64,000 nucleotides of DNA. Origin: an uncultured Flavobacteriaceae bacterium (GTDB taxonomy: Bacteria > Bacteroidota > Bacteroidia > Flavobacteriales > Flavobacteriaceae). The stretch lies in NCBI GenBank assembly GCA_947497245.1, contig CANMFO010000006.1, positions 62,001 through 126,000 on the forward strand, given 5' to 3'. Below are positions 1 through 64,000 of the stretch, one piece after another. Both the position numbers and the translations under genes were made by a program. Every line of letters begins with the position of its first letter. The stretch's first letter is position 1. The notes under the pieces are model-generated. The model had not been told where the DNA came from and did no database searches. It saw only the letters and a list, made by a program, of their open reading frames with translations.

Positions 1-1022
1 AGTGCTCCTTCAAGATCGTTCTGAAGCCGGTTCGCCTCCCCGATGTTCATCAAAGACTGTACGATATCCCATTCCTTTCCCAGGGTCCTGCGGATATCCA
101 GGGCCTTTTTGTGGTACACCACCGCGCTATCATATTTTCCCCAATCTTCATACAGTATCCCCATATTATTGAAGATTACCGAACTGATACGAAGGTCCCC
201 AAAGGTGCTATTGGCTTCCAGGCTCTGTCTTAAATAGCCCAAAGCCGTTTTATAGTTCCCTTTTTCCTCGTGCAGATTGGCCAGGGATATGTTCACTCTG
301 GCCAAACCGGTCATGTCCCCGATCGCTTCCTTGATGGCCCTGCTCTTGGTGAAATTTTCCAGGGCATTGCCCTCTTCCTTGTTCAAATGGTAGGTAATGC
401 CGATTCTGAAATAGTCCTTGGAAAGCCCTTTTCGGTCGCCCAGTGCCTTATGGATCTCAATGCTTTTCCTATAATGATCCAGTGATTCTGCATAATTTCT
501 CAAAAAATATTCCAGATGTCCCAATTCATGGAACGCCTTTGCCCGGCCCGCTTCATTTTCCGTTTCGGTATACATTTCAAGGCTGCGTTCCAGCAGCTCC
601 CTGGACTCCCGATAGCGGCCATTGTAGGCATAGGTGGCCCCTTTTCCCAAATAGCAATTGGCCAGGTTGTTTTTATCGGACAGGGAATCGAAAAGCACTA
701 TGGCCCTATCGAAGTATTCATAAGACGTTTCATATTGACCTTGTATGGAAAGTGCCCTTGCTTTGCCATAGAGGGCCCGGGCATGCTCGGACGGAAACAC
801 TTCTAGATTCTCTGAGGTCAGTAGCTCTTCGGAAATTTGGCCCGCCCTTAATGCATTGTTTTCCAGATAGATCTCTGCCAGATCGTTGGCGCGAATGAAA
901 TATTCCTCCCCTTGGGACCTGTTCAGCAGCCTGGTCAGACTATCGATCTGATCGGTCTGGGCCTTGGCTTCCGAAATGGTAAAAAATACCATCCCTACCC
1001 ATATTATAAGGACTCCACGCAT
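1..1022 (-). CDS. TPR-repeat protein, C-terminus outside window
   Basis: The frame starts at ATG 1022 and runs off the left edge with no stop, giving about 340 residues. It begins with a signal peptide (MRGVLIIWVGMVFFTISEAKA, cleaved before QTD). The rest is a chain of degenerate tetratricopeptide repeats of about 40 residues, for example around ALYGKARALSIQGQYETSYE, AKAFHELGHLEYFLRNYAES and VIFNNMGILYEDWGKYDSAV. In flavobacteria such secreted or periplasmic TPR arrays usually precede a transmembrane helix and either a histidine kinase domain or a LuxR-type HTH. Which of these follows cannot be seen here. The gene is read away from the neighbouring secreted protein, with the 22-bp array between them. 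Confidence 0.85.
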   Translation of the reverse strand, partial: MRGVLIIWVGMVFFTISEAKAQTDQIDSLTRLLNRSQGEEYFIRANDLAEIYLENNALRAGQISEELLTSENLEVFPSEHARALYGKARALSIQGQYETSYEYFDRAIVLFDSLSDKNNLANCYLGKGATYAYNGRYRESRELLERSLEMYTETENEAGRAKAFHELGHLEYFLRNYAESLDHYRKSIEIHKALGDRKGLSKDYFRIGITYHLNKEEGNALENFTKSRAIKEAIGDMTGLARVNISLANLHEEKGNYKTALGYLRQSLEANSTFGDLRISSVIFNNMGILYEDWGKYDSAVVYHKKALDIRRTLGKEWDIVQSLMNIGEANRLQNDLEGA

Positions 1023-1140
1023 GCTTTAAGTGTTTCCCATCTACTTGGCACACTAATGTACTCTTTTTTTTGAATTGATGGGGAGCAATGGAACGGGGGG
1101 CCGGCAGGGCCCATACAAATGACCATTGGGAATGGGTTTT

Positions 1141-1316
1141 TTTGAAAACTGCCGGAGTTTTTTAAGGAAACCGCAGCTGTTTTATTTTAAAACTGCGCGT
1201 GTTTTGTTTTGATACTGCACGTATATCGTTTTAAAACTGCAGGTGTTTTGTTTTGATACTACACGTATATCATTTTAAAACTGCAGGTGTTCCATCTTGA
1301 AGGTACGGGATGTTTC
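1141..1316. repeat. Array of eight degenerate 22-bp tandem units
   Basis: Eight consecutive 22-bp units start at 1141, 1163, 1185, 1207, 1229, 1251, 1273 and 1295 with no spacer. The best-conserved core is AAAACTGCAGGTGTTTT. Two units (1207, 1251) instead read GATACTGCACGTATATC or close to it. The arms are inverted repeats around the TGCA centre, and some changes between unit types are compensatory. The array fills the space between the TPR gene and the stop codon of the secreted protein. A related five-unit array lies at 46951-47060. The function is unknown. Confidence 0.8.
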
Positions 1317-1319
1317 TGA

Positions 1320-3086
1320 TCAGTTCCTTTTGACCCTAAAGGTCACGCGCCGATTGGTAATGACGCTGGTCGGGCAGCCGAGGCGCAACGTATTGTCTTT
1401 CGATGACCCAATTGCTTGCCCGGTACCGGCCACCAAGGGAACGCCGTAGGTCGGGCTCGAGGGCGTGGTATCCACGGCCCCGGCCAAACGGTTGTTGGCG
1501 TCCAGGTGATTTCTGGTCAAGGTGCCACCACCCTCCAGGGCATCCGGGCAGTTATCCCCGTCGCTGTCCAGGTCCAAATGGTCCGGGGTACCATCTGCAT
1601 CGGTGTCGACTACCGTGCAATCATTGTTACAACCATCGGCCTCATATACACTGGCCAGCCCATAGATCAAACTTATTTCGGGTATTGAGGTGGTTATGGT
1701 GGTTCCCGAAGTACCTGTTGTGGGGTCATCCAATACTATAATGGAATCAATTGCACCGTATACCACTTGACAACTTCCAGAAATGGCCGCTCCCCAGGCA
1801 AGCCCGGGAAGGGGAATCGGTGCGGAATTGCTTATATAGTTATAGGTATTGGGGTCTATGTCCAGTTCAAACATATAATGTGCAGAGGCATCCGTTGTTG
1901 GATAAGCCAAATAATATATTTTCCCGTTGACCAGGGAAAAGTCCCCCGCAGGAATATAGCCCGCTATGGTGGCCCAAGGGGTAATGGAAAATGAAGGAGA
2001 CAGCGTTACCCTGTAAATGGTCGTGGATTCAAAACCAACCAGGGCGGAGCCATCGGGAAGGAAAGACAGGGCTTTGCCCCTCGGATATGGTGTTGTTCCC
2101 AAAATAGTTTCCGTACAGGTGCTTAAATCGACTCTTTTTATGTCCGAAGTCGAACTTCCCCATTCTATGGTATAAATTTGACCGTCCGGTGCTATTCCGA
2201 TATCCCCGGATACCTGAAGCCCCGAACATAGTAGATTGACCGCGTTGGTATCCAAGTCATAGGTAGCAATTTCTCCAGAACCCGTATTTATGTACACCTC
2301 CCCAAGAGTAATACTTGGGCATATATGCCCTTCATTTATATCTGAGATCCCATCGTTATCATCGTCCAGGTCCTGGCAATCGGGTATACCGTCCCCATCG
2401 GTATCCTCGTTATGGAACAACCGGACCCCATCGAGGGCCATATACTCAAAACTGAACCCGGTAGCATCATTGTCTACCCTAAAGGTCAGGTCCTGAAATG
2501 TCGCCGTGGCCGTAAAGGTCATTTCCTCCTCCATCCACAGTTGGTTGCCCTCGCCCTTATAGTCCATCGCCGTACTATAAAAAGTCTGGGCACCGAAGGT
2601 TACCCTCCATCGCGCCTGTTGGGCCGGGTCTATGGGCGTCCAGCCGTCGAGGCCCGCATTGCCCTGGTAAAACCTCAGTACATAGGTCTTCCCGATGTCC
2701 AGGCCGGTTATTCGCGTCACAAGGGCCTCGCTATGGCCATCATCCCTTACCCAGCCACCAACAAAAACACCCCCATCGGGGGAGGGGGGCATCCCGTCCG
2801 CAAGGCCGCCCCAATCATACAGGGCCGCAGAGGTCCCCGTGATGGGCATGGGAGAGACCCAGGAATCCGGGGAGCCATTGGGCAACCATCCCGATCCCGC
2901 GTACACGTTGCCATTGTATGCCTCACCACTGGCCACGCCGGACAGGGACTCGAAGGTACCATCGGCATCTGAACTGAAATCGAAGGGTACCGGTTGGCAT
3001 TGTCCGAACCCAATTTCGCAGTTAAAAATAAAAACAAGCAGGGGCAACGCCCAGGTGCTTCTTAAAAGCGGGTCTTTGGAGATCAT
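1320..3086 (-). CDS. Secreted Asp-rich (TSP3-like) multidomain protein
   Basis: A 588-residue exported protein with an N-terminal signal peptide (MISKDPLLRSTWALPLLVF, ending near FGQC). Residues about 25-225 resemble a beta-sandwich carbohydrate-binding-like domain. Residues about 250-480 have the repeated LSFLPDGSALVGF, FSLVNGKIYYLA pattern of a beta-propeller-like domain. Two thrombospondin type-3-like calcium-binding stretches flank the propeller (DTDGDGIPDCQDLDDDNDGI and DTDADGTPDHLDLDSDGDNC). The C-terminus ends in a short basic tail (SVITNRRVTFRVKRN) instead of a recognisable type IX secretion sorting domain. Ligand and role are unknown; a surface adhesin or glycan binder is a guess. 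A TAACTTTG box at 3190-3197 on this strand may be its -7 element. Confidence 0.75.
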   Translation of the reverse strand: MISKDPLLRSTWALPLLVFIFNCEIGFGQCQPVPFDFSSDADGTFESLSGVASGEAYNGNVYAGSGWLPNGSPDSWVSPMPITGTSAALYDWGGLADGMPPSPDGGVFVGGWVRDDGHSEALVTRITGLDIGKTYVLRFYQGNAGLDGWTPIDPAQQARWRVTFGAQTFYSTAMDYKGEGNQLWMEEEMTFTATATFQDLTFRVDNDATGFSFEYMALDGVRLFHNEDTDGDGIPDCQDLDDDNDGISDINEGHICPSITLGEVYINTGSGEIATYDLDTNAVNLLCSGLQVSGDIGIAPDGQIYTIEWGSSTSDIKRVDLSTCTETILGTTPYPRGKALSFLPDGSALVGFESTTIYRVTLSPSFSITPWATIAGYIPAGDFSLVNGKIYYLAYPTTDASAHYMFELDIDPNTYNYISNSAPIPLPGLAWGAAISGSCQVVYGAIDSIIVLDDPTTGTSGTTITTSIPEISLIYGLASVYEADGCNNDCTVVDTDADGTPDHLDLDSDGDNCPDALEGGGTLTRNHLDANNRLAGAVDTTPSSPTYGVPLVAGTGQAIGSSKDNTLRLGCPTSVITNRRVTFRVKRN

Positions 3087-3189
3087 TGGTAGGTTTTGGT
3101 CGGTTTTGGGCTTACTTACTATCCCCTCCCAGATCTATCAAGCATCCGCCTGTAGGTCTTGGATAGGTAAAACTTTGTCATAATCATTA

Positions 3190-3197
3190 CAAAGTTA
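3190..3197 (-). promoter_or_regulatory. Possible -7 box TAACTTTG
   Basis: A perfect match to the Bacteroidota -7 consensus TAnnTTTG lies about 105 bp before the start of the secreted protein. No TTG or TTTG sits at the expected distance upstream, so this is a weak call. Confidence 0.3.
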
Positions 3198-3357
3198 GCC
3201 GGAGAAGTCCGTGGTTGTTGGTCCCATTTAGGGAACGGTAGGTTTTGTCCGTTTATAGGTAATGGGAGGAAAACACCGGTAATCGCCGATCTGTCAAGGT
3301 GTTACCGAGTATCCTATTTGGCAAGGAATATCATGTTCAGTGTTCTTTACTGCGATA

Positions 3358-3510
3358 TCAAGAAGGTCCCCGAGAAACTCCCGGCCGGAACCCTTTGGTC
3401 GATCGGTTCTGGCCCAGGTTGTGCTGCTCCACCCTTTTGTCAAGGGTTTCGGTCATACCTTTGTATAGCCTGCCGTCCTTCCCGCTCCTCAGGATATAAA
3501 CGTAGTACAT
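3358..3510 (-). pseudogene. Truncated GIY-YIG nuclease-like gene
   Basis: From ATG 3510 this encodes 50 residues beginning MYYVYILRSGKDGRLYKGMT, which matches the first half of a single-domain GIY-YIG protein (VYI and YKG motifs, then the Arg-containing DKRVEQHN segment). The frame then stops after NRSTKGFRPGVSRGPS. The second half, which carries the catalytic Glu and is present in the two neighbouring copies as EREKYLKS, is absent. It lies directly after the terminator of the tRNA-Arg gene. It is probably a decayed remnant, though expression of a short peptide cannot be excluded. Confidence 0.6.
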
Positions 3511-3520
3511 GTGATCCGGA

Positions 3521-3553
3521 TAAAAAAAGGGCCTTGCATGTTCGCAAGACCCT
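3521..3553 (-). terminator. Intrinsic terminator of tRNA-Arg
   Basis: On the minus strand AGGGTCTTGC, a six-base loop and GCAAGGCCCT form a 10-bp stem with one G-U pair, followed by seven T. It starts 11 bases after the mature tRNA 3' end. Confidence 0.85.
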
Positions 3554-3563
3554 TTGGAATTAG

Positions 3564-3637
3564 TGACCCCGGCAGGATTCAAACCTGCAACCCTCAGAGC
3601 CGAAATCTGATGCGCTATTCAGTTGCGCCACGGGGCC
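3564..3637 (-). tRNA. tRNA-Arg, anticodon TCG
   Basis: This is a complete 74-nt cloverleaf on the minus strand. The acceptor stem is GGCCCCG/CGGGGTC with one G-U pair. The D-stem is GCGC/GCGC with the loop AACTGAATA. The anticodon stem is TCAGA/TCTGA with the loop TTTCGGC, giving anticodon TCG (reads CGA and probably other CGN codons). The T-stem is GCAGG/CCTGC with the loop TTTGAAT, and the discriminator base is A. CCA is not encoded. Two partial copies of its 5' half lie upstream at 3926-3947 and 4236-4257, each as the end of a GIY-YIG repeat unit. A strong terminator follows. Confidence 0.95.
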
Positions 3638-3872
3638 TTATATTTGACCTTCTCCACCTTCTCCCTGCTGCTGACTTTAAATATTTTTCCCTTTCCCTTG
3701 CCTCTGTTCTTGTAAGATACTTCTCAACATGAACCACTTCCCAGGGAACAAAAGCTTTGGTTGATCTCGTTTTTTTCGAATTATGCTGTTTTAATCTGAC
3801 GTCCATATTATCCGTCATGCCTACATAATATCTATCAAAATCCCTACTATAAATTATATAAACCTTGAACAT
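3615..3872 (-). CDS. GIY-YIG nuclease-like protein, copy 1
   Basis: From ATG 3872 this encodes 85 residues starting MFKVYIIYSRDFDRYYVGMT. It has the VYI and YVG forms of the GIY-YIG core, the catalytic-type Arg in MDVRLKQHN and the Glu in AREREKYLKS, so the nuclease fold looks complete. Members of this single-domain family (UvrC N-domain/YhbQ-like) are presumed DNA nucleases, but the substrate is unknown. The frame has no stop before the tRNA. It reads through the tRNA-Arg 5' end and terminates in the D-loop (TAG at 3615-3617), so the last seven residues are encoded by tRNA sequence. The 310-bp unit is duplicated upstream with two base differences, one of which changes Arg to Lys. Confidence 0.8.
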   Translation of the reverse strand: MFKVYIIYSRDFDRYYVGMTDNMDVRLKQHNSKKTRSTKAFVPWEVVHVEKYLTRTEAREREKYLKSAAGRRWRRSNIRPRGATE

Positions 3873-4182
3873 TCCAACTCGAATGTGATGCGCCCCGCCC
3901 GAACGTGCCGTTAGGTACGGGCGGGTATTCAGTTGCGCCACGGGGCCTTATATTTGACTTTCTCCACCTTCTCCCTGCTGCTGACTTTAAATATTTTTCC
4001 CTTTCCCTTGCCTCTGTTCTTGTAAGATACTTCTCAACATGAACCACTTCCCAGGGAACAAAAGCTTTGGTTGATCTCGTTTTTTTCGAATTATGTTGTT
4101 TTAATCTGACGTCCATATTATCCGTCATGCCTACATAATATCTATCAAAATCCCTACTATAAATTATATAAACCTTGAACAT
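3847..4182 (-). CDS. GIY-YIG nuclease-like protein, copy 2
   Basis: From ATG 4182 this encodes 111 residues. The first 78 are the same as copy 1 except for one Lys/Arg change near the C-terminus of the domain. The frame then continues through the partial tRNA-Arg copy and a GC-rich hairpin, and ends inside the start region of copy 1, giving an unrelated tail of about 33 residues. A GTG at 4251 would extend the protein through tRNA-derived codons but is unlikely as a start, since the GIY-YIG family begins at the MFKVYI methionine. yqeY lies upstream with no obvious terminator between, so the genes may share a transcript. Confidence 0.75.
   Translation of the reverse strand: MFKVYIIYSRDFDRYYVGMTDNMDVRLKQHNSKKTRSTKAFVPWEVVHVEKYLTRTEAREREKYLKSAAGRRWRKSNIRPRGATEYPPVPNGTFGRGASHSSWNVQGLYNL
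3894..3925. repeat. GC-rich hairpin inserted in tRNA D-loop copy (unit 1)
   Basis: The arms CCCGCCCG and CGGGCGGG (8 bp) enclose a 16-base loop. The element separates CTGAATA from GCGCATCA, which are contiguous in the intact tRNA-Arg, so it sits at the D-loop/D-stem junction of the tRNA copy. No T-run follows on either strand, so it is not a typical terminator. Confidence 0.7.
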
Positions 4183-4203
4183 TCCAACTCGAATGTGATG
4201 CGC

Positions 4204-4235
4204 CCCGCCCGAACGTGCCGTTAGGTACGGGCGGG
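4204..4235. repeat. GC-rich hairpin inserted in tRNA D-loop copy (unit 2)
   Basis: An identical copy of the 32-bp hairpin at 3894-3925, in the same position of the second 310-bp unit. Confidence 0.7.
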
Positions 4236-4283
4236 TATTCAGTTGCGCCACGGGGCCTATTCACTATTTTTACGTTCGCCTAT

Positions 4284-4736
4284 TTATGCCAACTTACTTT
4301 TTACAATGGTCGAGATGGTCTTTCCATCGGCCTGTCCTGCCAATTGTTTGGAGACCACGCCCATGACCTTGCCCATATCCTTCATGCCTTCCGCTCCAGT
4401 GGTCGCTATGGCCGCTACCACGGCTTTTTCAATTTCCGCATCGTCTAATTGAGCAGGCAAAAACTGTTCAATGACCGCCACCTGTGCCAATTCGGGCTCG
4501 GCCAGGTCGCTTCTTCCCTGATCCAAAAAGATGGCCGCGCTGTCCTTTCGCTGCTTTACCAACTTTTGGACCAACTTCACCTCTTCGGTCTCGGAAAGTC
4601 CGTCTCCGGAACCTGCCTCAGTCTGAGCCAACAACAGGGCAGATTTAATGGCCCGGAGCGATTCCAGGGCAACCTTGTCCTTGCCTTTCATCGCTACTTT
4701 CATCTGTTCCATTACCTTGTCCTGTAAACCCATCAC
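4284..4736 (-). CDS. GatB/YqeY domain protein
   Basis: A 150-residue protein of usual YqeY length, opening MMGLQDKVMEQMKVAMKGKD. It shows the helical YqeY signature AIKSALLLAQTEA and the C-terminal GatB/YqeY-type segment MKDMGKVMGVVSKQLAGQADGKTISTIV (residues about 115-143). The family is related to the tRNA-binding tail domain of the amidotransferase subunit GatB, and a role with tRNA is presumed but not proven. It follows ftsZ on the same strand, separated by the dcw terminator. It precedes the tRNA-Arg/GIY-YIG region by 26 bp without a visible terminator. Confidence 0.9.
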   Translation of the reverse strand: MMGLQDKVMEQMKVAMKGKDKVALESLRAIKSALLLAQTEAGSGDGLSETEEVKLVQKLVKQRKDSAAIFLDQGRSDLAEPELAQVAVIEQFLPAQLDDAEIEKAVVAAIATTGAEGMKDMGKVMGVVSKQLAGQADGKTISTIVKSKLA

Positions 4737-4760
4737 TTTAAATAATTGGACTGCGAAGAT

Positions 4761-4797
4761 AAAAAATAAACCCGAAAATCCATTGAATTTTCGGGTT
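4761..4797 (-). terminator. Intrinsic terminator after ftsZ (end of dcw cluster)
   Basis: On the minus strand AACCCGAAAAT and ATTTTCGGGTT form a perfect 11-bp stem with a 7-base loop, followed by a T-rich tract (TTATTTTTTA). It lies 25 bases after the ftsZ stop and should separate the dcw transcript from yqeY. Confidence 0.9.
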
Positions 4798-4821
4798 CAA
4801 AATTTATGGGGAAACTTGCAG

Positions 4822-6765
4822 CTAATCCACGTTGTCGTGCAAGAAGGAATTGTTGGAACGCAATTGTATCTCATCGTTGCTATCTTCGCTCAAAGTAGTC
4901 CTGGAAGCCCTATTTTCCTTTGGATTCTCGCTAAGGTCCACACCTTGTCGCTTATAGGCGGGCTCTTTTTCAATCTCTTCGATACTGTTGATATTGTTCT
5001 GGAACTTATAGTTAAAATCCTTCAACTTCTTTCTACGCTCGTCGGCCCTGTCGCGCAATAGTGCCTCGATAGGGCTGTCCATCGGGTCGCCTTCCCCACT
5101 CGGATTTTCATCGGTCCCTTCCGGGGCAATGGTCTTCTTCTCGAACACCAACTCGTCCTCCACTATTTTGGGATCGAATTCCTCGGCCTTTGATTTGGCA
5201 CCGGTCAATTGGTTTTCCAGTTCCATGTAGTCGTCCAGGCTGTAGCGGGTTTCCCCGTCCTTGTTGTACTCCAATACGGGAATGACCTCTACATGGTCGC
5301 TTACGTCCATATCCCTTACCTCCTCATCCAAATTGAAGGTAATGACATTCTCCTTTTCGTCTTCCGAATCCTCTGTACTGGACAATGGCATGTCAAAACT
5401 CATTGCAAATTGGTCTTCCTGTGCCTTGTCGGATGAAACCACTTCGGGCTCCACTACTTCAATGTCGTTCAGTACATCGTTCGAATCCACGATAATGAAA
5501 TCGTCTTCTGCCAGGTCGGCCCCACCGACCTCCTCGATCACCTCTTCGTAAAAGACATTGAAATTCTTGATGTAGTTGGTAGTGGGGATCAAGTCCATTC
5601 CAAGTTCTTCCGAACCATCTTCCAAGGTGTATTTCATGGTGGGCATTTCTTCTTCCCCGGGTTCCTCCACTAGGTGGTGGACAATATTCTTAGTGGCCAT
5701 CAACTCCTGCTCCGCCCGTTGTTCGTCCTCCAAGGTGTGGATGATCTTCTTCGATTCGGTATTCACGATATCATCCTGTTGGTCGACATTGAATCCCGTT
5801 GCTATTACGGTTACGGCTATGGCCTCTCCGAGCTCTTCGTCCTCGCCGACACCCATTATGATGTTGGCACCATGCCCGGCCTCTATCTGGATATGATCGT
5901 TGATCTCGCCGATCTCATCGATCGTAATTTCCTTGGAGCCCGATACGATCAGCAACAATACGTTTTTGGCCCCGGAGATCTTATTATCGTTCAACAATGG
6001 TGAATCCAATGCTTTCATGATCGCTTCACTGGCCCTCGCACTTCCCGTCGCTATCGCGGAGCCCATAATGGCCGTACCGCTGTTGGAAAGTACTGTTTTG
6101 GCGTCCCTAAGGTCAATGTTCTGTGTGTAGTGGTGCGTGATCACCTCCGCAATGCCCCTTGCGGCGGTGGACAGCACTTCATCTGCCTTCGAAAAACCTG
6201 CTTTGAAGCCCAGGTTGCCATATACCTCGCGCAGCTTGTTGTTGTTGATCACGATCAGGGAATCGACATTGCCACGTAGTTTTTCGATGCCCAGTTGGGC
6301 CTGTTGGCAGCGCATCTTTCCCTCGAACTGAAAGGGCATGGTAACGATCCCCACGGTAAGGATGTCCATGTCTTTCGCCAGTTGTGCAATAACGGGGGCA
6401 GCACCAGTACCTGTTCCCCCGCCCATACCAGCGGTAATGAACACCATTTTGGTGGTGGTGTCCAACATATTCTTAATTTCCTCCATGCTCTCAATGGCGG
6501 CCTGCTCGCCAACTTCAGGATTGGCCCCTGCTCCCAGCCCTTCGGTCAGGGAAACGCCCAATTGGATCTTGTTGGGCACCGCGCTGTTCGTCAAAGCCTG
6601 CGAATCGGTGTTCAGGATCACAAAATCGACCCCATTGATCCCCGACTGGAACATATGGTTGATGGCGTTGCTTCCGCCTCCGCCTACTCCGATCACTTTT
6701 ATTACATTGCTTTGATTTTTGGGCAAATCAAAAGCTATTCCCTCAAATTCCGTGTTGTTGCTCAT
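4822..6765 (-). CDS. ftsZ: Cell division protein FtsZ
   Basis: A tubulin-like GTPase that polymerises into the division ring. It is 647 residues, far longer than the roughly 380-400 of E. coli-type FtsZ, as is common in Bacteroidota. Residues about 20-330 form the conserved core, with the glycine-rich VIGVGGGGSNA at about 24-34 and the tubulin signature GGGTGTG at 115-121. Residues about 340-600 are an acidic, low-complexity linker rich in Glu and Asp, followed by a short C-terminal segment ending NSFLHDNVD that may bind FtsA. It is the last gene of the dcw run, 36 bp after ftsA and before a strong terminator. Confidence 0.98.
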   Translation of the reverse strand: MSNNTEFEGIAFDLPKNQSNVIKVIGVGGGGSNAINHMFQSGINGVDFVILNTDSQALTNSAVPNKIQLGVSLTEGLGAGANPEVGEQAAIESMEEIKNMLDTTTKMVFITAGMGGGTGTGAAPVIAQLAKDMDILTVGIVTMPFQFEGKMRCQQAQLGIEKLRGNVDSLIVINNNKLREVYGNLGFKAGFSKADEVLSTAARGIAEVITHHYTQNIDLRDAKTVLSNSGTAIMGSAIATGSARASEAIMKALDSPLLNDNKISGAKNVLLLIVSGSKEITIDEIGEINDHIQIEAGHGANIIMGVGEDEELGEAIAVTVIATGFNVDQQDDIVNTESKKIIHTLEDEQRAEQELMATKNIVHHLVEEPGEEEMPTMKYTLEDGSEELGMDLIPTTNYIKNFNVFYEEVIEEVGGADLAEDDFIIVDSNDVLNDIEVVEPEVVSSDKAQEDQFAMSFDMPLSSTEDSEDEKENVITFNLDEEVRDMDVSDHVEVIPVLEYNKDGETRYSLDDYMELENQLTGAKSKAEEFDPKIVEDELVFEKKTIAPEGTDENPSGEGDPMDSPIEALLRDRADERRKKLKDFNYKFQNNINSIEEIEKEPAYKRQGVDLSENPKENRASRTTLSEDSNDEIQLRSNNSFLHDNVD

Positions 6766-6801
6766 ATTCTAATTTTACTGGTTTATCTTTTTATGGATGT
6801 G

Positions 6802-8133
6802 CTACTCCGCGTTGTCCAAAAAATCCTTAAGTTTTTCAGACCATTTGTCAAAAACGGATTTACGTTCCTTCTTCGGTCTCGCGGTGCCGGCTGTGGTACT
6901 TTCCTCCCCAGCCATGACCAATTCGGCCTCGTCTTCCCCATTTTCGGGCTTTTCCTCCGACTTTCCCTTGGTCCCGTTGTTGACGGCGTTCATTAAAAGT
7001 CCCACAGCGGTGGCATACAGCGGGCTCGCGATTTCGGAATCGGAATCCCCCGCCAGATGTTCGTTGGGGAACCCGATACGGGTATCCATACCGGTGATGT
7101 ACTCCACCAACTGCTTCAAATGTTTTAATTGGCTACCGCCTCCCGTGAGCACGATACCGGCAATCAATTTCTTCTTCTGTTCTTCATGGCCGTAGTTCTT
7201 GATCTCCACATATACCTGTTCGATGATCTCGACCACCCGGGCATGGATGATCTTGGATAGGTTTTTAAGGGTGATTTCCTTCGGTTCCCTACCGCGAAGA
7301 CCTGGAATGGAAACGATCTCGTTGTCCTTGTTCTCCCCGGGCCAGGCCGATCCAAATTTGATCTTTAGCAATTCTGCCTGTTTTTCTATGATCGAACAAC
7401 CTTCTTTGATATCCTCGGTAATTACGCCCCCGCCAAATGGGATCACGGCCGTGTGCCGTATGATACCGTCCTTAAAGATTGCAAGGTCGGTCGTCCCTCC
7501 CCCTATATCTATCAAGGCCACACCGGCCTCTTTTTCCTCTTTGCTCAACACCGCATCGGAAGATGCCAAGGGTTCCAAGGTGATATTGCCCAGGTCCAGT
7601 CCGGCACTTTTAATGCACCTTCCCACATTCTTAATGGAGGATACCTGGCCCACGACCACATGGAAATTGGCCTCCAATCGTCCTCCGTACATCCCAATGG
7701 GCTCTTTGATCTCGGCCTGTCCATCGACCTTGTATTCCTGTGGAAGTACATGGATGATCTCTTCGCCGGGGAGCATGACCAACTTGTAGACCTGATTGCA
7801 GAGCTTGTCCAGATCGTCCTCATTGATGACCTCTTCGGAATCGGCCCTGGTGATGTAATCGCTGTGCTGTAGGCTTCGTATGTGCTGACCGGCAATCCCC
7901 ACGACAACAGAACCGATTTTTAGGTTCGAGTTGACCTCGGCCTCTTCGACGGCCTGTTGAATGGATTTTATGGTCTGGGTGATGTTGTTCACCACCCCGC
8001 GGTGAACCCCCAGACTTTTGGACTTCCCGATGCCCAATACCTCGATCTTGCCATATTCGTTCTTCTTTCCGATGATGGCGACGATTTTGGTCGTACCAAT
8101 ATCCAACCCTACTGAATAATTACCTACTTCCAT
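6802..8133 (-). CDS. ftsA: Cell division protein FtsA
   Basis: An actin-like ATPase that tethers FtsZ to the membrane and recruits division proteins. It has 443 residues. The phosphate-1 motif VGLDIGTTKIVAIIG is near the N-terminus, phosphate-2 is ALIDIGGGTTDLAIF at about 205-220, and the adenosine-type motif IVLTGGGSQLKHL is near 325. A Lys/Pro-rich stretch of about 50 residues precedes the amphipathic C-terminus (FDKWSEKLKDFLDN), which fits the membrane-targeting helix. It lies 3 bp after ftsQ. Confidence 0.98.
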   Translation of the reverse strand: MEVGNYSVGLDIGTTKIVAIIGKKNEYGKIEVLGIGKSKSLGVHRGVVNNITQTIKSIQQAVEEAEVNSNLKIGSVVVGIAGQHIRSLQHSDYITRADSEEVINEDDLDKLCNQVYKLVMLPGEEIIHVLPQEYKVDGQAEIKEPIGMYGGRLEANFHVVVGQVSSIKNVGRCIKSAGLDLGNITLEPLASSDAVLSKEEKEAGVALIDIGGGTTDLAIFKDGIIRHTAVIPFGGGVITEDIKEGCSIIEKQAELLKIKFGSAWPGENKDNEIVSIPGLRGREPKEITLKNLSKIIHARVVEIIEQVYVEIKNYGHEEQKKKLIAGIVLTGGGSQLKHLKQLVEYITGMDTRIGFPNEHLAGDSDSEIASPLYATAVGLLMNAVNNGTKGKSEEKPENGEDEAELVMAGEESTTAGTARPKKERKSVFDKWSEKLKDFLDNAE

Positions 8134-8136
8134 AAT

Positions 8137-8862
8137 TTAAATTTTGGTGCACACTACTTGATTGTTAAACTCGAGGCTCACGATGGCAAATTTTTCCAAA
8201 GTGTCGTCCTTATCCGCCTTGGCATAAAAAGCCTTAAAATTGTTGAACTTTTCGTCCAGGTTTTCAATACTTCCCAAATTCACCACAAAATTCTCCAAAC
8301 GGAATTTCAGCTGGTACATGTCCACATCCTCGATATGGATTCCGATCACGTTTTTCCTGAGGAAATCATCTCTGTTGATGTACTTCAGGATTTCGTATAC
8401 ATCCTCCAAACTTTCTCCGGTAACCTTGCCCGTAATAATGGGCACCCTGGCGGAATGGCTCGTGGATAACGGCATAGGTTTCCCCTCGTCATCCACATAG
8501 AACTTTGAATCCCCCTCTACTCTTCCGATTGGTTTGCGCTGAACAATTTTGGATGTAAGTTCACCATCTACGGTAATATAGACTTGGGCACTTTTAACCA
8601 TTTCATTGGCCTCGATGGCCTTCTCCACAGCATTCAAAACTAATTTTTCTTTGGGCAGGTTTTCTAGCCCCCCGAATTTTTGTATTAACAATTTATTAAC
8701 CACGTCTTGCGTGATGTACAAATTCTGGTCCCCTATGAACCGTACGTGCATACCCTGAAGCGTTTTCCGCTTGCTACGATGGGAAGAAAACGCGTAAAGT
8801 CCCATAACCGCTACGATTAGGGAGAATAACTTTATATAGTTCCAATTAATCCGCATAGTCAA
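8137..8862 (-). CDS. ftsQ: Cell division protein FtsQ (DivIB family)
   Basis: A bitopic division protein of 241 residues. A single membrane helix near residues 8-25 (IKLFSLIVAVMGLYAFSS) is followed by a periplasmic part. The POTRA-like region is about residues 35-110 (GDQNLYITQDVVNKLLIQKF ...) and the beta domain follows. Identity is supported by size, topology and position between murC and ftsA. The start overlaps the murC 3' end by 17 bp, suggesting coupled translation. Confidence 0.93.
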   Translation of the reverse strand: MTMRINWNYIKLFSLIVAVMGLYAFSSHRSKRKTLQGMHVRFIGDQNLYITQDVVNKLLIQKFGGLENLPKEKLVLNAVEKAIEANEMVKSAQVYITVDGELTSKIVQRKPIGRVEGDSKFYVDDEGKPMPLSTSHSARVPIITGKVTGESLEDVYEILKYINRDDFLRKNVIGIHIEDVDMYQLKFRLENFVVNLGSIENLDEKFNNFKAFYAKADKDDTLEKFAIVSLEFNNQVVCTKI

Positions 8863-10198
8863 GTTCCTTTTTGATTCTCGCTATTTCCAGACCGATATCG
8901 CCCGCACCCAGGGTGACGAGCACTTCCGGTCTTTGTTCCTTAATTTCATGTATCAGGGATGATTTCTGGACCAACTTTTTGTTGGGGTTGGCAATCTTTT
9001 CAAGCAACCATTCCGAAGTTACCCCGTCCATTGGTTTTTCCCTTGCGGGATAGATGTCCAACAAAAGAATGCTGTCGAATTTCGATAGGTTTTCCGCAAA
9101 TTCGTCCACAAAATCCTTGGTCCTTGAAAACAGGTGGGGCTGAAAGACGACCAATACCTTTTTATCGGGATGCATTTCGGCAATGGCCCCGTATATGGCA
9201 TCGATTTCTGTAGGGTGATGGGCATAGTCGTCTATAAAAATAAAATCGTCGGACTTGATCTTGTAGGAAAACCTGCGCTGCACTCCCTTGAAGGTCTCCA
9301 GGGCCTCGGCCAGGCGGTACGAGGGCGAACCCGTCTGTACCGCCATGGCGAAAGCAACCAGACCATTGAGCAGGTTGTGCCTGCCCGGTTTGTTAAATTT
9401 AACCCCCGTTAGGGTCGTTTCGGGGGTTCCCAAATCGAATATGTAGGTGCCATGTTCTATTTTCAAGTTTCGGATGCAATAATCCGAACCGTCTTCTATT
9501 CCATAGGTGATTCCCGCTATGGGAAGTCCGTTCCGAACGAAAAGGGTTCCGCCCGGCTTTACCTTTTCGGCAAACTCACGGAACGACCGGTGCAGTTCCG
9601 AAACATCGCCGTAAATATCCAAATGGTCCGCATCCATGGAGGTTATACAGGCCACATTGGGTGCCAAATGCAAAAAGGAACGATCAAATTCATCGGCTTC
9701 CACTACCGAGTAATCGTTTCCCTCGAACAAAAAATTACTGTTGAAATCCTCAGAAACACCTCCTAAAAATGCCGTCAAAGGAGTTCCCGTTTCTTTGAGC
9801 AGGTGGGCAAGGATACAAGATGTCGTTGTCTTGCCATGGGTCCCTGCAACCGCAAGGCAAAAGGTGTTTTTCGTAACCAATCCAAGTACCTCGGACCTTT
9901 TCTTTATTTCAAAGCCCTTATCCCTGAAGTAGCGGTACTGGGAATGATCCTTTGGTACCGCAGGGGTATGGACCACCAGGGTAGTATCCACCTCCAGAAA
10001 GTCCGGGGCCACCTGTTCCATGCCATCGCGATAGTGGATCGCTATGCCCAATTCTGCCAATTCCCGTGTCAACGGTGTTTCGGTTCTGTCGTAACCGGCT
10101 ACGTTTTTGTTCATGAACTTAAAATAACGGGCAAGGGCGGACATACCAATGCCCCCTATTCCTATGAAGTAGACGCTATTTATGTTTTTTAAGTCCAT
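8846..10198 (-). CDS. murC: UDP-N-acetylmuramate--L-alanine ligase
   Basis: This cytoplasmic Mur ligase adds L-Ala to UDP-MurNAc with ATP. Its 450 residues cover the usual three domains. The N-terminal UDP-binding domain starts YFIGIGGIGMSALARYF. The ATP site is AVAGTHGKTTTSCILAHLL at about 115-135, the central Mur ligase motif is SVVEADEFDRSFL, and the C-terminal domain includes FIDDYAHHPTEIDAI. It lies between murG (58 bp away) and ftsQ (overlapping). Confidence 0.98.
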   Translation of the reverse strand: MDLKNINSVYFIGIGGIGMSALARYFKFMNKNVAGYDRTETPLTRELAELGIAIHYRDGMEQVAPDFLEVDTTLVVHTPAVPKDHSQYRYFRDKGFEIKKRSEVLGLVTKNTFCLAVAGTHGKTTTSCILAHLLKETGTPLTAFLGGVSEDFNSNFLFEGNDYSVVEADEFDRSFLHLAPNVACITSMDADHLDIYGDVSELHRSFREFAEKVKPGGTLFVRNGLPIAGITYGIEDGSDYCIRNLKIEHGTYIFDLGTPETTLTGVKFNKPGRHNLLNGLVAFAMAVQTGSPSYRLAEALETFKGVQRRFSYKIKSDDFIFIDDYAHHPTEIDAIYGAIAEMHPDKKVLVVFQPHLFSRTKDFVDEFAENLSKFDSILLLDIYPAREKPMDGVTSEWLLEKIANPNKKLVQKSSLIHEIKEQRPEVLVTLGAGDIGLEIARIKKELDYAD

Positions 10199-10256
10199 CG
10201 TAATTCGTACTATCCGTTCTACCCTGCAGCTTCGTTGAAAGCGGCAGAAACTCGAT

Positions 10257-11348
10257 TCATCTGTCCAATAGTTTTTCTATTTCGTCAACAATATCCCCGG
10301 TCGCATTGGGCATGGCCAATTGTTTGATATTCCTACCCAGTTCCAACTGTCTTTCCGGCGATCCATGGAGTACCGAAAAAACCTTTTCGAACCCATCATC
10401 AAGATCCTCTTCCCTTAATAGCAATGCCGCATTCTCGCTTACGAGCGCCTGGGCATTTTTGGTCTGGTGGTCCTCAGCCACATTCGGCGATGGTATGAAC
10501 AGTACCGGTTTGCCCACAATGCAAAACTCCGATACGGAACCCGCTCCTGCCCTGGAAACTATAATATCGGCCGCGGCATATGCAAGATCCATTCGGTTTA
10601 GGAAATCATGCACCTTGACACTGTCCGAGCAGTACTTTCGGTATTCTTCAAAATACAGCTTACCACATTGCCATATCAATTGGATATCCCTGTCTTTGAA
10701 GTATTCCAACTTCTGTTCTACCAACAAGTTGATCCGTCTGGCACCCAAACTCCCCCCGAGCACCAATAGCGTGGTCCTGTTTTTGTCCAGGCCAAAAAAG
10801 TCAAGGGCTTCCGGCCGGCCATCCTTGATCTCGACCAGGTCCCCGCGCACCGGATTGCCCGTTTTCACAATTTTGTCCCTAGGAAAAAAGCGCTCCATCC
10901 CATCGTAGGCCACACAAATTTTTGCCACCCGGTCCTTTAGCAGTTTGTTGGTAATTCCGGCATAGGAATTCTGTTCTTGCAGCACGCACGGTATGCCCCT
11001 TCCCGATGCGACCCTCAGCAAGGGCCCACTGGCAAATCCCCCCGTGCCTACCACGACATGGGGTTTAAACCGGGATACGATGCCTCGGGATTTGATCAAA
11101 CTGCTTATCAATTTAAAGGGAAACATTACATTTTTAAGGGTCAGTTTCCGTTGCAACCCTGAAATCCACAATCCTTCGATGCGATACCCTGCTTGGGGCA
11201 CTTTCTCCATCTCCATTCGATCCTTGGCCCCCACAAAAAGAAATTCCGCACTGGAGTGCCTCCTTTTCAACTCATTGGCGATGGCAATGGCGGGATAGAT
11301 ATGTCCGCCCGTACCTCCCCCCGAAAGTATAAACCTATAGTTGCCCAC
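10257..11348 (-). CDS. murG: UDP-GlcNAc:lipid-linked MurNAc-pentapeptide GlcNAc transferase
   Basis: MurG makes lipid II from lipid I at the inner membrane face. It has 363 residues and a GT-B fold. The N-terminal glycine loop is [18 protein letters not shown], a second glycine-rich loop is [13 protein letters not shown], and the nucleotide-sugar site is [13 protein letters not shown] plus [19 protein letters not shown]. The start overlaps the ftsW 3' end by 14 bp. Confidence 0.98.
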
Positions 11349-12531
11349 TTAACACTTCTAAAGGGTTGCTTTCGTTTATTTTACCGTCGCGCTTTCTCTT
11401 GGCATGTTCCTTGACACTTGCGCTCAAAATGATCCCTATGGCCAAACAGGTCATCCAGCTCGAGGTGCCCCCCTTGCTGATCAGGGGCAGATTTTGTCCC
11501 GTTACCGGGAACAGCTCCACGGCCACCGCCATATTGATCAAGGCCTGAAAAACAATGGGCAGCCCTACGCCAAGGACCAACAGCTTACCGAATACGGTAG
11601 GATTGGCATTGGCCACCACTACAATACGGAACAACAGCAACAGATAAAAAAACATCAGGGCCAGACCACCAACAAGACCATATTCCTCAACAATGATGGC
11701 ATAGATAAAATCGGAAGTGCTCTGTGGCAAAAAGTTTTTCTGTATGCTTTTTCCTGCCCCTTTCCCAACGATACCGCCCGTTGCAATGGCAATTTTTGCC
11801 CGTTCTATCTGATAGTCCGCCTCGGAATCTTCCCCATTGGTAAAACTGGTTATTCGCTTCTCCCAAGTATCAACACGGTTACTGAACAAATCAGGGGCCG
11901 CTTTGGCCACCAGTACGAACAACGTCAAGCACAAAATACCGGCCCCGACGATGCCAAATAAATATTTCAGCGGGTATCCCCCGATAAAGCACAGTAGCAA
12001 AACCATGGAGAAAATAATCGCAGCGGTCGAAAAGTTGGCGGGCAAGACCAGTACCGTGACCAGGAAAACAGGTATCCAAAGCGGAAGGATGCTTTCCTTA
12101 AAGGTGATGGCCCTGTCCTTGATCTTGGTCAGGTACCGGGCTACATAGATCATCAAAACCACCGCGGCCAAATTGGACGGTTGGAAAGAGCCCATTAGTG
12201 GGACACTGATCCATCTACTGGCATTGCTGCCCCCGCTGTTGGTCCCTTGGGCCAAGGTGTAGATCAACAACACCAGCACAACGGGCATGGCGATAAGCGA
12301 AAGCCCTTTAAAATAATGCGTGGGTATCTTGTGCACGCCATATATTATGCCGAAGCCAAGGACCAGGAGCATGCCGTGTTTCACCAAATGGCCCCATGTC
12401 GTGCCATCGCCCACCACGTACACCAAATTGCTACTGGCGCTGTAGACGGGCAAAAAAGAGAACAGGGCCAGCAGTGCCACTACGGCCCAAATGGCTTTGT
12501 CTCCCTTTATGTTTTTGAGCAATTGCAACAT
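11335..12531 (-). CDS. ftsW: SEDS-family peptidoglycan polymerase FtsW
   Basis: A polytopic membrane protein of 398 residues with about ten hydrophobic segments. It belongs to the SEDS family, which polymerises glycan strands during septation together with a class B PBP. SEDS hallmarks include [19 protein letters not shown] (residues about 103-121) and the C-terminal [20 protein letters not shown]. Location in the dcw cluster with ftsI supports FtsW rather than RodA. It starts 2 bp after the murD stop and overlaps murG. Confidence 0.97.
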
Positions 12532-12533
12532 CG

Positions 12534-13868
12534 CTACAGGTTTTTTATCGCTTCCTTGAACTGGTTCCCCCTGTCCTCATAATTATCAAAAAGATCGAAA
12601 CTGGCACAGGCCGGGGACAATAAAACGATATCGCCCCGATCGGCAATTTTATAAGCTACTTTGACCGCTTCTTCCATGGCAAAGGTCTCTACCATCAGAT
12701 CGACCACATTGCCGAAAGTATCCTTGATCTTGACATTGTCGAGCCCAAGGCAGATAATGGCCTTTACCTTTTCCCGCACCAAGGGCATCAGTTCCCTATA
12801 GTCATTGCCCTTGTCCACACCGCCCACAATCCATACCGTGGGCGCCGCCATACTGTCCAGGGCATAATATGTGGCATTTACATTGGTGGCCTTCGAATCA
12901 TTGATATACTGTACATGATGGATCTTGAGCACCTTCTCCAGACGATGTGCGGCACCTTGGAAATTCATCACACTCTTGCGGATGACCTCTTTTCGAATGC
13001 CTACCAATTTGGCCGCAGTGGCCGCCGCCATGGTATTCTTCAAATTGTGCTTTCCTTCTAGGGCGAGGGTATCTTTCATGATCTTCATGGTATTGTTATC
13101 TATTCTTACTACTATTTGGTTGTCCTTGAGATAGGCCCCTTCCCCCATTTCGTCCCGAATGGAGAATGGCAATAACTTTGATTTGACCGGATGTTCCTCC
13201 AACCAGTCGACGATCACATCATCATCCGCATCATAAATCAAATAGTCTTCACTGGTTTGATTTTTGGTGATCAGGAACTTGGACGCGATATAGTTGTCGA
13301 ATTGATAACCATATCGATCCAAATGATCGGGAGTGATGTTGGTAATCACCGCGATATGCGGTCTGAACCGCACGATGCCGTCGAGCTGAAAACTGCTGAT
13401 CTCCAATACATAGGTATCATACTCGTTTTCGGCCACCATTTTCGCAAAGCTGTCCCCAATGTTTCCGGCCATCCCCACATGTTCATCCCCCTCATTTAGC
13501 AGGTGGTTGACCAACATGGTCGTGGTCGTCTTGCCATTGCTTCCCGTAATACCGATGATGGTCGCATCGGTATACCTTGAGGCAAACTCGATTTCAGAGA
13601 CAACGGAAATACCGTTTTCCCTGAGTTTTCGTACCAAAGGCGCCGCATCGGGTATGCCAGGGCTCTTCATTGCCAAATCGGCGGTCAAGATCCTGGCCTC
13701 GGTATGCTGCCCTTCTTCCCAATCAATCCCAAAATTTTCAAGAACGTCCTTATACTTTTGCTGTATTTTTCCACTGTCGGATACGAAAACCGCGTATCCC
13801 TTTTGCTTTCCCAAAATGGCCGTGCCCACACCGCTCTCTCCGCCGCCCAAAATCGCCAAACGTGCCAT
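12534..13868 (-). CDS. murD: UDP-N-acetylmuramoyl-L-alanine--D-glutamate ligase
   Basis: This ATP-dependent ligase adds D-Glu to UDP-MurNAc-L-Ala. It has 444 residues. The N-terminal Rossmann-like domain opens LAILGGGESGVGTAILG, the ATP loop is GITGSNGKTTTTMLVNHLL at about 108-126, and the C-terminal domain contains YINDSKATNVNATYYALD and VLLSPACASFDLF, the MurD hallmark. Its start abuts the mraY stop with no gap. Confidence 0.98.
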   Translation of the reverse strand: MARLAILGGGESGVGTAILGKQKGYAVFVSDSGKIQQKYKDVLENFGIDWEEGQHTEARILTADLAMKSPGIPDAAPLVRKLRENGISVVSEIEFASRYTDATIIGITGSNGKTTTTMLVNHLLNEGDEHVGMAGNIGDSFAKMVAENEYDTYVLEISSFQLDGIVRFRPHIAVITNITPDHLDRYGYQFDNYIASKFLITKNQTSEDYLIYDADDDVIVDWLEEHPVKSKLLPFSIRDEMGEGAYLKDNQIVVRIDNNTMKIMKDTLALEGKHNLKNTMAAATAAKLVGIRKEVIRKSVMNFQGAAHRLEKVLKIHHVQYINDSKATNVNATYYALDSMAAPTVWIVGGVDKGNDYRELMPLVREKVKAIICLGLDNVKIKDTFGNVVDLMVETFAMEEAVKVAYKIADRGDIVLLSPACASFDLFDNYEDRGNQFKEAIKNL

Positions 13869-15089
13869 CTATCGCACTTTTAGTGTCACGATCGACAGAA
13901 TGGCAAGGAGTATCCCAATAATCCAAAAACGGGTCACGATCTTACTTTCGTGGTATCCTTTTTTCTGATAATGGTGATGGATGGGCGACATCAGAAAAAT
14001 GCGCTTTCCGGCACCAAACTTCTTCTTGGTGTACTTAAAATACCCTACCTGAACCATGACCGACAACGACTCTGCCAGGAAAATTCCGCACAGCAGTGGG
14101 ATCAAAAGTTCCTTTCGGATGATAATGGCGATCACCGCAATGATACCACCAATGGTCAGACTACCCGTGTCTCCCATAAACACCTGGGCGGGAAAGGTGT
14201 TGTACCACAGGAAACCTACAAGCGCCCCAAAGAAAGCCGCAATAAAGACCAGTAGTTCGGCAACCCCGGGAATGAACATGATATCCAGGTAGTTGGACAA
14301 GGTATAATTACCGGACACCAGGGTAAAAACCCCCAGGGCAAAGACAATGATTGCCGAAGTCCCGGCAGCGAGACCGTCGACCCCGTCCGTAAGGTTGGCG
14401 CCGTTGGACACCGCCGTCACAATAAGGATCACGACGGGAATGAATATCAACCACGCGTATTGGTCCATACCATCTCCGGCCCACGAAATAAAGTCGCCGT
14501 AATCCAGCTCGTTGTTCTTGGAAAAGGGAACGGTGGTCATAGTAGATTTGATCGATCCCCCCTTTACCTCCTGGACTATTAAATCTTCGGTGATAATGGT
14601 CTTGTCTCTTTCCTGCATGGTGACCTCGGGATGAAAATACAGTATGGAGCCAATGCCCAGTCCCAATACTACCTGCCCCAACACCTTGAACCTTCCTTTG
14701 AGGCCTTGCTTGTCCTTTTTGAATATTTTGATATAGTCATCGGCAAAGCCGATCAGGCCCATCCAAAGAATGGTAATGATCAACAGGACAATATAGATGT
14801 TCTCCAATTTGGCGAACAACAGCACAGGGATCAGGGTGGCCATAATGATGATCAATCCGCCCATAGTGGGAGTACCCGCTTTCTCCTTTTGGCCCTCAAG
14901 GCCCAGGTCCCTGATGGTCTCCCCGATTTGCTTCTTTCGCAAGTAAAGGATAATGCGCCTTCCATATGCCGATGCTATGACCAGGGAAAACAGCACGGCC
15001 ATGGCCGCCCGGAAGGTGGTAAATCCGAACAGACTCGCACCGGGCAATTGGTACTGTCTTTCCAAATAGTCAAATAGATAATACAGCAT
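13869..15089 (-). CDS. mraY: Phospho-N-acetylmuramoyl-pentapeptide transferase
   Basis: This integral membrane enzyme transfers phospho-MurNAc-pentapeptide to undecaprenyl phosphate, giving lipid I. Its 406 residues include about ten membrane helices, the acidic motif [19 protein letters not shown] and the catalytic [22 protein letters not shown] and [14 protein letters not shown] segments. Like other Bacteroidota MraY it has a periplasmic insert of about 50 residues (near 160-210) not found in the roughly 360-residue E. coli protein. Confidence 0.98.
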
Positions 15090-15166
15090 TTTATCGGTTT
15101 TCTTTCTTGTTCCCGTTCTGTACGGGTATTGGCGAACACCTTCTTTCCCTCCCCTTTGCCCAGGGC

Positions 15167-16630
15167 CTATTTGGCCAATTCCGCCAAAAGTTCCTTTAGA
15201 ATCTTAAAATCATCAAAATCGACCCTGGTTCCGTTCGTTTCCTGATAGGTCTCGTGCCCTTTTCCAGCGACTAGGATAATGTCATGGGCAACCGCCATTT
15301 GACAGGCGGTTTTAATGGCCTGTTTTCTGTTTTCGATGGACAATATCTTTTTGGTATTCTGTGGCTCCACCCCCGCCTCCATTTCTTCAATGATCGCTTG
15401 GGGAGGCTCGGTTCTTGGATTATCGGATGTGAAAATGGCCTTGTTGCTCATTTCTGAAGCGATATGACCCATAACCGGACGCTTAGACCTGTCTCTATCG
15501 CCACCACACCCCACAACGGTGATGACGTTTTCATTTCCAGTTCTCAATGTGTTGATAGTCTCAAGCACATTTTTTAGCGCATCCGGTGTATGGGCATAAT
15601 CTACTATCGCTGTAATTTTTTCTTTGGATATAAAATATTGGAACCTTCCGTCCACATTGTCCAGTTCGCTGAGCAGCCTCAGGGTCTCGAACTTTTCCAG
15701 GCCCAACAACTCGGCCGTGGCATAAATGGCCAACATATTGTAGGCATTGAAATGCCCTATGAGTTTGGACCAGAGCTCATTGTCATTGATCTTCAACAGT
15801 TGGCCGTCAAATTGGTTTTCCAAAATCTGGCAACGGTAATCGGCGTAACTTTTTAGGGCATAGGTGTACTTTCGCGCCTCCGTGTTCTGGAGCATTACCA
15901 AACCGTTCTTGTCGTCGATGTTGGTCAGGGCAAATGCCTTCTTTGGCAGTCCATCGAACAATGATTTTTTGGTGTCCCTGTACTCGGCAAAGGTTTTATG
16001 GTAATCCAGGTGGTCATGTGAAAGATTGGTAAAAATAGCTCCTTCAAAGACCAGTCCCTGTGTTCTCTTTTGATGGATGCCGTGCGAGCTCACTTCCATA
16101 AAGCAGAATTCGACCCCGGCTTCGTTCATCTGCTTGAGACGACCATTGATCGTCAGTGGGTCCGGTGTGGTATGAAGCGTCTCGTGCTCCACGCCATCGA
16201 TCATTATTTTTATGGTCGAGATCAAGCCCACCTTGTATCCTGCCTTCTTGAACATTTGGTACAACAAGCTGCTGACAGTGGTCTTGCCGTTGGTTCCGGT
16301 GACCCCAACAAGTTTCAAGTTTTTTGAGGGGTTATCGAAAAAGTTGGAGGCCATGATAGCCAGGGCCGTATGGGCATTTTTCACCTCCACATAGGTCACC
16401 CCATCCGTCATTTTTTCGGGCAAGGCCTCACAAACAATGGCCTTCGCCCCATTGTCAATGGCGGCAGTTATGTACTTATGACCATCCGTCAAGGTCCCTC
16501 TGATGGCCACAAAAACATCGTCAGTGCCCACTTCCCTGGAGTCAAAGCACACGGCATTGACCTTGGTATTGGTGGTTCCGCTCACTGCCGTAAGCCCCAC
16601 TCCATATAGTATGTCACGTAACGACTTCAT
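15167..16630 (-). CDS. murE: UDP-MurNAc-L-Ala-D-Glu--meso-DAP ligase
   Basis: A Mur ligase for the third stem residue, 487 residues. The ATP loop is [19 protein letters not shown] near 108-126. A central [13 protein letters not shown] motif and the C-terminal specificity motif SDNPRTEPP are present. The DNPR form is typical of enzymes that add meso-diaminopimelate, so the peptidoglycan is probably of the mDAP type. The start overlaps the ftsI stop by 4 bp. A 77-bp gap separates its stop from mraY. Confidence 0.97.
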
Positions 16631-18633
16631 GAGAGTTCCAATATTATTTTATCGACCTTTCCGAGATCGGTTCCATGTGAGATGGACTGTTTCCTTACCT
16701 TTCCGTTGCCCCTGACCTCAACGCTCAATCCTAGGTTTTCCAAGATCGATATGGCGTCCATTCCGCTCATCCCCTTTACATTCGGAACTTTGCTATATTT
16801 TTTTTGTGCCTCGGCATAATATTTCTGAAAATTGGTGTCCAGTTTTTCGTCATTGACCTTTGGCAATTCCACTTCATCTATCAATGGGGAATTGGCATAG
16901 ATTTTTTGCGCCACCGACTTGAACACGGGACCTGAAACATCCGCTCCATAGTATCCCACGCTTTTATCTGGCTCATGGATGACCACGATGCAGGAGTATT
17001 TTGGGTTTTCCGCGGGAAAGTACCCGGCGAATGTGGATATGTACCTTAGCTTATCCGGATCCTTTGAAGCATAATTTTTCTGGGCTGTCCCTGTTTTTCC
17101 CGCCATGGAAAAATTAGGAGAGTACAGGCCATGGCCCGTTCCGTGCTTTTTCTCGACCACATTCTTTAAAAGATCTTTCACCTTGGCGGCCGTTGCTTTG
17201 GTACAGATCGAGGCGTCGATTATTTCTTTTTCGAATTTTTCTATGGTCCGGTCGAGTTCACGGACTTCTTTGATCATCCGGGGCTTCACCATTTCCCCAT
17301 CGTTGGCTATCGCGTTGTAAAAGGTCAAGGTCTGCAATGGGGTCATGGAAACCTCATAGCCGTGCGACATCCATGCGAGCGAAATTCCGGACCAGCCCTT
17401 GTCCCCCGGATAGCGGATGACCGGTTTGCCCTCTCCCTTGATCGGCAGCCCCAGTTCCTTATGCAGGTTCATCGCCATAAGACGGTTCACGTATTTTTCC
17501 GGAGCTTCCTTATATCCGTGATGGATCATTTTTGCAAATGCGGTGTTGGAAGAGACCTCAAAGGCCTTTCCCACCGAAATTTTTCCGTATCCCCCATGTT
17601 TGGAATCCCTTACCGTTCTATCATAAATACGCCAGCGGCCTTTCTCCGTATCCACTACCGAACTCGTATCGATAACCTGGTCCTCCAATGCCGCCACCAA
17701 GCTCATTAACTTGAAGGTGGAGCCCGGTTCGTGCGATTCCCCGATGGCATAGTTCAGGCGCTCATAATATTTTCCCTCGGCCGTCCTTCCCAAATTGGAA
17801 ATGGCCTTGACCTCCCCGGTCTTCGTTTCCATAACGATTACCGTCCCGTGCTCGGCCTTATAGTGCTCTAGCTGTTTCAGCAGGGCATGGTGGGCAATAT
17901 CCTGGATGTTGATGTCTATCGTGGATATTACATTGTAACCGTCTTTGGGCTCCACAATGTTGTCCCGGCCTATTGGTTTCCACTGGCCCTTTGCTATTTT
18001 CTGCTTCAACCTTTTTCCCTCCGTCCCGCGCAGATATTGGCCAAAAGCGCGTTCCAGGCCCACACCCGTATAGTACCCGTTCTCGTCAACGCGCTCATAG
18101 CCCACACTCCGTTCGGCGATTTTGCCCAAAGGATGTTCCCGGACCGTTTTTTGCTCGATGATCAGTCCACCTTTGTAGGGACCGCTTCGAAACAGCGGAA
18201 ATTCCTTGACCATCATGTACTCCGAATAGTCCAAGTTACGAGCAATAAGAGCGTACCTGTTCTTATTTTCCTTGGCCTTTCTCAATAGCTGTTGGTAGTG
18301 CGAGGAGGAATTGCCCAACAGATTCCCCAGTTCATCCGATAAGGGCACAACGTTTTCCTTAAAATCGACATCGCTTACGGTTACGGCATCGAAACGAATG
18401 GAGTATCTGGAGACCGAAGTCCCCAGTAAACTACCATCATCCGAATACAAATTCCCGCGATTCGGGGCAATGGTGAACATCTTCTCTGTACGCTCCATTG
18501 CCAATTCCCTATACCTATCGCCATCGACCATCTGAATGCTCACCAGTTTTACCACTACGGCAAGGGCGAACAGGAACAGACAGGCTGCCACCATGTACAA
18601 GCGGGTCAATATGTTCTTATCGTTAACGGCCAC
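16627..18633 (-). CDS. ftsI: Division-specific transpeptidase FtsI/PBP with PASTA domain
   Basis: A class B penicillin-binding protein of 668 residues that cross-links septal peptidoglycan. A membrane anchor is at about 10-35, followed by a PBP dimerisation domain. The transpeptidase domain has active-site serine motif STFK at 305-308, SSN in FEVSSNTAFAK and the KTGT motif in MAGKTGTAQKN. The last 60 residues form a PASTA domain (KVPNVKGMSGMDAISILENL), not present in E. coli FtsI. Its start overlaps ftsL by 11 bp. Confidence 0.97.
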   Translation of the reverse strand: MAVNDKNILTRLYMVAACLFLFALAVVVKLVSIQMVDGDRYRELAMERTEKMFTIAPNRGNLYSDDGSLLGTSVSRYSIRFDAVTVSDVDFKENVVPLSDELGNLLGNSSSHYQQLLRKAKENKNRYALIARNLDYSEYMMVKEFPLFRSGPYKGGLIIEQKTVREHPLGKIAERSVGYERVDENGYYTGVGLERAFGQYLRGTEGKRLKQKIAKGQWKPIGRDNIVEPKDGYNVISTIDINIQDIAHHALLKQLEHYKAEHGTVIVMETKTGEVKAISNLGRTAEGKYYERLNYAIGESHEPGSTFKLMSLVAALEDQVIDTSSVVDTEKGRWRIYDRTVRDSKHGGYGKISVGKAFEVSSNTAFAKMIHHGYKEAPEKYVNRLMAMNLHKELGLPIKGEGKPVIRYPGDKGWSGISLAWMSHGYEVSMTPLQTLTFYNAIANDGEMVKPRMIKEVRELDRTIEKFEKEIIDASICTKATAAKVKDLLKNVVEKKHGTGHGLYSPNFSMAGKTGTAQKNYASKDPDKLRYISTFAGYFPAENPKYSCIVVIHEPDKSVGYYGADVSGPVFKSVAQKIYANSPLIDEVELPKVNDEKLDTNFQKYYAEAQKKYSKVPNVKGMSGMDAISILENLGLSVEVRGNGKVRKQSISHGTDLGKVDKIILELS

Positions 18634-18955
18634 TTTCTTCTTTAATCGATTTTACCCTTATTTTGCGGGGCGGTACCTCGGAAGGGTACAGTTCCTTTTT
18701 TTTAACGGTCTCGGTAATGGTCGACTCCAATTTTAACCGCTGCACATCTTTATGGACGTCCACAAATTGACTTCGTAATTCCTTCACCTCTTCATTTAGG
18801 GCGGCAATTTGGTGCACTTTCTTGTCGGCACTATGGCTACTGCCGATCATCACCGTGGCCAAGAACGAGGTGAAAACGATGAACAACCAATTTTTTGGTG
18901 CGTCTCCGCTGACCAAGAATTTCCCTTTCAATATGTCCAGAATTCCTTTTCTCAT
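18623..18955 (-). CDS. ftsL: FtsL-like division protein
   Basis: A small bitopic protein of 110 residues from ATG 18955 (MRKGILDILKGKF). An upstream ATG at 19006 would overlap rsmH and adds a tail unlike the family. One membrane helix (WLFIVFTSFLATVMIGSS, about 22-39) is followed by a coiled coil with heptad Leu/Val/Ile (VHQIAALNEEVKELRSQFVD) and a basic C-terminus. Sequence identity with FtsL is always low. The call rests on topology, size and position between rsmH and ftsI. Confidence 0.88.
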   Translation of the reverse strand: MRKGILDILKGKFLVSGDAPKNWLFIVFTSFLATVMIGSSHSADKKVHQIAALNEEVKELRSQFVDVHKDVQRLKLESTITETVKKKELYPSEVPPRKIRVKSIKEESGR

Positions 18956-18989
18956 GATGATTCTATTTTGTTTTCCTGCGGCTCTGCCA

Positions 18990-19904
18990 TCAAATCCTTT
19001 CGGCAATCCGTAATTTTGCGCTCCTTGCCCGGTTGTTCAGGGCAATCTCCCCTGGTGACGGCACGATCAGCGGGCCCACTTTTTTGAAGGGTACAAGGAT
19101 ATTTCCATAAAAATCCTTTTCCGGCTCCCCTTCGAACAGACCCGCTCTTATATAGCGTTTTACCAATCGGTCTTCCAGTGAATGGTAACTGATGATGCTC
19201 AATCTTCCTCCTGGTTCCATCAATTCTTCGGTTTGGAGCAAGAACTCTTTGACGGCCAACAGCTCTTGGTTCACCTCGATCCGTATCGCTTGGTACACTT
19301 GGGCCAAAATCTTGTGCTCCTTAGCACCAGGCAGAAACTTTTTGAGCACCTGTTTCAGGTCGGAAGTGGTTTTAATGGGCGTTGTTTTCCTAGCCGCTTC
19401 AATGGCGCCCGCCATGGCTTTGGCATTTCGCAGTTCCCCATTTTCGAACAAAACCCTTTTCAGCTCGTCGCAGCTATAATGGTTTACGATCGTATGGGCC
19501 GAAAATTCGTTTCTCTGGCTCATTCGCATGTCCAAATCTGCATCGAATCGGGTTGAAAAACCACGTTCCGGTCGATCGAACTGGTGCGAGGAAACCCCAA
19601 AATCGGCCAAAATCCCGTCCACTTTCCGAATGCCATAGAACTTTAAAAACTGCCTGATGTACCGATAATTCTCGTTGATCAGGGTAAACCGGCCATCGTC
19701 GATAGCGTTTTCCAGTGCATCTTCATCTTGATCAAACGCAAACAATTTTCCGTCTTTGCCCAGTCTTTTCAGTATTTCCTTAGAATGCCCCCCTCCTCCG
19801 AAAGTCACATCCACATACACACCGCCTTTGGCTATATTTAGCCCATCGACCGATTCGGACAGCAGTACGGGCTTATGATACATCGGCCCCATCGTCTCCA
19901 TCAT
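18990..19904 (-). CDS. rsmH: 16S rRNA m4C1402 methyltransferase RsmH
   Basis: This SAM-dependent enzyme methylates N4 of C1402 in 16S rRNA. The class I SAM motif VDVTFGGGGHSKEILKRLG is at about 30-50. The family signatures DGILADFGVSSHQFDRPERG and GGRLSIISYHSLEDRLVKR are present. It has up to 304 residues. The start is uncertain: the family normally begins MYHKPVLL, which would be ATG 19883, while ATG 19892 and 19904 lie just upstream. All overlap the mraZ 3' end. Confidence 0.97.
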   Translation of the reverse strand: MMETMGPMYHKPVLLSESVDGLNIAKGGVYVDVTFGGGGHSKEILKRLGKDGKLFAFDQDEDALENAIDDGRFTLINENYRYIRQFLKFYGIRKVDGILADFGVSSHQFDRPERGFSTRFDADLDMRMSQRNEFSAHTIVNHYSCDELKRVLFENGELRNAKAMAGAIEAARKTTPIKTTSDLKQVLKKFLPGAKEHKILAQVYQAIRIEVNQELLAVKEFLLQTEELMEPGGRLSIISYHSLEDRLVKRYIRAGLFEGEPEKDFYGNILVPFKKVGPLIVPSPGEIALNNRARSAKLRIAERI

Positions 19905-20346
19905 CCCCCATTACCTCTTCGGCCAAGGCCGCAAAGTCCTCTGCTGTCTCGGACAACACTTTTTCATAGCCCTCTTTATCCCAGATTTCCACGATGTTGA
20001 TCGCGGAACTCAAAACAACCTCCTTTCTTATTCCTGCAACATCTATCAAATTCTTGGGAATCAACAACCTTCCCGTCGTGTCGATTTCGACCACTTTCAC
20101 CCCCGCTGAAAATCGCCGGATGAAATCATTGTTCTTTTTTTTGAAGCGGTTTTTTTTGTTCATTTCTTGCATGAGCAGATTCCACTCCCCCATGGGGTAC
20201 AGCTCCAGACAGGGTTGAAAAACCGATCTTTTGATTACAAAACCATCGCCCAGCACGGGAGCCATCTGATTTTTTAGGGCAACAGGCATCATTACCCTAC
20301 CTTTGGCGTCAGCCTTACAATCGTATGTTCCAATGAAATTGATCAC
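19873..20346 (-). CDS. mraZ: Transcriptional regulator MraZ
   Basis: The first gene of the dcw cluster, 157 residues with two SpoVT/AbrB-type beta domains (opening MINFIGTYDCKADAKGRVMM; second copy around VVEIDTTGRLLIPKNLIDVA). In E. coli, MraZ binds direct repeats spaced 10 bp apart in its own promoter and represses dcw. Three GTGGTA repeats at exactly 10-bp spacing lie 49-74 bp upstream of this start. The acidic C-terminus (GDDGDDGADVS) is overlapped by rsmH. Confidence 0.97.
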   Translation of the reverse strand: MINFIGTYDCKADAKGRVMMPVALKNQMAPVLGDGFVIKRSVFQPCLELYPMGEWNLLMQEMNKKNRFKKKNNDFIRRFSAGVKVVEIDTTGRLLIPKNLIDVAGIRKEVVLSSAINIVEIWDKEGYEKVLSETAEDFAALAEEVMGDDGDDGADVS

Positions 20347-20376
20347 CCAGTACGGTTGGTTTGTGTTTTAATAACT

Positions 20377-20384
20377 CAAAACTA
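20377..20384 (-). promoter_or_regulatory. Putative -7 box of the mraZ/dcw promoter
   Basis: TAGTTTTG on the minus strand fits the TAnnTTTG consensus exactly and lies 31 bp before the mraZ start. The usual -33 position falls inside the GTGGTA repeats, and no clear TTG is present there. Confidence 0.5.
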
Positions 20385-20394
20385 CAAATTTTAT

Positions 20395-20420
20395 TACCAC
20401 ATTTTACCACAATTTACCAC
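20395..20420 (-). promoter_or_regulatory. Probable MraZ operator: three GTGGTA direct repeats
   Basis: On the minus strand GTGGTA starts at 20420, 20410 and 20400, giving three copies with exact 10-bp period and A/T-rich spacers. The geometry matches the TGGGN-N5 repeats bound by the MraZ ring in other bacteria, although the core here is TGG-T. The site lies just upstream of a TAGTTTTG -7 box, fitting repression. Confidence 0.7.
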
Positions 20421-20537
20421 TTTATTGATAATTTTTATATCATTTTGCCTAAAAGATGGAATCCAAACGGTTCAAAAAGCCGGGCCATTCACGCACCGTT
20501 TACATTTTTTCAAGGATTCGTATTGTGGGGAAATGCC

Positions 20538-20545
20538 TATATTTG
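20538..20545 (+). promoter_or_regulatory. Putative -7 box for the alpha/beta hydrolase
   Basis: TATATTTG matches the Bacteroidota -7 consensus and lies 26 bp before the hydrolase ATG. The -33 element is not convincing. Confidence 0.45.
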
Positions 20546-20571
20546 CGAACTGAGCCAACACGTTTCCCTCA

Positions 20572-21336
20572 ATGGAAGAAAAACTGATAATCGAAGGAAA
20601 ATATAAGTATATCGAGATAGGGGAAGGCACTCCTATTATTATATTACATGGTCTCATGGGTGGGTTGAGCAACTTTCAGGGGGTTACCGAGCACTTTCCC
20701 CCGAAAGGGTACAAGGTGCTTATTCCTGAATTGCCGATATACGATATGCCGGTCGTCAAGACCAACGTGAAGCGATTCGCAAAATTCCTGGAAGCTTTTA
20801 TTGAATTCAAGGGTTTGAAAAATGTAATCCTTTTGGGAAATTCGCTGGGAGGGCATATCGGACTGCTTCACACCAAAATGTATCCCGAAATGGTCAAGGC
20901 CCTCGTTATTACTGGCAGCTCAGGGCTGTACGAAAGCGCTATGGGCGATGGTTATCCGAGGAGAGGGGACTACGAATTCATCAGGCAAAAAGCGGAAAAT
21001 GTCTTTTACGACCCGGCGGTAGCCACCAAAGAAATCGTGGATGAGGTGTTTGCAACGGTAAACGACAGGAACAAGGTAATCCGGACTTTGGCCATTGCCA
21101 AAAGTGCCATCCGCCACAACATGGCAAAAGACCTACCGAAAATGAAGACCCCTACCTGTATTATCTGGGGCGAGAACGACAGTGTCACCCCCCCGGACGT
21201 TGCGGAACTATTCCACGAATTATTACCGGATTCAGACCTTTTTTGGGTAAAAAAATGCGGGCATGCCCCTATGATGGAACACCCTGGGGAGTTCAATAAA
21301 ATTCTGGGTGCCTGGCTGGAGAAGCGGAGATTTTAG
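20572..21336 (+). CDS. Alpha/beta hydrolase
   Basis: A 254-residue cytoplasmic alpha/beta-hydrolase without signal peptide. The oxyanion region is IILHGLMGGLSNF, the nucleophile elbow is LLGNSLGGHIGLL (Ser in GNSLGG), the likely acid is in CIIWGENDSVTPP, and the catalytic His is in KKCGHAPMMEHP. The substrate cannot be told; esterase, C-C hydrolase or lactonase activities all occur in this family. It is divergent from mraZ and followed by engB, a neighbourhood I recall as common in Flavobacteriia. Confidence 0.85.
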   Translation: MEEKLIIEGKYKYIEIGEGTPIIILHGLMGGLSNFQGVTEHFPPKGYKVLIPELPIYDMPVVKTNVKRFAKFLEAFIEFKGLKNVILLGNSLGGHIGLLHTKMYPEMVKALVITGSSGLYESAMGDGYPRRGDYEFIRQKAENVFYDPAVATKEIVDEVFATVNDRNKVIRTLAIAKSAIRHNMAKDLPKMKTPTCIIWGENDSVTPPDVAELFHELLPDSDLFWVKKCGHAPMMEHPGEFNKILGAWLEKRRF

Positions 21337-21453
21337 CAAGAGAGAAGGTCGGTCATAAGCACCGTGTTTCAAAGTATTGATTGGAACAGAACTTCCCATA
21401 CCGTTGTATCGGCATCATTTAATACTATTTGTAACCTTAGAACGTAGCCAAAA

Positions 21454-22071
21454 GTGAAAATAAAGTCGGCCGCCTTTGTAATGAGCAATTCCAAGGTGGA
21501 AAAGTGCCCGAACGAACCCTTACCGGAATACGCCTTCATTGGTCGATCCAATGTGGGAAAATCTTCCCTGATCAACATGTTGACCGATCGTAAGGGCCTT
21601 GCAAAAATTTCTGGACGGCCCGGAAAAACGCAACTGATCAATCATTTTCGCATCAACGACAATTGGTTTTTGGTGGATCTACCGGGCTACGGCTATGCCA
21701 GGGCCTCCAAAAAGGATAAAAAAACCTTCCAGAAGTATATCACCAGCTATTTCGAGCAGCGAAAGCAGTTGGTCTGCTCATTTGTGTTGGTGGACATTCG
21801 TCATGAACCCCAAAAAATTGATACGGAATTTATGGAATGGTTGGGAGAAAACGGCATTCCCTTTTGCATTGTTTTTACGAAAGCGGACAAATTGAAGCCC
21901 GCAGCGATCGAGCAAAAAGTGGAGGCCTATATCCAAGAACTGTTGATGGGCGCATGGGAGGAGGCTCCTGACCATTTCATTACCTCATCCTCCAAACGAA
22001 TTGGCCGCGAGGTTGTATTGGAGTTTATAGACGGGATCAATCAGCAGTTCTTTAAGGAGAACCCGAGGTAA
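21454..22071 (+). CDS. engB: Ribosome biogenesis GTPase YihA/YsxC (EngB)
   Basis: An essential-type GTPase for 50S subunit assembly, 205 residues. It shows G1 GRSNVGKSSLIN, G3 DLPGYGYA, G4 FTKADK and G5-like ITSSSKRIGRE motifs in normal order. The start is GTG at 21454, giving MKIKSAAFVMSNSKVEKCP, which matches the family N-terminus; a later ATG at 21481 would cut the first strand. It lies 117 bp after the hydrolase gene on the same strand. Confidence 0.96.
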   Translation: MKIKSAAFVMSNSKVEKCPNEPLPEYAFIGRSNVGKSSLINMLTDRKGLAKISGRPGKTQLINHFRINDNWFLVDLPGYGYARASKKDKKTFQKYITSYFEQRKQLVCSFVLVDIRHEPQKIDTEFMEWLGENGIPFCIVFTKADKLKPAAIEQKVEAYIQELLMGAWEEAPDHFITSSSKRIGREVVLEFIDGINQQFFKENPR

Positions 22072-22125
22072 AGAATTGAAATGTCCAATTCCCCATGGGC
22101 CAAACCCGTATTCCCTATTTGGACA

Positions 22126-22506
22126 TTAAACGGCCGTCCTATCTTCTATCAGTTCGATCAATTCCCCAGCTTGCCCCAGGGCATTGAGTTCCTGGGTTTT
22201 CACAAGTACCTCGAACCCGTTTGCTGTGGCTGCGAGTACAATCGGAAAGCTGAACCGATGTCCCGGCCCGGGGGCGTACCGTTTTTGGAATTCATCTTTG
22301 TGTAAGAACTCCATGGACAGATCGGTACCTTCCCTGAATTTTTTCCAGCGCCTGTTCTCGGTAAATGCCCCAAACGTTATATCACAAAGGTTGCACTTGT
22401 AGGTGCCCGGACTGAAGATTTTGTGGGCGGTACCCAGCAAAGTGCTCCCAAATCCCGAATCGGCATTGTAGATAAAAATTAGTTTCTGAAGGGTTTTGTT
22501 GTTCAT
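22126..22506 (-). CDS. Conserved hypothetical protein with CxxC motif
   Basis: A 126-residue soluble protein of unknown function. It opens with LIFIYNADSGFGSTLLGTAH and has the paired cysteines YKCNLCDITFG at about 37-47, then WKKFREGTDLSMEFLHKDEF and a beta-rich C-terminus. I recall similar proteins next to engB in flavobacteria, but no biochemical role. The CxxC could bind a metal or be redox active. It is convergent with engB and divergent from the metallo-beta-lactamase gene. Confidence 0.75.
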   Translation of the reverse strand: MNNKTLQKLIFIYNADSGFGSTLLGTAHKIFSPGTYKCNLCDITFGAFTENRRWKKFREGTDLSMEFLHKDEFQKRYAPGPGHRFSFPIVLAATANGFEVLVKTQELNALGQAGELIELIEDRTAV

Positions 22507-22554
22507 TGTTGCTATGTAAAGCTATATATTTATGGCTGATATTGAAACTGCCTT

Positions 22555-23298
22555 ATGCTCAAAAAAATCGGATACGTTACACTGCTGCTCCTATTGCACT
22601 TGCAGGCTAAGTCCCAAAAGGGGGGCCTAGCTTACAGTTCGGAGGCTTTGAAAATAATTCCTCTAACGGACAGCTCCTTTATCCATGTTTCTTACTTGGA
22701 TATTCCTGATGTGGGGCGATTTTCCTGTAACGGTCTGATCTATCTCAATTCCGGTCTGGCAGTTGTTTTTGACACTCCCCAAAACAACGCGGCCGCGTCG
22801 GAACTGATCCAATGGGTGACCGAAACAAAGAAACACCAGATCAAGGCCGTGGTGGTCAACCATTTTCACGACGATTGCACAGGGGGATTGCCCGTTTTTC
22901 ATAAACTGGGCGTACCGTCCTATGCCTATGGCCCTACCCTGGCATTGGCGAAAGAGGAGGGGAACCCTGTTCCCCAAAACGGTTTTGAGAAAGAAATGGA
23001 GCTGGAAGTAGGAGGGGAAAAGATCATCAACCGTTATTTTGGGGAAGCGCATACCACAGACAACATTGTGAGCTACATTCCCTCGGAAGAACTTCTTTTT
23101 GGGGGATGCATGATAAAATCGATCAATGCAAAAAAGGGCAATCTAGAGGATGCAAACGAAGCTGAATGGAGCCACACAGTTGAAAACATCAAAAGAACCT
23201 ATTCAAACATAAAAATTGTCATTCCCGGCCATGGTGAACAGGGAGGCATGGAACTGCTGGACTATACCAGTGAATTGTTCAAACCCAATAAGCCATGA
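22555..23298 (+). CDS. Subclass B1 metallo-beta-lactamase
   Basis: A zinc hydrolase expected to open beta-lactam rings, including carbapenems, in the periplasm. It has 247 residues with a signal peptide (MLKKIGYVTLLLLLHLQAKS). All six B1 zinc ligands are present: His103, His105 and Asp107 in NHFHDDCTGG, His166 in GEAHTTDNIV, Cys185 in FGGCMIKS and His226 in IPGHGEQGG. The substrate-contacting Lys (GGCMIK) and the Asn of KGNLEDAN also fit B1 enzymes. It resembles the chromosomal B1 enzymes of flavobacteria. No integron, IS or plasmid signs lie around it. Spectrum and expression are unknown. Confidence 0.9.
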   Translation: MLKKIGYVTLLLLLHLQAKSQKGGLAYSSEALKIIPLTDSSFIHVSYLDIPDVGRFSCNGLIYLNSGLAVVFDTPQNNAAASELIQWVTETKKHQIKAVVVNHFHDDCTGGLPVFHKLGVPSYAYGPTLALAKEEGNPVPQNGFEKEMELEVGGEKIINRYFGEAHTTDNIVSYIPSEELLFGGCMIKSINAKKGNLEDANEAEWSHTVENIKRTYSNIKIVIPGHGEQGGMELLDYTSELFKPNKP

Positions 23299-23322
23299 AC
23301 CGAACGACCAAAACCGCTACCT

Positions 23323-24942
23323 ATGAAGAAACTAAGCTATGTGGCATTCTTGACCTTGTTGTTGGCCAGTTGTGCTGAAAAAAGCAAGGAACAGCCCAAA
23401 ATAGTCCAGGCCCCTTTTTCCGATATCGATACTTTGGCCATCAATGATTGGTGGAACCGCGGCGAAAATCCGATCATCGATTTAAGCATAGACCGCGACC
23501 AGGTAGTGGCTTTTGGATTGTATACCGTTTCGAACAACACCCTTAAACTCAGCGCACAATTGTATCCACTGCACCCCGAAGAAACACGGGAAGTGCGTTT
23601 GGAAATCCAAGCTAATGGCGAATGGAAGGAAATTCAGAAACAAACGGTAAACCAGCTGGGATGGTCGGCCCTCTTCCGCGTTGAAGATTGGGATGCCTCC
23701 AAAGATTGGAAATACCGCATCCGCCATGGCGAAAATGCACAATTCGAGGGATTGGTACGAAAAGACCCCAAGGACAAGGAACAGATCGTAATGGCGGCCC
23801 TTTCCTGTAACTCTAACCAAGATCGCGGTATGCGGGAGAATTATGTACGCAATATCAACTACCAAGATCCTGACCTGATTTTTTTCGCCGGTGACCAATC
23901 GTACGACCATACGGAGCACACAGCCGCTTGGTTGAAGTTTGGACTGCAGTTCAAGGAAACGTTCCGCAACCGTCCCTGCATTACCATTCCCGACGATCAC
24001 GACATAGGGCAGGGGAACCTTTGGGGCGAAAATGGAAAAATATCCACCTCCCCTGGAAGTCCGGATGGCGGATATACCTACCATCCCGAATATGTGAAAA
24101 TGGTCGAGCGCTGCCAAACCGCCCATTTACCAGACCCCTATGACCCAACTCCCGTGGAACAGGGTATCGGGGTGTATTATACCAATCTTGTTTTGGGAGG
24201 GATAGATTTTGCCATTTTGGAGGACAGGAAGTTCAAATCCGGACCCGAAGGAAAAATTCCGCAGCAAGGCCCCAGACCTGACCACATACGTAATCCGGAC
24301 TACGACCCCTCGTCAATCGATTTGCCAGGGCTTACCCTTTTGGGCGAACGGCAGTTGAGGTTCCTGGAAAACTGGGCGGGCCAAAATAGTGAAATGCCCA
24401 AAGTAGCCCTATCCCAGACCGCGTTCTGCGGCGGGGCCCATATTCATGGGTCGCTGGACAACCGCTTGCATGCCGATCTAGACAGCAACGGCTGGCCCCA
24501 AACCGGACGAAACAAAGCCTTGGAACTCCTTCAAAAGGCAAAGGCCGTGCATATTGCCGGCGACCAACATTTGGCCACGGTCATTAAACAGGGGATCCAC
24601 GAATTTGGAGATGGACCTTGGGCCTTTGTCGTTCCGGCCATTGTAAACGACTACTACAGCCGCTGGTGGTGGCCTGAAGATGAAAAAGCCGGTAGCAATC
24701 CCAATAAAAATACATCCTTACCTTGGACCGGTGATTATAGGGATGGTTTCAACAATAAGATCACCATGATGGCCTACGTAAATCCGGAAAGCCATTCCAA
24801 TGGTGGGGGATATGGGTTGATTCGTTTGAACAAAAAGGACAGGACGGCCACCTTTGAATGCTGGCCCCGCTATGTGGACGTAACCAAACCCGACGCCGCC
24901 CAGTTCGAAGGATGGCCGATCACGGTTTCCATGGAACCCTAA
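23323..24942 (+). CDS. PhoD-like alkaline phosphatase lipoprotein
   Basis: A 539-residue metallophosphatase with a lipoprotein signal (MKKLSYVAFLTLLLASC), so probably anchored in an envelope membrane. An N-terminal beta domain (about 50-150) is followed by the PhoD catalytic domain with MAALSCNSNQ, FFAGDQSYDH, ITIPDDHDIGQGN and HIAGDQHLATV, which carry the metal-binding Asp, Asn and His. The family hydrolyses phosphodiesters and monoesters. It starts 24 bp after the metallo-beta-lactamase stop, so the two could be co-transcribed. It is convergent with the AraC gene, 1 bp apart. Confidence 0.85.
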   Translation: MKKLSYVAFLTLLLASCAEKSKEQPKIVQAPFSDIDTLAINDWWNRGENPIIDLSIDRDQVVAFGLYTVSNNTLKLSAQLYPLHPEETREVRLEIQANGEWKEIQKQTVNQLGWSALFRVEDWDASKDWKYRIRHGENAQFEGLVRKDPKDKEQIVMAALSCNSNQDRGMRENYVRNINYQDPDLIFFAGDQSYDHTEHTAAWLKFGLQFKETFRNRPCITIPDDHDIGQGNLWGENGKISTSPGSPDGGYTYHPEYVKMVERCQTAHLPDPYDPTPVEQGIGVYYTNLVLGGIDFAILEDRKFKSGPEGKIPQQGPRPDHIRNPDYDPSSIDLPGLTLLGERQLRFLENWAGQNSEMPKVALSQTAFCGGAHIHGSLDNRLHADLDSNGWPQTGRNKALELLQKAKAVHIAGDQHLATVIKQGIHEFGDGPWAFVVPAIVNDYYSRWWWPEDEKAGSNPNKNTSLPWTGDYRDGFNNKITMMAYVNPESHSNGGGYGLIRLNKKDRTATFECWPRYVDVTKPDAAQFEGWPITVSMEP

Positions 24943-24943
24943 G

Positions 24944-25828
24944 TTATTTGCCCACAACCTGGTTCCTATAAACTCCAGGGGAACAGCCCATGGTTCTCTT
25001 AAAGAATTTTATGAAATAAGAAACATCCTCGAACCCCAATCGGAAAGCCAGCTCTCCGATTTGAACCGGCGTGTACTTCAACATACGTTTCGCCTCCAGA
25101 ACAATCCGCTCCGAAATGAGCTGTGAGGGCGACCTGCCCACTATGGTTTTCGTTATGGTGCCCAGAGTTTTTGAGGAGATATTAAGCATGTCGGCGTATC
25201 CCTTGACCGATAGGCCGGAAGCATAATGGCCTTCGAGGCATTGTTTGAACTTAAAAAACTGGAGCTCGTAATGGCTGTTGAAACCAATATCGGTATTTTC
25301 ATCTTTTTGGTGGACACGCTCCAAGTTGATCAAAAACGATTTCAACAAAAATCGGACGACCTCTTCGTACCCAAAACGAGGTCGGTACGCCAGCTCCTCC
25401 CGAATCAGTGCCAGATAGGAAGCCGCTATCTCAGAAGTCTTTTCATCAATTACGTAGGACGGGCGTTTTGCAGTATTGAAAATATTGTATTTCAAGAAAA
25501 TGTCCACATCGGAATGCATGAAAAAGCTCTCGTTGAAGTGTATCATCCAACCCGTTAGATCAAGGTTTTGATCAAAAAAATGTATTTGGTCCTTGGAAAC
25601 GAACAGTACCGAATTATCTCGTATCGCGTAGGTCTTAAAATCGAGGGTATGTTCTCCGCTTCCCGTTAAGAACCAAATCAGTTGGTAATAACTGTGGGAA
25701 TGAGGTTTGGAGGCCTTTTCCAGGTTCTCTTCCCGGTAGGTTTTCAAATCGTATACCTCGAACTGCAATTTTTCAGGATGGGCCCTGTGCAGATGGTATC
25801 GCTCTATTTTTGGTTTTTGGCCTTGCAT
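24944..25828 (-). CDS. AraC-family transcriptional regulator
   Basis: A 294-residue regulator. The N-terminal half is a cupin-like sensor (KPHSHSYYQLIWFLTGSGEH, with His residues on the barrel). The C-terminal 100 residues hold two helix-turn-helix motifs, GLSVKGYADMLNISSKTLG and IGELAFRLGFEDVSYFIKFF, ending in the family signature GCSPGVYR. The start overlaps the end of the amine oxidase gene by 25 bp, so it is probably co-transcribed with it and may regulate that operon. The inducer is unknown. Confidence 0.9.
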   Translation of the reverse strand: MQGQKPKIERYHLHRAHPEKLQFEVYDLKTYREENLEKASKPHSHSYYQLIWFLTGSGEHTLDFKTYAIRDNSVLFVSKDQIHFFDQNLDLTGWMIHFNESFFMHSDVDIFLKYNIFNTAKRPSYVIDEKTSEIAASYLALIREELAYRPRFGYEEVVRFLLKSFLINLERVHQKDENTDIGFNSHYELQFFKFKQCLEGHYASGLSVKGYADMLNISSKTLGTITKTIVGRSPSQLISERIVLEAKRMLKYTPVQIGELAFRLGFEDVSYFIKFFKRTMGCSPGVYRNQVVGK

Positions 25829-26883
25829 CTACTTCCGAGATTTTGTGTGATTTTATCAACGGCCTGGTTCCCGCTAAAAATAGCTCCATCCATATACCCC
25901 CCATATACCGGTGAAGTCTCGGCACCCGAAAACACCAGCCTGCCTTCCAGATAAGTCTCTTGGAAAACAGGATTGCCATAGGACGGGCTCATATAAATCG
26001 ATTTAATGGTTTCACATGAGGTATTCCGATCTTGCGACCAGTCTTTTTCCTCGTAGCTAAGATAGTGCGCTATTTCTTTGCCCAGGTATGTGATCAAATA
26101 ATCCAATATCCGCTGCTTCCTGGCTTCCGCAGAGACATCACGAAGACCCTCGTTAACGAACCCCATTAACGCATACTGCTTGTTTTGGGTATCGGTATGG
26201 TCATAGAGTTCCGTAACCGCTCCCGCTTGACCGATTACCGTTCCGGATAGGTTTTTTTCTCTCCAGAAGGGCTTTTTGAACGTGAGCCCCACTTTTATCG
26301 CGTTGCTCATCCAGGTATGGGTCCTTTCCATAGCCTGCCCGACCGCCTCCGGCAACTCCGGAAAAAAGGAAATACGGCCCGCAATTTTAGGCGGTACGGT
26401 CACGATCACATTTTCCGATCGAAAGACGCCTTGATCGGTTTCAATGGAAAGCATGTTTGCCGATGCACGGATCGCTGTGACCGTAGTGTCCAGCTTAACC
26501 CTATTTGCAAAAGGCCTTACCAGTGCGTCGACAAGGGCAGTGGAGCTTCCGGCAATCCGGTAGGCCGATGGGGTATTGGGGTCGCTCTCGAAGTAATGCT
26601 CCGGGGCCATGGTACTATAGACCAAAACACTTTGGCCCGTACTGTACTGGTGAAACTTGTCAATTCCAAGTTCTTCCAACAAATTCAGAACCTGATAATG
26701 GTGGTCCTGGAACCAAGTCGCTCCTAAATCAATGCCGCTATGGGTCAATATGCGTCCTCCCACTCGACTCCGCGATTCCAAGACCAAAAAGTCGGTTTCC
26801 CCCATCCCATATAATTTGTGGGAAGCCGTGAGCCCCGACAATCCAGCGCCAACGATAATATATTTGTGGGGTGCTTGGTTCAT
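25804..26883 (-). CDS. Flavin amine oxidase family protein
   Basis: A 359-residue FAD-dependent oxidase of the monoamine oxidase/NAD(P)-binding Rossmann group. The N-terminal dinucleotide fold is YIIVGAGLSGLTASHKLYGM, with the second motif ESRSRVGGRILT and a family-type LGATWFQ segment. The C-terminal FAD contact is LVFSGAETSPVYGGYMDGAI. At 359 residues it is shorter than most MAO proteins (about 450). There is no signal peptide, so it is cytoplasmic. The substrate is unknown. It sits between an SDR and an AraC gene on the same strand. Confidence 0.85.
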   Translation of the reverse strand: MNQAPHKYIIVGAGLSGLTASHKLYGMGETDFLVLESRSRVGGRILTHSGIDLGATWFQDHHYQVLNLLEELGIDKFHQYSTGQSVLVYSTMAPEHYFESDPNTPSAYRIAGSSTALVDALVRPFANRVKLDTTVTAIRASANMLSIETDQGVFRSENVIVTVPPKIAGRISFFPELPEAVGQAMERTHTWMSNAIKVGLTFKKPFWREKNLSGTVIGQAGAVTELYDHTDTQNKQYALMGFVNEGLRDVSAEARKQRILDYLITYLGKEIAHYLSYEEKDWSQDRNTSCETIKSIYMSPSYGNPVFQETYLEGRLVFSGAETSPVYGGYMDGAIFSGNQAVDKITQNLGSRCKAKNQK

Positions 26884-26980
26884 TTTATTCTTTTAAACGG
26901 GGACAACCCAAAGATACTGATAGTTTGATGTAGTCCGAATGGCCCCGGGCAGGCCCATTGCGATATCCGTACTCGGCCGA

Positions 26981-27733
26981 TCAGTTTCTGCCCGACATCA
27001 CACCTCCGTCCGTATCCCAAATTGCGCCGGTAACCCAAGATGCCTTTTCAGAAAGTAAAAAGGAGATGGCATTCGCCACGTCTTGTGGGTTCCCGTACCG
27101 GCCAATGGGATGAAAACCGTGAAAAGCCTGAAGGGCTTCATGTGCCTCCTCCTTCCCCCCAAAAACACTATCGTAGACGGGGGTTTCCACAACGGCCGGA
27201 GAAACCGCGTTGACCCGGATATTGTGGTCCGCCAATTCCATCGCCAAATGCTGCGTTAAAGAATGAAGTCCTGCTTTTTGCATCGAATAGGCGGAGGAGG
27301 GTGTTGCCTTTACCGCTTGCTTGGCCCACATCGAGCCCACATTTACGATCGCACCCCCAGCGCTTGCCGCCATTTTCTTTGCTGCTGTTTGCGTGATGAA
27401 GAAGAACCCCCTGTTCAGGTCCATATAGGAATCGTAGTCGGCGACACTGTGACCCAAAAAAGGCTTTGGGTCAAAAATACCTGAAGCGTTCACCAAATAG
27501 TCCAGGCCATCCCAACCATTGATAATATTGTTCAAAATGGCCATTTCGCCACCATTCGTGATGTCAATTTTATGAGTAAACAGATTTCCTGAGGCGTTGT
27601 TCTTTAACGCTTCCAGTTTTTGGTAATTGGTACCCACCACGTGTACCTCCGTTCCTTGGTTGAGAAGGCTTTTTGCTACGGCCTTTCCTATTCCGCTACT
27701 TCCACCAATAATTAATGCTCTTTTGCCCATCAT
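26981..27733 (-). CDS. SDR-family oxidoreductase
   Basis: A classical short-chain dehydrogenase of 250 residues from ATG 27733 ([17 protein letters not shown]). An upstream start at 27871 adds 46 residues unlike the family and is rejected. The cofactor loop is GGSSGIGK, the NAG-equivalent motif is NASG, the catalytic Tyr and Lys are in YSMQK with an upstream Ser (VNVGSMWA), and the C-terminus ends in the typical DTDGGVMSG. It is probably NAD(P)-dependent with unknown substrate. The amine oxidase gene follows 97 bp later. Confidence 0.9.
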
Positions 27734-28014
27734 TTGTATTTTTGTGTTTCTATTACATTTAACCTTCCTGCAAAGGTATTGGGGCACACCGGGCGAGGGT
27801 GGTGCATAAAGGAGAATAAATGGTACTATTCGGAACCGAGTACTTTTTGGGGTCCTGACTGTCAGTTCCAAAGAACGGAAACGACCTATGAAAAAAAACG
27901 GTCCACTTTCTGAAATGCACCGGCTGGAAAGTGGTTTTTAAAATAGCTTTGAAATCCATTGAAAAATAAGGTATCAACAGACAAATTGACCATATTGTTT
28001 ATGCCGTTTCCGAC

Positions 28015-28602
28015 TTGGACCGTGCCATGTCCGATTTTGAACAAAAATTGGGGGTCCGCCCTATTTTTGGAGGATACCATAGCACACAGGGCACAAAGAA
28101 CGCATTGGTCAATCTGGACAATGGAAGATATCTGGAGCTTTTAGCGGCCGGCGGGTCCAATAAAAGGATCCGGCCACGGAGGTGGATGGGCATTGACCTT
28201 TTGACCAAGGACCAACTTACGCGCTGGGCCCTAAAGTCGGATCGATTGGAAAAAGACAGCAGGGTCGTAAAAAAGTGGCGGTCCGGTATGGGCAACGTTC
28301 AAGATGGGAGTCGGAACACTGCCCAAGGCTCCCTTTTAAAGTGGAAACTGGCCATGCCACTGTCCGAACCCGAAGTGGAAATTGTCCCGTTTATGGTGGA
28401 TTGGAGTGAAACGGAAGCCCATCCGACCGACGAAATGCCCGATATGCATTGTGAGTTGGTCCATTTGCACGCGGCGCATCCCGATCCCGAGCGGTGCAGT
28501 GCAATATTGGAAAACCTAGGATTGGTTTTCCAAATAGAAGAGTCAAGTGAAATCCAACTGAACGCAGTGATAAAATGCCCCAAAGGGCTCGTAACAATCT
28601 AG
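28015..28602 (+). CDS. VOC/glyoxalase-like protein, start codon unclear
   Basis: A VOC-fold protein (Glyoxalase-like) of 195 residues if TTG 28015 is used. The conserved first beta strand and metal-type His (QIDHIVYAVSDLDRAMSDF) begin upstream of that TTG, in the same frame from 27979. That frame is open only back to a TAA at 27967-27969 and has no ATG, GTG or TTG before 28015. Either a rare start (ATC 27973 or ATT) is used, or the original start was lost. The rest of the protein looks intact to the stop. Function is unknown. An SDR gene is divergent and a lipoprotein gene follows 23 bp downstream. Confidence 0.6.
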   Translation: MDRAMSDFEQKLGVRPIFGGYHSTQGTKNALVNLDNGRYLELLAAGGSNKRIRPRRWMGIDLLTKDQLTRWALKSDRLEKDSRVVKKWRSGMGNVQDGSRNTAQGSLLKWKLAMPLSEPEVEIVPFMVDWSETEAHPTDEMPDMHCELVHLHAAHPDPERCSAILENLGLVFQIEESSEIQLNAVIKCPKGLVTI

Positions 28603-28625
28603 GAAAGTATCCGAAAAAATGACTT

Positions 28626-29435
28626 ATGAAATACAACAGAATATTGGTGCCCGTTCTTATACTATGGTCTTTTGCCTCTTGCAACCCCAAGGAGAAAAGT
28701 GGAAAAAAAGAAGCTTCCCACCCTGGAAAAACAGAAGCAACGATATCGACGGAGGAAAAGATGGACCAAGCGGAAGTCCTTACGGCGGAGACAATTCAGG
28801 CCCACGGAGGCAGTCTTTATGACGAAGCGTTCTATGGATTTACCTTTCGAAAAAAGCAGTACACCTTTCAAAATAGAAAGGGGTCGTACACCTACACGGT
28901 CAAAAGTGGTGACCAAGGGAAAGAAATACAGGATGTTTTGGAAAACGGCGTCCTGACACGAACCATAAATGGAAGCGCTACACCTCTTTCTGAAAAAGAA
29001 ATCGCCAAATATTTCGAGGCCCTGAATTCGGTTGTCTACTTTGTCACCTTGCCCCATAAGCTAAAGGACAGGGCCGTGAACAAAACATATGAAGGCCCAA
29101 CCATGATCAAAGGGCGGGCCTACGATGTTCTGGGTATTGGCTTTGATCAAGATGGGGGTGGCGTGGACTACGATGACCAATTTCATTATTGGATCAACAA
29201 AGAGACAAAAACCATCGATTATTTGGCGTACAGTTATAGTACCAACGAGGGCGGGGTACGCTTTCGAAGTGCCTATAATCCAAGAACGGTGGGCGGCATC
29301 CGTTTTCAGGACTACATCAATTATGAAGCTCCGATCGGAACCCCTTTGAAGGACCTACCAGCGCTATACGAAACTGGGGCTTTGAAAGAACTTTCCAGAA
29401 TAATCACCGAAAATGTGGTCGATTTAAAGCAATGA
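28626..29435 (+). CDS. Lipoprotein of unknown function (DUF6503-like)
   Basis: A 269-residue protein with a lipoprotein signal (MKYNRILVPVLILWSFASC). A Lys/Glu-rich linker (about 20-50) is followed by a beta-rich domain opening IQAHGGSLYDEAFYGFTFRK and including DVLGIGFDQDGGGVDYDD and FRSAYNPRTVGGIRFQDY. The pattern resembles a Bacteroidota family annotated DUF6503, though this is from memory and not checked. It is probably a periplasmic or outer-membrane lipoprotein. It may be co-transcribed with the VOC gene. Confidence 0.65.
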   Translation: MKYNRILVPVLILWSFASCNPKEKSGKKEASHPGKTEATISTEEKMDQAEVLTAETIQAHGGSLYDEAFYGFTFRKKQYTFQNRKGSYTYTVKSGDQGKEIQDVLENGVLTRTINGSATPLSEKEIAKYFEALNSVVYFVTLPHKLKDRAVNKTYEGPTMIKGRAYDVLGIGFDQDGGGVDYDDQFHYWINKETKTIDYLAYSYSTNEGGVRFRSAYNPRTVGGIRFQDYINYEAPIGTPLKDLPALYETGALKELSRIITENVVDLKQ

Positions 29436-29554
29436 ACTTGGATTTCCTGTCATCCCGGAAATTTATCTTTGGGTCATTTTAGGGGTTCAAGTTATCCTTG
29501 CCCTACCCAAAGGGACAAATGGTTAGTTTACGCAGCCCTCCAAAACAGCGGTAA

Positions 29555-30041
29555 CCCCTCAACGGAAATGCTCAATATTTGTTGCAAAAATTCCCTGGCA
29601 AAGGGGGCTGGATCTATGCGGCCCTACCTGAAATTCCACAGAACGGGAACGGTCCATTTTGTTGGTAAGGGTGAAGGGCAGAATTGATGTATTTGAACTA
29701 AAGCAGTACAACCTCGTGCCATGGGCGTTGGAAAGTTGTTGCTCCCTGAGAGGGCGGAGATTCGGAAAAAATCAAAAAAAAAGGCGGGTGATTATGTGCA
29801 TGTCATACTTTATCCCGATGAATCCGTCCCTGAAATTCCCAGTGAAATCATTGATTGTTCCCAAAACGGGCCCAAGGCCGTGTACGAAACCTTTCTGGCC
29901 TTTACCGATGGGGTACGGAAAGCCTATCTGGATCGGATTTACCGAGCAAAGACAGAGAACACCAAAGCCCGTCGTATATTACGTATGATGGACCGAGTTC
30001 AAAAGAAATTGAGGTTTTACGACCAAGGGGAAGCCCATTGA
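29555..30041 (+). pseudogene. Frameshifted YdeI/DUF1905-type gene
   Basis: Three reading frames together give one DUF1905 plus YdeI (OmpD-associated)-type protein. Frame 1 reads QYLLQKFPGKGGWIYAALPE from 29573. After a lost base near 29660-29665, frame 2 reads VRVKGRIDVFELKQYNLVP. After a second lost base near 29717-29721, frame 3 reads MGVGKLLLPERAEIRK through AGDYVHVILYPDESVPEIP to the stop at 30041. No start codon is visible before QYLL, since a TAA lies at 29552. The 106-residue final frame could be mistaken for an intact gene but is only the C-terminal two-thirds. Confidence 0.75.
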
Positions 30042-30128
30042 CCCCTTTTGTCCGCGCTCCTGTAACAAAAACGATTTTCCAGCGTCAAACCGACTGATGT
30101 TCCCCCGAATTGATCAAAACCGGCTAAA

Positions 30129-32024
30129 ATGACTCCTTTGCGCAAAACCCTTTCCGCGGCTTTCCTCTTGTTCTCTTTTTGTTTACAAATGCAGGTATCG
30201 GCCCAGGGAACGGATGAAAAGTCTGAAACTCCCACTACCATTGCCGAACTTCAAAGCGAGATAGAAAAAATATTGGAGGAAACCGGAGTCCCGGCAGCCG
30301 GGGTGGCCCTGGTCGACAAAGACAGCATCATTTGGACGGCCGGTTTAGGACTGGCCGATCTTGAAAGGGAAATTGCGGCCGATGAAAACACAATGTTCCG
30401 GATAGGATCGACCTCAAAAATGTTCGTATCCCTGGCCATTCTCAAGCTCCAGGAAGAAAAAAGAGTAAGCCTTAAGGACAAGGTCAGGAATCTGATTCCG
30501 GAAATTGAGTTTCAGAACCCCTGGGAGGATACCGACCCTATCCTAGTTGAACAGCTCTTGGAGCATACCACAGGGTGGGACGACATTCATCTCACGGAAT
30601 ATGCGCTCGACGCGACCGGTCTCAGCTTAAAACAGGGGTTGGACTACCACCCGCATTCCCGCAGCTCGCGCTGGGTACCGGGGACCAGGATGTCGTATTG
30701 CAACTCGGGTCCTCCCGTTGCGGCCTATATCGTTGAAAAAATTACAGAACAGCCTTTTGAAGAGTATATACAGGATAACTTTTTTCAGCCCATGGGCATG
30801 GAAAGCGCCACTTTTTTCGAGACGGACCGGTACCGGAAACGGGGCGCCACGCTGTATCTTAAAGGGGAACCACAGCCGTATTGGAACATCATCCTACGCC
30901 CATCGGGTGCCATCAACGCCTCACCAAAGGATATGGCCAAAATGTTGAAGTTTCTTATCCAAAGAGGGCAGGTAGACAGTCTTCAACTGATCAACGAAAC
31001 CTCCCTGATCCGAATGGAAAACCCCTCAAGTACGGTTGGTGCACGGGCGGGACTTGAAAATGGCTATGGCCTTTCGAACTATTCTTCGCCCCATAAAAGT
31101 TTTGTGTATCAGGGGCACAACGGAGGTGTAAACGGAGGATTGACGGATTTCGCCTACCTTCCGAGCCACGGAGTGGGGTACGTGGTCATGATCAATTCGG
31201 GCAACGGGGGCGCATTGAATCGCATTGCCACCTTGATACGTGATTTTCAGACCGACCATTTCCGTTCGGACAAAGTAGAAAACAACTTGGGCGGAACACT
31301 AGCGGACGATGCGATTTCAGGTTATTATGTCCCCATCAATCCACGAACGCAAATGGTGTATTACTTGGAGCGTATTATTGGCATAAGGCGACTAAAGGCC
31401 AAGAATAATTTTGTCCGTATCAACGGCCTCCTCGGTGGAAGTGCCCAAATCTATACTCCTCTAAAAAATGGAGCCTATGCCTCTTCGGAAACGGGAAAGG
31501 TGAATATGGTCAAGGCCAAAGATCCGATTGCCGGAGAGGTACTCCATGTGGCCGGGTATGGTGGTGCCCAAGTATTCAAACGGGTTTCCGCATGGCTTGT
31601 TTTTGGGCAGCTTGCCATATTGGCCTTATGGCTCCTTTATCTTTTGGCAATGGTAGTTTTCGGAAGTATATGGTTCTTTTTGTATGGAATCGGCAGGGTT
31701 CCCAAAAGACCCCACATCGACCTCCGGCTGTGGCCTTATATTACGGGCATGCTCCTTGTGGTGGCGCAAGTCTTCGTTGCGATAGGCAGTTCCGACCCGT
31801 TTGGTATTCTTGCTACCCCCGGCTTTATATCAATTTCGATCATGCTGCTTACAATCTGTTTTGCTTGGGCTTCCGTATGGTCCGTAGTGAAACTGATCCG
31901 TGGTCGACGGGCAAAAATCAACAGGCACGTATATGGGCATTTGGTTGTTTTTTCATGCCTTAATTTGATCGTAACTTGCTATTTACTATGGCACGGGGTG
32001 ATTGGAATCCAACTTTGGAATTAG
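30129..32024 (+). CDS. Serine hydrolase (class C beta-lactamase-like) with membrane tail
   Basis: A 631-residue exported protein with a signal peptide (MTPLRKTLSAAFLLFSFCLQ, cleaved after VSA). The beta-lactamase/transpeptidase-like domain spans about 40-370, with the active-site motif STSK at 94-97 and YCN at 190-192. Residues about 480-631 contain four hydrophobic helices, so the enzyme is tethered to the membrane. Family members act as D-aminopeptidases, esterases or beta-lactamases; a true beta-lactamase role is not implied. It lies 7 kb downstream of the B1 enzyme. Confidence 0.85.
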   Translation: MTPLRKTLSAAFLLFSFCLQMQVSAQGTDEKSETPTTIAELQSEIEKILEETGVPAAGVALVDKDSIIWTAGLGLADLEREIAADENTMFRIGSTSKMFVSLAILKLQEEKRVSLKDKVRNLIPEIEFQNPWEDTDPILVEQLLEHTTGWDDIHLTEYALDATGLSLKQGLDYHPHSRSSRWVPGTRMSYCNSGPPVAAYIVEKITEQPFEEYIQDNFFQPMGMESATFFETDRYRKRGATLYLKGEPQPYWNIILRPSGAINASPKDMAKMLKFLIQRGQVDSLQLINETSLIRMENPSSTVGARAGLENGYGLSNYSSPHKSFVYQGHNGGVNGGLTDFAYLPSHGVGYVVMINSGNGGALNRIATLIRDFQTDHFRSDKVENNLGGTLADDAISGYYVPINPRTQMVYYLERIIGIRRLKAKNNFVRINGLLGGSAQIYTPLKNGAYASSETGKVNMVKAKDPIAGEVLHVAGYGGAQVFKRVSAWLVFGQLAILALWLLYLLAMVVFGSIWFFLYGIGRVPKRPHIDLRLWPYITGMLLVVAQVFVAIGSSDPFGILATPGFISISIMLLTICFAWASVWSVVKLIRGRRAKINRHVYGHLVVFSCLNLIVTCYLLWHGVIGIQLWN

Positions 32025-32265
32025 CCCTCTTCCAACTCGAAGTGGATCATTTGAGTTGTCCCTTCCACCCCTATCTTCTCTCCAAAAGAGTAGCTGTGCG
32101 GTCCATGACGGCAGCCGTCCGATCTCCTTGGGCCACGAAAAAGGGTGGGTCGTGGTTCGGAACACGTCTTGAAAACCGGTTTTTGCCAGGTCGAATCGGC
32201 CAATTCGACAAGGAATACGACTTGACTCCTTTTGAATCGTCCATTTTTACTTTAACATAAAAATT
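32025..32265. other. Gene-free stretch, possible degraded coding sequence on minus strand
   Basis: No recognisable gene lies here. On the minus strand three frames give short protein-like pieces in sequence (MDDSKGVKSYSLSNWP, FFVAQGDRTAAVMDRTATLL, IGVEGTTQMIHFELEEG) ending at a stop overlapping the serine hydrolase stop. This looks like a small frameshifted gene, but I cannot name a family. Confidence 0.3.
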
Positions 32266-32287
32266 ATTTAAATTTAGTCTAAATAAA
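32266..32287 (+). promoter_or_regulatory. Palindromic operator 1 of the imelysin operon
   Basis: A 22-bp element centred on the perfect 13-bp palindrome ATTTAGTCTAAAT (32272-32284). It recurs with one mismatch 61 bp downstream. It overlaps the region just upstream of the -33 element. The half-site TTTAG resembles boxes of DtxR/MntR-type metal regulators; the actual regulator is unknown. Confidence 0.65.
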
Positions 32288-32288
32288 C

Positions 32289-32319
32289 TTGTTTGGTTTT
32301 GTGCTGGTGAATATATTTG
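32289..32319 (+). promoter_or_regulatory. Promoter of the imelysin operon
   Basis: TTG at 32289-32291, a 20-bp spacer and TATATTTG at 32312-32319 match the Bacteroidota -33/-7 consensus. It lies between the two operators and 36 bp before the imelysin start. Confidence 0.7.
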
Positions 32320-32326
32320 CGCCTCT

Positions 32327-32348
32327 ATTTAAATTAAGTCTAAATAAA
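32327..32348 (+). promoter_or_regulatory. Palindromic operator 2 of the imelysin operon
   Basis: A second copy of the 22-bp element, core ATTAAGTCTAAAT at 32333-32345, with a single mismatch to copy 1. It lies between the -7 box and the ATG at 32355, a position suited to repression. Confidence 0.65.
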
Positions 32349-32354
32349 AACACC

Positions 32355-33542
32355 ATGAAACAAACACCCACTCCCTTTTATTTTTTAATGGCATTTGCCT
32401 TTATTGTCCTCGGCTGTTCGAACGATGACGGCAATGGCGGCCCCACCCCGCCCATCGTCGATCAAGTTGAAAAGTCGGCCGTTATGGCAACCTACGCCAA
32501 CTTGGTATTTCAGAACTACCAGGATTCATACGATGCCGCAAAACTGCTGCAAACCGCCATCAACACTTTTGTGGCCGACCCTACCGAAGTTAATTTCGAA
32601 GCGGCAAGAACAGCATGGAAAGCGGCCCGTGAGCCTTATGGGCAGACAGAAGCTTTTCGATTTGCCAGCGGCCCGATCGACGACAACGATGGCCCGGAAG
32701 GCCTATTGAATGCATGGCCCTTGGACGAAAACTATGTGGATTATGTGGAAGGTGCGGATTTGTCGGGCATTATCAATGACCCCCTTACCTTTCCCACCAT
32801 AGACAAAACCACGCTGGAAGGCCTGAATGAGGTAGGTGGGGAATCCAACATCAGCGTGGGATATCATGCCATAGAGTTCCTACTTTGGGGACAGGACAAT
32901 TCCGATCCATCCGAAAAAATCTCGGGTCTGCGTCCATACACCGATTTCGTGGACGGCGGTACCGCTGCCAACCAAGCTAGAAGAAGGGACTATTTGACCG
33001 TATGTGCAGAACTACTGCTGGACCACTTGCAGCTCATGTTGGACGAATGGAAACCAGACGGCACCTATCGTCCTACATTTTTGGCGCTGGACGGGGATAC
33101 CGCATTAAAAAACATACTCACCGGAATCTCTACCCTGGCCAAATCGGAACTGGCCGGCGAGCGCGTTTTCGTTGCCTATGACAATCAGGACCAAGAAGAT
33201 GAACACTCTTGTTTCAGCGACAACACCCATAGGGACCTCCGATTGAACCTTGCAGGGATCGCCAATGTCTTCCGTGGAAGCTATGCTTCGGTCAGTGGGG
33301 CCTCATTGGAAGATTTGATCGCGGAGAAGGATGCCACCCTGGGTGCCGAAATAACTGCGCAATTGGCAGCTGCCGAAACTACGGTCAATGCCACCGCAAC
33401 GCCCTTCGATTTCGCCATCTCCGACAGTTCGGAAAGACCAAAGGTACTTGAAGCGGTGAACGCCCTGCGGACCTTGGGAGATAAGTTTGTGGAAGGGGGA
33501 GCCGCTCTGGGCATCACGGTATCATCTGATTTGCCCGAATAA
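32355..33542 (+). CDS. Imelysin-family lipoprotein (EfeO/IrpA type), first copy
   Basis: 395 residues from ATG 32355 (MKQTPTPFYFLMAFAFIVLG before the lipobox Cys). An earlier in-frame start would run through the operator. The protein is the helical imelysin-peptidase/insulin-cleaving membrane protease domain, with WKAAREPYGQTEAFRFASGP and the signature GYHAIEFLLWGQD carrying the HxxE-type motif. Imelysins are surface or periplasmic proteins linked to iron uptake, although peptidase activity is doubtful. It is the first gene of a four-gene operon behind twin palindromic operators, which fits metal-responsive control. Confidence 0.92.
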   Translation: MKQTPTPFYFLMAFAFIVLGCSNDDGNGGPTPPIVDQVEKSAVMATYANLVFQNYQDSYDAAKLLQTAINTFVADPTEVNFEAARTAWKAAREPYGQTEAFRFASGPIDDNDGPEGLLNAWPLDENYVDYVEGADLSGIINDPLTFPTIDKTTLEGLNEVGGESNISVGYHAIEFLLWGQDNSDPSEKISGLRPYTDFVDGGTAANQARRRDYLTVCAELLLDHLQLMLDEWKPDGTYRPTFLALDGDTALKNILTGISTLAKSELAGERVFVAYDNQDQEDEHSCFSDNTHRDLRLNLAGIANVFRGSYASVSGASLEDLIAEKDATLGAEITAQLAAAETTVNATATPFDFAISDSSERPKVLEAVNALRTLGDKFVEGGAALGITVSSDLPE

Positions 33543-33613
33543 GAACAATTTATACGATGGACAAAATCGGGATCCTTGGCCAAGGGGATTTCCCAATAGA
33601 AAACGAAATACGT

Positions 33614-35023
33614 ATGCGCCACATTGCCGCTTTGCCCAAATACCTGATATGGTCAACATTATTATCCATTTCGATTGGTTGTCAAAACGACGACAATGGT
33701 TATTTGCCGTTGACCCAAGATGAAAACGAAGAACTGTCCGGTGGGGAGACCACTGTTTTTGATGCTTCCCCCAATGCTTTTGGCTTTCAAGCACCTAATT
33801 TGGACGATGTCAATGGATTGCATTTTTTTACCGGAAATTCGCTGTTCAATCAAAATTGGGTAACGGCCCCCGCATCGACCACCGCCAGGGATGGACTCGG
33901 TCCTCTTTTCAATGCGCGTTCCTGTTCGGGCTGTCATTTCAAGGATGGCCGCGGACGGCCCCCAAAATTTGATGGCGAAAAATCCTTTGGCCTGTTGTTC
34001 AGATTGAGTGTTCCGGGAACCGATTCCTTTGGAAGGAACCTTCCTGACCCGAACTATGGCGGGCAATTTCAGGACGACGTCATTCAAGGCCTTGCCGTGG
34101 AGGGCAGCCTCCGGGTCGAATACGAACCCATGGTAGTCACATATCCCGATGGCACTTCGGTACGTCTGCAAAAGCCAAGTTATTCCTTCTACGACCTGAA
34201 CTATGGCCCCATGGCATCCCATCTACAAGTTTCGCCCCGGGTGGCCAATCAAATGATAGGATTGGGGCTGTTGGATGCCGTTCCGGAAAGCACCCTCTTA
34301 AGCTATGCCGATGAAAACGATCTTGATTCGGACGGTATCTCGGGCAAACCCAACTATGTTTATGATGTGGTATCCCAGTCGACCAAATTGGGGCGGTTCG
34401 GTTGGAAAAGCAACCAACCCAATCTAAAACAGCAAATAGCCGGAGCCTTTTCAGGGGACCTCGGCATTACCACCTCCCTGTTCCCAGAAGAAAACTGCCC
34501 CCCAGGCATCGATTGTGCCACCGTGGCCAATGGTGGTGACCCGGAGATCACCGATGAAAATTTGGACAAAGTGGTTCTATATTCCGCCACGCTCGGCGTA
34601 CCGGTCAGACGTAATTTTGATGATCAAGACGTCTTGGAGGGAAAGCAGTTGTTCGAACGCACAAACTGCACTGCTTGCCATATACCTGTTCTACAAACCG
34701 GACCGTACCCGATCAAGGCTTTGGAAAATCAGACCATTCGGCCCTATACGGATCTATTGCTCCACGACATGGGCAGCGATCTGGCCGACAACACCCCGGA
34801 TTTCGAGGCGGATGGAGATGAGTGGCGTACCCCTCCCTTATGGGGTATCGGGCTCCTTGAAACCGTAAGCGGCCATACCAATCTTTTACACGACGGCCGG
34901 GCGCGGAACATCGAGGAGGCCATTTTGTGGCATGGGGGCGAAGCCACAAAAGCAAAAGAAGCTTATATGGAGCTACCTGCCACGGATAGGACAAAACTAA
35001 TTGACTTCATCAAATCACTTTAA
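33614..35023 (+). CDS. Di-heme oxidoreductase-like protein (DUF1111)
   Basis: 469 residues from ATG 33614, which gives a clean lipoprotein signal (MRHIAALPKYLIWSTLLSIS before GC). An in-frame ATG at 33557 is possible. Two CxxCH heme c motifs are visible: SCSGCHFKDGRGRPP near the N-terminus and NCTACHIPVLQTGP in the C-terminal third. DUF1111 proteins, sometimes called thiol oxidoreductases, are cytochrome c peroxidase-like with uncertain function. They are a standard neighbour of imelysin genes in Bacteroidota, where a joint role in iron acquisition is assumed. Confidence 0.92.
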   Translation: MRHIAALPKYLIWSTLLSISIGCQNDDNGYLPLTQDENEELSGGETTVFDASPNAFGFQAPNLDDVNGLHFFTGNSLFNQNWVTAPASTTARDGLGPLFNARSCSGCHFKDGRGRPPKFDGEKSFGLLFRLSVPGTDSFGRNLPDPNYGGQFQDDVIQGLAVEGSLRVEYEPMVVTYPDGTSVRLQKPSYSFYDLNYGPMASHLQVSPRVANQMIGLGLLDAVPESTLLSYADENDLDSDGISGKPNYVYDVVSQSTKLGRFGWKSNQPNLKQQIAGAFSGDLGITTSLFPEENCPPGIDCATVANGGDPEITDENLDKVVLYSATLGVPVRRNFDDQDVLEGKQLFERTNCTACHIPVLQTGPYPIKALENQTIRPYTDLLLHDMGSDLADNTPDFEADGDEWRTPPLWGIGLLETVSGHTNLLHDGRARNIEEAILWHGGEATKAKEAYMELPATDRTKLIDFIKSL

Positions 35024-35033
35024 AAGGATTTTT

Positions 35034-36134
35034 ATGAGAAAAGCTTTCACACGGTTACGCTTTGTTTGTACCATTGCCCTTGTTTTTTTCCAAAGCTGCG
35101 AACAGGAAAGTGATGCCGAATTCCAATCCCAAACGGAACTGTACAAAAATGCCCAATTGGCCAATATCTATGACAACGAAGTCGCAGTCCTGGCATCGAG
35201 CTTAACAAAAGAAACCCAATTATTGGAACAGGCCACCAAAACGTTCCGGACCAATGGCACAACGGCCGATTTAAAGTCAGCACAAGAGCAGTGGAAAGCG
35301 GTACAGTCCGTTTGGAAAAGATTGGAACTGTATGACTTGGGTGCAGTCGCCAATAGCTTTATAGCTTTTGAAATCAACCGCTGGCCCACTGATATCGAAC
35401 GCATAGAGGGCCATATCAACGGTTCCGAAGTTTTAAATGAGGATTTCATTGCCTCCCTTGGTTCCTCATCGAAGGGTATAGCGGCGGCAGAGCACCTCCT
35501 TTTTTCCGTACAGGACCACATCTTGGATGCCTCCGGCACCTACCTACAGCGCAGGAACGAATATCTGTTGGCCGTTGTGGAAAACCTACACTCCAAGGCC
35601 CTCCAACTCCAAACGCTATGGGAGACCCATGCCGTAGGTTTCGTACAGGCTTTGGAAAATGGAATAAACGGTAGCCAAAACCAAGTCATCAATGCCATGG
35701 TAAGCCTGATCGAGGAAATCATCATCTCGAAATTGGGGAACCCCTTGGGCGATACGAACGGGGGGACCATCGTTCCAGAACGCCTAGAGGCCCGCCTGAG
35801 TGCATTTTCAAAGGAAATCGTCCAACAGCATTTGACCGCACTGAAAAGGTGCTATACCGGTGATTTTGCCCTGACGCCCTTTCGTGTGGGCTTTGACGAT
35901 TTCCTAATCCTAATTGGAAGTGAAAAATTGTCCGAGAAAATCTCGGATCAGTTCGCTGTTTGTCAAACAAAATTGAATGATATTGAGGGTTCCCTGGAAG
36001 ATGCGCTTGTTTCCAATCCCGAATCCGTGCTGGCGCTTAAGTATGCCTTTCGAGATCTTTTGGTCCTGGTTAAAGTAGATATGGCCAATGTGTTGGGGTC
36101 TACCATTACGTTTAATGACAATGATGGGGATTAA
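35034..36134 (+). CDS. Imelysin-family lipoprotein, second copy
   Basis: 366 residues from ATG 35034 (MRKAFTRLRFVCTIALVFFQ, lipobox before C-EQESDAEF). An earlier ATG at 35001 overlaps the previous gene. Imelysin features include AQEQWKAVQSVWKRLELYDL and KGIAAAEHLLFS, the latter replacing the GYHAIEFLLWG form of the first copy. The two imelysins are diverged paralogues. It is the third gene of the operon, 10 bp after the DUF1111 stop, and overlaps the next start. Confidence 0.9.
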   Translation: MRKAFTRLRFVCTIALVFFQSCEQESDAEFQSQTELYKNAQLANIYDNEVAVLASSLTKETQLLEQATKTFRTNGTTADLKSAQEQWKAVQSVWKRLELYDLGAVANSFIAFEINRWPTDIERIEGHINGSEVLNEDFIASLGSSSKGIAAAEHLLFSVQDHILDASGTYLQRRNEYLLAVVENLHSKALQLQTLWETHAVGFVQALENGINGSQNQVINAMVSLIEEIIISKLGNPLGDTNGGTIVPERLEARLSAFSKEIVQQHLTALKRCYTGDFALTPFRVGFDDFLILIGSEKLSEKISDQFAVCQTKLNDIEGSLEDALVSNPESVLALKYAFRDLLVLVKVDMANVLGSTITFNDNDGD

Positions 36135-37473
36135 AGCATTGCAATCAAAACTTACCGCCCCAACCCCGATCCTTCCTTTGGTCATTTTCCGAATGGCCTT
36201 TGGTCTCCTGATGTGCTTTTCCCAATTGCGGTTCATGTGGAAGGGTTGGATAGAGGATTGCTTTGTTTCCCCAAGTTTCCATTTTACCTATCAGTATTTT
36301 AGTTGGGTAGAAGCCTTTAGTGCACCAACCATGTACATTATAGTGGGGGCATCCGCTCTATTTGCCCTGTTCATAGGACTGGGGCTGTTCTATAGGGCAT
36401 CCAGCATTTTGTTCTTCCTGTCCTTTACCTACCTGGAACTGATCGAAAAATCTTGGTATTTAAACCACTACTACTTTGTCTCTTTGGTCGCATTCGTTCT
36501 AATTTGGCTTCCCGCACACCGGAACCTCAGCCTGGATGCTTTCCTCTTCAAAGGGATCCGGTTGTCGAAAGTTCCCATGTGGACCGTCCTCGTTCCAAAA
36601 CTGCAACTTGCTATGGTCTATTTTTTTGGCGGCATGGCCAAACTAAAATCGGATTGGCTTTTTGAGGCGCAGCCCTTGAAAATATGGCTTCAAGCGCGAA
36701 CGGACCTACCCATCATCGGAAGCCTTTTCGAATACGACGGCACTGCCTTCGCTTTCAGTTGGGCCGGGATGCTGTTCGATTTGACCATCCCGTTTCTTCT
36801 CTGGAACCGGCGGACCCGACCTTGGGCCTATGTCCTGGTAGCGGTTTTTCATGTATTGACCTATATCCTGTTCAATATTGGCATGTTTCCATGGTTGATG
36901 ATTGCCGGAAGCCTGGTCTTTATTTCAGCCGATGAGTGGAAAAACCTCTTTGGAAAATTTGGCCTATCGCTTTGGGAACTGACCGAAAACGGTAACCCCT
37001 TTAAAACCAGGAAAATGGCCTTGCCACTGCTGCTGACCTATCTGATCTTTCAGCTTGCCCTTCCCTTGCGACACTTTGCACTGACCGACAATGTACTATG
37101 GACCGAAAACGGATTTCGGTTTGCTTGGCACGTCATGGTGATGGAAAAAAACGGATTTGCCGAATTTTCCATTCTGGACAATCAAACCCAGAAAGTGTTC
37201 ACGGTGTATCCTTCAAAGTACCTCAGCGTGGTCCAGGAAAAACAAATGAGTTTCCAACCCGATATGATTTGGCAGTTTGCCCAGTATTTGAACGAAACAT
37301 ATGATGCCAATAACGAAAAGGACCTTTCCATATATGTGAACTCCAAGGTATCGCTCAACGGGAGGGCTTCACAGACCTATATAGATCCGAAGGTCGATTT
37401 GTTGAAGGTCGCCTCGATAGATGCCATATACGGTTGTGTGGTAGGCCTAAGCGATTCAGGGCGAACCCATTAA
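36115..37473 (+). CDS. HTTM-domain membrane protein (vitamin K-dependent gamma-carboxylase-like)
   Basis: 452 residues from ATG 36115, overlapping the imelysin stop by 20 bp, which suggests translational coupling. ATG 36121 and 36124 are alternatives. Several membrane helices fill residues about 15-330, with the HTTM hallmarks IWLPAHRNLSLDAFLF and LAMVYFFGGMAKLKSDWLF, then a soluble C-terminal part of about 120 residues. HTTM proteins resemble gamma-glutamyl carboxylase; bacterial members have no established reaction. The last gene of the operon; a link to iron uptake is inferred only from context. Confidence 0.88.
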   Translation: MTMMGIKALQSKLTAPTPILPLVIFRMAFGLLMCFSQLRFMWKGWIEDCFVSPSFHFTYQYFSWVEAFSAPTMYIIVGASALFALFIGLGLFYRASSILFFLSFTYLELIEKSWYLNHYYFVSLVAFVLIWLPAHRNLSLDAFLFKGIRLSKVPMWTVLVPKLQLAMVYFFGGMAKLKSDWLFEAQPLKIWLQARTDLPIIGSLFEYDGTAFAFSWAGMLFDLTIPFLLWNRRTRPWAYVLVAVFHVLTYILFNIGMFPWLMIAGSLVFISADEWKNLFGKFGLSLWELTENGNPFKTRKMALPLLLTYLIFQLALPLRHFALTDNVLWTENGFRFAWHVMVMEKNGFAEFSILDNQTQKVFTVYPSKYLSVVQEKQMSFQPDMIWQFAQYLNETYDANNEKDLSIYVNSKVSLNGRASQTYIDPKVDLLKVASIDAIYGCVVGLSDSGRTH

Positions 37474-37546
37474 GATTGGAAGCTGTTTGGTTCGAAAACT
37501 TTGTGTTCTTCCGAAAAGCTCGGGAATCCAATATCGGGTCCGCACC

Positions 37547-37882
37547 CTATCCCTTCAATTCCATCTTCTCCTCAAAATACGCACAGAAGTCTTTCATGGT
37601 GGCCGTCATTTTTTCGTCTTGTGTGGCCTTCATAAAGGTATCGGAGAGCGATACCAGGGTCTGATGGAAGAAAATCTTCATCTCATCCACGGGCATGTCC
37701 TTGGTCCATAGATCGATCTTAAGGGACTCTTTACTTGTGCTGTCCCATACCGATAGCAGCATGGCCTTGGCCTCTTGCCGATCAATGCCGCCATCCTGTG
37801 CCGACCAAGTGAGCCTTTCCGGCACCCTGTTCTCGTCCAGCCCCACCTCTAAGGTAATCTCGGATGTATGAAGTTTTGCCAT
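37547..37882 (-). CDS. gldC: Gliding motility protein GldC
   Basis: A 111-residue cytoplasmic protein opening MAKLHTSEITLEVGLDENRV and ending in the helical TMKDFCAYFEEKMELKG. Size, sequence pattern and position directly after gldB match GldC of Flavobacterium johnsoniae, which supports gliding but whose biochemical role is unclear. It starts 4 bp after the gldB stop. It converges on the HTTM gene. Confidence 0.92.
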   Translation of the reverse strand: MAKLHTSEITLEVGLDENRVPERLTWSAQDGGIDRQEAKAMLLSVWDSTSKESLKIDLWTKDMPVDEMKIFFHQTLVSLSDTFMKATQDEKMTATMKDFCAYFEEKMELKG

Positions 37883-37886
37883 ATGC

Positions 37887-38870
37887 CTATTTCTTGGGTT
37901 TGTAATTGCTTTTCACAAAGATTTCCTCTCCGGGCAGGCGCAACATCTGCTCAAGGGAAAGGTCGTTTTTCTCCATAAACGCCCGTACTATCTGCCAGCC
38001 CATATAACGGCCGATCCTGCCCGGGGACTCGTTGTCCAGGTCCAGTCCAAACTTGGAAAAGGGTGCGGGATCCAAGAACCTCGGCGCCAATTTGCTATCG
38101 GTGCTGTACAGGAGTTCGTTTTCAACAAAATTTCGCCAAATCGGTTCCTCGCTGGCCCGGGCCCATTCCAGATCTTCCTTGGAATAGCCAATCTTTTGGG
38201 CATCGGTCGCAAAGGGCATCAACCTGTCCTTTAGGTAGAGTTCTTTTCCATGGGCAATCATTCGCGCCACAAAACTGCGTCCTTCGCGTCTTGGAATGGC
38301 ACGCTTGGCAAAAGCTGCCGCCACATCCGATACCATGAACTCCTTGTCCAGTCCAAAGGAAACATAATTGGGGAATCCCCTATAAAACTTATGGTCAGCA
38401 CCCAAATAATTGTCCAATCCCACGAACAGTATGGAGTCTGCAAGGATAATCCGGTTCTGATAATCCACCTCGTTGGTAACGGTAATGACCCAGGGCGCGG
38501 GATAATTGGGGAAATAATGGTGGATATGCTTGAAAAGCAGTTCCAGTGCTTGCTTTTGGACATCGAGGTCCGGGAATTCCCCGTGCACTTCTTTTCGAAT
38601 TTCGATTTGTAGGGTATCCCTCAGTTTTGCCTCCCAGACACTATCGGGGTACTGGGTGGGGAAAAGAAAGGGGTATCTTTTTTTCAATTGGGGAATATCC
38701 GTTGCTTTCACCTCATCGAATTCCCTGTCAAATCGGGAAATCTGAAGATCTAGGGGAATCTTTGCAATCTCGTCCGCCACTTTTTTGTCCTTCCCACAGC
38801 CCAAAAACAAAAACGTAATTGACAAAAGCCAAAAAATGGGCCTTATCTTTCCAACAAATACCATATACAT
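37887..38870 (-). CDS. gldB: Gliding motility lipoprotein GldB
   Basis: 327 residues from ATG 38870 (MYMVFVGKIRPIFWLLSITF, lipobox Cys in FLGCGKDKK); ATG 38864 is an alternative. The frame is open much further upstream, but that part overlaps nadE on the other strand and carries no GldB sequence. The mature protein has the family pattern LQISRFDREFDEV, FPQYPDSVW-like segments and a C-terminal YMGWQIVRAFMEKND. GldB is an essential gliding lipoprotein and is related to proteins of type IX secretion/motility machinery. It is divergent from nadE. Confidence 0.92.
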   Translation of the reverse strand: MYMVFVGKIRPIFWLLSITFLFLGCGKDKKVADEIAKIPLDLQISRFDREFDEVKATDIPQLKKRYPFLFPTQYPDSVWEAKLRDTLQIEIRKEVHGEFPDLDVQKQALELLFKHIHHYFPNYPAPWVITVTNEVDYQNRIILADSILFVGLDNYLGADHKFYRGFPNYVSFGLDKEFMVSDVAAAFAKRAIPRREGRSFVARMIAHGKELYLKDRLMPFATDAQKIGYSKEDLEWARASEEPIWRNFVENELLYSTDSKLAPRFLDPAPFSKFGLDLDNESPGRIGRYMGWQIVRAFMEKNDLSLEQMLRLPGEEIFVKSNYKPKK

Positions 38871-38939
38871 TTTAATATTAGGCGGTAACACTCTATTTTT
38901 ACCGGGCAAAGTTAATTGTTTTATATCATACGCTCCCGC

Positions 38940-39728
38940 ATGCAAACCGAAAAAGTAATTGACCACATCGCGGCATGGCTGAAGGATTATGCCACCCAAG
39001 CCGGAATGAAAGGTTTTGTCATCGGGGTTTCGGGTGGAATCGATTCGGCGGTAACCTCTACACTTTGCGCAAAGACGGGACTTGCCCTCATTTGTTTGGA
39101 AATGCCGATACATCAGGCCGAAAACCAGGCGAACCGTGCCTCCAAACACATCGATTGGCTTCAAAAGAACTTTGGCAACGTTACACGCCAGCCGGTGGAC
39201 CTTACCCCTGTTTTTGATAGCTTGGTGTCCGCGCTCCCCCCAGTGGCGAATGAGGAAGACCGCTTTATGTCGCTCGCCAATACCCGGGCAAGGCTCCGTA
39301 TGACGACGCTCTACTATTTTGCCGCCCTAAAAGGATACCTGGTGGCCGGTACGGGGAACAAGGTCGAGGATTTTGGAGTTGGGTTTTACACAAAATACGG
39401 TGATGGAGGGGTGGATCTCAGCCCAATTGCCGATTTACTAAAGACGGAAGTGTACACCATCGCCAAGGTTTTGGGAATCAACGACGAAATAATCAAGGCC
39501 GCACCCACTGATGGTCTATGGGGCGACGACAGAACGGACGAAGATCAATTGGGGGCTTCCTATCCCGAATTGGAATGGGCGATGGGGATGAAGGATGAAG
39601 GAAAAGAGGCAAATGATTTTTTCGGGCGGGAAAAAGAAGTTTTTCTTATATTTACCAGATTCAACGAGGCCAATCGGCATAAGATGGTTCCCATACCAGT
39701 TTGTAAGATTCCGAGGTCTTTGAGATAA
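38940..39728 (+). CDS. nadE: Ammonia-dependent NAD synthetase
   Basis: 262 residues from ATG 38940 (MQTEKVIDHIAAWLKDYA). It converts deamido-NAD to NAD with ATP and ammonia. The P-loop is GVSGGIDSAVTSTL at about 25-40. Later motifs LVAGTGNKVEDFGVGFYTKYGDGG and DLSPIADLLKTEVY carry substrate and metal contacts. There is no glutamine amidotransferase domain. Its place beside gldB/gldC is conserved in flavobacteria. Confidence 0.95.
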   Translation: MQTEKVIDHIAAWLKDYATQAGMKGFVIGVSGGIDSAVTSTLCAKTGLALICLEMPIHQAENQANRASKHIDWLQKNFGNVTRQPVDLTPVFDSLVSALPPVANEEDRFMSLANTRARLRMTTLYYFAALKGYLVAGTGNKVEDFGVGFYTKYGDGGVDLSPIADLLKTEVYTIAKVLGINDEIIKAAPTDGLWGDDRTDEDQLGASYPELEWAMGMKDEGKEANDFFGREKEVFLIFTRFNEANRHKMVPIPVCKIPRSLR

Positions 39729-39899
39729 CATCTCGTCCTAAAATGTTGTTAACTAGTCGAATAAAATCACAAAATTGGTGATTTCTGTAAAAAAAATAGC
39801 ATTTTTGGCTAAGCTTTTAACTATTAAACCTTACATTGCATGTCAGTATTTTTAGACATTGCTAACTAACCAAACATTGATAATAGATAAACCTGTATT

Positions 39900-40529
39900 A
39901 TGATTAAAGTTTTAATTGCAGACAACCACCCGATCATTCGAATGGGCGTGAAACACGTTCTGGAGACTGCCACCGGTATTCAAGTGATCGCTGATGTTTC
40001 AACCACCTCCGAATTATTTGAAAAACTTCAAAAAGTTTCCCCTGACGTTGTCATGTTAGAGATGGATATCCCTGAAATCAACGGGATCGCCACCCTTCGA
40101 AAAATTAAAAAAGAGTTCCCCAATGTCAGAGTCTTGATGTACAGCGGCCAGTCCGAGGACGTTTATGCCCTAAGTACGATCAGGGCGGGTGCCTTTGGAT
40201 ATCTTTCCAAAGCCTCGGATATTGATTATTTGATTTCCGCGGTGCGCAAAGTGGCCGAGGGCAATATGTTCATCACAAATGAACTGGCACAACGCCTTGC
40301 TTTCGACGAAGGCACGCAGCGACCAAGAAGGTTCTTCAGAAAGCTTTCTTCCAGGGAGGTCGAAGTACTCAAATTATTGGCCAGCGGTAAACGAAACAAG
40401 GACGTTGCCATCGGTCTTAATTTGAACGAAAAAACAGTGAGCACCTATAAGGCCCGCTTGATGAAAAAATTGAACGTGGACAATATGGTCGATCTTTTGC
40501 AACAGGCAAAAGCCTTGGAACTATACTAG
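39900..40529 (+). CDS. LuxR-type response regulator with Glu at the phospho-acceptor site
   Basis: A 209-residue NarL/FixJ-type regulator: receiver domain 1-120 (MIKVLIADNHPIIRMGVKHV) and LuxR HTH 140-209 (LSSREVEVLKLLASGKRNKD, NEKTVSTYKARLMKKL). The usual acceptor Asp is replaced by Glu54 (DVVMLEMDIPE instead of the DxxxLDxxMP pattern). The acidic pocket Asp8, the Ser82 switch residue and Lys106 remain. This suggests constitutive or phosphorylation-independent activity. No histidine kinase is adjacent. The gene follows nadE after 171 bp and converges on dnaG. Confidence 0.92.
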   Translation: MIKVLIADNHPIIRMGVKHVLETATGIQVIADVSTTSELFEKLQKVSPDVVMLEMDIPEINGIATLRKIKKEFPNVRVLMYSGQSEDVYALSTIRAGAFGYLSKASDIDYLISAVRKVAEGNMFITNELAQRLAFDEGTQRPRRFFRKLSSREVEVLKLLASGKRNKDVAIGLNLNEKTVSTYKARLMKKLNVDNMVDLLQQAKALELY

Positions 40530-40549
40530 TTTAGAGCGATCCAAAATAT

Positions 40550-40580
40550 AGAAAAGCCCCGCATGGAACGGGGCTTTTCT
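40550..40580. terminator. Bidirectional terminator between response regulator and dnaG
   Basis: AGAAAAGCCCCG and CGGGGCTTTTCT form a perfect 12-bp stem with a 7-base loop, with T-rich flanks on both strands. It lies 20 bp after the regulator stop and 43 bp after the dnaG stop. Confidence 0.88.
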
Positions 40581-40623
40581 ATTTCTATATAGGGCCATTT
40601 TTTTGCCGTTGAGATCTTTTGGC

Positions 40624-42603
40624 CTAGGAAAGCACCCGGTTCAGCTTTTGGTTAAGCAATTTGTTCAGGTTCAAGTAGTTCATAATTTCCTCCAGGGTCT
40701 CCCGGTTGTCGCCATGCCCCTCCTCCGTGTTTTTTTGAAGGGACAGCATTCTTTTTTTTATCAAATAGCATCGCAACGTTAGAATGGTTTCGCTTACCAA
40801 TTGCGACACCCCTATCTTTTTGTCCTTGGGATAAATATCCTTGCGTTCCCAGTTGTGGAGCGCATACTTTTCCTCCTCCATTAAAATGGAGGAAATTTGC
40901 GATACCGTTTCCTGATCGAGCCCGGACAGAAAAGTGTTCATGGAAAAATTTCCATTCTCATTGAGTGCCGTAATCAACTTATAGTAAATTTCCTTGAACC
41001 TGGCATTTGTGAGTTCGATCTCATCTTCCTGCAGATCCAGATATATTTTTTCATACACCTTGGCCACCACGGACTCCGGTTCCAATTCCAGATCACCTTG
41101 TTCATTCTCCTTCAGCACCAAATCTTCGAACGCTTCTTCCTTATCGCCGTACAGCAACAACATTTCAATTATTTTGCGCTCCAGTTCAAATTGTACATCG
41201 ACCTTTTCTACCGGCTCGGTGGCCTTGACCACTTCAAATGCCCTATGTCGTTGTTTTTCCTTTTTGGAGGCATCGGCCGATTCCTTTTTACCGATCTGCG
41301 CCAGGGTACTAAAGAGCACCTCTTCGGAAACCCCCATGATCTGGGCACATTCCTGAATGTAGATTTCCTTTTTTATACGATCGGGGATCTTTGAGATACT
41401 GTTCACAATATCCCGTACCGTATCGGCCCTTTTGATGGGGTCACTGGCCGCTTCCTCCATCAACAGGGAGGCTTTGAACTGAATGAAGTCCTTCGAATTC
41501 TCTCCGAGATACAGCACTACCTCCTCGAAGGCATTGTTTTTGGCAAAACTATCCGGGTCTTCGCCTTCCGGAAAGGAGCATACTTTTACGTTCATCCCCT
41601 GTTCCAATATCAGGTCGATTCCCCTGAGCGAGGCCCTTAATCCGGCCGCATCCCCATCAAAGAGAACGGTGATGTTCTTGGTCAAACGATTGATCAGCCG
41701 AATCTGCTCCGGGGTAAGGGCGGTACCACTTGATGCCACTACATTGTGTATCCCCCTTTGGTACAGTTGGATCACATCGGTATACCCCTCTACCAAATAG
41801 CAATTGTCCTCTTTGGCTATGGCCTGTTTGGCAAAGTATATGCCATACAGCACCTTGCTCTTATGGTATATATCGCTTTCGGGCGAGTTCAGGTATTTGG
41901 CTGCCCTTTTATCACTGGTCAGGATCCGGCCTCCAAAGCCCAACACCCGACCGCTCATGGAATGGATCGGAAACATGACCCGTCCCTTAAACCGGTCGAA
42001 CTTTTTTGGATTGTTCGGGTTGGCCGTGTCTTCCTTTACAATGGTAAGTCCGGTCTTCTCCAAATACTTCAGTTGATAGGCCTGTTCCAGGGCCGCTGTC
42101 GTAAAACCGTCCCATTGGTCCAGACAGTACCCAAGGCCGAACTTTCGTATGATCTCATCGGTAAAACCGCGCTCCTTGAAATAACTGAGTCCGATCGCCT
42201 TGCCCAATTCGGACTCCCAAAGGGTTTTCGAAAAATACCCCTGGGCGTATTCGGACACCAGGTACATGCTTTCCCGTTCGTTGGCCTCTTGCTTCTGTTC
42301 ATCGGTGCGCTCGGTCTCCTCTACTTCAATATTGTATTTTTTTGCGAGATATTTTATCGCTTCGGGATAGGTGAAATGCTCATGTTCCATCAAAAATGCC
42401 ACCACATTGCCGCCCTTGCCACTACTGAAATCCTTCCATATCTGCTTCACCGGGGATACCATAAAACTAGGAGTGCGCTCATCGCTGAAAGGACTGAGTC
42501 CCTTAAAGTTGGAGCCCGACTTTTTCAACTGCACAAAATCCCCTATTACCTCTTCCAAACGGGCGGTCTCGTATACTTGGTCTATGGTGGATTTTGAAAT
42601 CAA
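40624..42603 (-). CDS. dnaG: DNA primase, zinc-ligand-free variant
   Basis: It synthesises RNA primers for replication. 659 residues from TTG 42603, giving MISKSTIDQVYETARLEEVI, the family N-terminus; upstream in-frame ATGs add unrelated sequence. The N-terminal CHC2 fold is recognisable (GLSPFSDERTPSFMVSP, WKDFSSGKGGNVV), but all four zinc ligands are replaced (Ser37, Ser40, Asp58, Ser61). The TOPRIM core is intact: YLVEGYTDVIQLYQ and TVLFDGDAAGLRAS. The C-terminal helicase-binding region is long and helical. Confidence 0.95.
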   Translation of the reverse strand: MISKSTIDQVYETARLEEVIGDFVQLKKSGSNFKGLSPFSDERTPSFMVSPVKQIWKDFSSGKGGNVVAFLMEHEHFTYPEAIKYLAKKYNIEVEETERTDEQKQEANERESMYLVSEYAQGYFSKTLWESELGKAIGLSYFKERGFTDEIIRKFGLGYCLDQWDGFTTAALEQAYQLKYLEKTGLTIVKEDTANPNNPKKFDRFKGRVMFPIHSMSGRVLGFGGRILTSDKRAAKYLNSPESDIYHKSKVLYGIYFAKQAIAKEDNCYLVEGYTDVIQLYQRGIHNVVASSGTALTPEQIRLINRLTKNITVLFDGDAAGLRASLRGIDLILEQGMNVKVCSFPEGEDPDSFAKNNAFEEVVLYLGENSKDFIQFKASLLMEEAASDPIKRADTVRDIVNSISKIPDRIKKEIYIQECAQIMGVSEEVLFSTLAQIGKKESADASKKEKQRHRAFEVVKATEPVEKVDVQFELERKIIEMLLLYGDKEEAFEDLVLKENEQGDLELEPESVVAKVYEKIYLDLQEDEIELTNARFKEIYYKLITALNENGNFSMNTFLSGLDQETVSQISSILMEEEKYALHNWERKDIYPKDKKIGVSQLVSETILTLRCYLIKKRMLSLQKNTEEGHGDNRETLEEIMNYLNLNKLLNQKLNRVLS

Positions 42604-42840
42604 AACGGAATATCGTTGAACAGGTAAATATACTACTCTGAACCGACTTTTCCCGATAACCATTTGCCCGGGGATCTTGTTCCCCAAAACCTATGGTCAA
42701 AGACAGGGCGACAGGCCCGGAAAGGCGAAGGTTATGGGAACGGAGTGGCCGTCCGTACCAAAATATGGATTCTAGCCCTTTTCGACCGACCATGATTTTC
42801 GAGTATCTTTACAAGAGGTCCACGGACAAAATATGGCAAT

Positions 42841-43086
42841 ATGATATTATTCCTGGGCACAAGGCCCGGTAAAACGGAGATACGGCCCCTTGGTGGGGTT
42901 CCCTGTCCTTACTGCGGGCAAACCGGGACGTTGACCGTATCGAAGACCAGTAACTGGTTCCATATCTTTTGGATCAAGCTTTTCAAAGTTTCCGACCATA
43001 CAGTGGCAGAATGTTCCCATTGCAGGCGGGCATACCGCAAAGAGGAGTTTACGGTTCCCATGGACAGGGCCGTCGACCGGTCTTAA
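42841..43086 (+). CDS. Small zinc-ribbon protein
   Basis: An 81-residue protein with two CxxC pairs, CPYCGQTG at about 22-29 and ECSHCRRAYRKEE at about 57-69, the layout of a zinc ribbon. The start ATG 42841 is at the expected place. Between the pairs lies a hydrophobic segment (FHIFWIKLFKV). I recall similar small zinc-ribbon proteins in flavobacteria with no known function. It converges on the outer-membrane protein gene. Confidence 0.7.
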   Translation: MILFLGTRPGKTEIRPLGGVPCPYCGQTGTLTVSKTSNWFHIFWIKLFKVSDHTVAECSHCRRAYRKEEFTVPMDRAVDRS

Positions 43087-43139
43087 TACAAATTAAAAAC
43101 GTCATCACGATCAAAAATGGTTCCGATCGTAATGACGTC
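43086..43139 (-). terminator. Intrinsic terminator of the 43150-44208 gene
   Basis: On the minus strand GACGTCATTACGATC and GATCGTGATGACGTT form a 14-bp stem with one mismatch, followed by a T-rich tract. It starts 10 bases after the gene's stop. The stem could also act on the opposite zinc-ribbon transcript. Confidence 0.8.
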
Positions 43140-43149
43140 CGACTTCTGT

Positions 43150-44208
43150 TTACAGATCAAACCGTAGGCCCATGGAAATATTGTGTTGTTCTATTGCAGC
43201 ATCTTTGAAAATTGGGCTTAGATCGTATTTTGCATAGATCAAAACTCCTCCAATGCCGACATAGCCGCTAAGTCCGTATACAAAACTACTGGTATTATAA
43301 CCGCGTTTTAGCTTGTCCTTTACCTTTTCCCCATCACGGGTATACTTTAATTTCTGGCGTGTTCCCAGGTTAAAGCCTCCATAGCCCCCAATGCCCAATC
43401 GGAACTTCCGATCGATGTAGTATCGGACCCTGTCCTCGCGTTCCCTATATCTAGAGGGGCCAAATTCGAAATGAACGGGAAACACCAGGTTGTCCATTCT
43501 AAATTTCGACTTGCTCAGGTCGAACTCGAATTCCTCCAACTGCACTTCACCGTCATTGACCGCGAAGTATTGGTTGTCCTTGGGTTTCAATCCGTTGAAC
43601 TGGAACGAAAAACCATAGTTAAAGCGCATGAAGTTCGAGTTTTCAAAAACCCGGGTCCTCCACGACCATCCCAGTTCCGCGAATCGGCTTCCTCCTATTT
43701 TATATGGGGAATCTTCCAAAGATTCGCCATCGATCACCGCATTGTTCAGACCGAACGCAAAGACAAAATCGGAATAGGTACGGCGATCGTATTTGGGCTC
43801 CCTCCGCTCAAAGATCCGCCAGGGTTCATCGTTCACCATGATACTTATTCCCTTTCCGTCATCGGATATGGAAAAGTCCCTGTTCGTCTGCAGCACTTCT
43901 CCCTTATTGCGTTCCAACAGGGCAATCCTATTGTCGATGATCGCAATCCGGTCCTCTATGTTCAAAGCTCTGCGCTTTGCAGCACTTTCTTTCAGGGTTT
44001 TTGCCTCCTGGGCGCTTATCATTTCATCCGCCAGGCGTTCGTTGATATCTTCCACTTCTTTCCTGAGCGCCTCTTTTTCCTGTTCCGTGACCTTTTCCTT
44101 GAGTGTTTTTAAGGTCTCTATTTTTTTCCTATACGATTCTTGCGCCGATACCTGGGAAATGACCGCCAGCACCATAAATGCGGTTAAAAAGAATACAATT
44201 GTCCTCAT
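43150..44208 (-). CDS. Coiled-coil plus beta-barrel outer membrane protein
   Basis: 352 residues from ATG 44208 (MRTIVFFLTAFMVLAVISQV, signal cleaved after VSAQ); an earlier in-frame start at 44259 precedes the signal peptide and is unlikely. Residues about 22-110 are a charged coiled coil (KIETLKTLKEKVTEQEKEAL). The second half alternates hydrophobic and polar residues as in an outer-membrane barrel (FGLNNAVI, LGIGGYGGFNLGTRQKLKY) and ends GLRFDL with a terminal aromatic-rich strand. Function is unknown. It is next to an anti-sigma/sigma pair on the same strand and may be a target of it. Confidence 0.7.
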   Translation of the reverse strand: MRTIVFFLTAFMVLAVISQVSAQESYRKKIETLKTLKEKVTEQEKEALRKEVEDINERLADEMISAQEAKTLKESAAKRRALNIEDRIAIIDNRIALLERNKGEVLQTNRDFSISDDGKGISIMVNDEPWRIFERREPKYDRRTYSDFVFAFGLNNAVIDGESLEDSPYKIGGSRFAELGWSWRTRVFENSNFMRFNYGFSFQFNGLKPKDNQYFAVNDGEVQLEEFEFDLSKSKFRMDNLVFPVHFEFGPSRYREREDRVRYYIDRKFRLGIGGYGGFNLGTRQKLKYTRDGEKVKDKLKRGYNTSSFVYGLSGYVGIGGVLIYAKYDLSPIFKDAAIEQHNISMGLRFDL

Positions 44209-44229
44209 TTTCGCTGTTTTTGATTGATT

Positions 44230-44267
44230 GATGAATAAACTCCTTTGATAGATGAACAAACTCCTTC
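44230..44267. repeat. Two direct repeats, 21-bp period, before the outer membrane protein gene
   Basis: GATGAATAAACTCCTT starts at 44230 and GATGAACAAACTCCTT at 44251, differing at one base. They lie between the OMP start and the anti-sigma stop, so they may be a regulator site or part of the 5' untranslated region. Confidence 0.5.
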
Positions 44268-44316
44268 CGGCCCCACCTGATTTCGGTGGAGAAATTTGCG
44301 ATTTTATGTTTCTTGA

Positions 44317-45078
44317 TTACTCGTTTCTTTGGACGACCGCGGTCCGCACCTTTTGAAAGCCCGTTTTGAGCGATTCAAAAATCTGGTCCCTAAAGGACTG
44401 GTCCAACTCGTCCTCCACCTCGCCCAGTAGGGCCATGGCATCGACACTTTTGTCCTTTCGGAACAACCTATCGGCGTACAGTTCCTTTCGTGCCATGAGC
44501 AACAGGGAATCCAACTCCGCATCGGTCACGGTTTGGTTTCCGTTTTCAAGTAGCTCGACCTGTGCGACCACTTCCGATATTTTGGCGGCAATAATCTCCT
44601 CCGATTCCCCCAAAAGCCCATCCACGGGCCGGCCTTCTTTTTTTCTTTGTGGTCCATCGTCGTTTTGGGCCACCGCAATTTCGCCCTTTGTCCGGGGGGC
44701 GGGAACATGGAGGGGCCGTTGGATCGTTTCGGCATCCTCTACCGCATACGATTCCACGGTTGTTGCTTTTTCCAGAGCAGGGGCAATTTCTTTTGATACC
44801 CCCGTATCCTGTAAGGGTCCAGTTTCTTCCATTTCAGGGCCATCGACTATTTCAACTTCTGCGGCGGGCAACGGACCTTCCGAATCGACCAGAAAAAACG
44901 AAAGCAGTAACAGCCCTATAAATCCGGCCGCAATTCCGTACCAAACCCATTTGTTCGACCTTGGCTCTTGGGAAACGTCCAACTGTTCGGAAATTTGCTT
45001 CCAAGCACTTGCAGAAGGTGTTAACTCCCGTCCTTCCATTAGCTCCCTGATGTGTTTTTCAAACTTATTCGGTTCCAT
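44317..45078 (-). CDS. Putative membrane anti-sigma factor
   Basis: A 253-residue protein. A cytoplasmic segment 1-45 (MEPNKFEKHIRELMEGREL) is followed by one membrane helix (VWYGIAAGFIGLLLLSFFLV, about 46-65) and an acidic periplasmic part with little sequence identity to known domains. Topology and gene order fit an anti-sigma factor that holds the upstream ECF sigma at the membrane. The start overlaps the sigma stop by 14 bp, typical for translationally coupled sigma/anti-sigma pairs. The sensing signal is unknown. Confidence 0.75.
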   Translation of the reverse strand: MEPNKFEKHIRELMEGRELTPSASAWKQISEQLDVSQEPRSNKWVWYGIAAGFIGLLLLSFFLVDSEGPLPAAEVEIVDGPEMEETGPLQDTGVSKEIAPALEKATTVESYAVEDAETIQRPLHVPAPRTKGEIAVAQNDDGPQRKKEGRPVDGLLGESEEIIAAKISEVVAQVELLENGNQTVTDAELDSLLLMARKELYADRLFRKDKSVDAMALLGEVEDELDQSFRDQIFESLKTGFQKVRTAVVQRNE

Positions 45079-45628
45079 AACCTATGATATTCTGTTCCTT
45101 TAGTTTGTCCCGCAACAACTTCCGGGCCTTGAACAATTGTGATTTCGAGGTGCTTTCCGAAACACCCAAAAGCTTGGCGATCTCCGTATGTTTGTACCCT
45201 TCGATCGCAAAGAGCACGAACACGGCCCGATAGCCATCGGGCAATGCGTCGATCAACAGTTGGATGTACTCCGTGTCCAGTTCGGGTGCCATGGCAATGT
45301 CCTTGTTCGCCATTTGTTCATACACCTCCCCATCGTACACCACAAACTGTCTTTTTCTCAGATGTGAAATACTTTCCCGGACCATGATCTTTCGAATCCA
45401 TCCCTCAAAGCTTCCTTCGTACTTAAAGGTATCCAGACTTTTAAAGACCTTTACAAAGCCGTTGACCATGACATCCTCGGCAAACTGCACATCTTTCACG
45501 TACCGTCTACAAACACCCAGCATTTTGGGGGCATAGGTATTGTACAGACGTTGTTGGGCTTCCCGGTTGCCCGAGGCCGATCTTTTGATCAGCTGCTTTT
45601 CATTTTTATAGAAGGGAATGATCTTCAA
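45065..45628 (-). CDS. ECF-type RNA polymerase sigma factor
   Basis: A 187-residue sigma-70-like factor. Region 2 spans about 20-90 (LYNTYAPKMLGVCRRYVKDV, FEGWIRKIMVRESISHLRK) and region 4 about 120-180 (ALPDGYRAVFVLFAIEGYKHTEIAKLL, then GVSESTSKSQLFKARKLLRD). No region 1 or 3 is present, as in ECF sigmas. It probably directs transcription of envelope genes in response to the coupled anti-sigma. Confidence 0.92.
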   Translation of the reverse strand: MKIIPFYKNEKQLIKRSASGNREAQQRLYNTYAPKMLGVCRRYVKDVQFAEDVMVNGFVKVFKSLDTFKYEGSFEGWIRKIMVRESISHLRKRQFVVYDGEVYEQMANKDIAMAPELDTEYIQLLIDALPDGYRAVFVLFAIEGYKHTEIAKLLGVSESTSKSQLFKARKLLRDKLKEQNIIGYGTE

Positions 45629-45744
45629 AATGGTTTAGGTTATCCTCTATCTGCATAGACGCATAGAACTTTGCGATGGTTGTCCCTTGATACATATTTT
45701 TTAACAAAAACATGTATACATCTTAAAGTCAATATGTTACAAAG

Positions 45745-46722
45745 TTATTTTTTTCGGTCCACTACGTAGTTTACCATGAGTTCCAGGGCCGCTTTGTAAT
45801 CTGATCGGGGATAGGTACCCAATAGTTCCAGAGCCTCTTCCTTGAATGCCAGCATTTTTTGCACCGCATATTCGAGTCCGCCACCCTGCTTTACAAAAGC
45901 GATGACCTCCTTGACGCGCTTTTTGTCCTTATTGTGATTTTTGACCGAGTTGATCAGCCACTTTTTTTCTTCCTTGGAACATTTGTTCAATACGTGGATC
46001 AGGGGCAAGGTCATTTTCTGTTCCTTGATATCGATACCCGTGGGTTTTCCGATCTGTGCGCTCCCGTAGTCAAAAAGATCGTCCTTGATCTGAAAGGCCA
46101 TGCCGCAAAGCTCCCCGAACCGCCTAAAAGTTTCCACATCGGGAGTGTCCGGTTTTACAGAGCTGGCACCCAAGCCGCAACATGCAGCTATAAGGGTCGC
46201 CGTTTTTTGACGGATGATCTCGTAATACACTTCCTCTGTAATGTCCAAGCGTCTGGCCTTTTCAATCTGCAACAACTCGCCTTCGCTCATTTCACGGACG
46301 GCGACCGAAATAATGCGCAGCAAATCAAAATCCCCATGATCGATGGACAATAGCAGCCCCTTGGACAAGAGATAATCCCCTACCAAGACGGCAATTTTGT
46401 TTTTCCATAGTGCATTGATCGAGAAAAAACCACGGCGCTTTGTACTTTCATCCACGACGTCATCGTGCACCAGAGTCGCGGTGTGGATCAGTTCTATCAC
46501 GGAAGCCCCTCGATAGGTGCGTTCGTTCACTTCGCCGTTGTTGAGCAACTTGGCGGTCAGAAAAACGAACATGGGCCGCATTTGCTTGCCCTTGCGATTG
46601 ACGATATAATAGGTGATTCGGTTCAAAAGGGCCACTTTGGACGACATGGAGTCCCGAAACTTCGCTTCAAAAAGTTCCATTTCCCTGTCTATGGGCTCCC
46701 GTATTTGCGCTACAACCTTCAA
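45745..46722 (-). CDS. Polyprenyl diphosphate synthase
   Basis: A trans-prenyltransferase of 325 residues that elongates allylic diphosphates with IPP. Both aspartate-rich motifs are present: LVHDDVVDES at about 90 and FQIKDDLFDYG at about 210. The N-terminal GKQMRPMFVFLTAKLL carries the IPP-binding Arg. The chain length (octaprenyl is likely, for quinones) cannot be read from sequence alone. It starts downstream of a repeat-rich intergenic region. Confidence 0.92.
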   Translation of the reverse strand: MKVVAQIREPIDREMELFEAKFRDSMSSKVALLNRITYYIVNRKGKQMRPMFVFLTAKLLNNGEVNERTYRGASVIELIHTATLVHDDVVDESTKRRGFFSINALWKNKIAVLVGDYLLSKGLLLSIDHGDFDLLRIISVAVREMSEGELLQIEKARRLDITEEVYYEIIRQKTATLIAACCGLGASSVKPDTPDVETFRRFGELCGMAFQIKDDLFDYGSAQIGKPTGIDIKEQKMTLPLIHVLNKCSKEEKKWLINSVKNHNKDKKRVKEVIAFVKQGGGLEYAVQKMLAFKEEALELLGTYPRSDYKAALELMVNYVVDRKK

Positions 46723-47193
46723 GTAGTTTGGTTATTTGTTGAATTTGATTTGGGCAGCTATAAATTTAGGGAAAATGGGGCAGTATTCGGTGGTCTGCGC
46801 GCAGGAATCAGTTGACAGGGGACAGTAACAGTTGGCAGGGGCAATAAACAATGAACAATTGCCAATGGACGGGGCGGGGGCAGAAAAGTTGAAATTCGGC
46901 GCCTGACACTTGACAATGGGCGACCGGAAGCCTCTTGCTTAAAAAGTTTTTTAGAACGTCCAGGATGTTTTTGTTGAACATGCAGGATGTTTACTTTGCA
47001 TATTTAGGATGTTTATCTTGTACATCTGGGGTGTTTACTTTGAACATGGTGGATGTTTGCAGTGGCGAGAGACAATATACGATGGGCAATGGGCGGTGTT
47101 AAGCTGGTAGCAAACAATTGACGATTGACCTAAGCCCTATTGGCTATTGACCCAACAAACAGTTTGGACAGGAGAACGGTGGCGTTCCGCCGC
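46723..47193. other. 471-bp intergenic region, repeat-rich and gene-free
   Basis: No gene is recognisable. From about 46800 to 46930 the sequence is a degenerate patchwork of CAGTTGACAGGGG, CAGTTGGCAGGGG and AACAATTGCCAATGG-type motifs. The 22-bp array follows at 46951-47060. Similar motifs (ATGGGCAATGGGCGG, AACAATTGACGATTGACC) continue to about 47150. Confidence 0.6.
46951..47060. repeat. Array of five degenerate 22-bp tandem units
   Basis: Units start at 46951, 46973, 46995, 47017 and 47039 without spacers. The core GAACATGCAGGATGTTT contains the inverted repeat AACAT-N5-ATGTT. Period, TGCAGG centre and T-rich flanks match the 1141-1316 array, so the two belong to one repeat family 45 kb apart. 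Confidence 0.75.
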
Positions 47194-48237
47194 TCACCCT
47201 TTGTTCGCCAGCTGTCCGCAGGCGGCGTCAATATCCTTTCCCCTGGAGCGGCGGACGGTCACCACAATGCCATTGCGCTCCAACGTATCCACATACATGG
47301 CAATGGCGCTGTCGTGCGCCTGTTGGAAGGCCCCGTCATCAATTGGGTTGTACTCGATAAGGTTTACTTTGGACGGTGCGAAGGCACAAAAACGGACCAG
47401 GGCATCGACATCGTGCCGGGCATCGTTGATGCCCTTCCAGACCACGTACTCGTAGGTAATCCTGCTTTTCGTCTTTGCGTACCAGTATTCCAACGCTTCC
47501 CGAAGATCCGCAAGGGTAAAGGTAGCGTTGAACGGCATGATGGAGGTGCGTACCTCATCGATCGCGGAGTGCAGGGAAACCGCCAGTTTGAACCTTACCT
47601 GGTCATCAGCCATTTTTTTGATCAGTTTTGGGACCCCGGAAGTAGACACGGTAATCCTTTTCGGTGACATGCCCAGACCTTCCGGGGAGGTGATCTTGTC
47701 TATCGCCTCCAGCACATTGTTGTAGTTCATCAAGGGTTCGCCCATACCCATGAACACAATGTTGCTCAGGGGTCGGTCGAAGTACAGGCGACTCTCATTG
47801 TCTATGGCCACCACCTGATCGTAAATTTCGTCCGGATTCAGATTCCGCATCCTCTTCAAGCGTGCGGTGGCGCAGAACCTGCAATCGAGGCTACAACCTA
47901 CCTGACTGGAAACACAGGCGGTACTACGGGTACTGGTGGGAATCAAGACCGATTCGACCACCAGACCGTCATGAAGCCGTACAGCGTTCTTGATGGTACC
48001 GTCCTTACTGCGTTGCATTTGGTCGACCTTGATGTGGTTGATCACAAAGTGGGCCTCCAACATGTTCCTCGTCTCCTTGGAAATATTGGTCATGGCCTCG
48101 AACGAATGGGCGGCCTTTTGCCACAACCATTCGTACACTTGGTTGCCCCTGAAGGCCTTATCGCCCTGGGCAACGAAGAAATCCCTCAATTGGTCCTTGG
48201 TGAGGGCGCGTATGTCTTTCTTTTTCTTGGTTTCCAT
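47194..48237 (-). CDS. rlmN: Dual-specificity RNA methyltransferase RlmN
   Basis: A radical SAM enzyme that methylates C2 of A2503 in 23S rRNA and A37 in some tRNAs. 347 residues from ATG 48237 (METKKKKDIRALTKDQLRDF); a TTG three codons earlier is less likely. The radical SAM cluster motif is VGCSLDCRFCATARLKRMRN (CxxxCxxC), with the catalytic cysteines in STACVSSQVGC and near the C-terminus in DAACGQLA. FMGMGEPLMNY is the GGE-type SAM motif. Confidence 0.96.
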   Translation of the reverse strand: METKKKKDIRALTKDQLRDFFVAQGDKAFRGNQVYEWLWQKAAHSFEAMTNISKETRNMLEAHFVINHIKVDQMQRSKDGTIKNAVRLHDGLVVESVLIPTSTRSTACVSSQVGCSLDCRFCATARLKRMRNLNPDEIYDQVVAIDNESRLYFDRPLSNIVFMGMGEPLMNYNNVLEAIDKITSPEGLGMSPKRITVSTSGVPKLIKKMADDQVRFKLAVSLHSAIDEVRTSIMPFNATFTLADLREALEYWYAKTKSRITYEYVVWKGINDARHDVDALVRFCAFAPSKVNLIEYNPIDDGAFQQAHDSAIAMYVDTLERNGIVVTVRRSRGKDIDAACGQLANKG

Positions 48238-48315
48238 GGGCGACAAAACTAAAGAATCCTGCCCAATCCAATATACTGGAATGTCGGCAGGATTCCCTTA
48301 TATCTTTGTTTTCAT

Positions 48316-49365
48316 CTAGAGAATGAGCATGGCATCCCCATAGGAGTAGAACTTGTACTGTTCCAAAATGGCCTCTTTATAGGCTTTCTTCATCAAATCG
48401 TGCCCTATAAATGCCGATACCATCATCAATAACGTGGATTTGGGCAGGTGAAAATTGGTCACCATGGCGTTGGCGATGCTGAAATCGTAGGGAGGGAAAA
48501 TAAACTTGTTGGTCCACCCATCAAAGGTATTCAACAAATGGTCGGAGGAAACCGCACTTTCCAGTCCCCTCATAGCAGTGGTCCCCACAGCACAAATCCT
48601 TTTCTTTCTCGATTTCGCACCGTTTACCACCTCTGTAGCCTTCTCGTCGATGATCAACTCTTCACTGTCCATCTTGTGTTTGGAAAGATCCTCTACCTCC
48701 ACCGGGTTAAAGGTTCCAAGTCCAACGTGCAAGGTCAATTCGGCAAAGTCGATCCCTTTGATCTCCAAACGCTTTAAAAGGTGTTTCGAAAAATGGAGTC
48801 CGGCCGTAGGGGCGGCAACGGCTCCCTCGTGTTTGGCATAGATTGTCTGGTAGCGCTCCTCATCTTCGGGCTCCACCGTTCTTTTGATGTATTTTGGAAG
48901 GGGGGTCTCGCCCAACTCCCGTAATTTCCTTCTAAAATCGATATAGGAACCATCGTAAAGGAAACGAAGGGTCCGTCCTCTTGAAGTGGTATTATCGATC
49001 ACCTCCGCCACCAAGGTCTCGTCATCTCCAAAATACAATTTGTTGCCAATTCGTATTTTACGTGCGGGATCCACAAGAACATCCCAAAGGCGTTGCTCCT
49101 CGTTCAGTTCCCTAAGCAGGAACACTTCGATACGGGCCCCCGTTTTTTCTTTGTTCCCATACAAACGGGCAGGGAACACTTTTGTATTGTTGAGTACCAT
49201 CACGTCGCCCTCGTCGAAGTAATCGATAAGGTCTTTGAACATTTTATGCTCAATTTTACCGGTCTCCCTGTGGATGACCATTAGTTTCGATTCGTCCCTG
49301 TTCTCCGCTGGATATTCTGCCAATAAGTTCGGGGGAAGTTCAAAGCTGAAGTGTGATAGTTTCAT
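48316..49365 (-). CDS. queA: S-adenosylmethionine:tRNA ribosyltransferase-isomerase
   Basis: It adds the cyclopentene precursor to 7-aminomethyl-7-deazaguanine in tRNA during queuosine synthesis. 349 residues. Family motifs include [52 protein letters not shown] and [15 protein letters not shown]. It lies between rlmN and aroA on the same strand. Confidence 0.97.
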
Positions 49366-49451
49366 TCAGAAAATTTAAGTTAGCCTTTTGCGGCTGCAAA
49401 TATACGACCCACAAACAGGGGATGTCAAGTAAATGTGTGAATAATTGGAAT

Positions 49452-50681
49452 TTATAGCTTTCGAACGCCTATCCCCAATTTTTCGAGATCTTCCCAAAAA
49501 TCGGGATAGGACTTGGAGACCACTTCGGCATCATTGATAAAAAGGGATGTTTTAAGGGCCAAGGGAGCAAAGGCCATGGCCATCCGATGGTCGTGATAGG
49601 TGTCGATAGCCACATCTTTTCGCAGGGTATCGGAAGGATGCAATGTCAATGATCTATCCGTTACCGAAATATGGGCGCCCAGTTTGGAGAGTTCGGTATG
49701 CATGGCTTCCAACCGATCCGTTTCCTTGATCTTTAAGGTATGTAGGCCGGTGAGATGACAGCCCATCCCAAGTCCAAAACAGCTGACGGCAATGGTCTGT
49801 GCAATGTCGGGGGCATTGGCCAGTTCAAAATCCAAGGGTTCGGTCTCGTGTGTGGAGGTTTTTTTCAAAATAATACTGTTTTCGGTAAAGACCGTTTCGA
49901 CCCCAAAACTCCGATACAGTCCGGCAAGAACACTATCGCCCTGCAAACTGTCTTTTTTGTACGAGGACAGGGTAATCTGGGTGCCCACGGCGCAAAGGGC
50001 AACAATGCCATAAAAATAAGAGGCAGAGCTCCAGTCCGATTCCACTACCAGTTGTACCGTATCGACCGAGGCCTTTGGCCGCACTGTTATCCGGTTGCCC
50101 TCGAACGAGTTTTCGACCCCAATCCCGCTTAACAGGGCCAAGGTCATCTTGATATAGGGTACCGAGGTAATTTTTCCGATAAGGTCGAGTTCGAGTCCAT
50201 TTTCCAAACTTGGTGCGATCAGCAGGAGGGCAGAGATATACTGGCTACTAATAGTTGCCGGAAGGCTTACCTGTGTCTTAACGAGCCTCTTTCCCTTGAT
50301 ATGGATCGGCGGATACCCATGGTCTTTCCCATAGGTAATATCGGCGCCCAGACTTTGCAGCGCCTCCACGAGTACCTTGATGGGCCGTTCGGTCATTCGC
50401 TTGGACCCCGTCAAAGTGACTTCCCGGCCCTCCTGGGAGGCAAAATAGGCCGTGAGAAACCGCATGGCAGTGCCCGCATGGTGTATATCTACCACCCCTT
50501 TTTCAATTTTCAAACCTTTTTGCATTACTTCGGCATCGTCGGAATTGGAAAGGTTGCCGATGGTGACATTGGGATAAAGGGCCTGCAAGAGTAGCGATCG
50601 GTTCGATTCGCTCTTGGATCCCGTTATGGGAATGTTGGCCTGTAAATGATCAGTGGACGGACTGGATAGGTGCAACTTCAA
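49452..50681 (-). CDS. aroA: 3-phosphoshikimate 1-carboxyvinyltransferase (EPSP synthase)
   Basis: It joins shikimate-3-phosphate and PEP in the shikimate pathway. 409 residues if the TTG at 50681 starts the protein (MKLHLSSPSTDHLQANI), which fits the family; a TTG at 50720 would add 13 residues. The substrate loop is ITGSKSESNRSLLLQALYP and the family motif HHAGTAMRFLTAYFA is near 80. Like other Bacteroidota AroA it is shorter than the E. coli enzyme by about 18 residues. Confidence 0.93.
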   Translation of the reverse strand: MKLHLSSPSTDHLQANIPITGSKSESNRSLLLQALYPNVTIGNLSNSDDAEVMQKGLKIEKGVVDIHHAGTAMRFLTAYFASQEGREVTLTGSKRMTERPIKVLVEALQSLGADITYGKDHGYPPIHIKGKRLVKTQVSLPATISSQYISALLLIAPSLENGLELDLIGKITSVPYIKMTLALLSGIGVENSFEGNRITVRPKASVDTVQLVVESDWSSASYFYGIVALCAVGTQITLSSYKKDSLQGDSVLAGLYRSFGVETVFTENSIILKKTSTHETEPLDFELANAPDIAQTIAVSCFGLGMGCHLTGLHTLKIKETDRLEAMHTELSKLGAHISVTDRSLTLHPSDTLRKDVAIDTYHDHRMAMAFAPLALKTSLFINDAEVVSKSYPDFWEDLEKLGIGVRKL

Positions 50682-50808
50682 TATTTTGTTCTCTTTTAAG
50701 GTTGGAAGTCCGGCATACAACGCCTAACGTATTCGACCCCGCCGGAAAAGGCGAATTGGGTCAAAATGCCGGATTGTCACCGCTCGCGATTAAAGCGCAA
50801 ATATAGTA

Positions 50809-51135
50809 CTATTTGAGCTTTTTATTGTTCTGGTGCCGATCGTGGTCCCGTTCGGTCTTCAGCTTTAATTTTTGATCGAACGCTTTTTCCAGGTCCACTC
50901 CCGTCTGGTTCGCGAGACAGAGCACCACAAAAAGCACATCGGCGAGTTCTTCGCCCAAATCCTTTTGCCGGTCCGATTCCTTTTCACTCTGCTCGCCGTA
51001 CCTGCGTGCGATGATCCGGGCCACTTCGCCAACCTCTTCGGTAAGCTGCGCCATATTCGTTAGCTCGTTGAAATAGCGAACCCCGTGTTCCCGTATCCAC
51101 CTATCTACCTCCGCTTGTGCCGTCTTGATCCCCAT
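50809..51135 (-). CDS. MazG-like nucleotide pyrophosphohydrolase
   Basis: 108 residues from ATG 51135 (MGIKTAQAEVDRWIREHGV). The MazG fold shows EEVGEVARIIARRYGEQSEKE and the second acidic helix DLGEELADVLFVVLCLANQTG, giving the ExxE...ExxD metal-binding pattern. The family hydrolyses (d)NTPs to monophosphates as housecleaning. Its 5' end overlaps the 3' end of the upstream DUF3857 gene by 35 bp. The substrate is not determined. Confidence 0.88.
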   Translation of the reverse strand: MGIKTAQAEVDRWIREHGVRYFNELTNMAQLTEEVGEVARIIARRYGEQSEKESDRQKDLGEELADVLFVVLCLANQTGVDLEKAFDQKLKLKTERDHDRHQNNKKLK

Positions 51136-53152
51136 TTGCCCCATTTTTTGTCAAAACTACTTTTTCTGTCTCTTTTTCGACCACTTTTTTGTACAATTCT
51201 TTGACCAGGGGATATTCGGTCGCGGGGATCACGGCCTTGTTCATTTTTAAGTTCACCATCAGCTGGAGCATTTTTCCCTGTTGCACGATCTTGTATCGAA
51301 AGCTTCCATAATTATTGGGTAGGGCCAGACTGGTTTCCTCAGGGAGCGCCTCGACCTGGTACCCCTCGGGAATCGTAATGCTGATCATGTATCTTTCCTC
51401 CCACGGATAGGAAAAGTCGATGGGGTAATTCCGTTCTTCCAGGGAGAAGGGGTTTTCATCCATGGTATTGTGGAACAAGGGGGAAAAATACATTTTGTCC
51501 CCTACCTTACTGATCTGGTCCTCCATGGTAAATTCATAGCTTTCCATCACCGGTTTGCCCACCGTTTTGTCATTTTTGATATTATAGGCCGATATTTCCA
51601 TTCCGCTGTTCTTACTTTCCAGTTTCTCCAGATAGGAATCTTCCTGAATGCCCACATAGGAATTTCTGAATCCGTAAGCCTTGTAATCAGAATGTGTCCT
51701 TCTTAGTTTTCCGGTGATCATCCCGTCCGGATCCAACTGCATGTGGCAGATCGTATTTACCCTCGAGGTGTTTTCGGGCATCACCGAAACGGTGCTGATA
51801 CTTCCATCCTCTTTGATCAATTTGCCAAACCAGTTCAGGGCGTTCGTACGAAGCAGGTTGGGTTTGGTGAACTTGTTGGAAGCATCCAAAAGGATAAGTC
51901 CACCATCCAGGGAAACTGCACAGATCACGTAGTTGAACCCCTTTCTCGTTGGAAACAGGGGCACTCCGTGGTCCCTGGTGCTGATCAACACAGGATCGGC
52001 ATCAAGCCCGGCCTCCCGGAGCATCGCCGTCAGCATTAAATTGATGTCGGCCGTATTTCCCGACTTTTCATTGTACGCTGTTTTAACGCCCTTATCCGCA
52101 TAAAAGCCGTTATATCCATTCCAGTTCATGCGTTGTTGGACAAATTGAAAAATGGCCATCATTTTTTCCGGACCACCGGCCTTGCCCTGGACCAAAAGGG
52201 CCAGATCGTCCTTGAAGTATCTCGAGCTTTCCAACTGGCCCCCAAAGTTGTCGCTTTTATAGATGGTCTTGACCACTTTTTCCCAAGTGGTTGAGTAGTT
52301 TTCCAGAGTGGACCTCGGAAATTTCACAAATTGCAGCTCATAGTTCACCGCGGCCCTATAGTTGTCCATATCGTTCACGTAGGGCTCTTCCTTTAGGGCG
52401 GGCACTTCGCGCATGGTAAAGATGGTTTTGTTGATGGTGTAATCGATCGTGGAATTGTTGTACGATGTGCCAGTGACCTTGTTCCCGGAACGTTGCTTGG
52501 TCGTAAAGTTTATTTTCCCGCTTGTTTTGTCGTAGGTAGGGCTTAGGGGCAAATATCCCTTTGACGAAGGCTTAAAATTGAAGTACTCCGGCACGGCGAC
52601 TGAAACTTCCTGGTATTGTATAGGGATGTCGTATTGCAGTACAATCTCGTCCATAGACCAATAAAAAGGGGAATTGACGCGATACTGGTATTCTATGATA
52701 CTGCCTTCCTTTACATTCGGCATGGTAAATTTTTCCTCGTCGTAGTATTTGTTCAGCCCGGTCTTGAAGTGTCCGGATTTTTCCAATTTGTTCTTTTCGA
52801 CCTTTCCATCGACCAGATTATAGGTGAAGGCCTTGAGGCTTACCACATCTTCCCTATCGCGTCCGTCCTTGTACAAACGTTCGGAAACGGTCGCGTATTC
52901 AAACCCATCCTGGTTATAGATCTTGACACGTTCGTGCAGCTCGGTCACCAAACTAAAGCCCAAGCCCTGCCTATACTCATAAAAAAGCCTCATTTTCTTG
53001 TAGAGCACGGCGGCCGGGGCCGATGGGTCTCCTGGGTACGTCTCCTGGGCCAGCTCGGCTTGGGAAACTTTGCCGAATTTAACCTCTTGGGCGGAAGCAA
53101 CTGCAGACCATATTAGGAGGGCAGTGGCGAATATCATTGTAATGTGTTTCAT
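51101..53152 (-). CDS. DUF3857/transglutaminase-like protein with replaced catalytic residues
   Basis: 683 residues from ATG 53152 (MKHITMIFATALLIWSAVAS, signal peptide). A DUF3857 beta domain is followed by a transglutaminase-like fold in the middle (MMAIFQFVQQRMNWNGY, KSGNTADINLMLTAMLREAG) and a DUF2569-like beta C-terminus. Compared with the downstream paralogue, the catalytic Cys of GDCKG is Thr (GNTAD) and the His of GNHAIL is Tyr (FNYVICAV); the Asp is kept. It is probably a non-catalytic periplasmic protein. The paralogue lies 31 bp upstream in transcription order. Confidence 0.85.
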   Translation of the reverse strand: MKHITMIFATALLIWSAVASAQEVKFGKVSQAELAQETYPGDPSAPAAVLYKKMRLFYEYRQGLGFSLVTELHERVKIYNQDGFEYATVSERLYKDGRDREDVVSLKAFTYNLVDGKVEKNKLEKSGHFKTGLNKYYDEEKFTMPNVKEGSIIEYQYRVNSPFYWSMDEIVLQYDIPIQYQEVSVAVPEYFNFKPSSKGYLPLSPTYDKTSGKINFTTKQRSGNKVTGTSYNNSTIDYTINKTIFTMREVPALKEEPYVNDMDNYRAAVNYELQFVKFPRSTLENYSTTWEKVVKTIYKSDNFGGQLESSRYFKDDLALLVQGKAGGPEKMMAIFQFVQQRMNWNGYNGFYADKGVKTAYNEKSGNTADINLMLTAMLREAGLDADPVLISTRDHGVPLFPTRKGFNYVICAVSLDGGLILLDASNKFTKPNLLRTNALNWFGKLIKEDGSISTVSVMPENTSRVNTICHMQLDPDGMITGKLRRTHSDYKAYGFRNSYVGIQEDSYLEKLESKNSGMEISAYNIKNDKTVGKPVMESYEFTMEDQISKVGDKMYFSPLFHNTMDENPFSLEERNYPIDFSYPWEERYMISITIPEGYQVEALPEETSLALPNNYGSFRYKIVQQGKMLQLMVNLKMNKAVIPATEYPLVKELYKKVVEKETEKVVLTKNGANGDQDGTSGGR

Positions 53153-53183
53153 AATCAAGGGAATTAATGTGGTTTGGTGACAG

Positions 53184-55094
53184 TTATTTTCTGACAAGGA
53201 CAATTTGGGCATTATCGCCACTCGAGACCTTTTTTCTAAAGTTGCGATAGGTCGCGTACTTTTCTTTGGGATATACGCCTTCCTTTATCAAAAGGCCCCG
53301 GGTATAGGTAACCCTATTGTTAATTTCGTCGTATTGCAGGTTGGTCCGATAGCGTCCAAATTCATTTTCAATGGTGGCCGGGTCGGGCATGGCCTCCACA
53401 GTATACCCTTCAGGCAACTTTACGATAAATTCATCTTCATCAAAAAAACCCCTTTGTATTTCGAAGGGCTGTTTTCGGTTTCTGTATCTATCAGGGACAA
53501 AGGAGTTCTTGTTCAGGGCATTTATGGTAAACAGTATTCTGTTGCCGCTGATCGAAGCGTAGTTGGAGGCTTCAAAATCTACCTCTTCCGTAAAAACAAT
53601 GGAATCCCTATCGTTTACAAAGCCGTATTCCATGACGTTCAAATTGTTGATATTGCTCCAGTAGTTTTTATAGTGCTTCACCACATCGTCATCCGCTTGG
53701 TCCTCCAAATAGAAGCGATTGTCATATTGAACCCCCTTGGTGTCGATATTGACTTTTCCCGCAATGCCGCCGTCTGGGTCGAGTTGGCATTCCGCCTTTG
53801 TTTTTTGATAGTTGTCCTCGTTCAAATAAGCCACGGTCTTTATGATCTCCCCGCCATTTGGGGTTACCACCAAGGCTTTTCTGTCATCGGTGAAATCGCC
53901 CACAAACCCGAAGGGATGGGTTTGGGAAGTACAATCTATCCAGTAGTACTCATTGTTGTATGGAATGGCCAATATGGCATGGTTCCCTTGTCTTAAATCG
54001 GCAAAATCGGGATCAAAATCCACTTTTGCGTTTCCCGCCTGGATGACCGTATAGTATGCTTCGACCCCAACAACCTCCAACAGCGCTTTGGTGTAGTTCG
54101 AAAGCCCCTTGCAATCGCCATATTTTACCCGATCCACATCGATGGCGCTTATCGGTTGGAATCCGCCTATTCCTATCTGCACACTGATATACCGGGTATT
54201 GTCCTGCACATATTTATATACGATCTTGGCCTTCTCCAAATCATCGGAAACTCCACTGGTCAAATCCCTTATTTTGTTCTTGGTCCCTTGAGGAAGGTCC
54301 GTTCTTCCGTTCAGTAATTTGTCGTCGATCCACTGCCCAAGGTCCTTCCAATCGTTGACCGCCGCATCATGGCCCTTAAAATGAAAATTGGGCAAACGGA
54401 CCGAAATATGTGGGGCGATCTTCGCAAAACTTGGACTAAGGCTTTCATTCTTAATCGCCGGAATCTGTTCTGCCGTATACGTCAAACGCCCGGGGCTTTC
54501 TGATTTTGATACATTTATATCGGATAAATTGAATTCTTTTACCACAGGTTTCAAGGCCTCCCCGGTATGGGAAATACTGTACTTGCCCTTCTCCAGACTC
54601 ACCAAGTAGTTCGATAAAAAGTACCACGGGGGCAAGGCCCCGGTATCCGAACTCTCCACCTCGTAAACAAACTCCATGGTATAAGGATATTGGGTAGGGG
54701 TGTACCGGTGCTGGAGCAAGCGATCATCCAGATAGAGCGAAAACCCGTCCACGGCACTCACATCTTGAAAATCTTTCTTCTTGATGTGCATTATTTCCTT
54801 GCCCGTTTTGTCGTAGACGTAGGCTTCTATCTTTTTTATTTTTTTCTCCTTGTCATATGAGACATAGGTGCGGGCATGCTTGTTGCCCAACTTGTTCAGG
54901 ACGGTTACCGCCCTCCTCACCGTGTAGGTCATTTTCCTTGTCGAGCTAATATGAATGTCCATTTGGGCCAACCGTACAACGGCATTTGCATTCTCAACAA
55001 GGCCTTTATCCAATAGATGGATTTGGTAATTATTTTTCTGTGCCTGGGAAACTGTTGTACAAAGTAGGGCGCACAACAAAAAAAGAATACGCAT
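53184..55094 (-). CDS. DUF3857/transglutaminase-family protein, catalytic residues intact
   Basis: 636 residues from ATG 55094 (MRILFLLCALLCTTVSQAQ, signal peptide). An N-terminal DUF3857 domain (about 25-240) precedes the transglutaminase core with YGDCKGLSNYTKALLEVVGV (Cys), RQGNHAILAIP (His) and YWIDCTS (Asp), a full Cys-His-Asp triad. A beta-rich C-terminal domain follows. The family occurs in pairs in Bacteroidota, presumably acting in the periplasm on peptides or proteins; the substrate is unknown. Confidence 0.88.
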   Translation of the reverse strand: MRILFLLCALLCTTVSQAQKNNYQIHLLDKGLVENANAVVRLAQMDIHISSTRKMTYTVRRAVTVLNKLGNKHARTYVSYDKEKKIKKIEAYVYDKTGKEIMHIKKKDFQDVSAVDGFSLYLDDRLLQHRYTPTQYPYTMEFVYEVESSDTGALPPWYFLSNYLVSLEKGKYSISHTGEALKPVVKEFNLSDINVSKSESPGRLTYTAEQIPAIKNESLSPSFAKIAPHISVRLPNFHFKGHDAAVNDWKDLGQWIDDKLLNGRTDLPQGTKNKIRDLTSGVSDDLEKAKIVYKYVQDNTRYISVQIGIGGFQPISAIDVDRVKYGDCKGLSNYTKALLEVVGVEAYYTVIQAGNAKVDFDPDFADLRQGNHAILAIPYNNEYYWIDCTSQTHPFGFVGDFTDDRKALVVTPNGGEIIKTVAYLNEDNYQKTKAECQLDPDGGIAGKVNIDTKGVQYDNRFYLEDQADDDVVKHYKNYWSNINNLNVMEYGFVNDRDSIVFTEEVDFEASNYASISGNRILFTINALNKNSFVPDRYRNRKQPFEIQRGFFDEDEFIVKLPEGYTVEAMPDPATIENEFGRYRTNLQYDEINNRVTYTRGLLIKEGVYPKEKYATYRNFRKKVSSGDNAQIVLVRK

Positions 55095-55171
55095 TGGGTA
55101 AGGTTTGGTTCGTAAGATCACAACGGTTATTTCCTACATTTCTTACACAAAAATAGAAAAAATCCCAAAAT

Positions 55172-55624
55172 CTACTCCTTATTTTTAGTATCTACGATAA
55201 TCGTCACCGGACCATCGTTCAAAAGCGCGACCTTCATATCGGCCCCAAAAATTCCCGCTCCCACCCGTTTTCCCAAGTCGGTCTGCAATTGTTGCAAAAA
55301 CCGTTCATAGATCGGGACCGCGATCTCCGGTTTTGCCGCTTTGATATAGGAAGGCCGGTTTCCTTTCTTAACGGCCGCGTGCAAAGTAAACTGACTGACC
55401 ACCAGGGCGTCACCGGCCACTTCGGACAGGGACATGTTCATTACCCCGTCCGGGTCGTTAAAAATGCGAAGGTTGACGATCTTCCGCGAAAGCCATTCGA
55501 TATCCTCTTGTCCATCTTCGGATTCGATGCCCAACAGGATCAGCAGTCCGATGTTAATTTCGGAAACAACCTTTCCCGAGACCGAGACACTTGCTTTGGA
55601 AACTCTTTGTATTACCGCTCTCAT
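55172..55624 (-). CDS. dtd: D-aminoacyl-tRNA deacylase
   Basis: It removes D-amino acids (and Gly from tRNA-Ala) from mischarged tRNA. 150 residues from ATG 55624 (MRAVIQRVSKASVSVSGK). The hallmark motifs are ALVVSQFTLHAAVKKGNRPS (SQFTL) and ALLNDGPVTIIVDTK (the cross-subunit Gly-Pro motif in the form DGPVT). It starts 47 bp after the rsgA stop, same strand. Confidence 0.96.
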   Translation of the reverse strand: MRAVIQRVSKASVSVSGKVVSEINIGLLILLGIESEDGQEDIEWLSRKIVNLRIFNDPDGVMNMSLSEVAGDALVVSQFTLHAAVKKGNRPSYIKAAKPEIAVPIYERFLQQLQTDLGKRVGAGIFGADMKVALLNDGPVTIIVDTKNKE

Positions 55625-55671
55625 AAACACTTTGCCAACTGTCCGCACTGGCCGATCGAATACAGGACATT

Positions 55672-56628
55672 TCAGTTTTTCTTGTTATCATATAGGTCGG
55701 TCCTATAGCTTTCGTCCTCCCCGTTTATCATCTGTACATAGCTTCTATAGCGGCTCCAGGCCACCTCATCGTTTTCCAGTGCCTTCTTGATGGCGCATTG
55801 GGGTTCATCGAGATGGAGGCAATTGTTGAATTTGCAATGGCCCTTCAATCTAAAAAACTCCGGGAAGTAATCCCCGATTTCCTCCTTTTCCATATCAACA
55901 ATTCCAAATCCTTTGATACCCGGGGTATCTATGATCCTGGCCCCAAAACCCAGGTCGTACATTTCTGCGAAAGTGGTCGTATGCTGCCCCTGCAGGTGCT
56001 GGTTCGATATTTCGGCAGTTTTCAGTGCCAATTTGGGCTCCAGGAAATTGATCAGAGTGGATTTTCCGACCCCGGAGTGGCCCGAGAACATACTGGTCTT
56101 GTCCTTCATCAATTCGCGCACCTGCCCCACATTCTTACCCGTTAATGCGCAAACCCCAATACAGGTATATCCAATATTTCTGTACAGGGCGGCCAAAAAT
56201 TTCACTTCCGCCAGTTGCTCCCTGTCATAGGTGTCCAATTTATTGAAAAGCAGGACCACCGGGATATCGTAAGCCTCCGCCGTTGCCAAAAACCGATCTA
56301 TAAAAATGGTGTAGGTGGTCGGGTTGTTCAAGGTCACCATCAAAAAAACCTGATCCAAGTTGGCAGCAATGATATGGGTTTGTTTGGAAAGGTTCACAGA
56401 TTTGCGAATGATATAGTTCTTGCGATCGGCAATCTCCGAAATGGTGCCCACCGTATCGTCGCCCAACTGTTCCAGCTCAAATTCAACCACATCGCCCACG
56501 GCGATCGGATTGGTGCTCTTGATGCCCTGGATTCGAAACTTTCCTTTGATACGGCATTCGTAAAAATCCCCTTCATCGGTCTTTACCGTGTACCAACTTC
56601 CCGTAGATTTGTATACGGCTCCTTTCAT
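55672..56628 (-). CDS. rsgA: Ribosome small subunit GTPase RsgA
   Basis: A circularly permuted GTPase acting late in 30S maturation. 318 residues from ATG 56628 (MKGAVYKSTGSWYTVKTDEG); an earlier in-frame start adds 62 residues without family similarity. It has an N-terminal OB fold, then G4 LLFNKLDTYD, G1 SGHSGVGKSTLINFLEP and G3 RIIDTPGIKGFG, in permuted order. The C-terminal zinc site CKFNNCLHLDEPQC follows. Confidence 0.95.
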   Translation of the reverse strand: MKGAVYKSTGSWYTVKTDEGDFYECRIKGKFRIQGIKSTNPIAVGDVVEFELEQLGDDTVGTISEIADRKNYIIRKSVNLSKQTHIIAANLDQVFLMVTLNNPTTYTIFIDRFLATAEAYDIPVVLLFNKLDTYDREQLAEVKFLAALYRNIGYTCIGVCALTGKNVGQVRELMKDKTSMFSGHSGVGKSTLINFLEPKLALKTAEISNQHLQGQHTTTFAEMYDLGFGARIIDTPGIKGFGIVDMEKEEIGDYFPEFFRLKGHCKFNNCLHLDEPQCAIKKALENDEVAWSRYRSYVQMINGEDESYRTDLYDNKKN

Positions 56629-56841
56629 GGGGTATCGCTTGTTCTGATATCCCTGCAAAATAACGCTTTTTTGATCGAACCGCATAGGATCGTTTTCTCC
56701 GAAAGGGAAATACCTGCCCCATCGCGTTCGGTACCCGAACAAAATATTAAGATTTAGGCCTTCCGGCCACCGAAATTGAAAAATTGCACCTAACTTGGAA
56801 CGGCTTAACCGCATTTCATCTTAACCCTTAAACTTTAGAAT

Positions 56842-57285
56842 ATGAAAAAAGTTCTATGCATTGCCAGCCTTATTTTGATCGCCATTGTGGACGCCAACGC
56901 CCAGCAGTACAAAATCATCACCAGTGTGGAATCGATCGTGCCCGGTGGAATAGGCCGTTCCCGGCTCGTCGATGGAAAGGAGGACAAAGATTTCAAAGAA
57001 TTCACGTCAGAACAGACCGCGGAGGACAATACGAGAAACAAATCGAAAAGGGGGGAAATTCGGGTGAAGAACTTCGAGGAGACCAAATTGTTGAATTTCT
57101 ACAACATCGCTGGCATACGTTTTCAAAACATCGCGGCGAACGACGCGGTCGTCTCTTCCAAGCTGACCGCCATGGCCACTGAAGGATGGGAGCTGGTCTT
57201 TGTTACCAGTGCCGTGGAAGCTGATTCGGGTGAAGGCGACGGGCAGGGCATATTCATTACCCGCTACATTTTCAAGAGAGACTAA
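56842..57285 (+). CDS. Small secreted protein of unknown function
   Basis: A 147-residue protein with a signal peptide (MKKVLCIASLILIAIVDANA). The mature part contains a charged stretch, then IAANDAVVSSKLTAMATEGW and ELVFVTSAVEADSGEGDGQG and ends FITRYIFKRD, an alternation reminiscent of small DUF4177-type domains (a helix followed by GWEL). No enzyme motif is visible. It is divergent from rsgA and convergent with the DAHP synthase gene. Confidence 0.7.
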   Translation: MKKVLCIASLILIAIVDANAQQYKIITSVESIVPGGIGRSRLVDGKEDKDFKEFTSEQTAEDNTRNKSKRGEIRVKNFEETKLLNFYNIAGIRFQNIAANDAVVSSKLTAMATEGWELVFVTSAVEADSGEGDGQGIFITRYIFKRD

Positions 57286-57418
57286 AAAGTAAGGGCCAGC
57301 TGCCAATATCGTACTCCGTCATGGGGTGGGGCAAAGCAATCTGTTGGGAGTTCCAAACAGATTGCTTCCACGCCTGCCAAATAGCGAGCCTCTTGCGCAG
57401 CCCTATTTCATTTGCCGA

Positions 57419-58501
57419 TCAAGACTTGATGATCTTCTCTTGATGGTTGATCGATTCTTGGTGGATGGCCTTGAACATTCGCAGGACAAATTCCTCGCTC
57501 AAGCCCTTACTTTCCCCTTCCAAGATCATCTTTCCAAGAATTTCATTCCACCGATTGCTCTGTAAGACGGCCACGTTCCTTTGTTTCTTTATGACCCCTA
57601 TACCGTCCGAAACCTTCATTCGCTTGCCCAGGGTCTCGATCAACTGGTGGTCAAAAATATCGATCTGCGCCCTTAGATTGCTCAATTTACTGTTGTATTC
57701 GGCCTCGGCGTCCGTTTCTTTGCGAATCTTCAAATCTTTCATGATCTGCACCAAGCTTTCCGGCGTGACCTGTTGGGCCGCATCGCTCCAGGCATTGTCC
57801 GGATCGTGATGGGTCTCGATCATCAATCCATCAAAATTCAGGTCCAGTGCCGTTTGGGACACATCAAAAATCATATCCCTCTTTCCCGTGATGTGCGATG
57901 GGTCGTTGATGATCGGCAGATCCGGAAACTTGGTCTGTAGTTCAATGGCCAACTGCCATTCCGGGATATTCCTGTATTTTGTTTTTTCATAGGTGGAAAA
58001 CCCCCGGTGAATGACCCCTAATTTTTTGATATCGGCCTTGTGCAAACGCTCAACGGCACCCAACCATAGGGCAAGGTCGGGGTTTACAGGGTTTTTGATC
58101 AATACGATCTTGTCGGTACCCTCCAGGGCATCCGCAATCTCTTGTACAATAAATGGACTCACCGTAGATCGTGCACCGACCCACAACAGGTCGATATCAT
58201 GTTCCAGGGCCAGTTCCACATGGGCGCGGTTCGCTACTTCGGTGGCTGTTTTCAAACCAGTCTCCTCCTTCACTTTCTGCAGCCATTTCAGGCCAATTGC
58301 CCCAACGCCCTCGAACATGCCCGGACGGGTACGCGGCTTCCAAATACCGGCACGGTAGTAGTTTACATCGGTGTCCTTCAAATCCTTTGCGATCCGCAGC
58401 ACCTGCTCTTCGGTTTCGGCACTACAGGGGCCTGCGATCACCAAGGGGTGGCCCAAATCCATATCGTTCAACCACGTTCTCAACTCTTTTGTATTCTCCA
58501 T
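57419..58501 (-). CDS. Bifunctional DAHP synthase/chorismate mutase
   Basis: 360 residues. Residues 1-265 are a class Iβ DAHP synthase (PLVIAGPCSAETEEQVLRIA, GIWKPRTRPGMFEGVG, LIKNPVNPDLALWLGA, IINDPSHITGKRDM). Residues about 270-360 are an AroQ-type chorismate mutase (SNLRAQIDIFDHQLIETLGK). The fusion joins the first step of the shikimate pathway to the branch leading to Phe/Tyr. It is the last gene of the attenuator-controlled operon, 11 bp after tyrA. Confidence 0.95.
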   Translation of the reverse strand: MENTKELRTWLNDMDLGHPLVIAGPCSAETEEQVLRIAKDLKDTDVNYYRAGIWKPRTRPGMFEGVGAIGLKWLQKVKEETGLKTATEVANRAHVELALEHDIDLLWVGARSTVSPFIVQEIADALEGTDKIVLIKNPVNPDLALWLGAVERLHKADIKKLGVIHRGFSTYEKTKYRNIPEWQLAIELQTKFPDLPIINDPSHITGKRDMIFDVSQTALDLNFDGLMIETHHDPDNAWSDAAQQVTPESLVQIMKDLKIRKETDAEAEYNSKLSNLRAQIDIFDHQLIETLGKRMKVSDGIGVIKKQRNVAVLQSNRWNEILGKMILEGESKGLSEEFVLRMFKAIHQESINHQEKIIKS

Positions 58502-58512
58502 TACTTTGTCAT

Positions 58513-59373
58513 TTATTTTTTGTTCAATGGTATTCCGTTTAATATTTCCTTTATTTTATTGGTATCGTTCATCTCGTTGTAAATGCCCTTATAGTCCCCT
58601 TTTAGGAGCAATTCCTTAAATTCCTGAAGGTTTTGGATGTACTCCTCCAGGGTCTCCACCACATTGTCTTTATTCTGTTCAAAGATGGGCGTCCACATGG
58701 CCGGGGAACTTTTGGCCAAGCGCACCGTACTTTCAAACCCACTGCCCGCCATATCAAAAATATCCCGTTCGTTCTTCTCTTTCTCGATAACCGTCTTTCC
58801 CAACATAAAAGAACTGATATGTGATAGGTGCGAAACGTAGGCAATATGTTTGTCATGGGCCTCCGGGTTCATGTACCGGATGCGCATCCCGATTTGCCGA
58901 AAAAGTTCAAGGGCCCTTTCCTGCAATTTGAAGGCGGTCTTCTCCACTTCGCATATGATGTTCGTCTTTCCCTTGAAGAGGCCTTCAACGGCCGCGGACG
59001 GACCGGAAAATTCGGTTCCGGCAATGGGGTGGCAGGCCAAGAAATTCCGTCTTTTGGGATGTCCCTCCAACACCTTGCAAATTGAACCTTTGGTAGATCC
59101 CGCATCAAAGACGACCACATCGTCGTCCACTGCATCCAATATCTTCGGAAGCTGCACTACCATGGCATCCACGGGGATGCCCACAATGACCACATCGGCC
59201 AGGTGAAGTTCCGAATAACCCGATTTCACATCAATGATATCCAAGGCCAGAGCCTCGTCCAAATGCGATTCGTTGTTGTCGATTCCGTAGATCCTTGTGT
59301 CAGGACGCAGCCGTTTCAGGTCCTTTGCAAAGGAGCCACCGATCAAACCGATACCGATAATGAATGTGTTCAT
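58513..59373 (-). CDS. tyrA: Prephenate dehydrogenase
   Basis: It oxidatively decarboxylates prephenate to 4-hydroxyphenylpyruvate for Tyr. 286 residues. The NAD fold is MNTFIIGIGLIGGSFAKDLK. The catalytic His is in NFLACHPIAGTEFSGP. The C-terminal helical dimerisation domain carries AYVSHLSHISSFMLG. There is no fused chorismate mutase. The third gene of the Phe/Tyr operon. Confidence 0.95.
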   Translation of the reverse strand: MNTFIIGIGLIGGSFAKDLKRLRPDTRIYGIDNNESHLDEALALDIIDVKSGYSELHLADVVIVGIPVDAMVVQLPKILDAVDDDVVVFDAGSTKGSICKVLEGHPKRRNFLACHPIAGTEFSGPSAAVEGLFKGKTNIICEVEKTAFKLQERALELFRQIGMRIRYMNPEAHDKHIAYVSHLSHISSFMLGKTVIEKEKNERDIFDMAGSGFESTVRLAKSSPAMWTPIFEQNKDNVVETLEEYIQNLQEFKELLLKGDYKGIYNEMNDTNKIKEILNGIPLNKK

Positions 59374-59419
59374 CTTGTTTGCGTACTAGATCTTTTCTTT
59401 TTTTTCTATTTGGGGCCTC

Positions 59420-60565
59420 CTAAAATCTTGCTATCGCCTCTCTTATTTTCGTTTCTGGCACACAGAGCGAAAACCGAACGTACCCCTCCCCATTGCTCCC
59501 GAATATCGTTCCGGGAGTTATGAAAATGTTCTTATCGTATAAAATACCATCTATAAACTTTTCGGACGATGGGCTCCCTTCGGGCAATTTGGCCCATACG
59601 AACAATCCAACCGCTTGGGTGTCATAGACACAGTTGAGCCTATCGGCCAATTGAAACATTTGGTTCCTACGGGAGGTATATACCCTGTTTAGGCTATCGA
59701 ACCAATCCCGGTCGCTTTTTAAGGCAGCTATGGCCCCCTTTTGGATACCATAGAACATCCCTGAATCCATATTGCTCTTCACCTTCAAAACGGCAGCGAT
59801 ATGATCGGCGCTTCCCACAACGGTCCCCACGCGCCATCCGGCCATATTAAAGGTCTTGCTCAACGAGTTCAGTTCCAGGGCCACCTCTTTGGCACCGGAA
59901 ACGGACAGTATGCTCATTGGCGAATCGTTCAAGACAAAACTATAGGGATTATCATTGACCACCAGTATATCATTCCGTTTGGCAAAGGCCACTAGCTTTC
60001 CAAACCGGTCTTGGTCCGCGGTCGCTCCCGTGGGCATGTGTGGATAACCGACCCACATCACCTTGACAGTGGACAAATCCTGTCGCCCCAGTTCGTCCAG
60101 ATCGGGAAACCAGTCATTTTCTTCCCTAAGGTCGTAGTATCTCGGCACGGCCCCTACCATTTTAGTTACCGAAGAATAGGTGGGATAGCCCGGATTTGGG
60201 ATAAGCACCTCATCGCCCTCGTTCAAAAAAGCCATGCTAATGTGCATAATACCTTCCTTGGAGCCCATTAAGGGCAAAATTTCGTTTGCGGGGTCCACGG
60301 CCACACCGTATTGGTCCTTGTAAAAGCCGGCAAAAGCCTCCCGCAGTTCGGGCAAGCCCTGGTAGCTCTGATATTGATGGGCACCCGGGTCGAAAACGGC
60401 GGCTTGTATGGCATTGATCACCGTATCGGATGGGGCCAGATCGGGACTTCCGATGCCCATGTTGATAACGGGGCGACCTTCGGCCATCAAACCACGTACC
60501 TCCCTCAATTTCCTTGAGAAGTAATACTCCGAAACGGTATGCAATCGATCAGCGGTACGTATCAT
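59420..60565 (-). CDS. Class I PLP-dependent aminotransferase
   Basis: 381 residues, fold type I. The PLP lysine is in NSLSKTFNMAGWRVG near 230, NDNPYSFVLN carries the Asn/Tyr contacts and RFSLCVPETKIREA holds the C-terminal substrate Arg. In this operon it most likely makes Phe and Tyr from phenylpyruvate and 4-hydroxyphenylpyruvate. Sequence alone does not separate it from LL-diaminopimelate-type or aspartate aminotransferases. The start overlaps the prephenate dehydratase stop by 4 bp. Confidence 0.88.
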   Translation of the reverse strand: MIRTADRLHTVSEYYFSRKLREVRGLMAEGRPVINMGIGSPDLAPSDTVINAIQAAVFDPGAHQYQSYQGLPELREAFAGFYKDQYGVAVDPANEILPLMGSKEGIMHISMAFLNEGDEVLIPNPGYPTYSSVTKMVGAVPRYYDLREENDWFPDLDELGRQDLSTVKVMWVGYPHMPTGATADQDRFGKLVAFAKRNDILVVNDNPYSFVLNDSPMSILSVSGAKEVALELNSLSKTFNMAGWRVGTVVGSADHIAAVLKVKSNMDSGMFYGIQKGAIAALKSDRDWFDSLNRVYTSRRNQMFQLADRLNCVYDTQAVGLFVWAKLPEGSPSSEKFIDGILYDKNIFITPGTIFGSNGEGYVRFSLCVPETKIREAIARF

Positions 60566-61389
60566 AGTCTTGCATTTTTATATTCGCCCAACACTTTGAA
60601 ATCTTCCGACATGATGTCCAACAGCGACTTGGCCTTGGCAAAATTGGCATAGCTCTCGAAAGTCACATCCACAAAGAATGCATATTTCCAAGGGGTCTCT
60701 ATAATGGGCAAGGATTGTATTTTGGTCAAGTTCATACTACAATCGCTCATTACGTTGAGCACCGCGGCCAGGCTGCCCCGTTTGTGGTCGGTAATAAACC
60801 GCAGGGATGCCTTGTTGATTTCCTCCTTGGGAATTTCCTTGTTCTTTGTCTTTACAATAATAAAGCGGGTGGCATTGTTCTTAATGGTCTGTATCTCCGG
60901 AGCTACGATGTCCAAATCGTACAAATCGGCCGCTGCCTTGGGTGCGATGGCGCCTATATGTCGCAAATTTTGTTCTTGGATCCGCTTGGCGGTCTCGGCA
61001 GTATCCGCGTCCTCTACCAATTTTATATTGGGATATCCCCTAAAGAACTCCTTGCATTGCAACAAGGCCATGGGGTGCGAATGCACCTCACGGACATCCT
61101 TGAGCTGTTGGCCCTTCAAAACCATAAGATTGTGGTGAATGTTCTGGTAGTGCTCTCCTATTATATGTAGGTTATTGCTATACACCAAGGCGTAATTTGG
61201 AATTATGGAGCCCGCAATGGAATTCTCTATCGCCATCACGCCCTTGTCCGCGGTCCCGTCCAACAAGCGATCGACCAGGGCATCGAACGACAGGCATTCC
61301 ACCAGTTCGATATGGTTCCCATAGTATTCCCTGGCCACTTGATAATGGTTGGATCCCTTGATTCCCTGTATGGCAATTTTTAACTTCAT
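60562..61389 (-). CDS. pheA: Prephenate dehydratase
   Basis: It converts prephenate to phenylpyruvate for Phe. 275 residues from ATG 61389 (MKLKIAIQGIKGSNHYQVAR). The PDT domain contains VMAIENSIAGSI and the catalytic NNATRFIIV (TRF). An ACT domain follows from about 197. The Phe-binding motifs known from E. coli PheA are changed: GALV is GSLA (205-208) and ESRP is QSLP (225-228), so Phe feedback inhibition may be weak or different. It is the first structural gene after an attenuator. Confidence 0.93.
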   Translation of the reverse strand: MKLKIAIQGIKGSNHYQVAREYYGNHIELVECLSFDALVDRLLDGTADKGVMAIENSIAGSIIPNYALVYSNNLHIIGEHYQNIHHNLMVLKGQQLKDVREVHSHPMALLQCKEFFRGYPNIKLVEDADTAETAKRIQEQNLRHIGAIAPKAAADLYDLDIVAPEIQTIKNNATRFIIVKTKNKEIPKEEINKASLRFITDHKRGSLAAVLNVMSDCSMNLTKIQSLPIIETPWKYAFFVDVTFESYANFAKAKSLLDIMSEDFKVLGEYKNARL

Positions 61390-61457
61390 ATCTCTATCTG
61401 CGGACCGAAATGGACCTTCCATTTTGACCGGGCCAAAAGTAAGTTGGGTCGTTAACG

Positions 61458-61484
61458 AAAAAAGTCCCGCTTTTCGCGGGACTT
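61458..61484 (-). terminator. Attenuator terminator hairpin (3:4) of the Phe/Tyr operon
   Basis: On the minus strand AAGTCCCGC, the loop GAAAA and GCGGGACTT form a 9-bp stem followed by a T-run. It stands 68 bp before the pheA start, inside the leader. Its 5' arm can alternatively pair with GCGGGAC at 61518-61524 in the leader peptide gene. Confidence 0.9.
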
Positions 61485-61509
61485 CATACTATATCTTTTT
61501 TTCAATACA

Positions 61510-61581
61510 CTATAACCGTCCCGCTTCTCTTTTAAAAAAGAAGTAAAAAAAGAAACCGTTATAGAAATACTGCTTTGCCAT
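61510..61581 (-). CDS. Phe/Tyr leader peptide
   Basis: A 23-residue open frame from ATG 61581 to TAG 61510-61512, beginning MAKQYFYNGFFFYFFFKRE. Seven Phe and three Tyr codons occur within residues 5-16. This is the composition of attenuation leader peptides. The frame ends with codons that overlap a segment (GCGGGAC, 61518-61524) able to pair with the 5' arm of the downstream terminator. Its middle (CTATAAC, 61558-61564) can pair with its own end (GTTATAG, 61510-61516). It is followed by the pheA-aminotransferase-tyrA-aroG operon. The peptide itself is probably only a sensor of charged tRNA-Phe and tRNA-Tyr. Confidence 0.88.
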   Translation of the reverse strand: MAKQYFYNGFFFYFFFKREAGRL

Positions 61582-61599
61582 TGTACACTTAAACTTTGG

Positions 61600-61628
61600 C
61601 TAAAGTAGCAATTAAATTTAAAAATCAA
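61600..61628 (-). promoter_or_regulatory. Putative promoter of the Phe/Tyr leader
   Basis: TTG (61626-61628), an 18-bp spacer and TACTTTAG (61600-61607) fit the Bacteroidota consensus with one mismatch in the -7 box. Transcription would begin about 12 bases before the leader ATG. Confidence 0.5.
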
Positions 61629-61629
61629 G

Positions 61630-61724
61630 TTCTTGTCCCGCTTTTTTTTGATTTTTTCGGATTTGTCCGATTTTCTTGCGAATTCGCTTTTGAATCGGTT
61701 CATTTATTGGGAATACCCAATGGA
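61630..61724. other. Divergent spacer between Phe/Tyr leader and gldA
   Basis: A/T-rich. It contains an extra TCCCGC/GCGGGA copy near 61636-61642, a small inverted repeat TCGGATTTGTCCGA near 61659-61672 and ATTGGGAATACCCAAT near 61706-61721. No gene is visible. Confidence 0.4.
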
Positions 61725-61754
61725 TTGTCATGAGCGGTTTATTGTTTATTTTTG
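61725..61754 (+). promoter_or_regulatory. gldA promoter
   Basis: TTG (61725-61727), a 19-bp spacer and TATTTTTG (61747-61754) are a full match to the flavobacterial TTG-N19-TAnnTTTG promoter, 16 bp before the gldA ATG. Confidence 0.75.
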
Positions 61755-61770
61755 GTGAAATTCAAAAAGC

Positions 61771-62664
61771 ATGTCCATAACGGTCCACAATATCAGTAAA
61801 AGTTTTGGCGCCCAAAAGGCCCTGAAAGAGGTTTCCTTTGAGATCAAAAAGGGTGAGATTGTTGGGTTCCTGGGCCCGAACGGAGCGGGCAAATCGACCA
61901 TGATGAAGATTCTGACCACCTATCATAGCGCCGATCGGGGAGAGGCCCATGTGAATTCGTTCGATGTTCGGACGGATAAAAAGAAGGTGCAGCGAAGCAT
62001 CGGCTATCTACCGGAACACAATCCGCTTTATTTGGATATGTACGTCAAGGAATATTTAGCCTTCAATGCCGGGGTGTACCAAGTAGATAGGCGCCGGATC
62101 GCGGAGGTCATCGAAGAAACCGGGCTCGCCCCTGAGGTCCATAAAAGAATCGGACAGCTTTCCAAGGGCTACCGCCAACGTGTGGGTTTGGCCGCGGCCC
62201 TCTTGCACGATCCCGATGTGTTGGTATTGGACGAGCCCACCACGGGATTGGATCCCAACCAATTATTGGAAATTCGAAAATTGATCCGGGAAATCGGAAA
62301 AGAGAAGACCATTCTGCTCTCCACACACATCATGAAGGAGGTAGAGGCCGTCTGTGACCGGGTTTTGATAATAAACAAAGGGGTATTGGTGGCCGACAAA
62401 AAACTCTCGGATCTTCGGACGGCCGAGGAACAGATCATCGAGGTGGAATTCGATTACCGGGTGGAGGACGCTTTCCTAAGACAACTCCCCCATGTCACCG
62501 TAGTAAACAACACCTCCGGGTTTGTATATGAGATTACCTTCAGTACCGCTAAGGATATGCGTCCGGTCGTGTTCGATTTCGCACATGACAATCAGCTCAA
62601 GACCTTACAGTTGAGCCGAAAGAACAAAAACCTGGAAAGTTTGTTTATGGAACTGACCCACTAA
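61771..62664 (+). CDS. gldA: Gliding motility ABC transporter ATP-binding protein GldA
   Basis: A 297-residue ABC ATPase. Walker A is FLGPNGAGKSTMMKIL, the Q-loop region GYLPEHNPLYLDM, the signature LSKGYRQRVGLAAALLHDP, Walker B VLVLDEPTTGLDP and the H-loop STHIMKEVEAV. The full-length similarity pattern, including the C-terminal extension after residue 215, is that of GldA, which with GldF and GldG forms an ABC transporter needed for gliding. The gldF/gldG partners are not in this window. Confidence 0.88.
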   Translation: MSITVHNISKSFGAQKALKEVSFEIKKGEIVGFLGPNGAGKSTMMKILTTYHSADRGEAHVNSFDVRTDKKKVQRSIGYLPEHNPLYLDMYVKEYLAFNAGVYQVDRRRIAEVIEETGLAPEVHKRIGQLSKGYRQRVGLAAALLHDPDVLVLDEPTTGLDPNQLLEIRKLIREIGKEKTILLSTHIMKEVEAVCDRVLIINKGVLVADKKLSDLRTAEEQIIEVEFDYRVEDAFLRQLPHVTVVNNTSGFVYEITFSTAKDMRPVVFDFAHDNQLKTLQLSRKNKNLESLFMELTH

Positions 62665-62703
62665 AAGAAGCATGGAAAAACTGTTCCAACCTTCTTCCAG
62701 CCT

Positions 62704-64000
62704 TTACCCCGAATCTAACAGTTTTTTAAACCGGTCCACGTATCCATTGAATATCAAGATTTCCTGTTCCGCAAAATCGGTGTCCCGGTTGTGGACCAAA
62801 AGATCTATGATCCGCTGATAGGCCCGTATCTGGGTTATGATGCCTTCCAAGTTTTCGTTCTGTTCCCATAGGGGCAAGTGGGCATAGTATGCCAGTTGCT
62901 CTTGATAAACGGTACGGAGCTTAATGTACAAAGCCCGGGCCTCCATGCCCCCCCCTACCTTATAGTACCCATCGACAAAGGGCTCCAACAGGGCAAAGTA
63001 ACCGAAATGATCCACGGGCATGTTTTGCATAGCGATATCGATCATTTCCCGGGCCCTTTCCGGTTGGTCCTCCATCAGGAGTTTTTCGACCAGTCGGGCG
63101 ATGTTTGCGCGAAAGGAAATACCCTGTCTCCTGGTCTGGGGGTCGTGGTAGATATTCGGATCGCCAGAATTGCCCCAATCCCATTTTTTTACAATGCGAT
63201 ACATCAAGTCCGAATCTATGCGCCCCTTTTCAAAAGCATTGGGGTTCTCTGTCTTGATGGGCACCAACTTGTATACCAGCCCATCCAATTGCAGATAATC
63301 GCCCATCCAGATGTATTCCTCTTCCTCAAAACTACCCCCTGAAAAATATATGGGCCGCTCCCAGTCATTGTTGGCGATAATGTCCAGCATGATCAAGCTG
63401 CTCTTTCTGATCCCATTTTCGGGAAGGTCGATGTCGATATGGTCTACGACCAAAACCGCTTCCGATTCCTTGACCAGACCGCTTTCAATCACTTTTTCCT
63501 TGTTTACCGGAATCCGGATCTTGTTGGTCGGATAAAACACCATGTCCAAATAGCCCTCGGAATAGTTAGAGGTATCCATTCCCTGCTTTTCCAAAAGGCT
63601 CTTGATCTTGGTCTCCGGCCGATCGCTTCCCACCCAATTCATAAAATCCTTGATGTCCCATCGTTTATCCGTGAGGGCGTGGTGATATACAATATCACGG
63701 GAACCATATCGATACAGGTCATGGGTAAGCTGGGAGGGAATCGGTCCACTGTCATGGGCCTTTCGTTTCATTTGATCGATGTACCAGTAAAAATTGAGAT
63801 ACGCCGATATAACAATTCTCGTGTCCGCCCGATACCCCTCTATTTCCTGGGCGTACCAAAGCGGAAAGGTATCGATGTCCCCAATGGTGAACAAAATAGA
63901 TCCGGTGGCTTCCTGAGTGGAATCCAAATACGCCTTGGCCATCGACAGGGCGGTATAGCGATTGGATCGATCGTGATCGTCCCAATTTTGATGGGCCATG
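62704..64000 (-). CDS. DUF2723-family membrane protein, C-terminal part
   Basis: The frame enters from the right edge without a start and ends at 62704, giving about 432 residues. The visible part begins in the family's periplasmic segment NWDDHDRSNRYTALSMAKAY, followed by ILFTIGDIDTFPLWYAQEIE. The ALYIKLRTVYQEQLAYYAHL region near the C-terminus is TPR-like. DUF2723 proteins carry multiple membrane helices in their N-terminal half, outside this window, and resemble membrane glycosyltransferases of the GT-C type; their substrate is unknown. It is convergent with gldA. Confidence 0.85.
   Translation of the reverse strand, partial: MAHQNWDDHDRSNRYTALSMAKAYLDSTQEATGSILFTIGDIDTFPLWYAQEIEGYRADTRIVISAYLNFYWYIDQMKRKAHDSGPIPSQLTHDLYRYGSRDIVYHHALTDKRWDIKDFMNWVGSDRPETKIKSLLEKQGMDTSNYSEGYLDMVFYPTNKIRIPVNKEKVIESGLVKESEAVLVVDHIDIDLPENGIRKSSLIMLDIIANNDWERPIYFSGGSFEEEEYIWMGDYLQLDGLVYKLVPIKTENPNAFEKGRIDSDLMYRIVKKWDWGNSGDPNIYHDPQTRRQGISFRANIARLVEKLLMEDQPERAREMIDIAMQNMPVDHFGYFALLEPFVDGYYKVGGGMEARALYIKLRTVYQEQLAYYAHLPLWEQNENLEGIITQIRAYQRIIDLLVHNRDTDFAEQEILIFNGYVDRFKKLLDSG

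Follow-up and report, generated by a model that had tools for sequence, protein, structure and literature searches.

Many bacteria carry, within or beside their tRNA genes, a unit of about 300 bases that appears to represent a family of minimal selfish elements not described before. Each unit combines a palindrome, 16-41 nt long in most cases, with a tRNA remnant in decay, a single-domain GIY-YIG gene and a restored part of the tRNA, and it lies between a palindrome-split pseudo-tRNA and the intact tRNA, on the tRNA's strand in every counted case. In our judgement, the chances are slightly better than even that this is a homing-like mobile unit of tRNA genes, spreading by tRNA targeting and tRNA rebuilding; both its cutting and its movement are putative.

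Two units upstream of a tRNA-Arg gene

The window, by which we mean the whole stretch of 64,000 nucleotides analysed here, from an uncultured Flavobacteriaceae bacterium, carries a single tRNA on its minus strand, tRNA-Arg(TCG) at 3637-3563. The features of this locus are as follows.

3358..3510, minus strand: truncated GIY-YIG gene of 50 codons, downstream (3') of tRNA-Arg
3563..3637, minus strand: intact tRNA-Arg (anticodon TCG), found by ARAGORN and Rfam (RF00005); nt 1-22 = 3637-3616
3615..3872, minus strand: GIY-YIG gene of unit 2, 85 codons, its stop TAG being tRNA nt 21-23
3616..3925, minus strand: unit 2 (proximal), 310 bp, with palindrome, tRNA remnant, GIY-YIG gene and tRNA nt 1-22
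3847..4182, minus strand: GIY-YIG gene of unit 1, 111 codons, its frame running through the next palindrome
3882..3893, minus strand: tRNA remnant nt 23-34 of unit 2, 11/12 matches
3894..3925, minus strand: palindrome of unit 2
3926..4235, minus strand: unit 1 (distal), 310 bp, with palindrome, tRNA remnant, GIY-YIG gene and tRNA nt 1-22
4192..4203, minus strand: tRNA remnant nt 23-34 of unit 1, identical to unit 2 here
4204..4235, minus strand: palindrome of unit 1, sitting between tRNA nt 22 and 23
4236..4257, minus strand: outer copy of tRNA-Arg nt 1-22, 22/22 identical

Both units lie upstream of tRNA-Arg (at higher coordinates), between the outer nt 1-22 copy and the intact tRNA. The first 22 nt of the tRNA are thus present again at 3947-3926 and 4257-4236, while the terminal nt 1-22 of unit 2 are the head of the intact tRNA-Arg itself. 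The original prediction had described two near-identical 310-bp units, each with a GIY-YIG gene and the first 22 nt of tRNA-Arg, and it holds: the units differ by 2 mismatches, and the outer copy agrees at 22 of 22 positions. In the homing-like scenario described below, this outer copy would be the recipient's own tRNA head.

Each unit opens with the 32-nt palindrome CCCGCCCGTACCTAACGGCACGTTCGGGCGGG, placed between tRNA nt 22 and nt 23. As tRNA nt 23-34 come after the palindrome, the break in the tRNA copy lies exactly at the nt 22/23 junction, in agreement with the claim that a hairpin separates D-arm sequence that is contiguous in the intact tRNA. A chance origin of the 8-bp match GCGCATCA, which had been considered for this locus, is excluded, because the match belongs to the remnant of nt 23-34; such remnants inside units match at 11 of 12 positions in the window and reach up to 52 nt elsewhere.

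The GIY-YIG proteins of both units match PF01541 (E ~8e-16), and the TAG stop of the last gene falls inside the tRNA-Arg D-loop. The truncated gene at 3358..3510 is likely a remnant of a 3'-type unit (see below). Neither this third gene, nor the D-loop stop codon, nor the matching arrangement at further tRNA genes of the genome had been part of the original prediction, and the same is true of the recurrent palindrome at stem boundaries, of the downstream (3') version and of the versions without a nuclease gene. Folding of the leader RNA was no better than that of shuffled sequences (z 0.34); the palindrome alone folded better than its shuffles (z -2.58). A group I intron or another known RNA was rejected as an explanation, as only the tRNA scored above the Rfam gathering score within 3000-4800, where two chance-level lncRNA matches stayed below threshold.

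The same plan at other tRNA genes

The whole genome yielded ten GIY-YIG matches, four of them within long open frames (462-730 codons). Of the other six, three are those of the window; the remaining three lie at tRNA-Asp (L001), at tRNA-Asn (L005) and at a tRNA-Pro copy (L006), the last being located at a contig end, with its isotype read by eye. At tRNA-Asp, head copies followed by a hairpin are found upstream. At tRNA-Asn the order is mirrored: after the intact tRNA come a terminator, the gene and a palindrome, beyond which the 3' end of the tRNA is repeated. Two geometries can be distinguished. A 5' unit has its gene and the split pseudo-tRNA on the upstream side of the intact tRNA, and the restored part runs from nt 1 to the insertion point; in 3' units, the intact tRNA comes first, then the gene and then the split copy, and the restored part is the 3' half with its terminator.

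In both geometries, the pseudo-tRNA is kept outside the palindrome and decays between the palindrome and the gene. A block starting at tRNA nt 1, followed by an insertion in the copy, was seen in 56 of the 75 5'-type loci. In these 56, 1005 of 1016 positions were identical in the outer part of the pseudo-tRNA, an inflated figure since the block ends are chosen by the aligner, and 872 of 1616 in the 30 nt that follow on the inner side. The remaining 19 of the 75 upstream-type loci gave no such alignment, several of them because the copy stops at the palindrome.

Arrays of two or three units were found, the last unit often being broken or truncated. Three contig ends of the window's genome (the start of G000:C4, the end of C5 and the start of C11) break inside tRNA-Asn or tRNA-Pro units or beside tRNA-Pro. 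Arrays have thus probably been collapsed or broken by assembly, and the units counted here are minimum numbers. GIY-YIG copies that are truncated or interrupted by stops occur at tRNA genes and elsewhere (window 3358-3510; L046, L054, L080, L082, L086 and L087), which suggests gain and decay. In addition, some tRNAs (L041, a tRNA-Arg ACG, as well as L018 and L029) have 15-17 nt of their 3' end repeated 167-338 bp further downstream, with no gene; these repeats are possibly scars of 3' units or of other integrations.

Association with tRNA genes and host range

An intact tRNA within 150 bp was found for 18 of 40 small GIY-YIG loci from ten genomes of the genus (42 loci were fetched, and two without a profile match were not counted), for 17 of 45 distinct loci of the family, and for 72 of 80 loci from named genomes, the best 80 of 391 relatives. 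Our own arithmetic, from 36 and 38 tRNA genes per ~5 Mb, puts the chance expectation at ~0.5 percent. No intact tRNA lay within 150 bp of 22 of the 40 genus loci, 28 of the 45 distinct family loci (a few cut by contig ends) and 8 of the 80 named loci (again, the best 80 of 391), 4 of these 8 being less than 100 bp from a contig end. The same distance held no tRNA at any of the 14 large multi-domain GIY-YIG loci considered (out of 32 such genes), nor at any of 20 viral relatives with 30-43 percent identity.

The gene and the tRNA were on one strand in all 106 distinct positives. The nearest tRNAs represent ten isotypes: Ala, Arg, Asn, Asp, Leu, Met, Phe, Pro, Tyr and Val; an eleventh call, SeC, we read as a split Val copy. 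The same DNA occurs under two labels in two cases (L096 = L152 and L110 = L144); distinct counts exclude such repeats, while 62/78, 47/62, 56/75, 72/80 and the stop-codon and dN/dS counts still include duplicated loci. Related genomes, in which the original prediction had proposed to look for the hairpin and the GIY-YIG gene, thus do show the plan at tRNA genes, here at ten isotypes and in several phyla. Slippage or a one-off duplication without counterparts at other tRNA genes, the objection named with the prediction, is excluded by this recurrence at ten isotypes, in many genomes and in several phyla.

Among the best 80 of 391 relatives, the loci from named genomes belong to Flavobacteriia and other Bacteroidota, and the MAG hosts are labelled Ignavibacteria, Chlorobiota, Magasanik-, Roizman-, Lloyd- and Colwellbacteria, Chloroflexi and Nitrospiraceae. 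The hosts beyond Bacteroidota, which include CPR MAGs, are all MAG contigs, which may have been binned wrongly; no tRNA lies within 150 bp of the Nitrospiraceae locus. Carriage of the gene by phages or plasmids was rejected, as plasmid and phage collections contained no relative and none of the 20 viral relatives was within 150 bp of a tRNA. A defence system was likewise rejected, the window protein giving only weak partial PADLOC matches to PDC-S14 (8e-5 and 2e-4).

The palindrome and its placement

Two palindrome types dominate. Hosts of CCTGCCTGCCGGCAGGCAGG include, for example, Chlorobiota (L197), Chitinophagaceae (L206) and Magasanik-, Roizman- and Colwellbacteria MAGs, and the type CCCGCCCGTACC...GGTACGTTCGGGCGGG is found in Flavobacteriia, the window included. 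We collected 78 clean insertions of at least 14 nt in tRNA copies, with no tRNA letters lost, and 62 of them had a good palindrome (end score of at least 5 of 8; lower ones were dropped). A strict perfect-stem test was passed in 43 of 75 cases vs 16 of 285 control stretches.

These palindromes sit exactly at boundaries between stems and unpaired parts of the cloverleaf in 46 of 61 distinct cases, where 10.8 would be expected under uniform placement (47 of 62 vs 11.0 if one duplicate locus is included). The 47 boundaries are divided among the D-loop/D-stem 3' side (25), the start of the D-stem (11), the anticodon stem/loop (9) and the end of the acceptor stem (2). After collapse to distinct combinations of isotype, anticodon and position, 18 of 28 remain at a stem boundary; these counts are not independent of each other.

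A 20-nt palindrome was present in 12 of 13 genomes, 11 of which had been selected because units were found there, with 1-12 copies each (at most one mismatch) and none for the reversed control. Out of 58 copies, 34 were examined. Gene-bearing units account for 10 of these and tRNA copies lacking a full gene for 6; another lies near a tRNA of which no copy can be recognised, and the other 17 have neither a tRNA nor the gene nearby. Split tRNA pseudo-copies without the gene in the 1-3 kb fetched were found for Gly (L248, a weak copy), Thr (L252), Phe (L253) and Tyr (L275 and L282); the split copy of tRNA-Asn at L261 has just a 64-codon GIY-YIG fragment ~300 bp away. One of these is located in the window's own genome (L252, G000:C10:16939-16958), where a partial copy of tRNA-Thr, split by the 20-nt palindrome, adjoins the intact tRNA-Thr, and the 3 kb around it carry no nuclease gene, making it a palindrome-only version. 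The 20-nt palindrome also occurs exactly in 33 stretches of viral contigs (L323-L355).

The 32-nt type was found in 10 of 199 family genomes, with up to 21 copies per genome. Its 30 places with loci comprise 6 in units with the gene, 1 near tRNA-Arg without the gene, 1 adjoining a tRNA-Leu-like fragment at a contig end (by eye) and 22 with neither nearby, the genomes G162 and G179 contributing most of the 22. The 21 copies in G179 lie mostly in short repeat tracts away from tRNA genes (L302, L307, L316, L318 and L320-L322). Within the genus, CCCGATAGCTATCGGG has 10 copies, of which 3 are in units and 7 near neither a tRNA nor the gene. A high-copy REP was rejected on the grounds of these numbers: 1-12 copies in 12 of 13 chosen genomes, and the 32-nt type in 10 of 199 genomes with no more than 21 copies.

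The GIY-YIG protein and its lineage

Residues Tyr5, Tyr16, Arg26, His30 and Glu62, which we take to be the catalytic residues of GIY-YIG enzymes, are invariant in two sets of 17 and 28 sequences. The PF01541 match and these conserved Y, Y, R, H and E place the protein in the GIY-YIG superfamily. The nearest solved relatives are UPF0213 proteins (1e-9) and SLX1 structure-specific endonucleases (1.6e-4). No NCBIfam model matched the four tRNA-linked proteins tried, and the relative at L218 gave a weak match to PHROG 5123, a homing endonuclease with a GIY-YIG motif (5e-5). The dN/dS values range from 0 to 0.52 (38 pairs with a defined value among 40 shown), so the gene is under purifying selection.

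The intact tRNA contains the stop codon of the gene in 57 of 74 5'-type loci (one locus being counted twice), and in 48 of the 57 this codon is at nt 8-10 or 21-23. Should maturation of the tRNA by RNase P come first, the mRNA would lose its stop, and such stop loss could limit expression of the nuclease.

The protein tree (159 rows, 69 columns) was built by a quick method and is weakly resolved; ORFs with stops in the domain and duplicate loci of one place were left out. The tree label is the nearest tRNA within 800 bp; five isotype labels and eight insertion positions were assigned by hand. Isotype changes 28 times on this tree vs 62.2 times for shuffled labels (minimum 57 of 200 shuffles; 116 rows). 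Within Arg loci alone, the insertion class requires 10 changes vs 19.3 (minimum 14 of 300), and the palindrome type over all loci requires 12 vs 25.9 (minimum 18). Such clustering means that palindrome and position tend to travel with the nuclease lineage. One tRNA-Leu branch (SH-aLRT 96) unites Ekhidna, Magasanikbacteria, Colwellbacteria, an unclassified MAG and two genomes of the window's family, along with one Nitrospiraceae row without a tRNA (L212); the tRNA-Leu rows L091, L185 and L190 fall outside this cross-phylum branch. Vertical descent would also give isotype clustering, though not by itself patchy occupancy.

Such patchiness is seen at orthologous tRNA genes. All ten genomes examined, which represent species of one genus and not strains, have the tRNA-Arg(TCG) gene adjoining what we presume to be a yqeY-like gene. 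The occupied and empty loci that the original prediction called for comparing are both there: units lie upstream in one genome only, that of the window, and the other 9 of 10 loci are empty upstream, some with short 3'-end scars downstream. Among the genes examined, tRNA-Leu(CAA), tRNA-Met(CAT) and tRNA-Ala(GGC) carry units in G002 and none in the window's genome, G000.

How the units might spread

In the homing-like scenario, the nuclease would cut an intact tRNA gene at a cloverleaf stem boundary, mostly at the D-loop/D-stem or the anticodon stem/loop, and repair from a unit-bearing copy would then insert the unit. The carried tRNA piece and the recipient's remaining piece would together make a complete tRNA, so that the cell would survive. 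The palindrome might mark the junction and spoil the split copy as a target, while tandem arrays might arise by recombination between repeated tRNA heads or tails. In favour of this scenario are the proximity to tRNA genes, the shared strand, the palindromes at stem boundaries, the targets tied to lineage and the patchy occupancy. Against it, many small GIY-YIG relatives lie off tRNA genes, palindromes also occur solo, and the 85-codon protein has no room for an extra DNA-binding domain. The main gap is that the pseudo-tRNA is split at occupied loci, yet an intact tRNA remains beside the unit; this tRNA should stay a target, and some unseen protection must therefore exist. The originally predicted minimal element that targets a tRNA, rebuilds its end and amplifies is thus strengthened by ten isotypes, several phyla, patchiness, tandem arrays and conserved residues, with its homing as the part that we infer.

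A close rival is a hairpin-specific nuclease. Here, an SLX1-like structure-specific enzyme would cut DNA stem-loops at the boundaries of single and double strands, the palindrome would be the element's own end, moved as RAYT enzymes supposedly move REPs, and tRNA genes would become targets because they fold. The 46 of 61 distinct palindromes at cloverleaf stem boundaries agree with such hairpin-driven transposition, as do the closest solved relatives, UPF0213 and SLX1 structure-specific endonucleases, and the gene-less palindromes in tRNA pseudo-copies together with those dispersed elsewhere. However, tRNA isotype and position can be predicted from the protein clade, a pattern not expected if structure alone were recognised, and we are inclined to think this explanation unlikely.

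If, instead, the palindromes were independent small mobile repeats, hitting tRNA duplicates because a spare copy tolerates insertion, the nuclease gene would be a bystander near tRNA duplications. Solo palindromes speak for this, with 17 of 34 copies of the 20-nt type and 22 of 30 of the 32-nt type near neither a tRNA nor the gene. Nevertheless, near-exact copies of the palindromes are few (1-12 per genome in 12 of 13 genomes, with the 32-nt type confined to 10 of 199), the nt-1 block followed by the insertion is seen at 56 of 75 upstream-type loci, and the palindrome type tracks the protein tree, all of which makes a bystander role improbable. We find it hardly credible that the gene is an ordinary, immobile host gene near tRNAs whose tandem copies arose by replication slippage: arrays of near-identical units and purifying selection would fit, but ten isotypes, several phyla, patchy occupancy at orthologous tRNA genes and the broken and truncated copies would not.

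Returning to the homing-like reading, its broadest form can be put forward only tentatively, at somewhat below even chances: a new class of element, made of a nuclease gene and a palindromic end, which would enter tRNA genes at cloverleaf stem boundaries, rebuild the tRNA with the half it carries, move across phyla with isotype specificity, and have gene-less, palindrome-only derivatives, much as there are autonomous and non-autonomous transposons. If true, these would be among the smallest nuclease-driven elements known to us, with an essential RNA gene as their home, and they would explain why Bacteroidota genomes contain a number of small GIY-YIG genes together with broken copies of tRNAs. 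An 85-residue protein would also make tRNA-gene targeting and cross-phylum transfer testable. To our knowledge, how some small dispersed palindromes spread is unsettled, and the nuclease would be a candidate enzyme for this.

Comparison with known systems

Parts of the unit resemble homing genes, tRNA-restoring integrative elements and dispersed palindromes, and the hallmarks of integrative elements, REP/RAYT systems and group I introns that were tested are absent. Among the open-access papers covered here (PMC6506933, PMC3733652 and PMC12306157 included), we recognised none that ties GIY-YIG genes to bacterial tRNA genes or to these palindromes. In the covered part of the open-access papers matched, the palindrome letters have 0 occurrences.

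Like free-standing (intronless) GIY-YIG homing genes, the units consist of one nuclease gene beside its presumed target, carry a piece that restores this target, have a patchy distribution and possess GIY-YIG catalytic-type residues. Some fungal mitochondrial GIY-YIG homing genes arrive with a duplicated end of the target gene, the atp6 gene of Allomyces reportedly being such a case. A homing gene is expected at or in its presumed target, and 72 of 80 loci (the best 80 of 391) lie at an intact tRNA, with insertions inside tRNA copies. Its site should be tied to the nuclease lineage, as is seen in Arg loci (10 vs 19.3 changes), although vertical descent is also compatible with this. Finally, occupied and empty alleles should coexist, and the tRNA-Arg locus is occupied upstream in 1 of 10 species of one genus. 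Unlike free-standing homing genes, the units target tRNA genes of ten isotypes and usually have a palindrome at the junction; their protein lacks a separate DNA-binding domain, and its cleavage is putative.

Tyrosine-recombinase integrative elements likewise enter tRNA genes and complete them again with a tRNA piece that they bring along, as our units would. Here, however, the units are ~300 bp long, have no integrase, can restore the 5' end, possess a junction palindrome and occur in tandem; we rejected such an element for the window because the 310-bp unit has one GIY-YIG gene and no integrase. The UPF0213 and SLX1 GIY-YIG proteins, which are stand-alone or repair proteins, are similar to ours in sequence.

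Small dispersed palindromic repeats include the SDRs of Nostoc and the RPEs of Rickettsia. Clean insertion of the palindrome is shared with these, whereas the palindromes described here are tied to a nuclease gene and to tRNA pseudo-copies. RPE-1 of Rickettsia is named in PMC3733652, as are REP sequences with GTAG/CGTC palindromes and RAYT (TnpA-REP) enzymes. REP/RAYT systems (PMC3733652) and our units share short dispersed palindromes tied to one nuclease-type gene, as well as gene-less versions. In our units, however, a GIY-YIG protein replaces the Y1/HUH transposase, the copy number is low and the palindromes are placed in tRNA copies. A REP/RAYT system was rejected for the window because the locus has no Y1 (HUH) transposase, PF01541 and PF10544 being the only domain matches there.

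Lastly, some small GIY-YIG genes away from tRNA genes are flanked, as judged by eye, by other palindromic, REP-like repeats (L043, L044, L045, L046, L070, L083 and L071, the last lying between genes that we named by eye as trpB-like and trpA-like). A wider link between GIY-YIG genes and palindromes is therefore possible.
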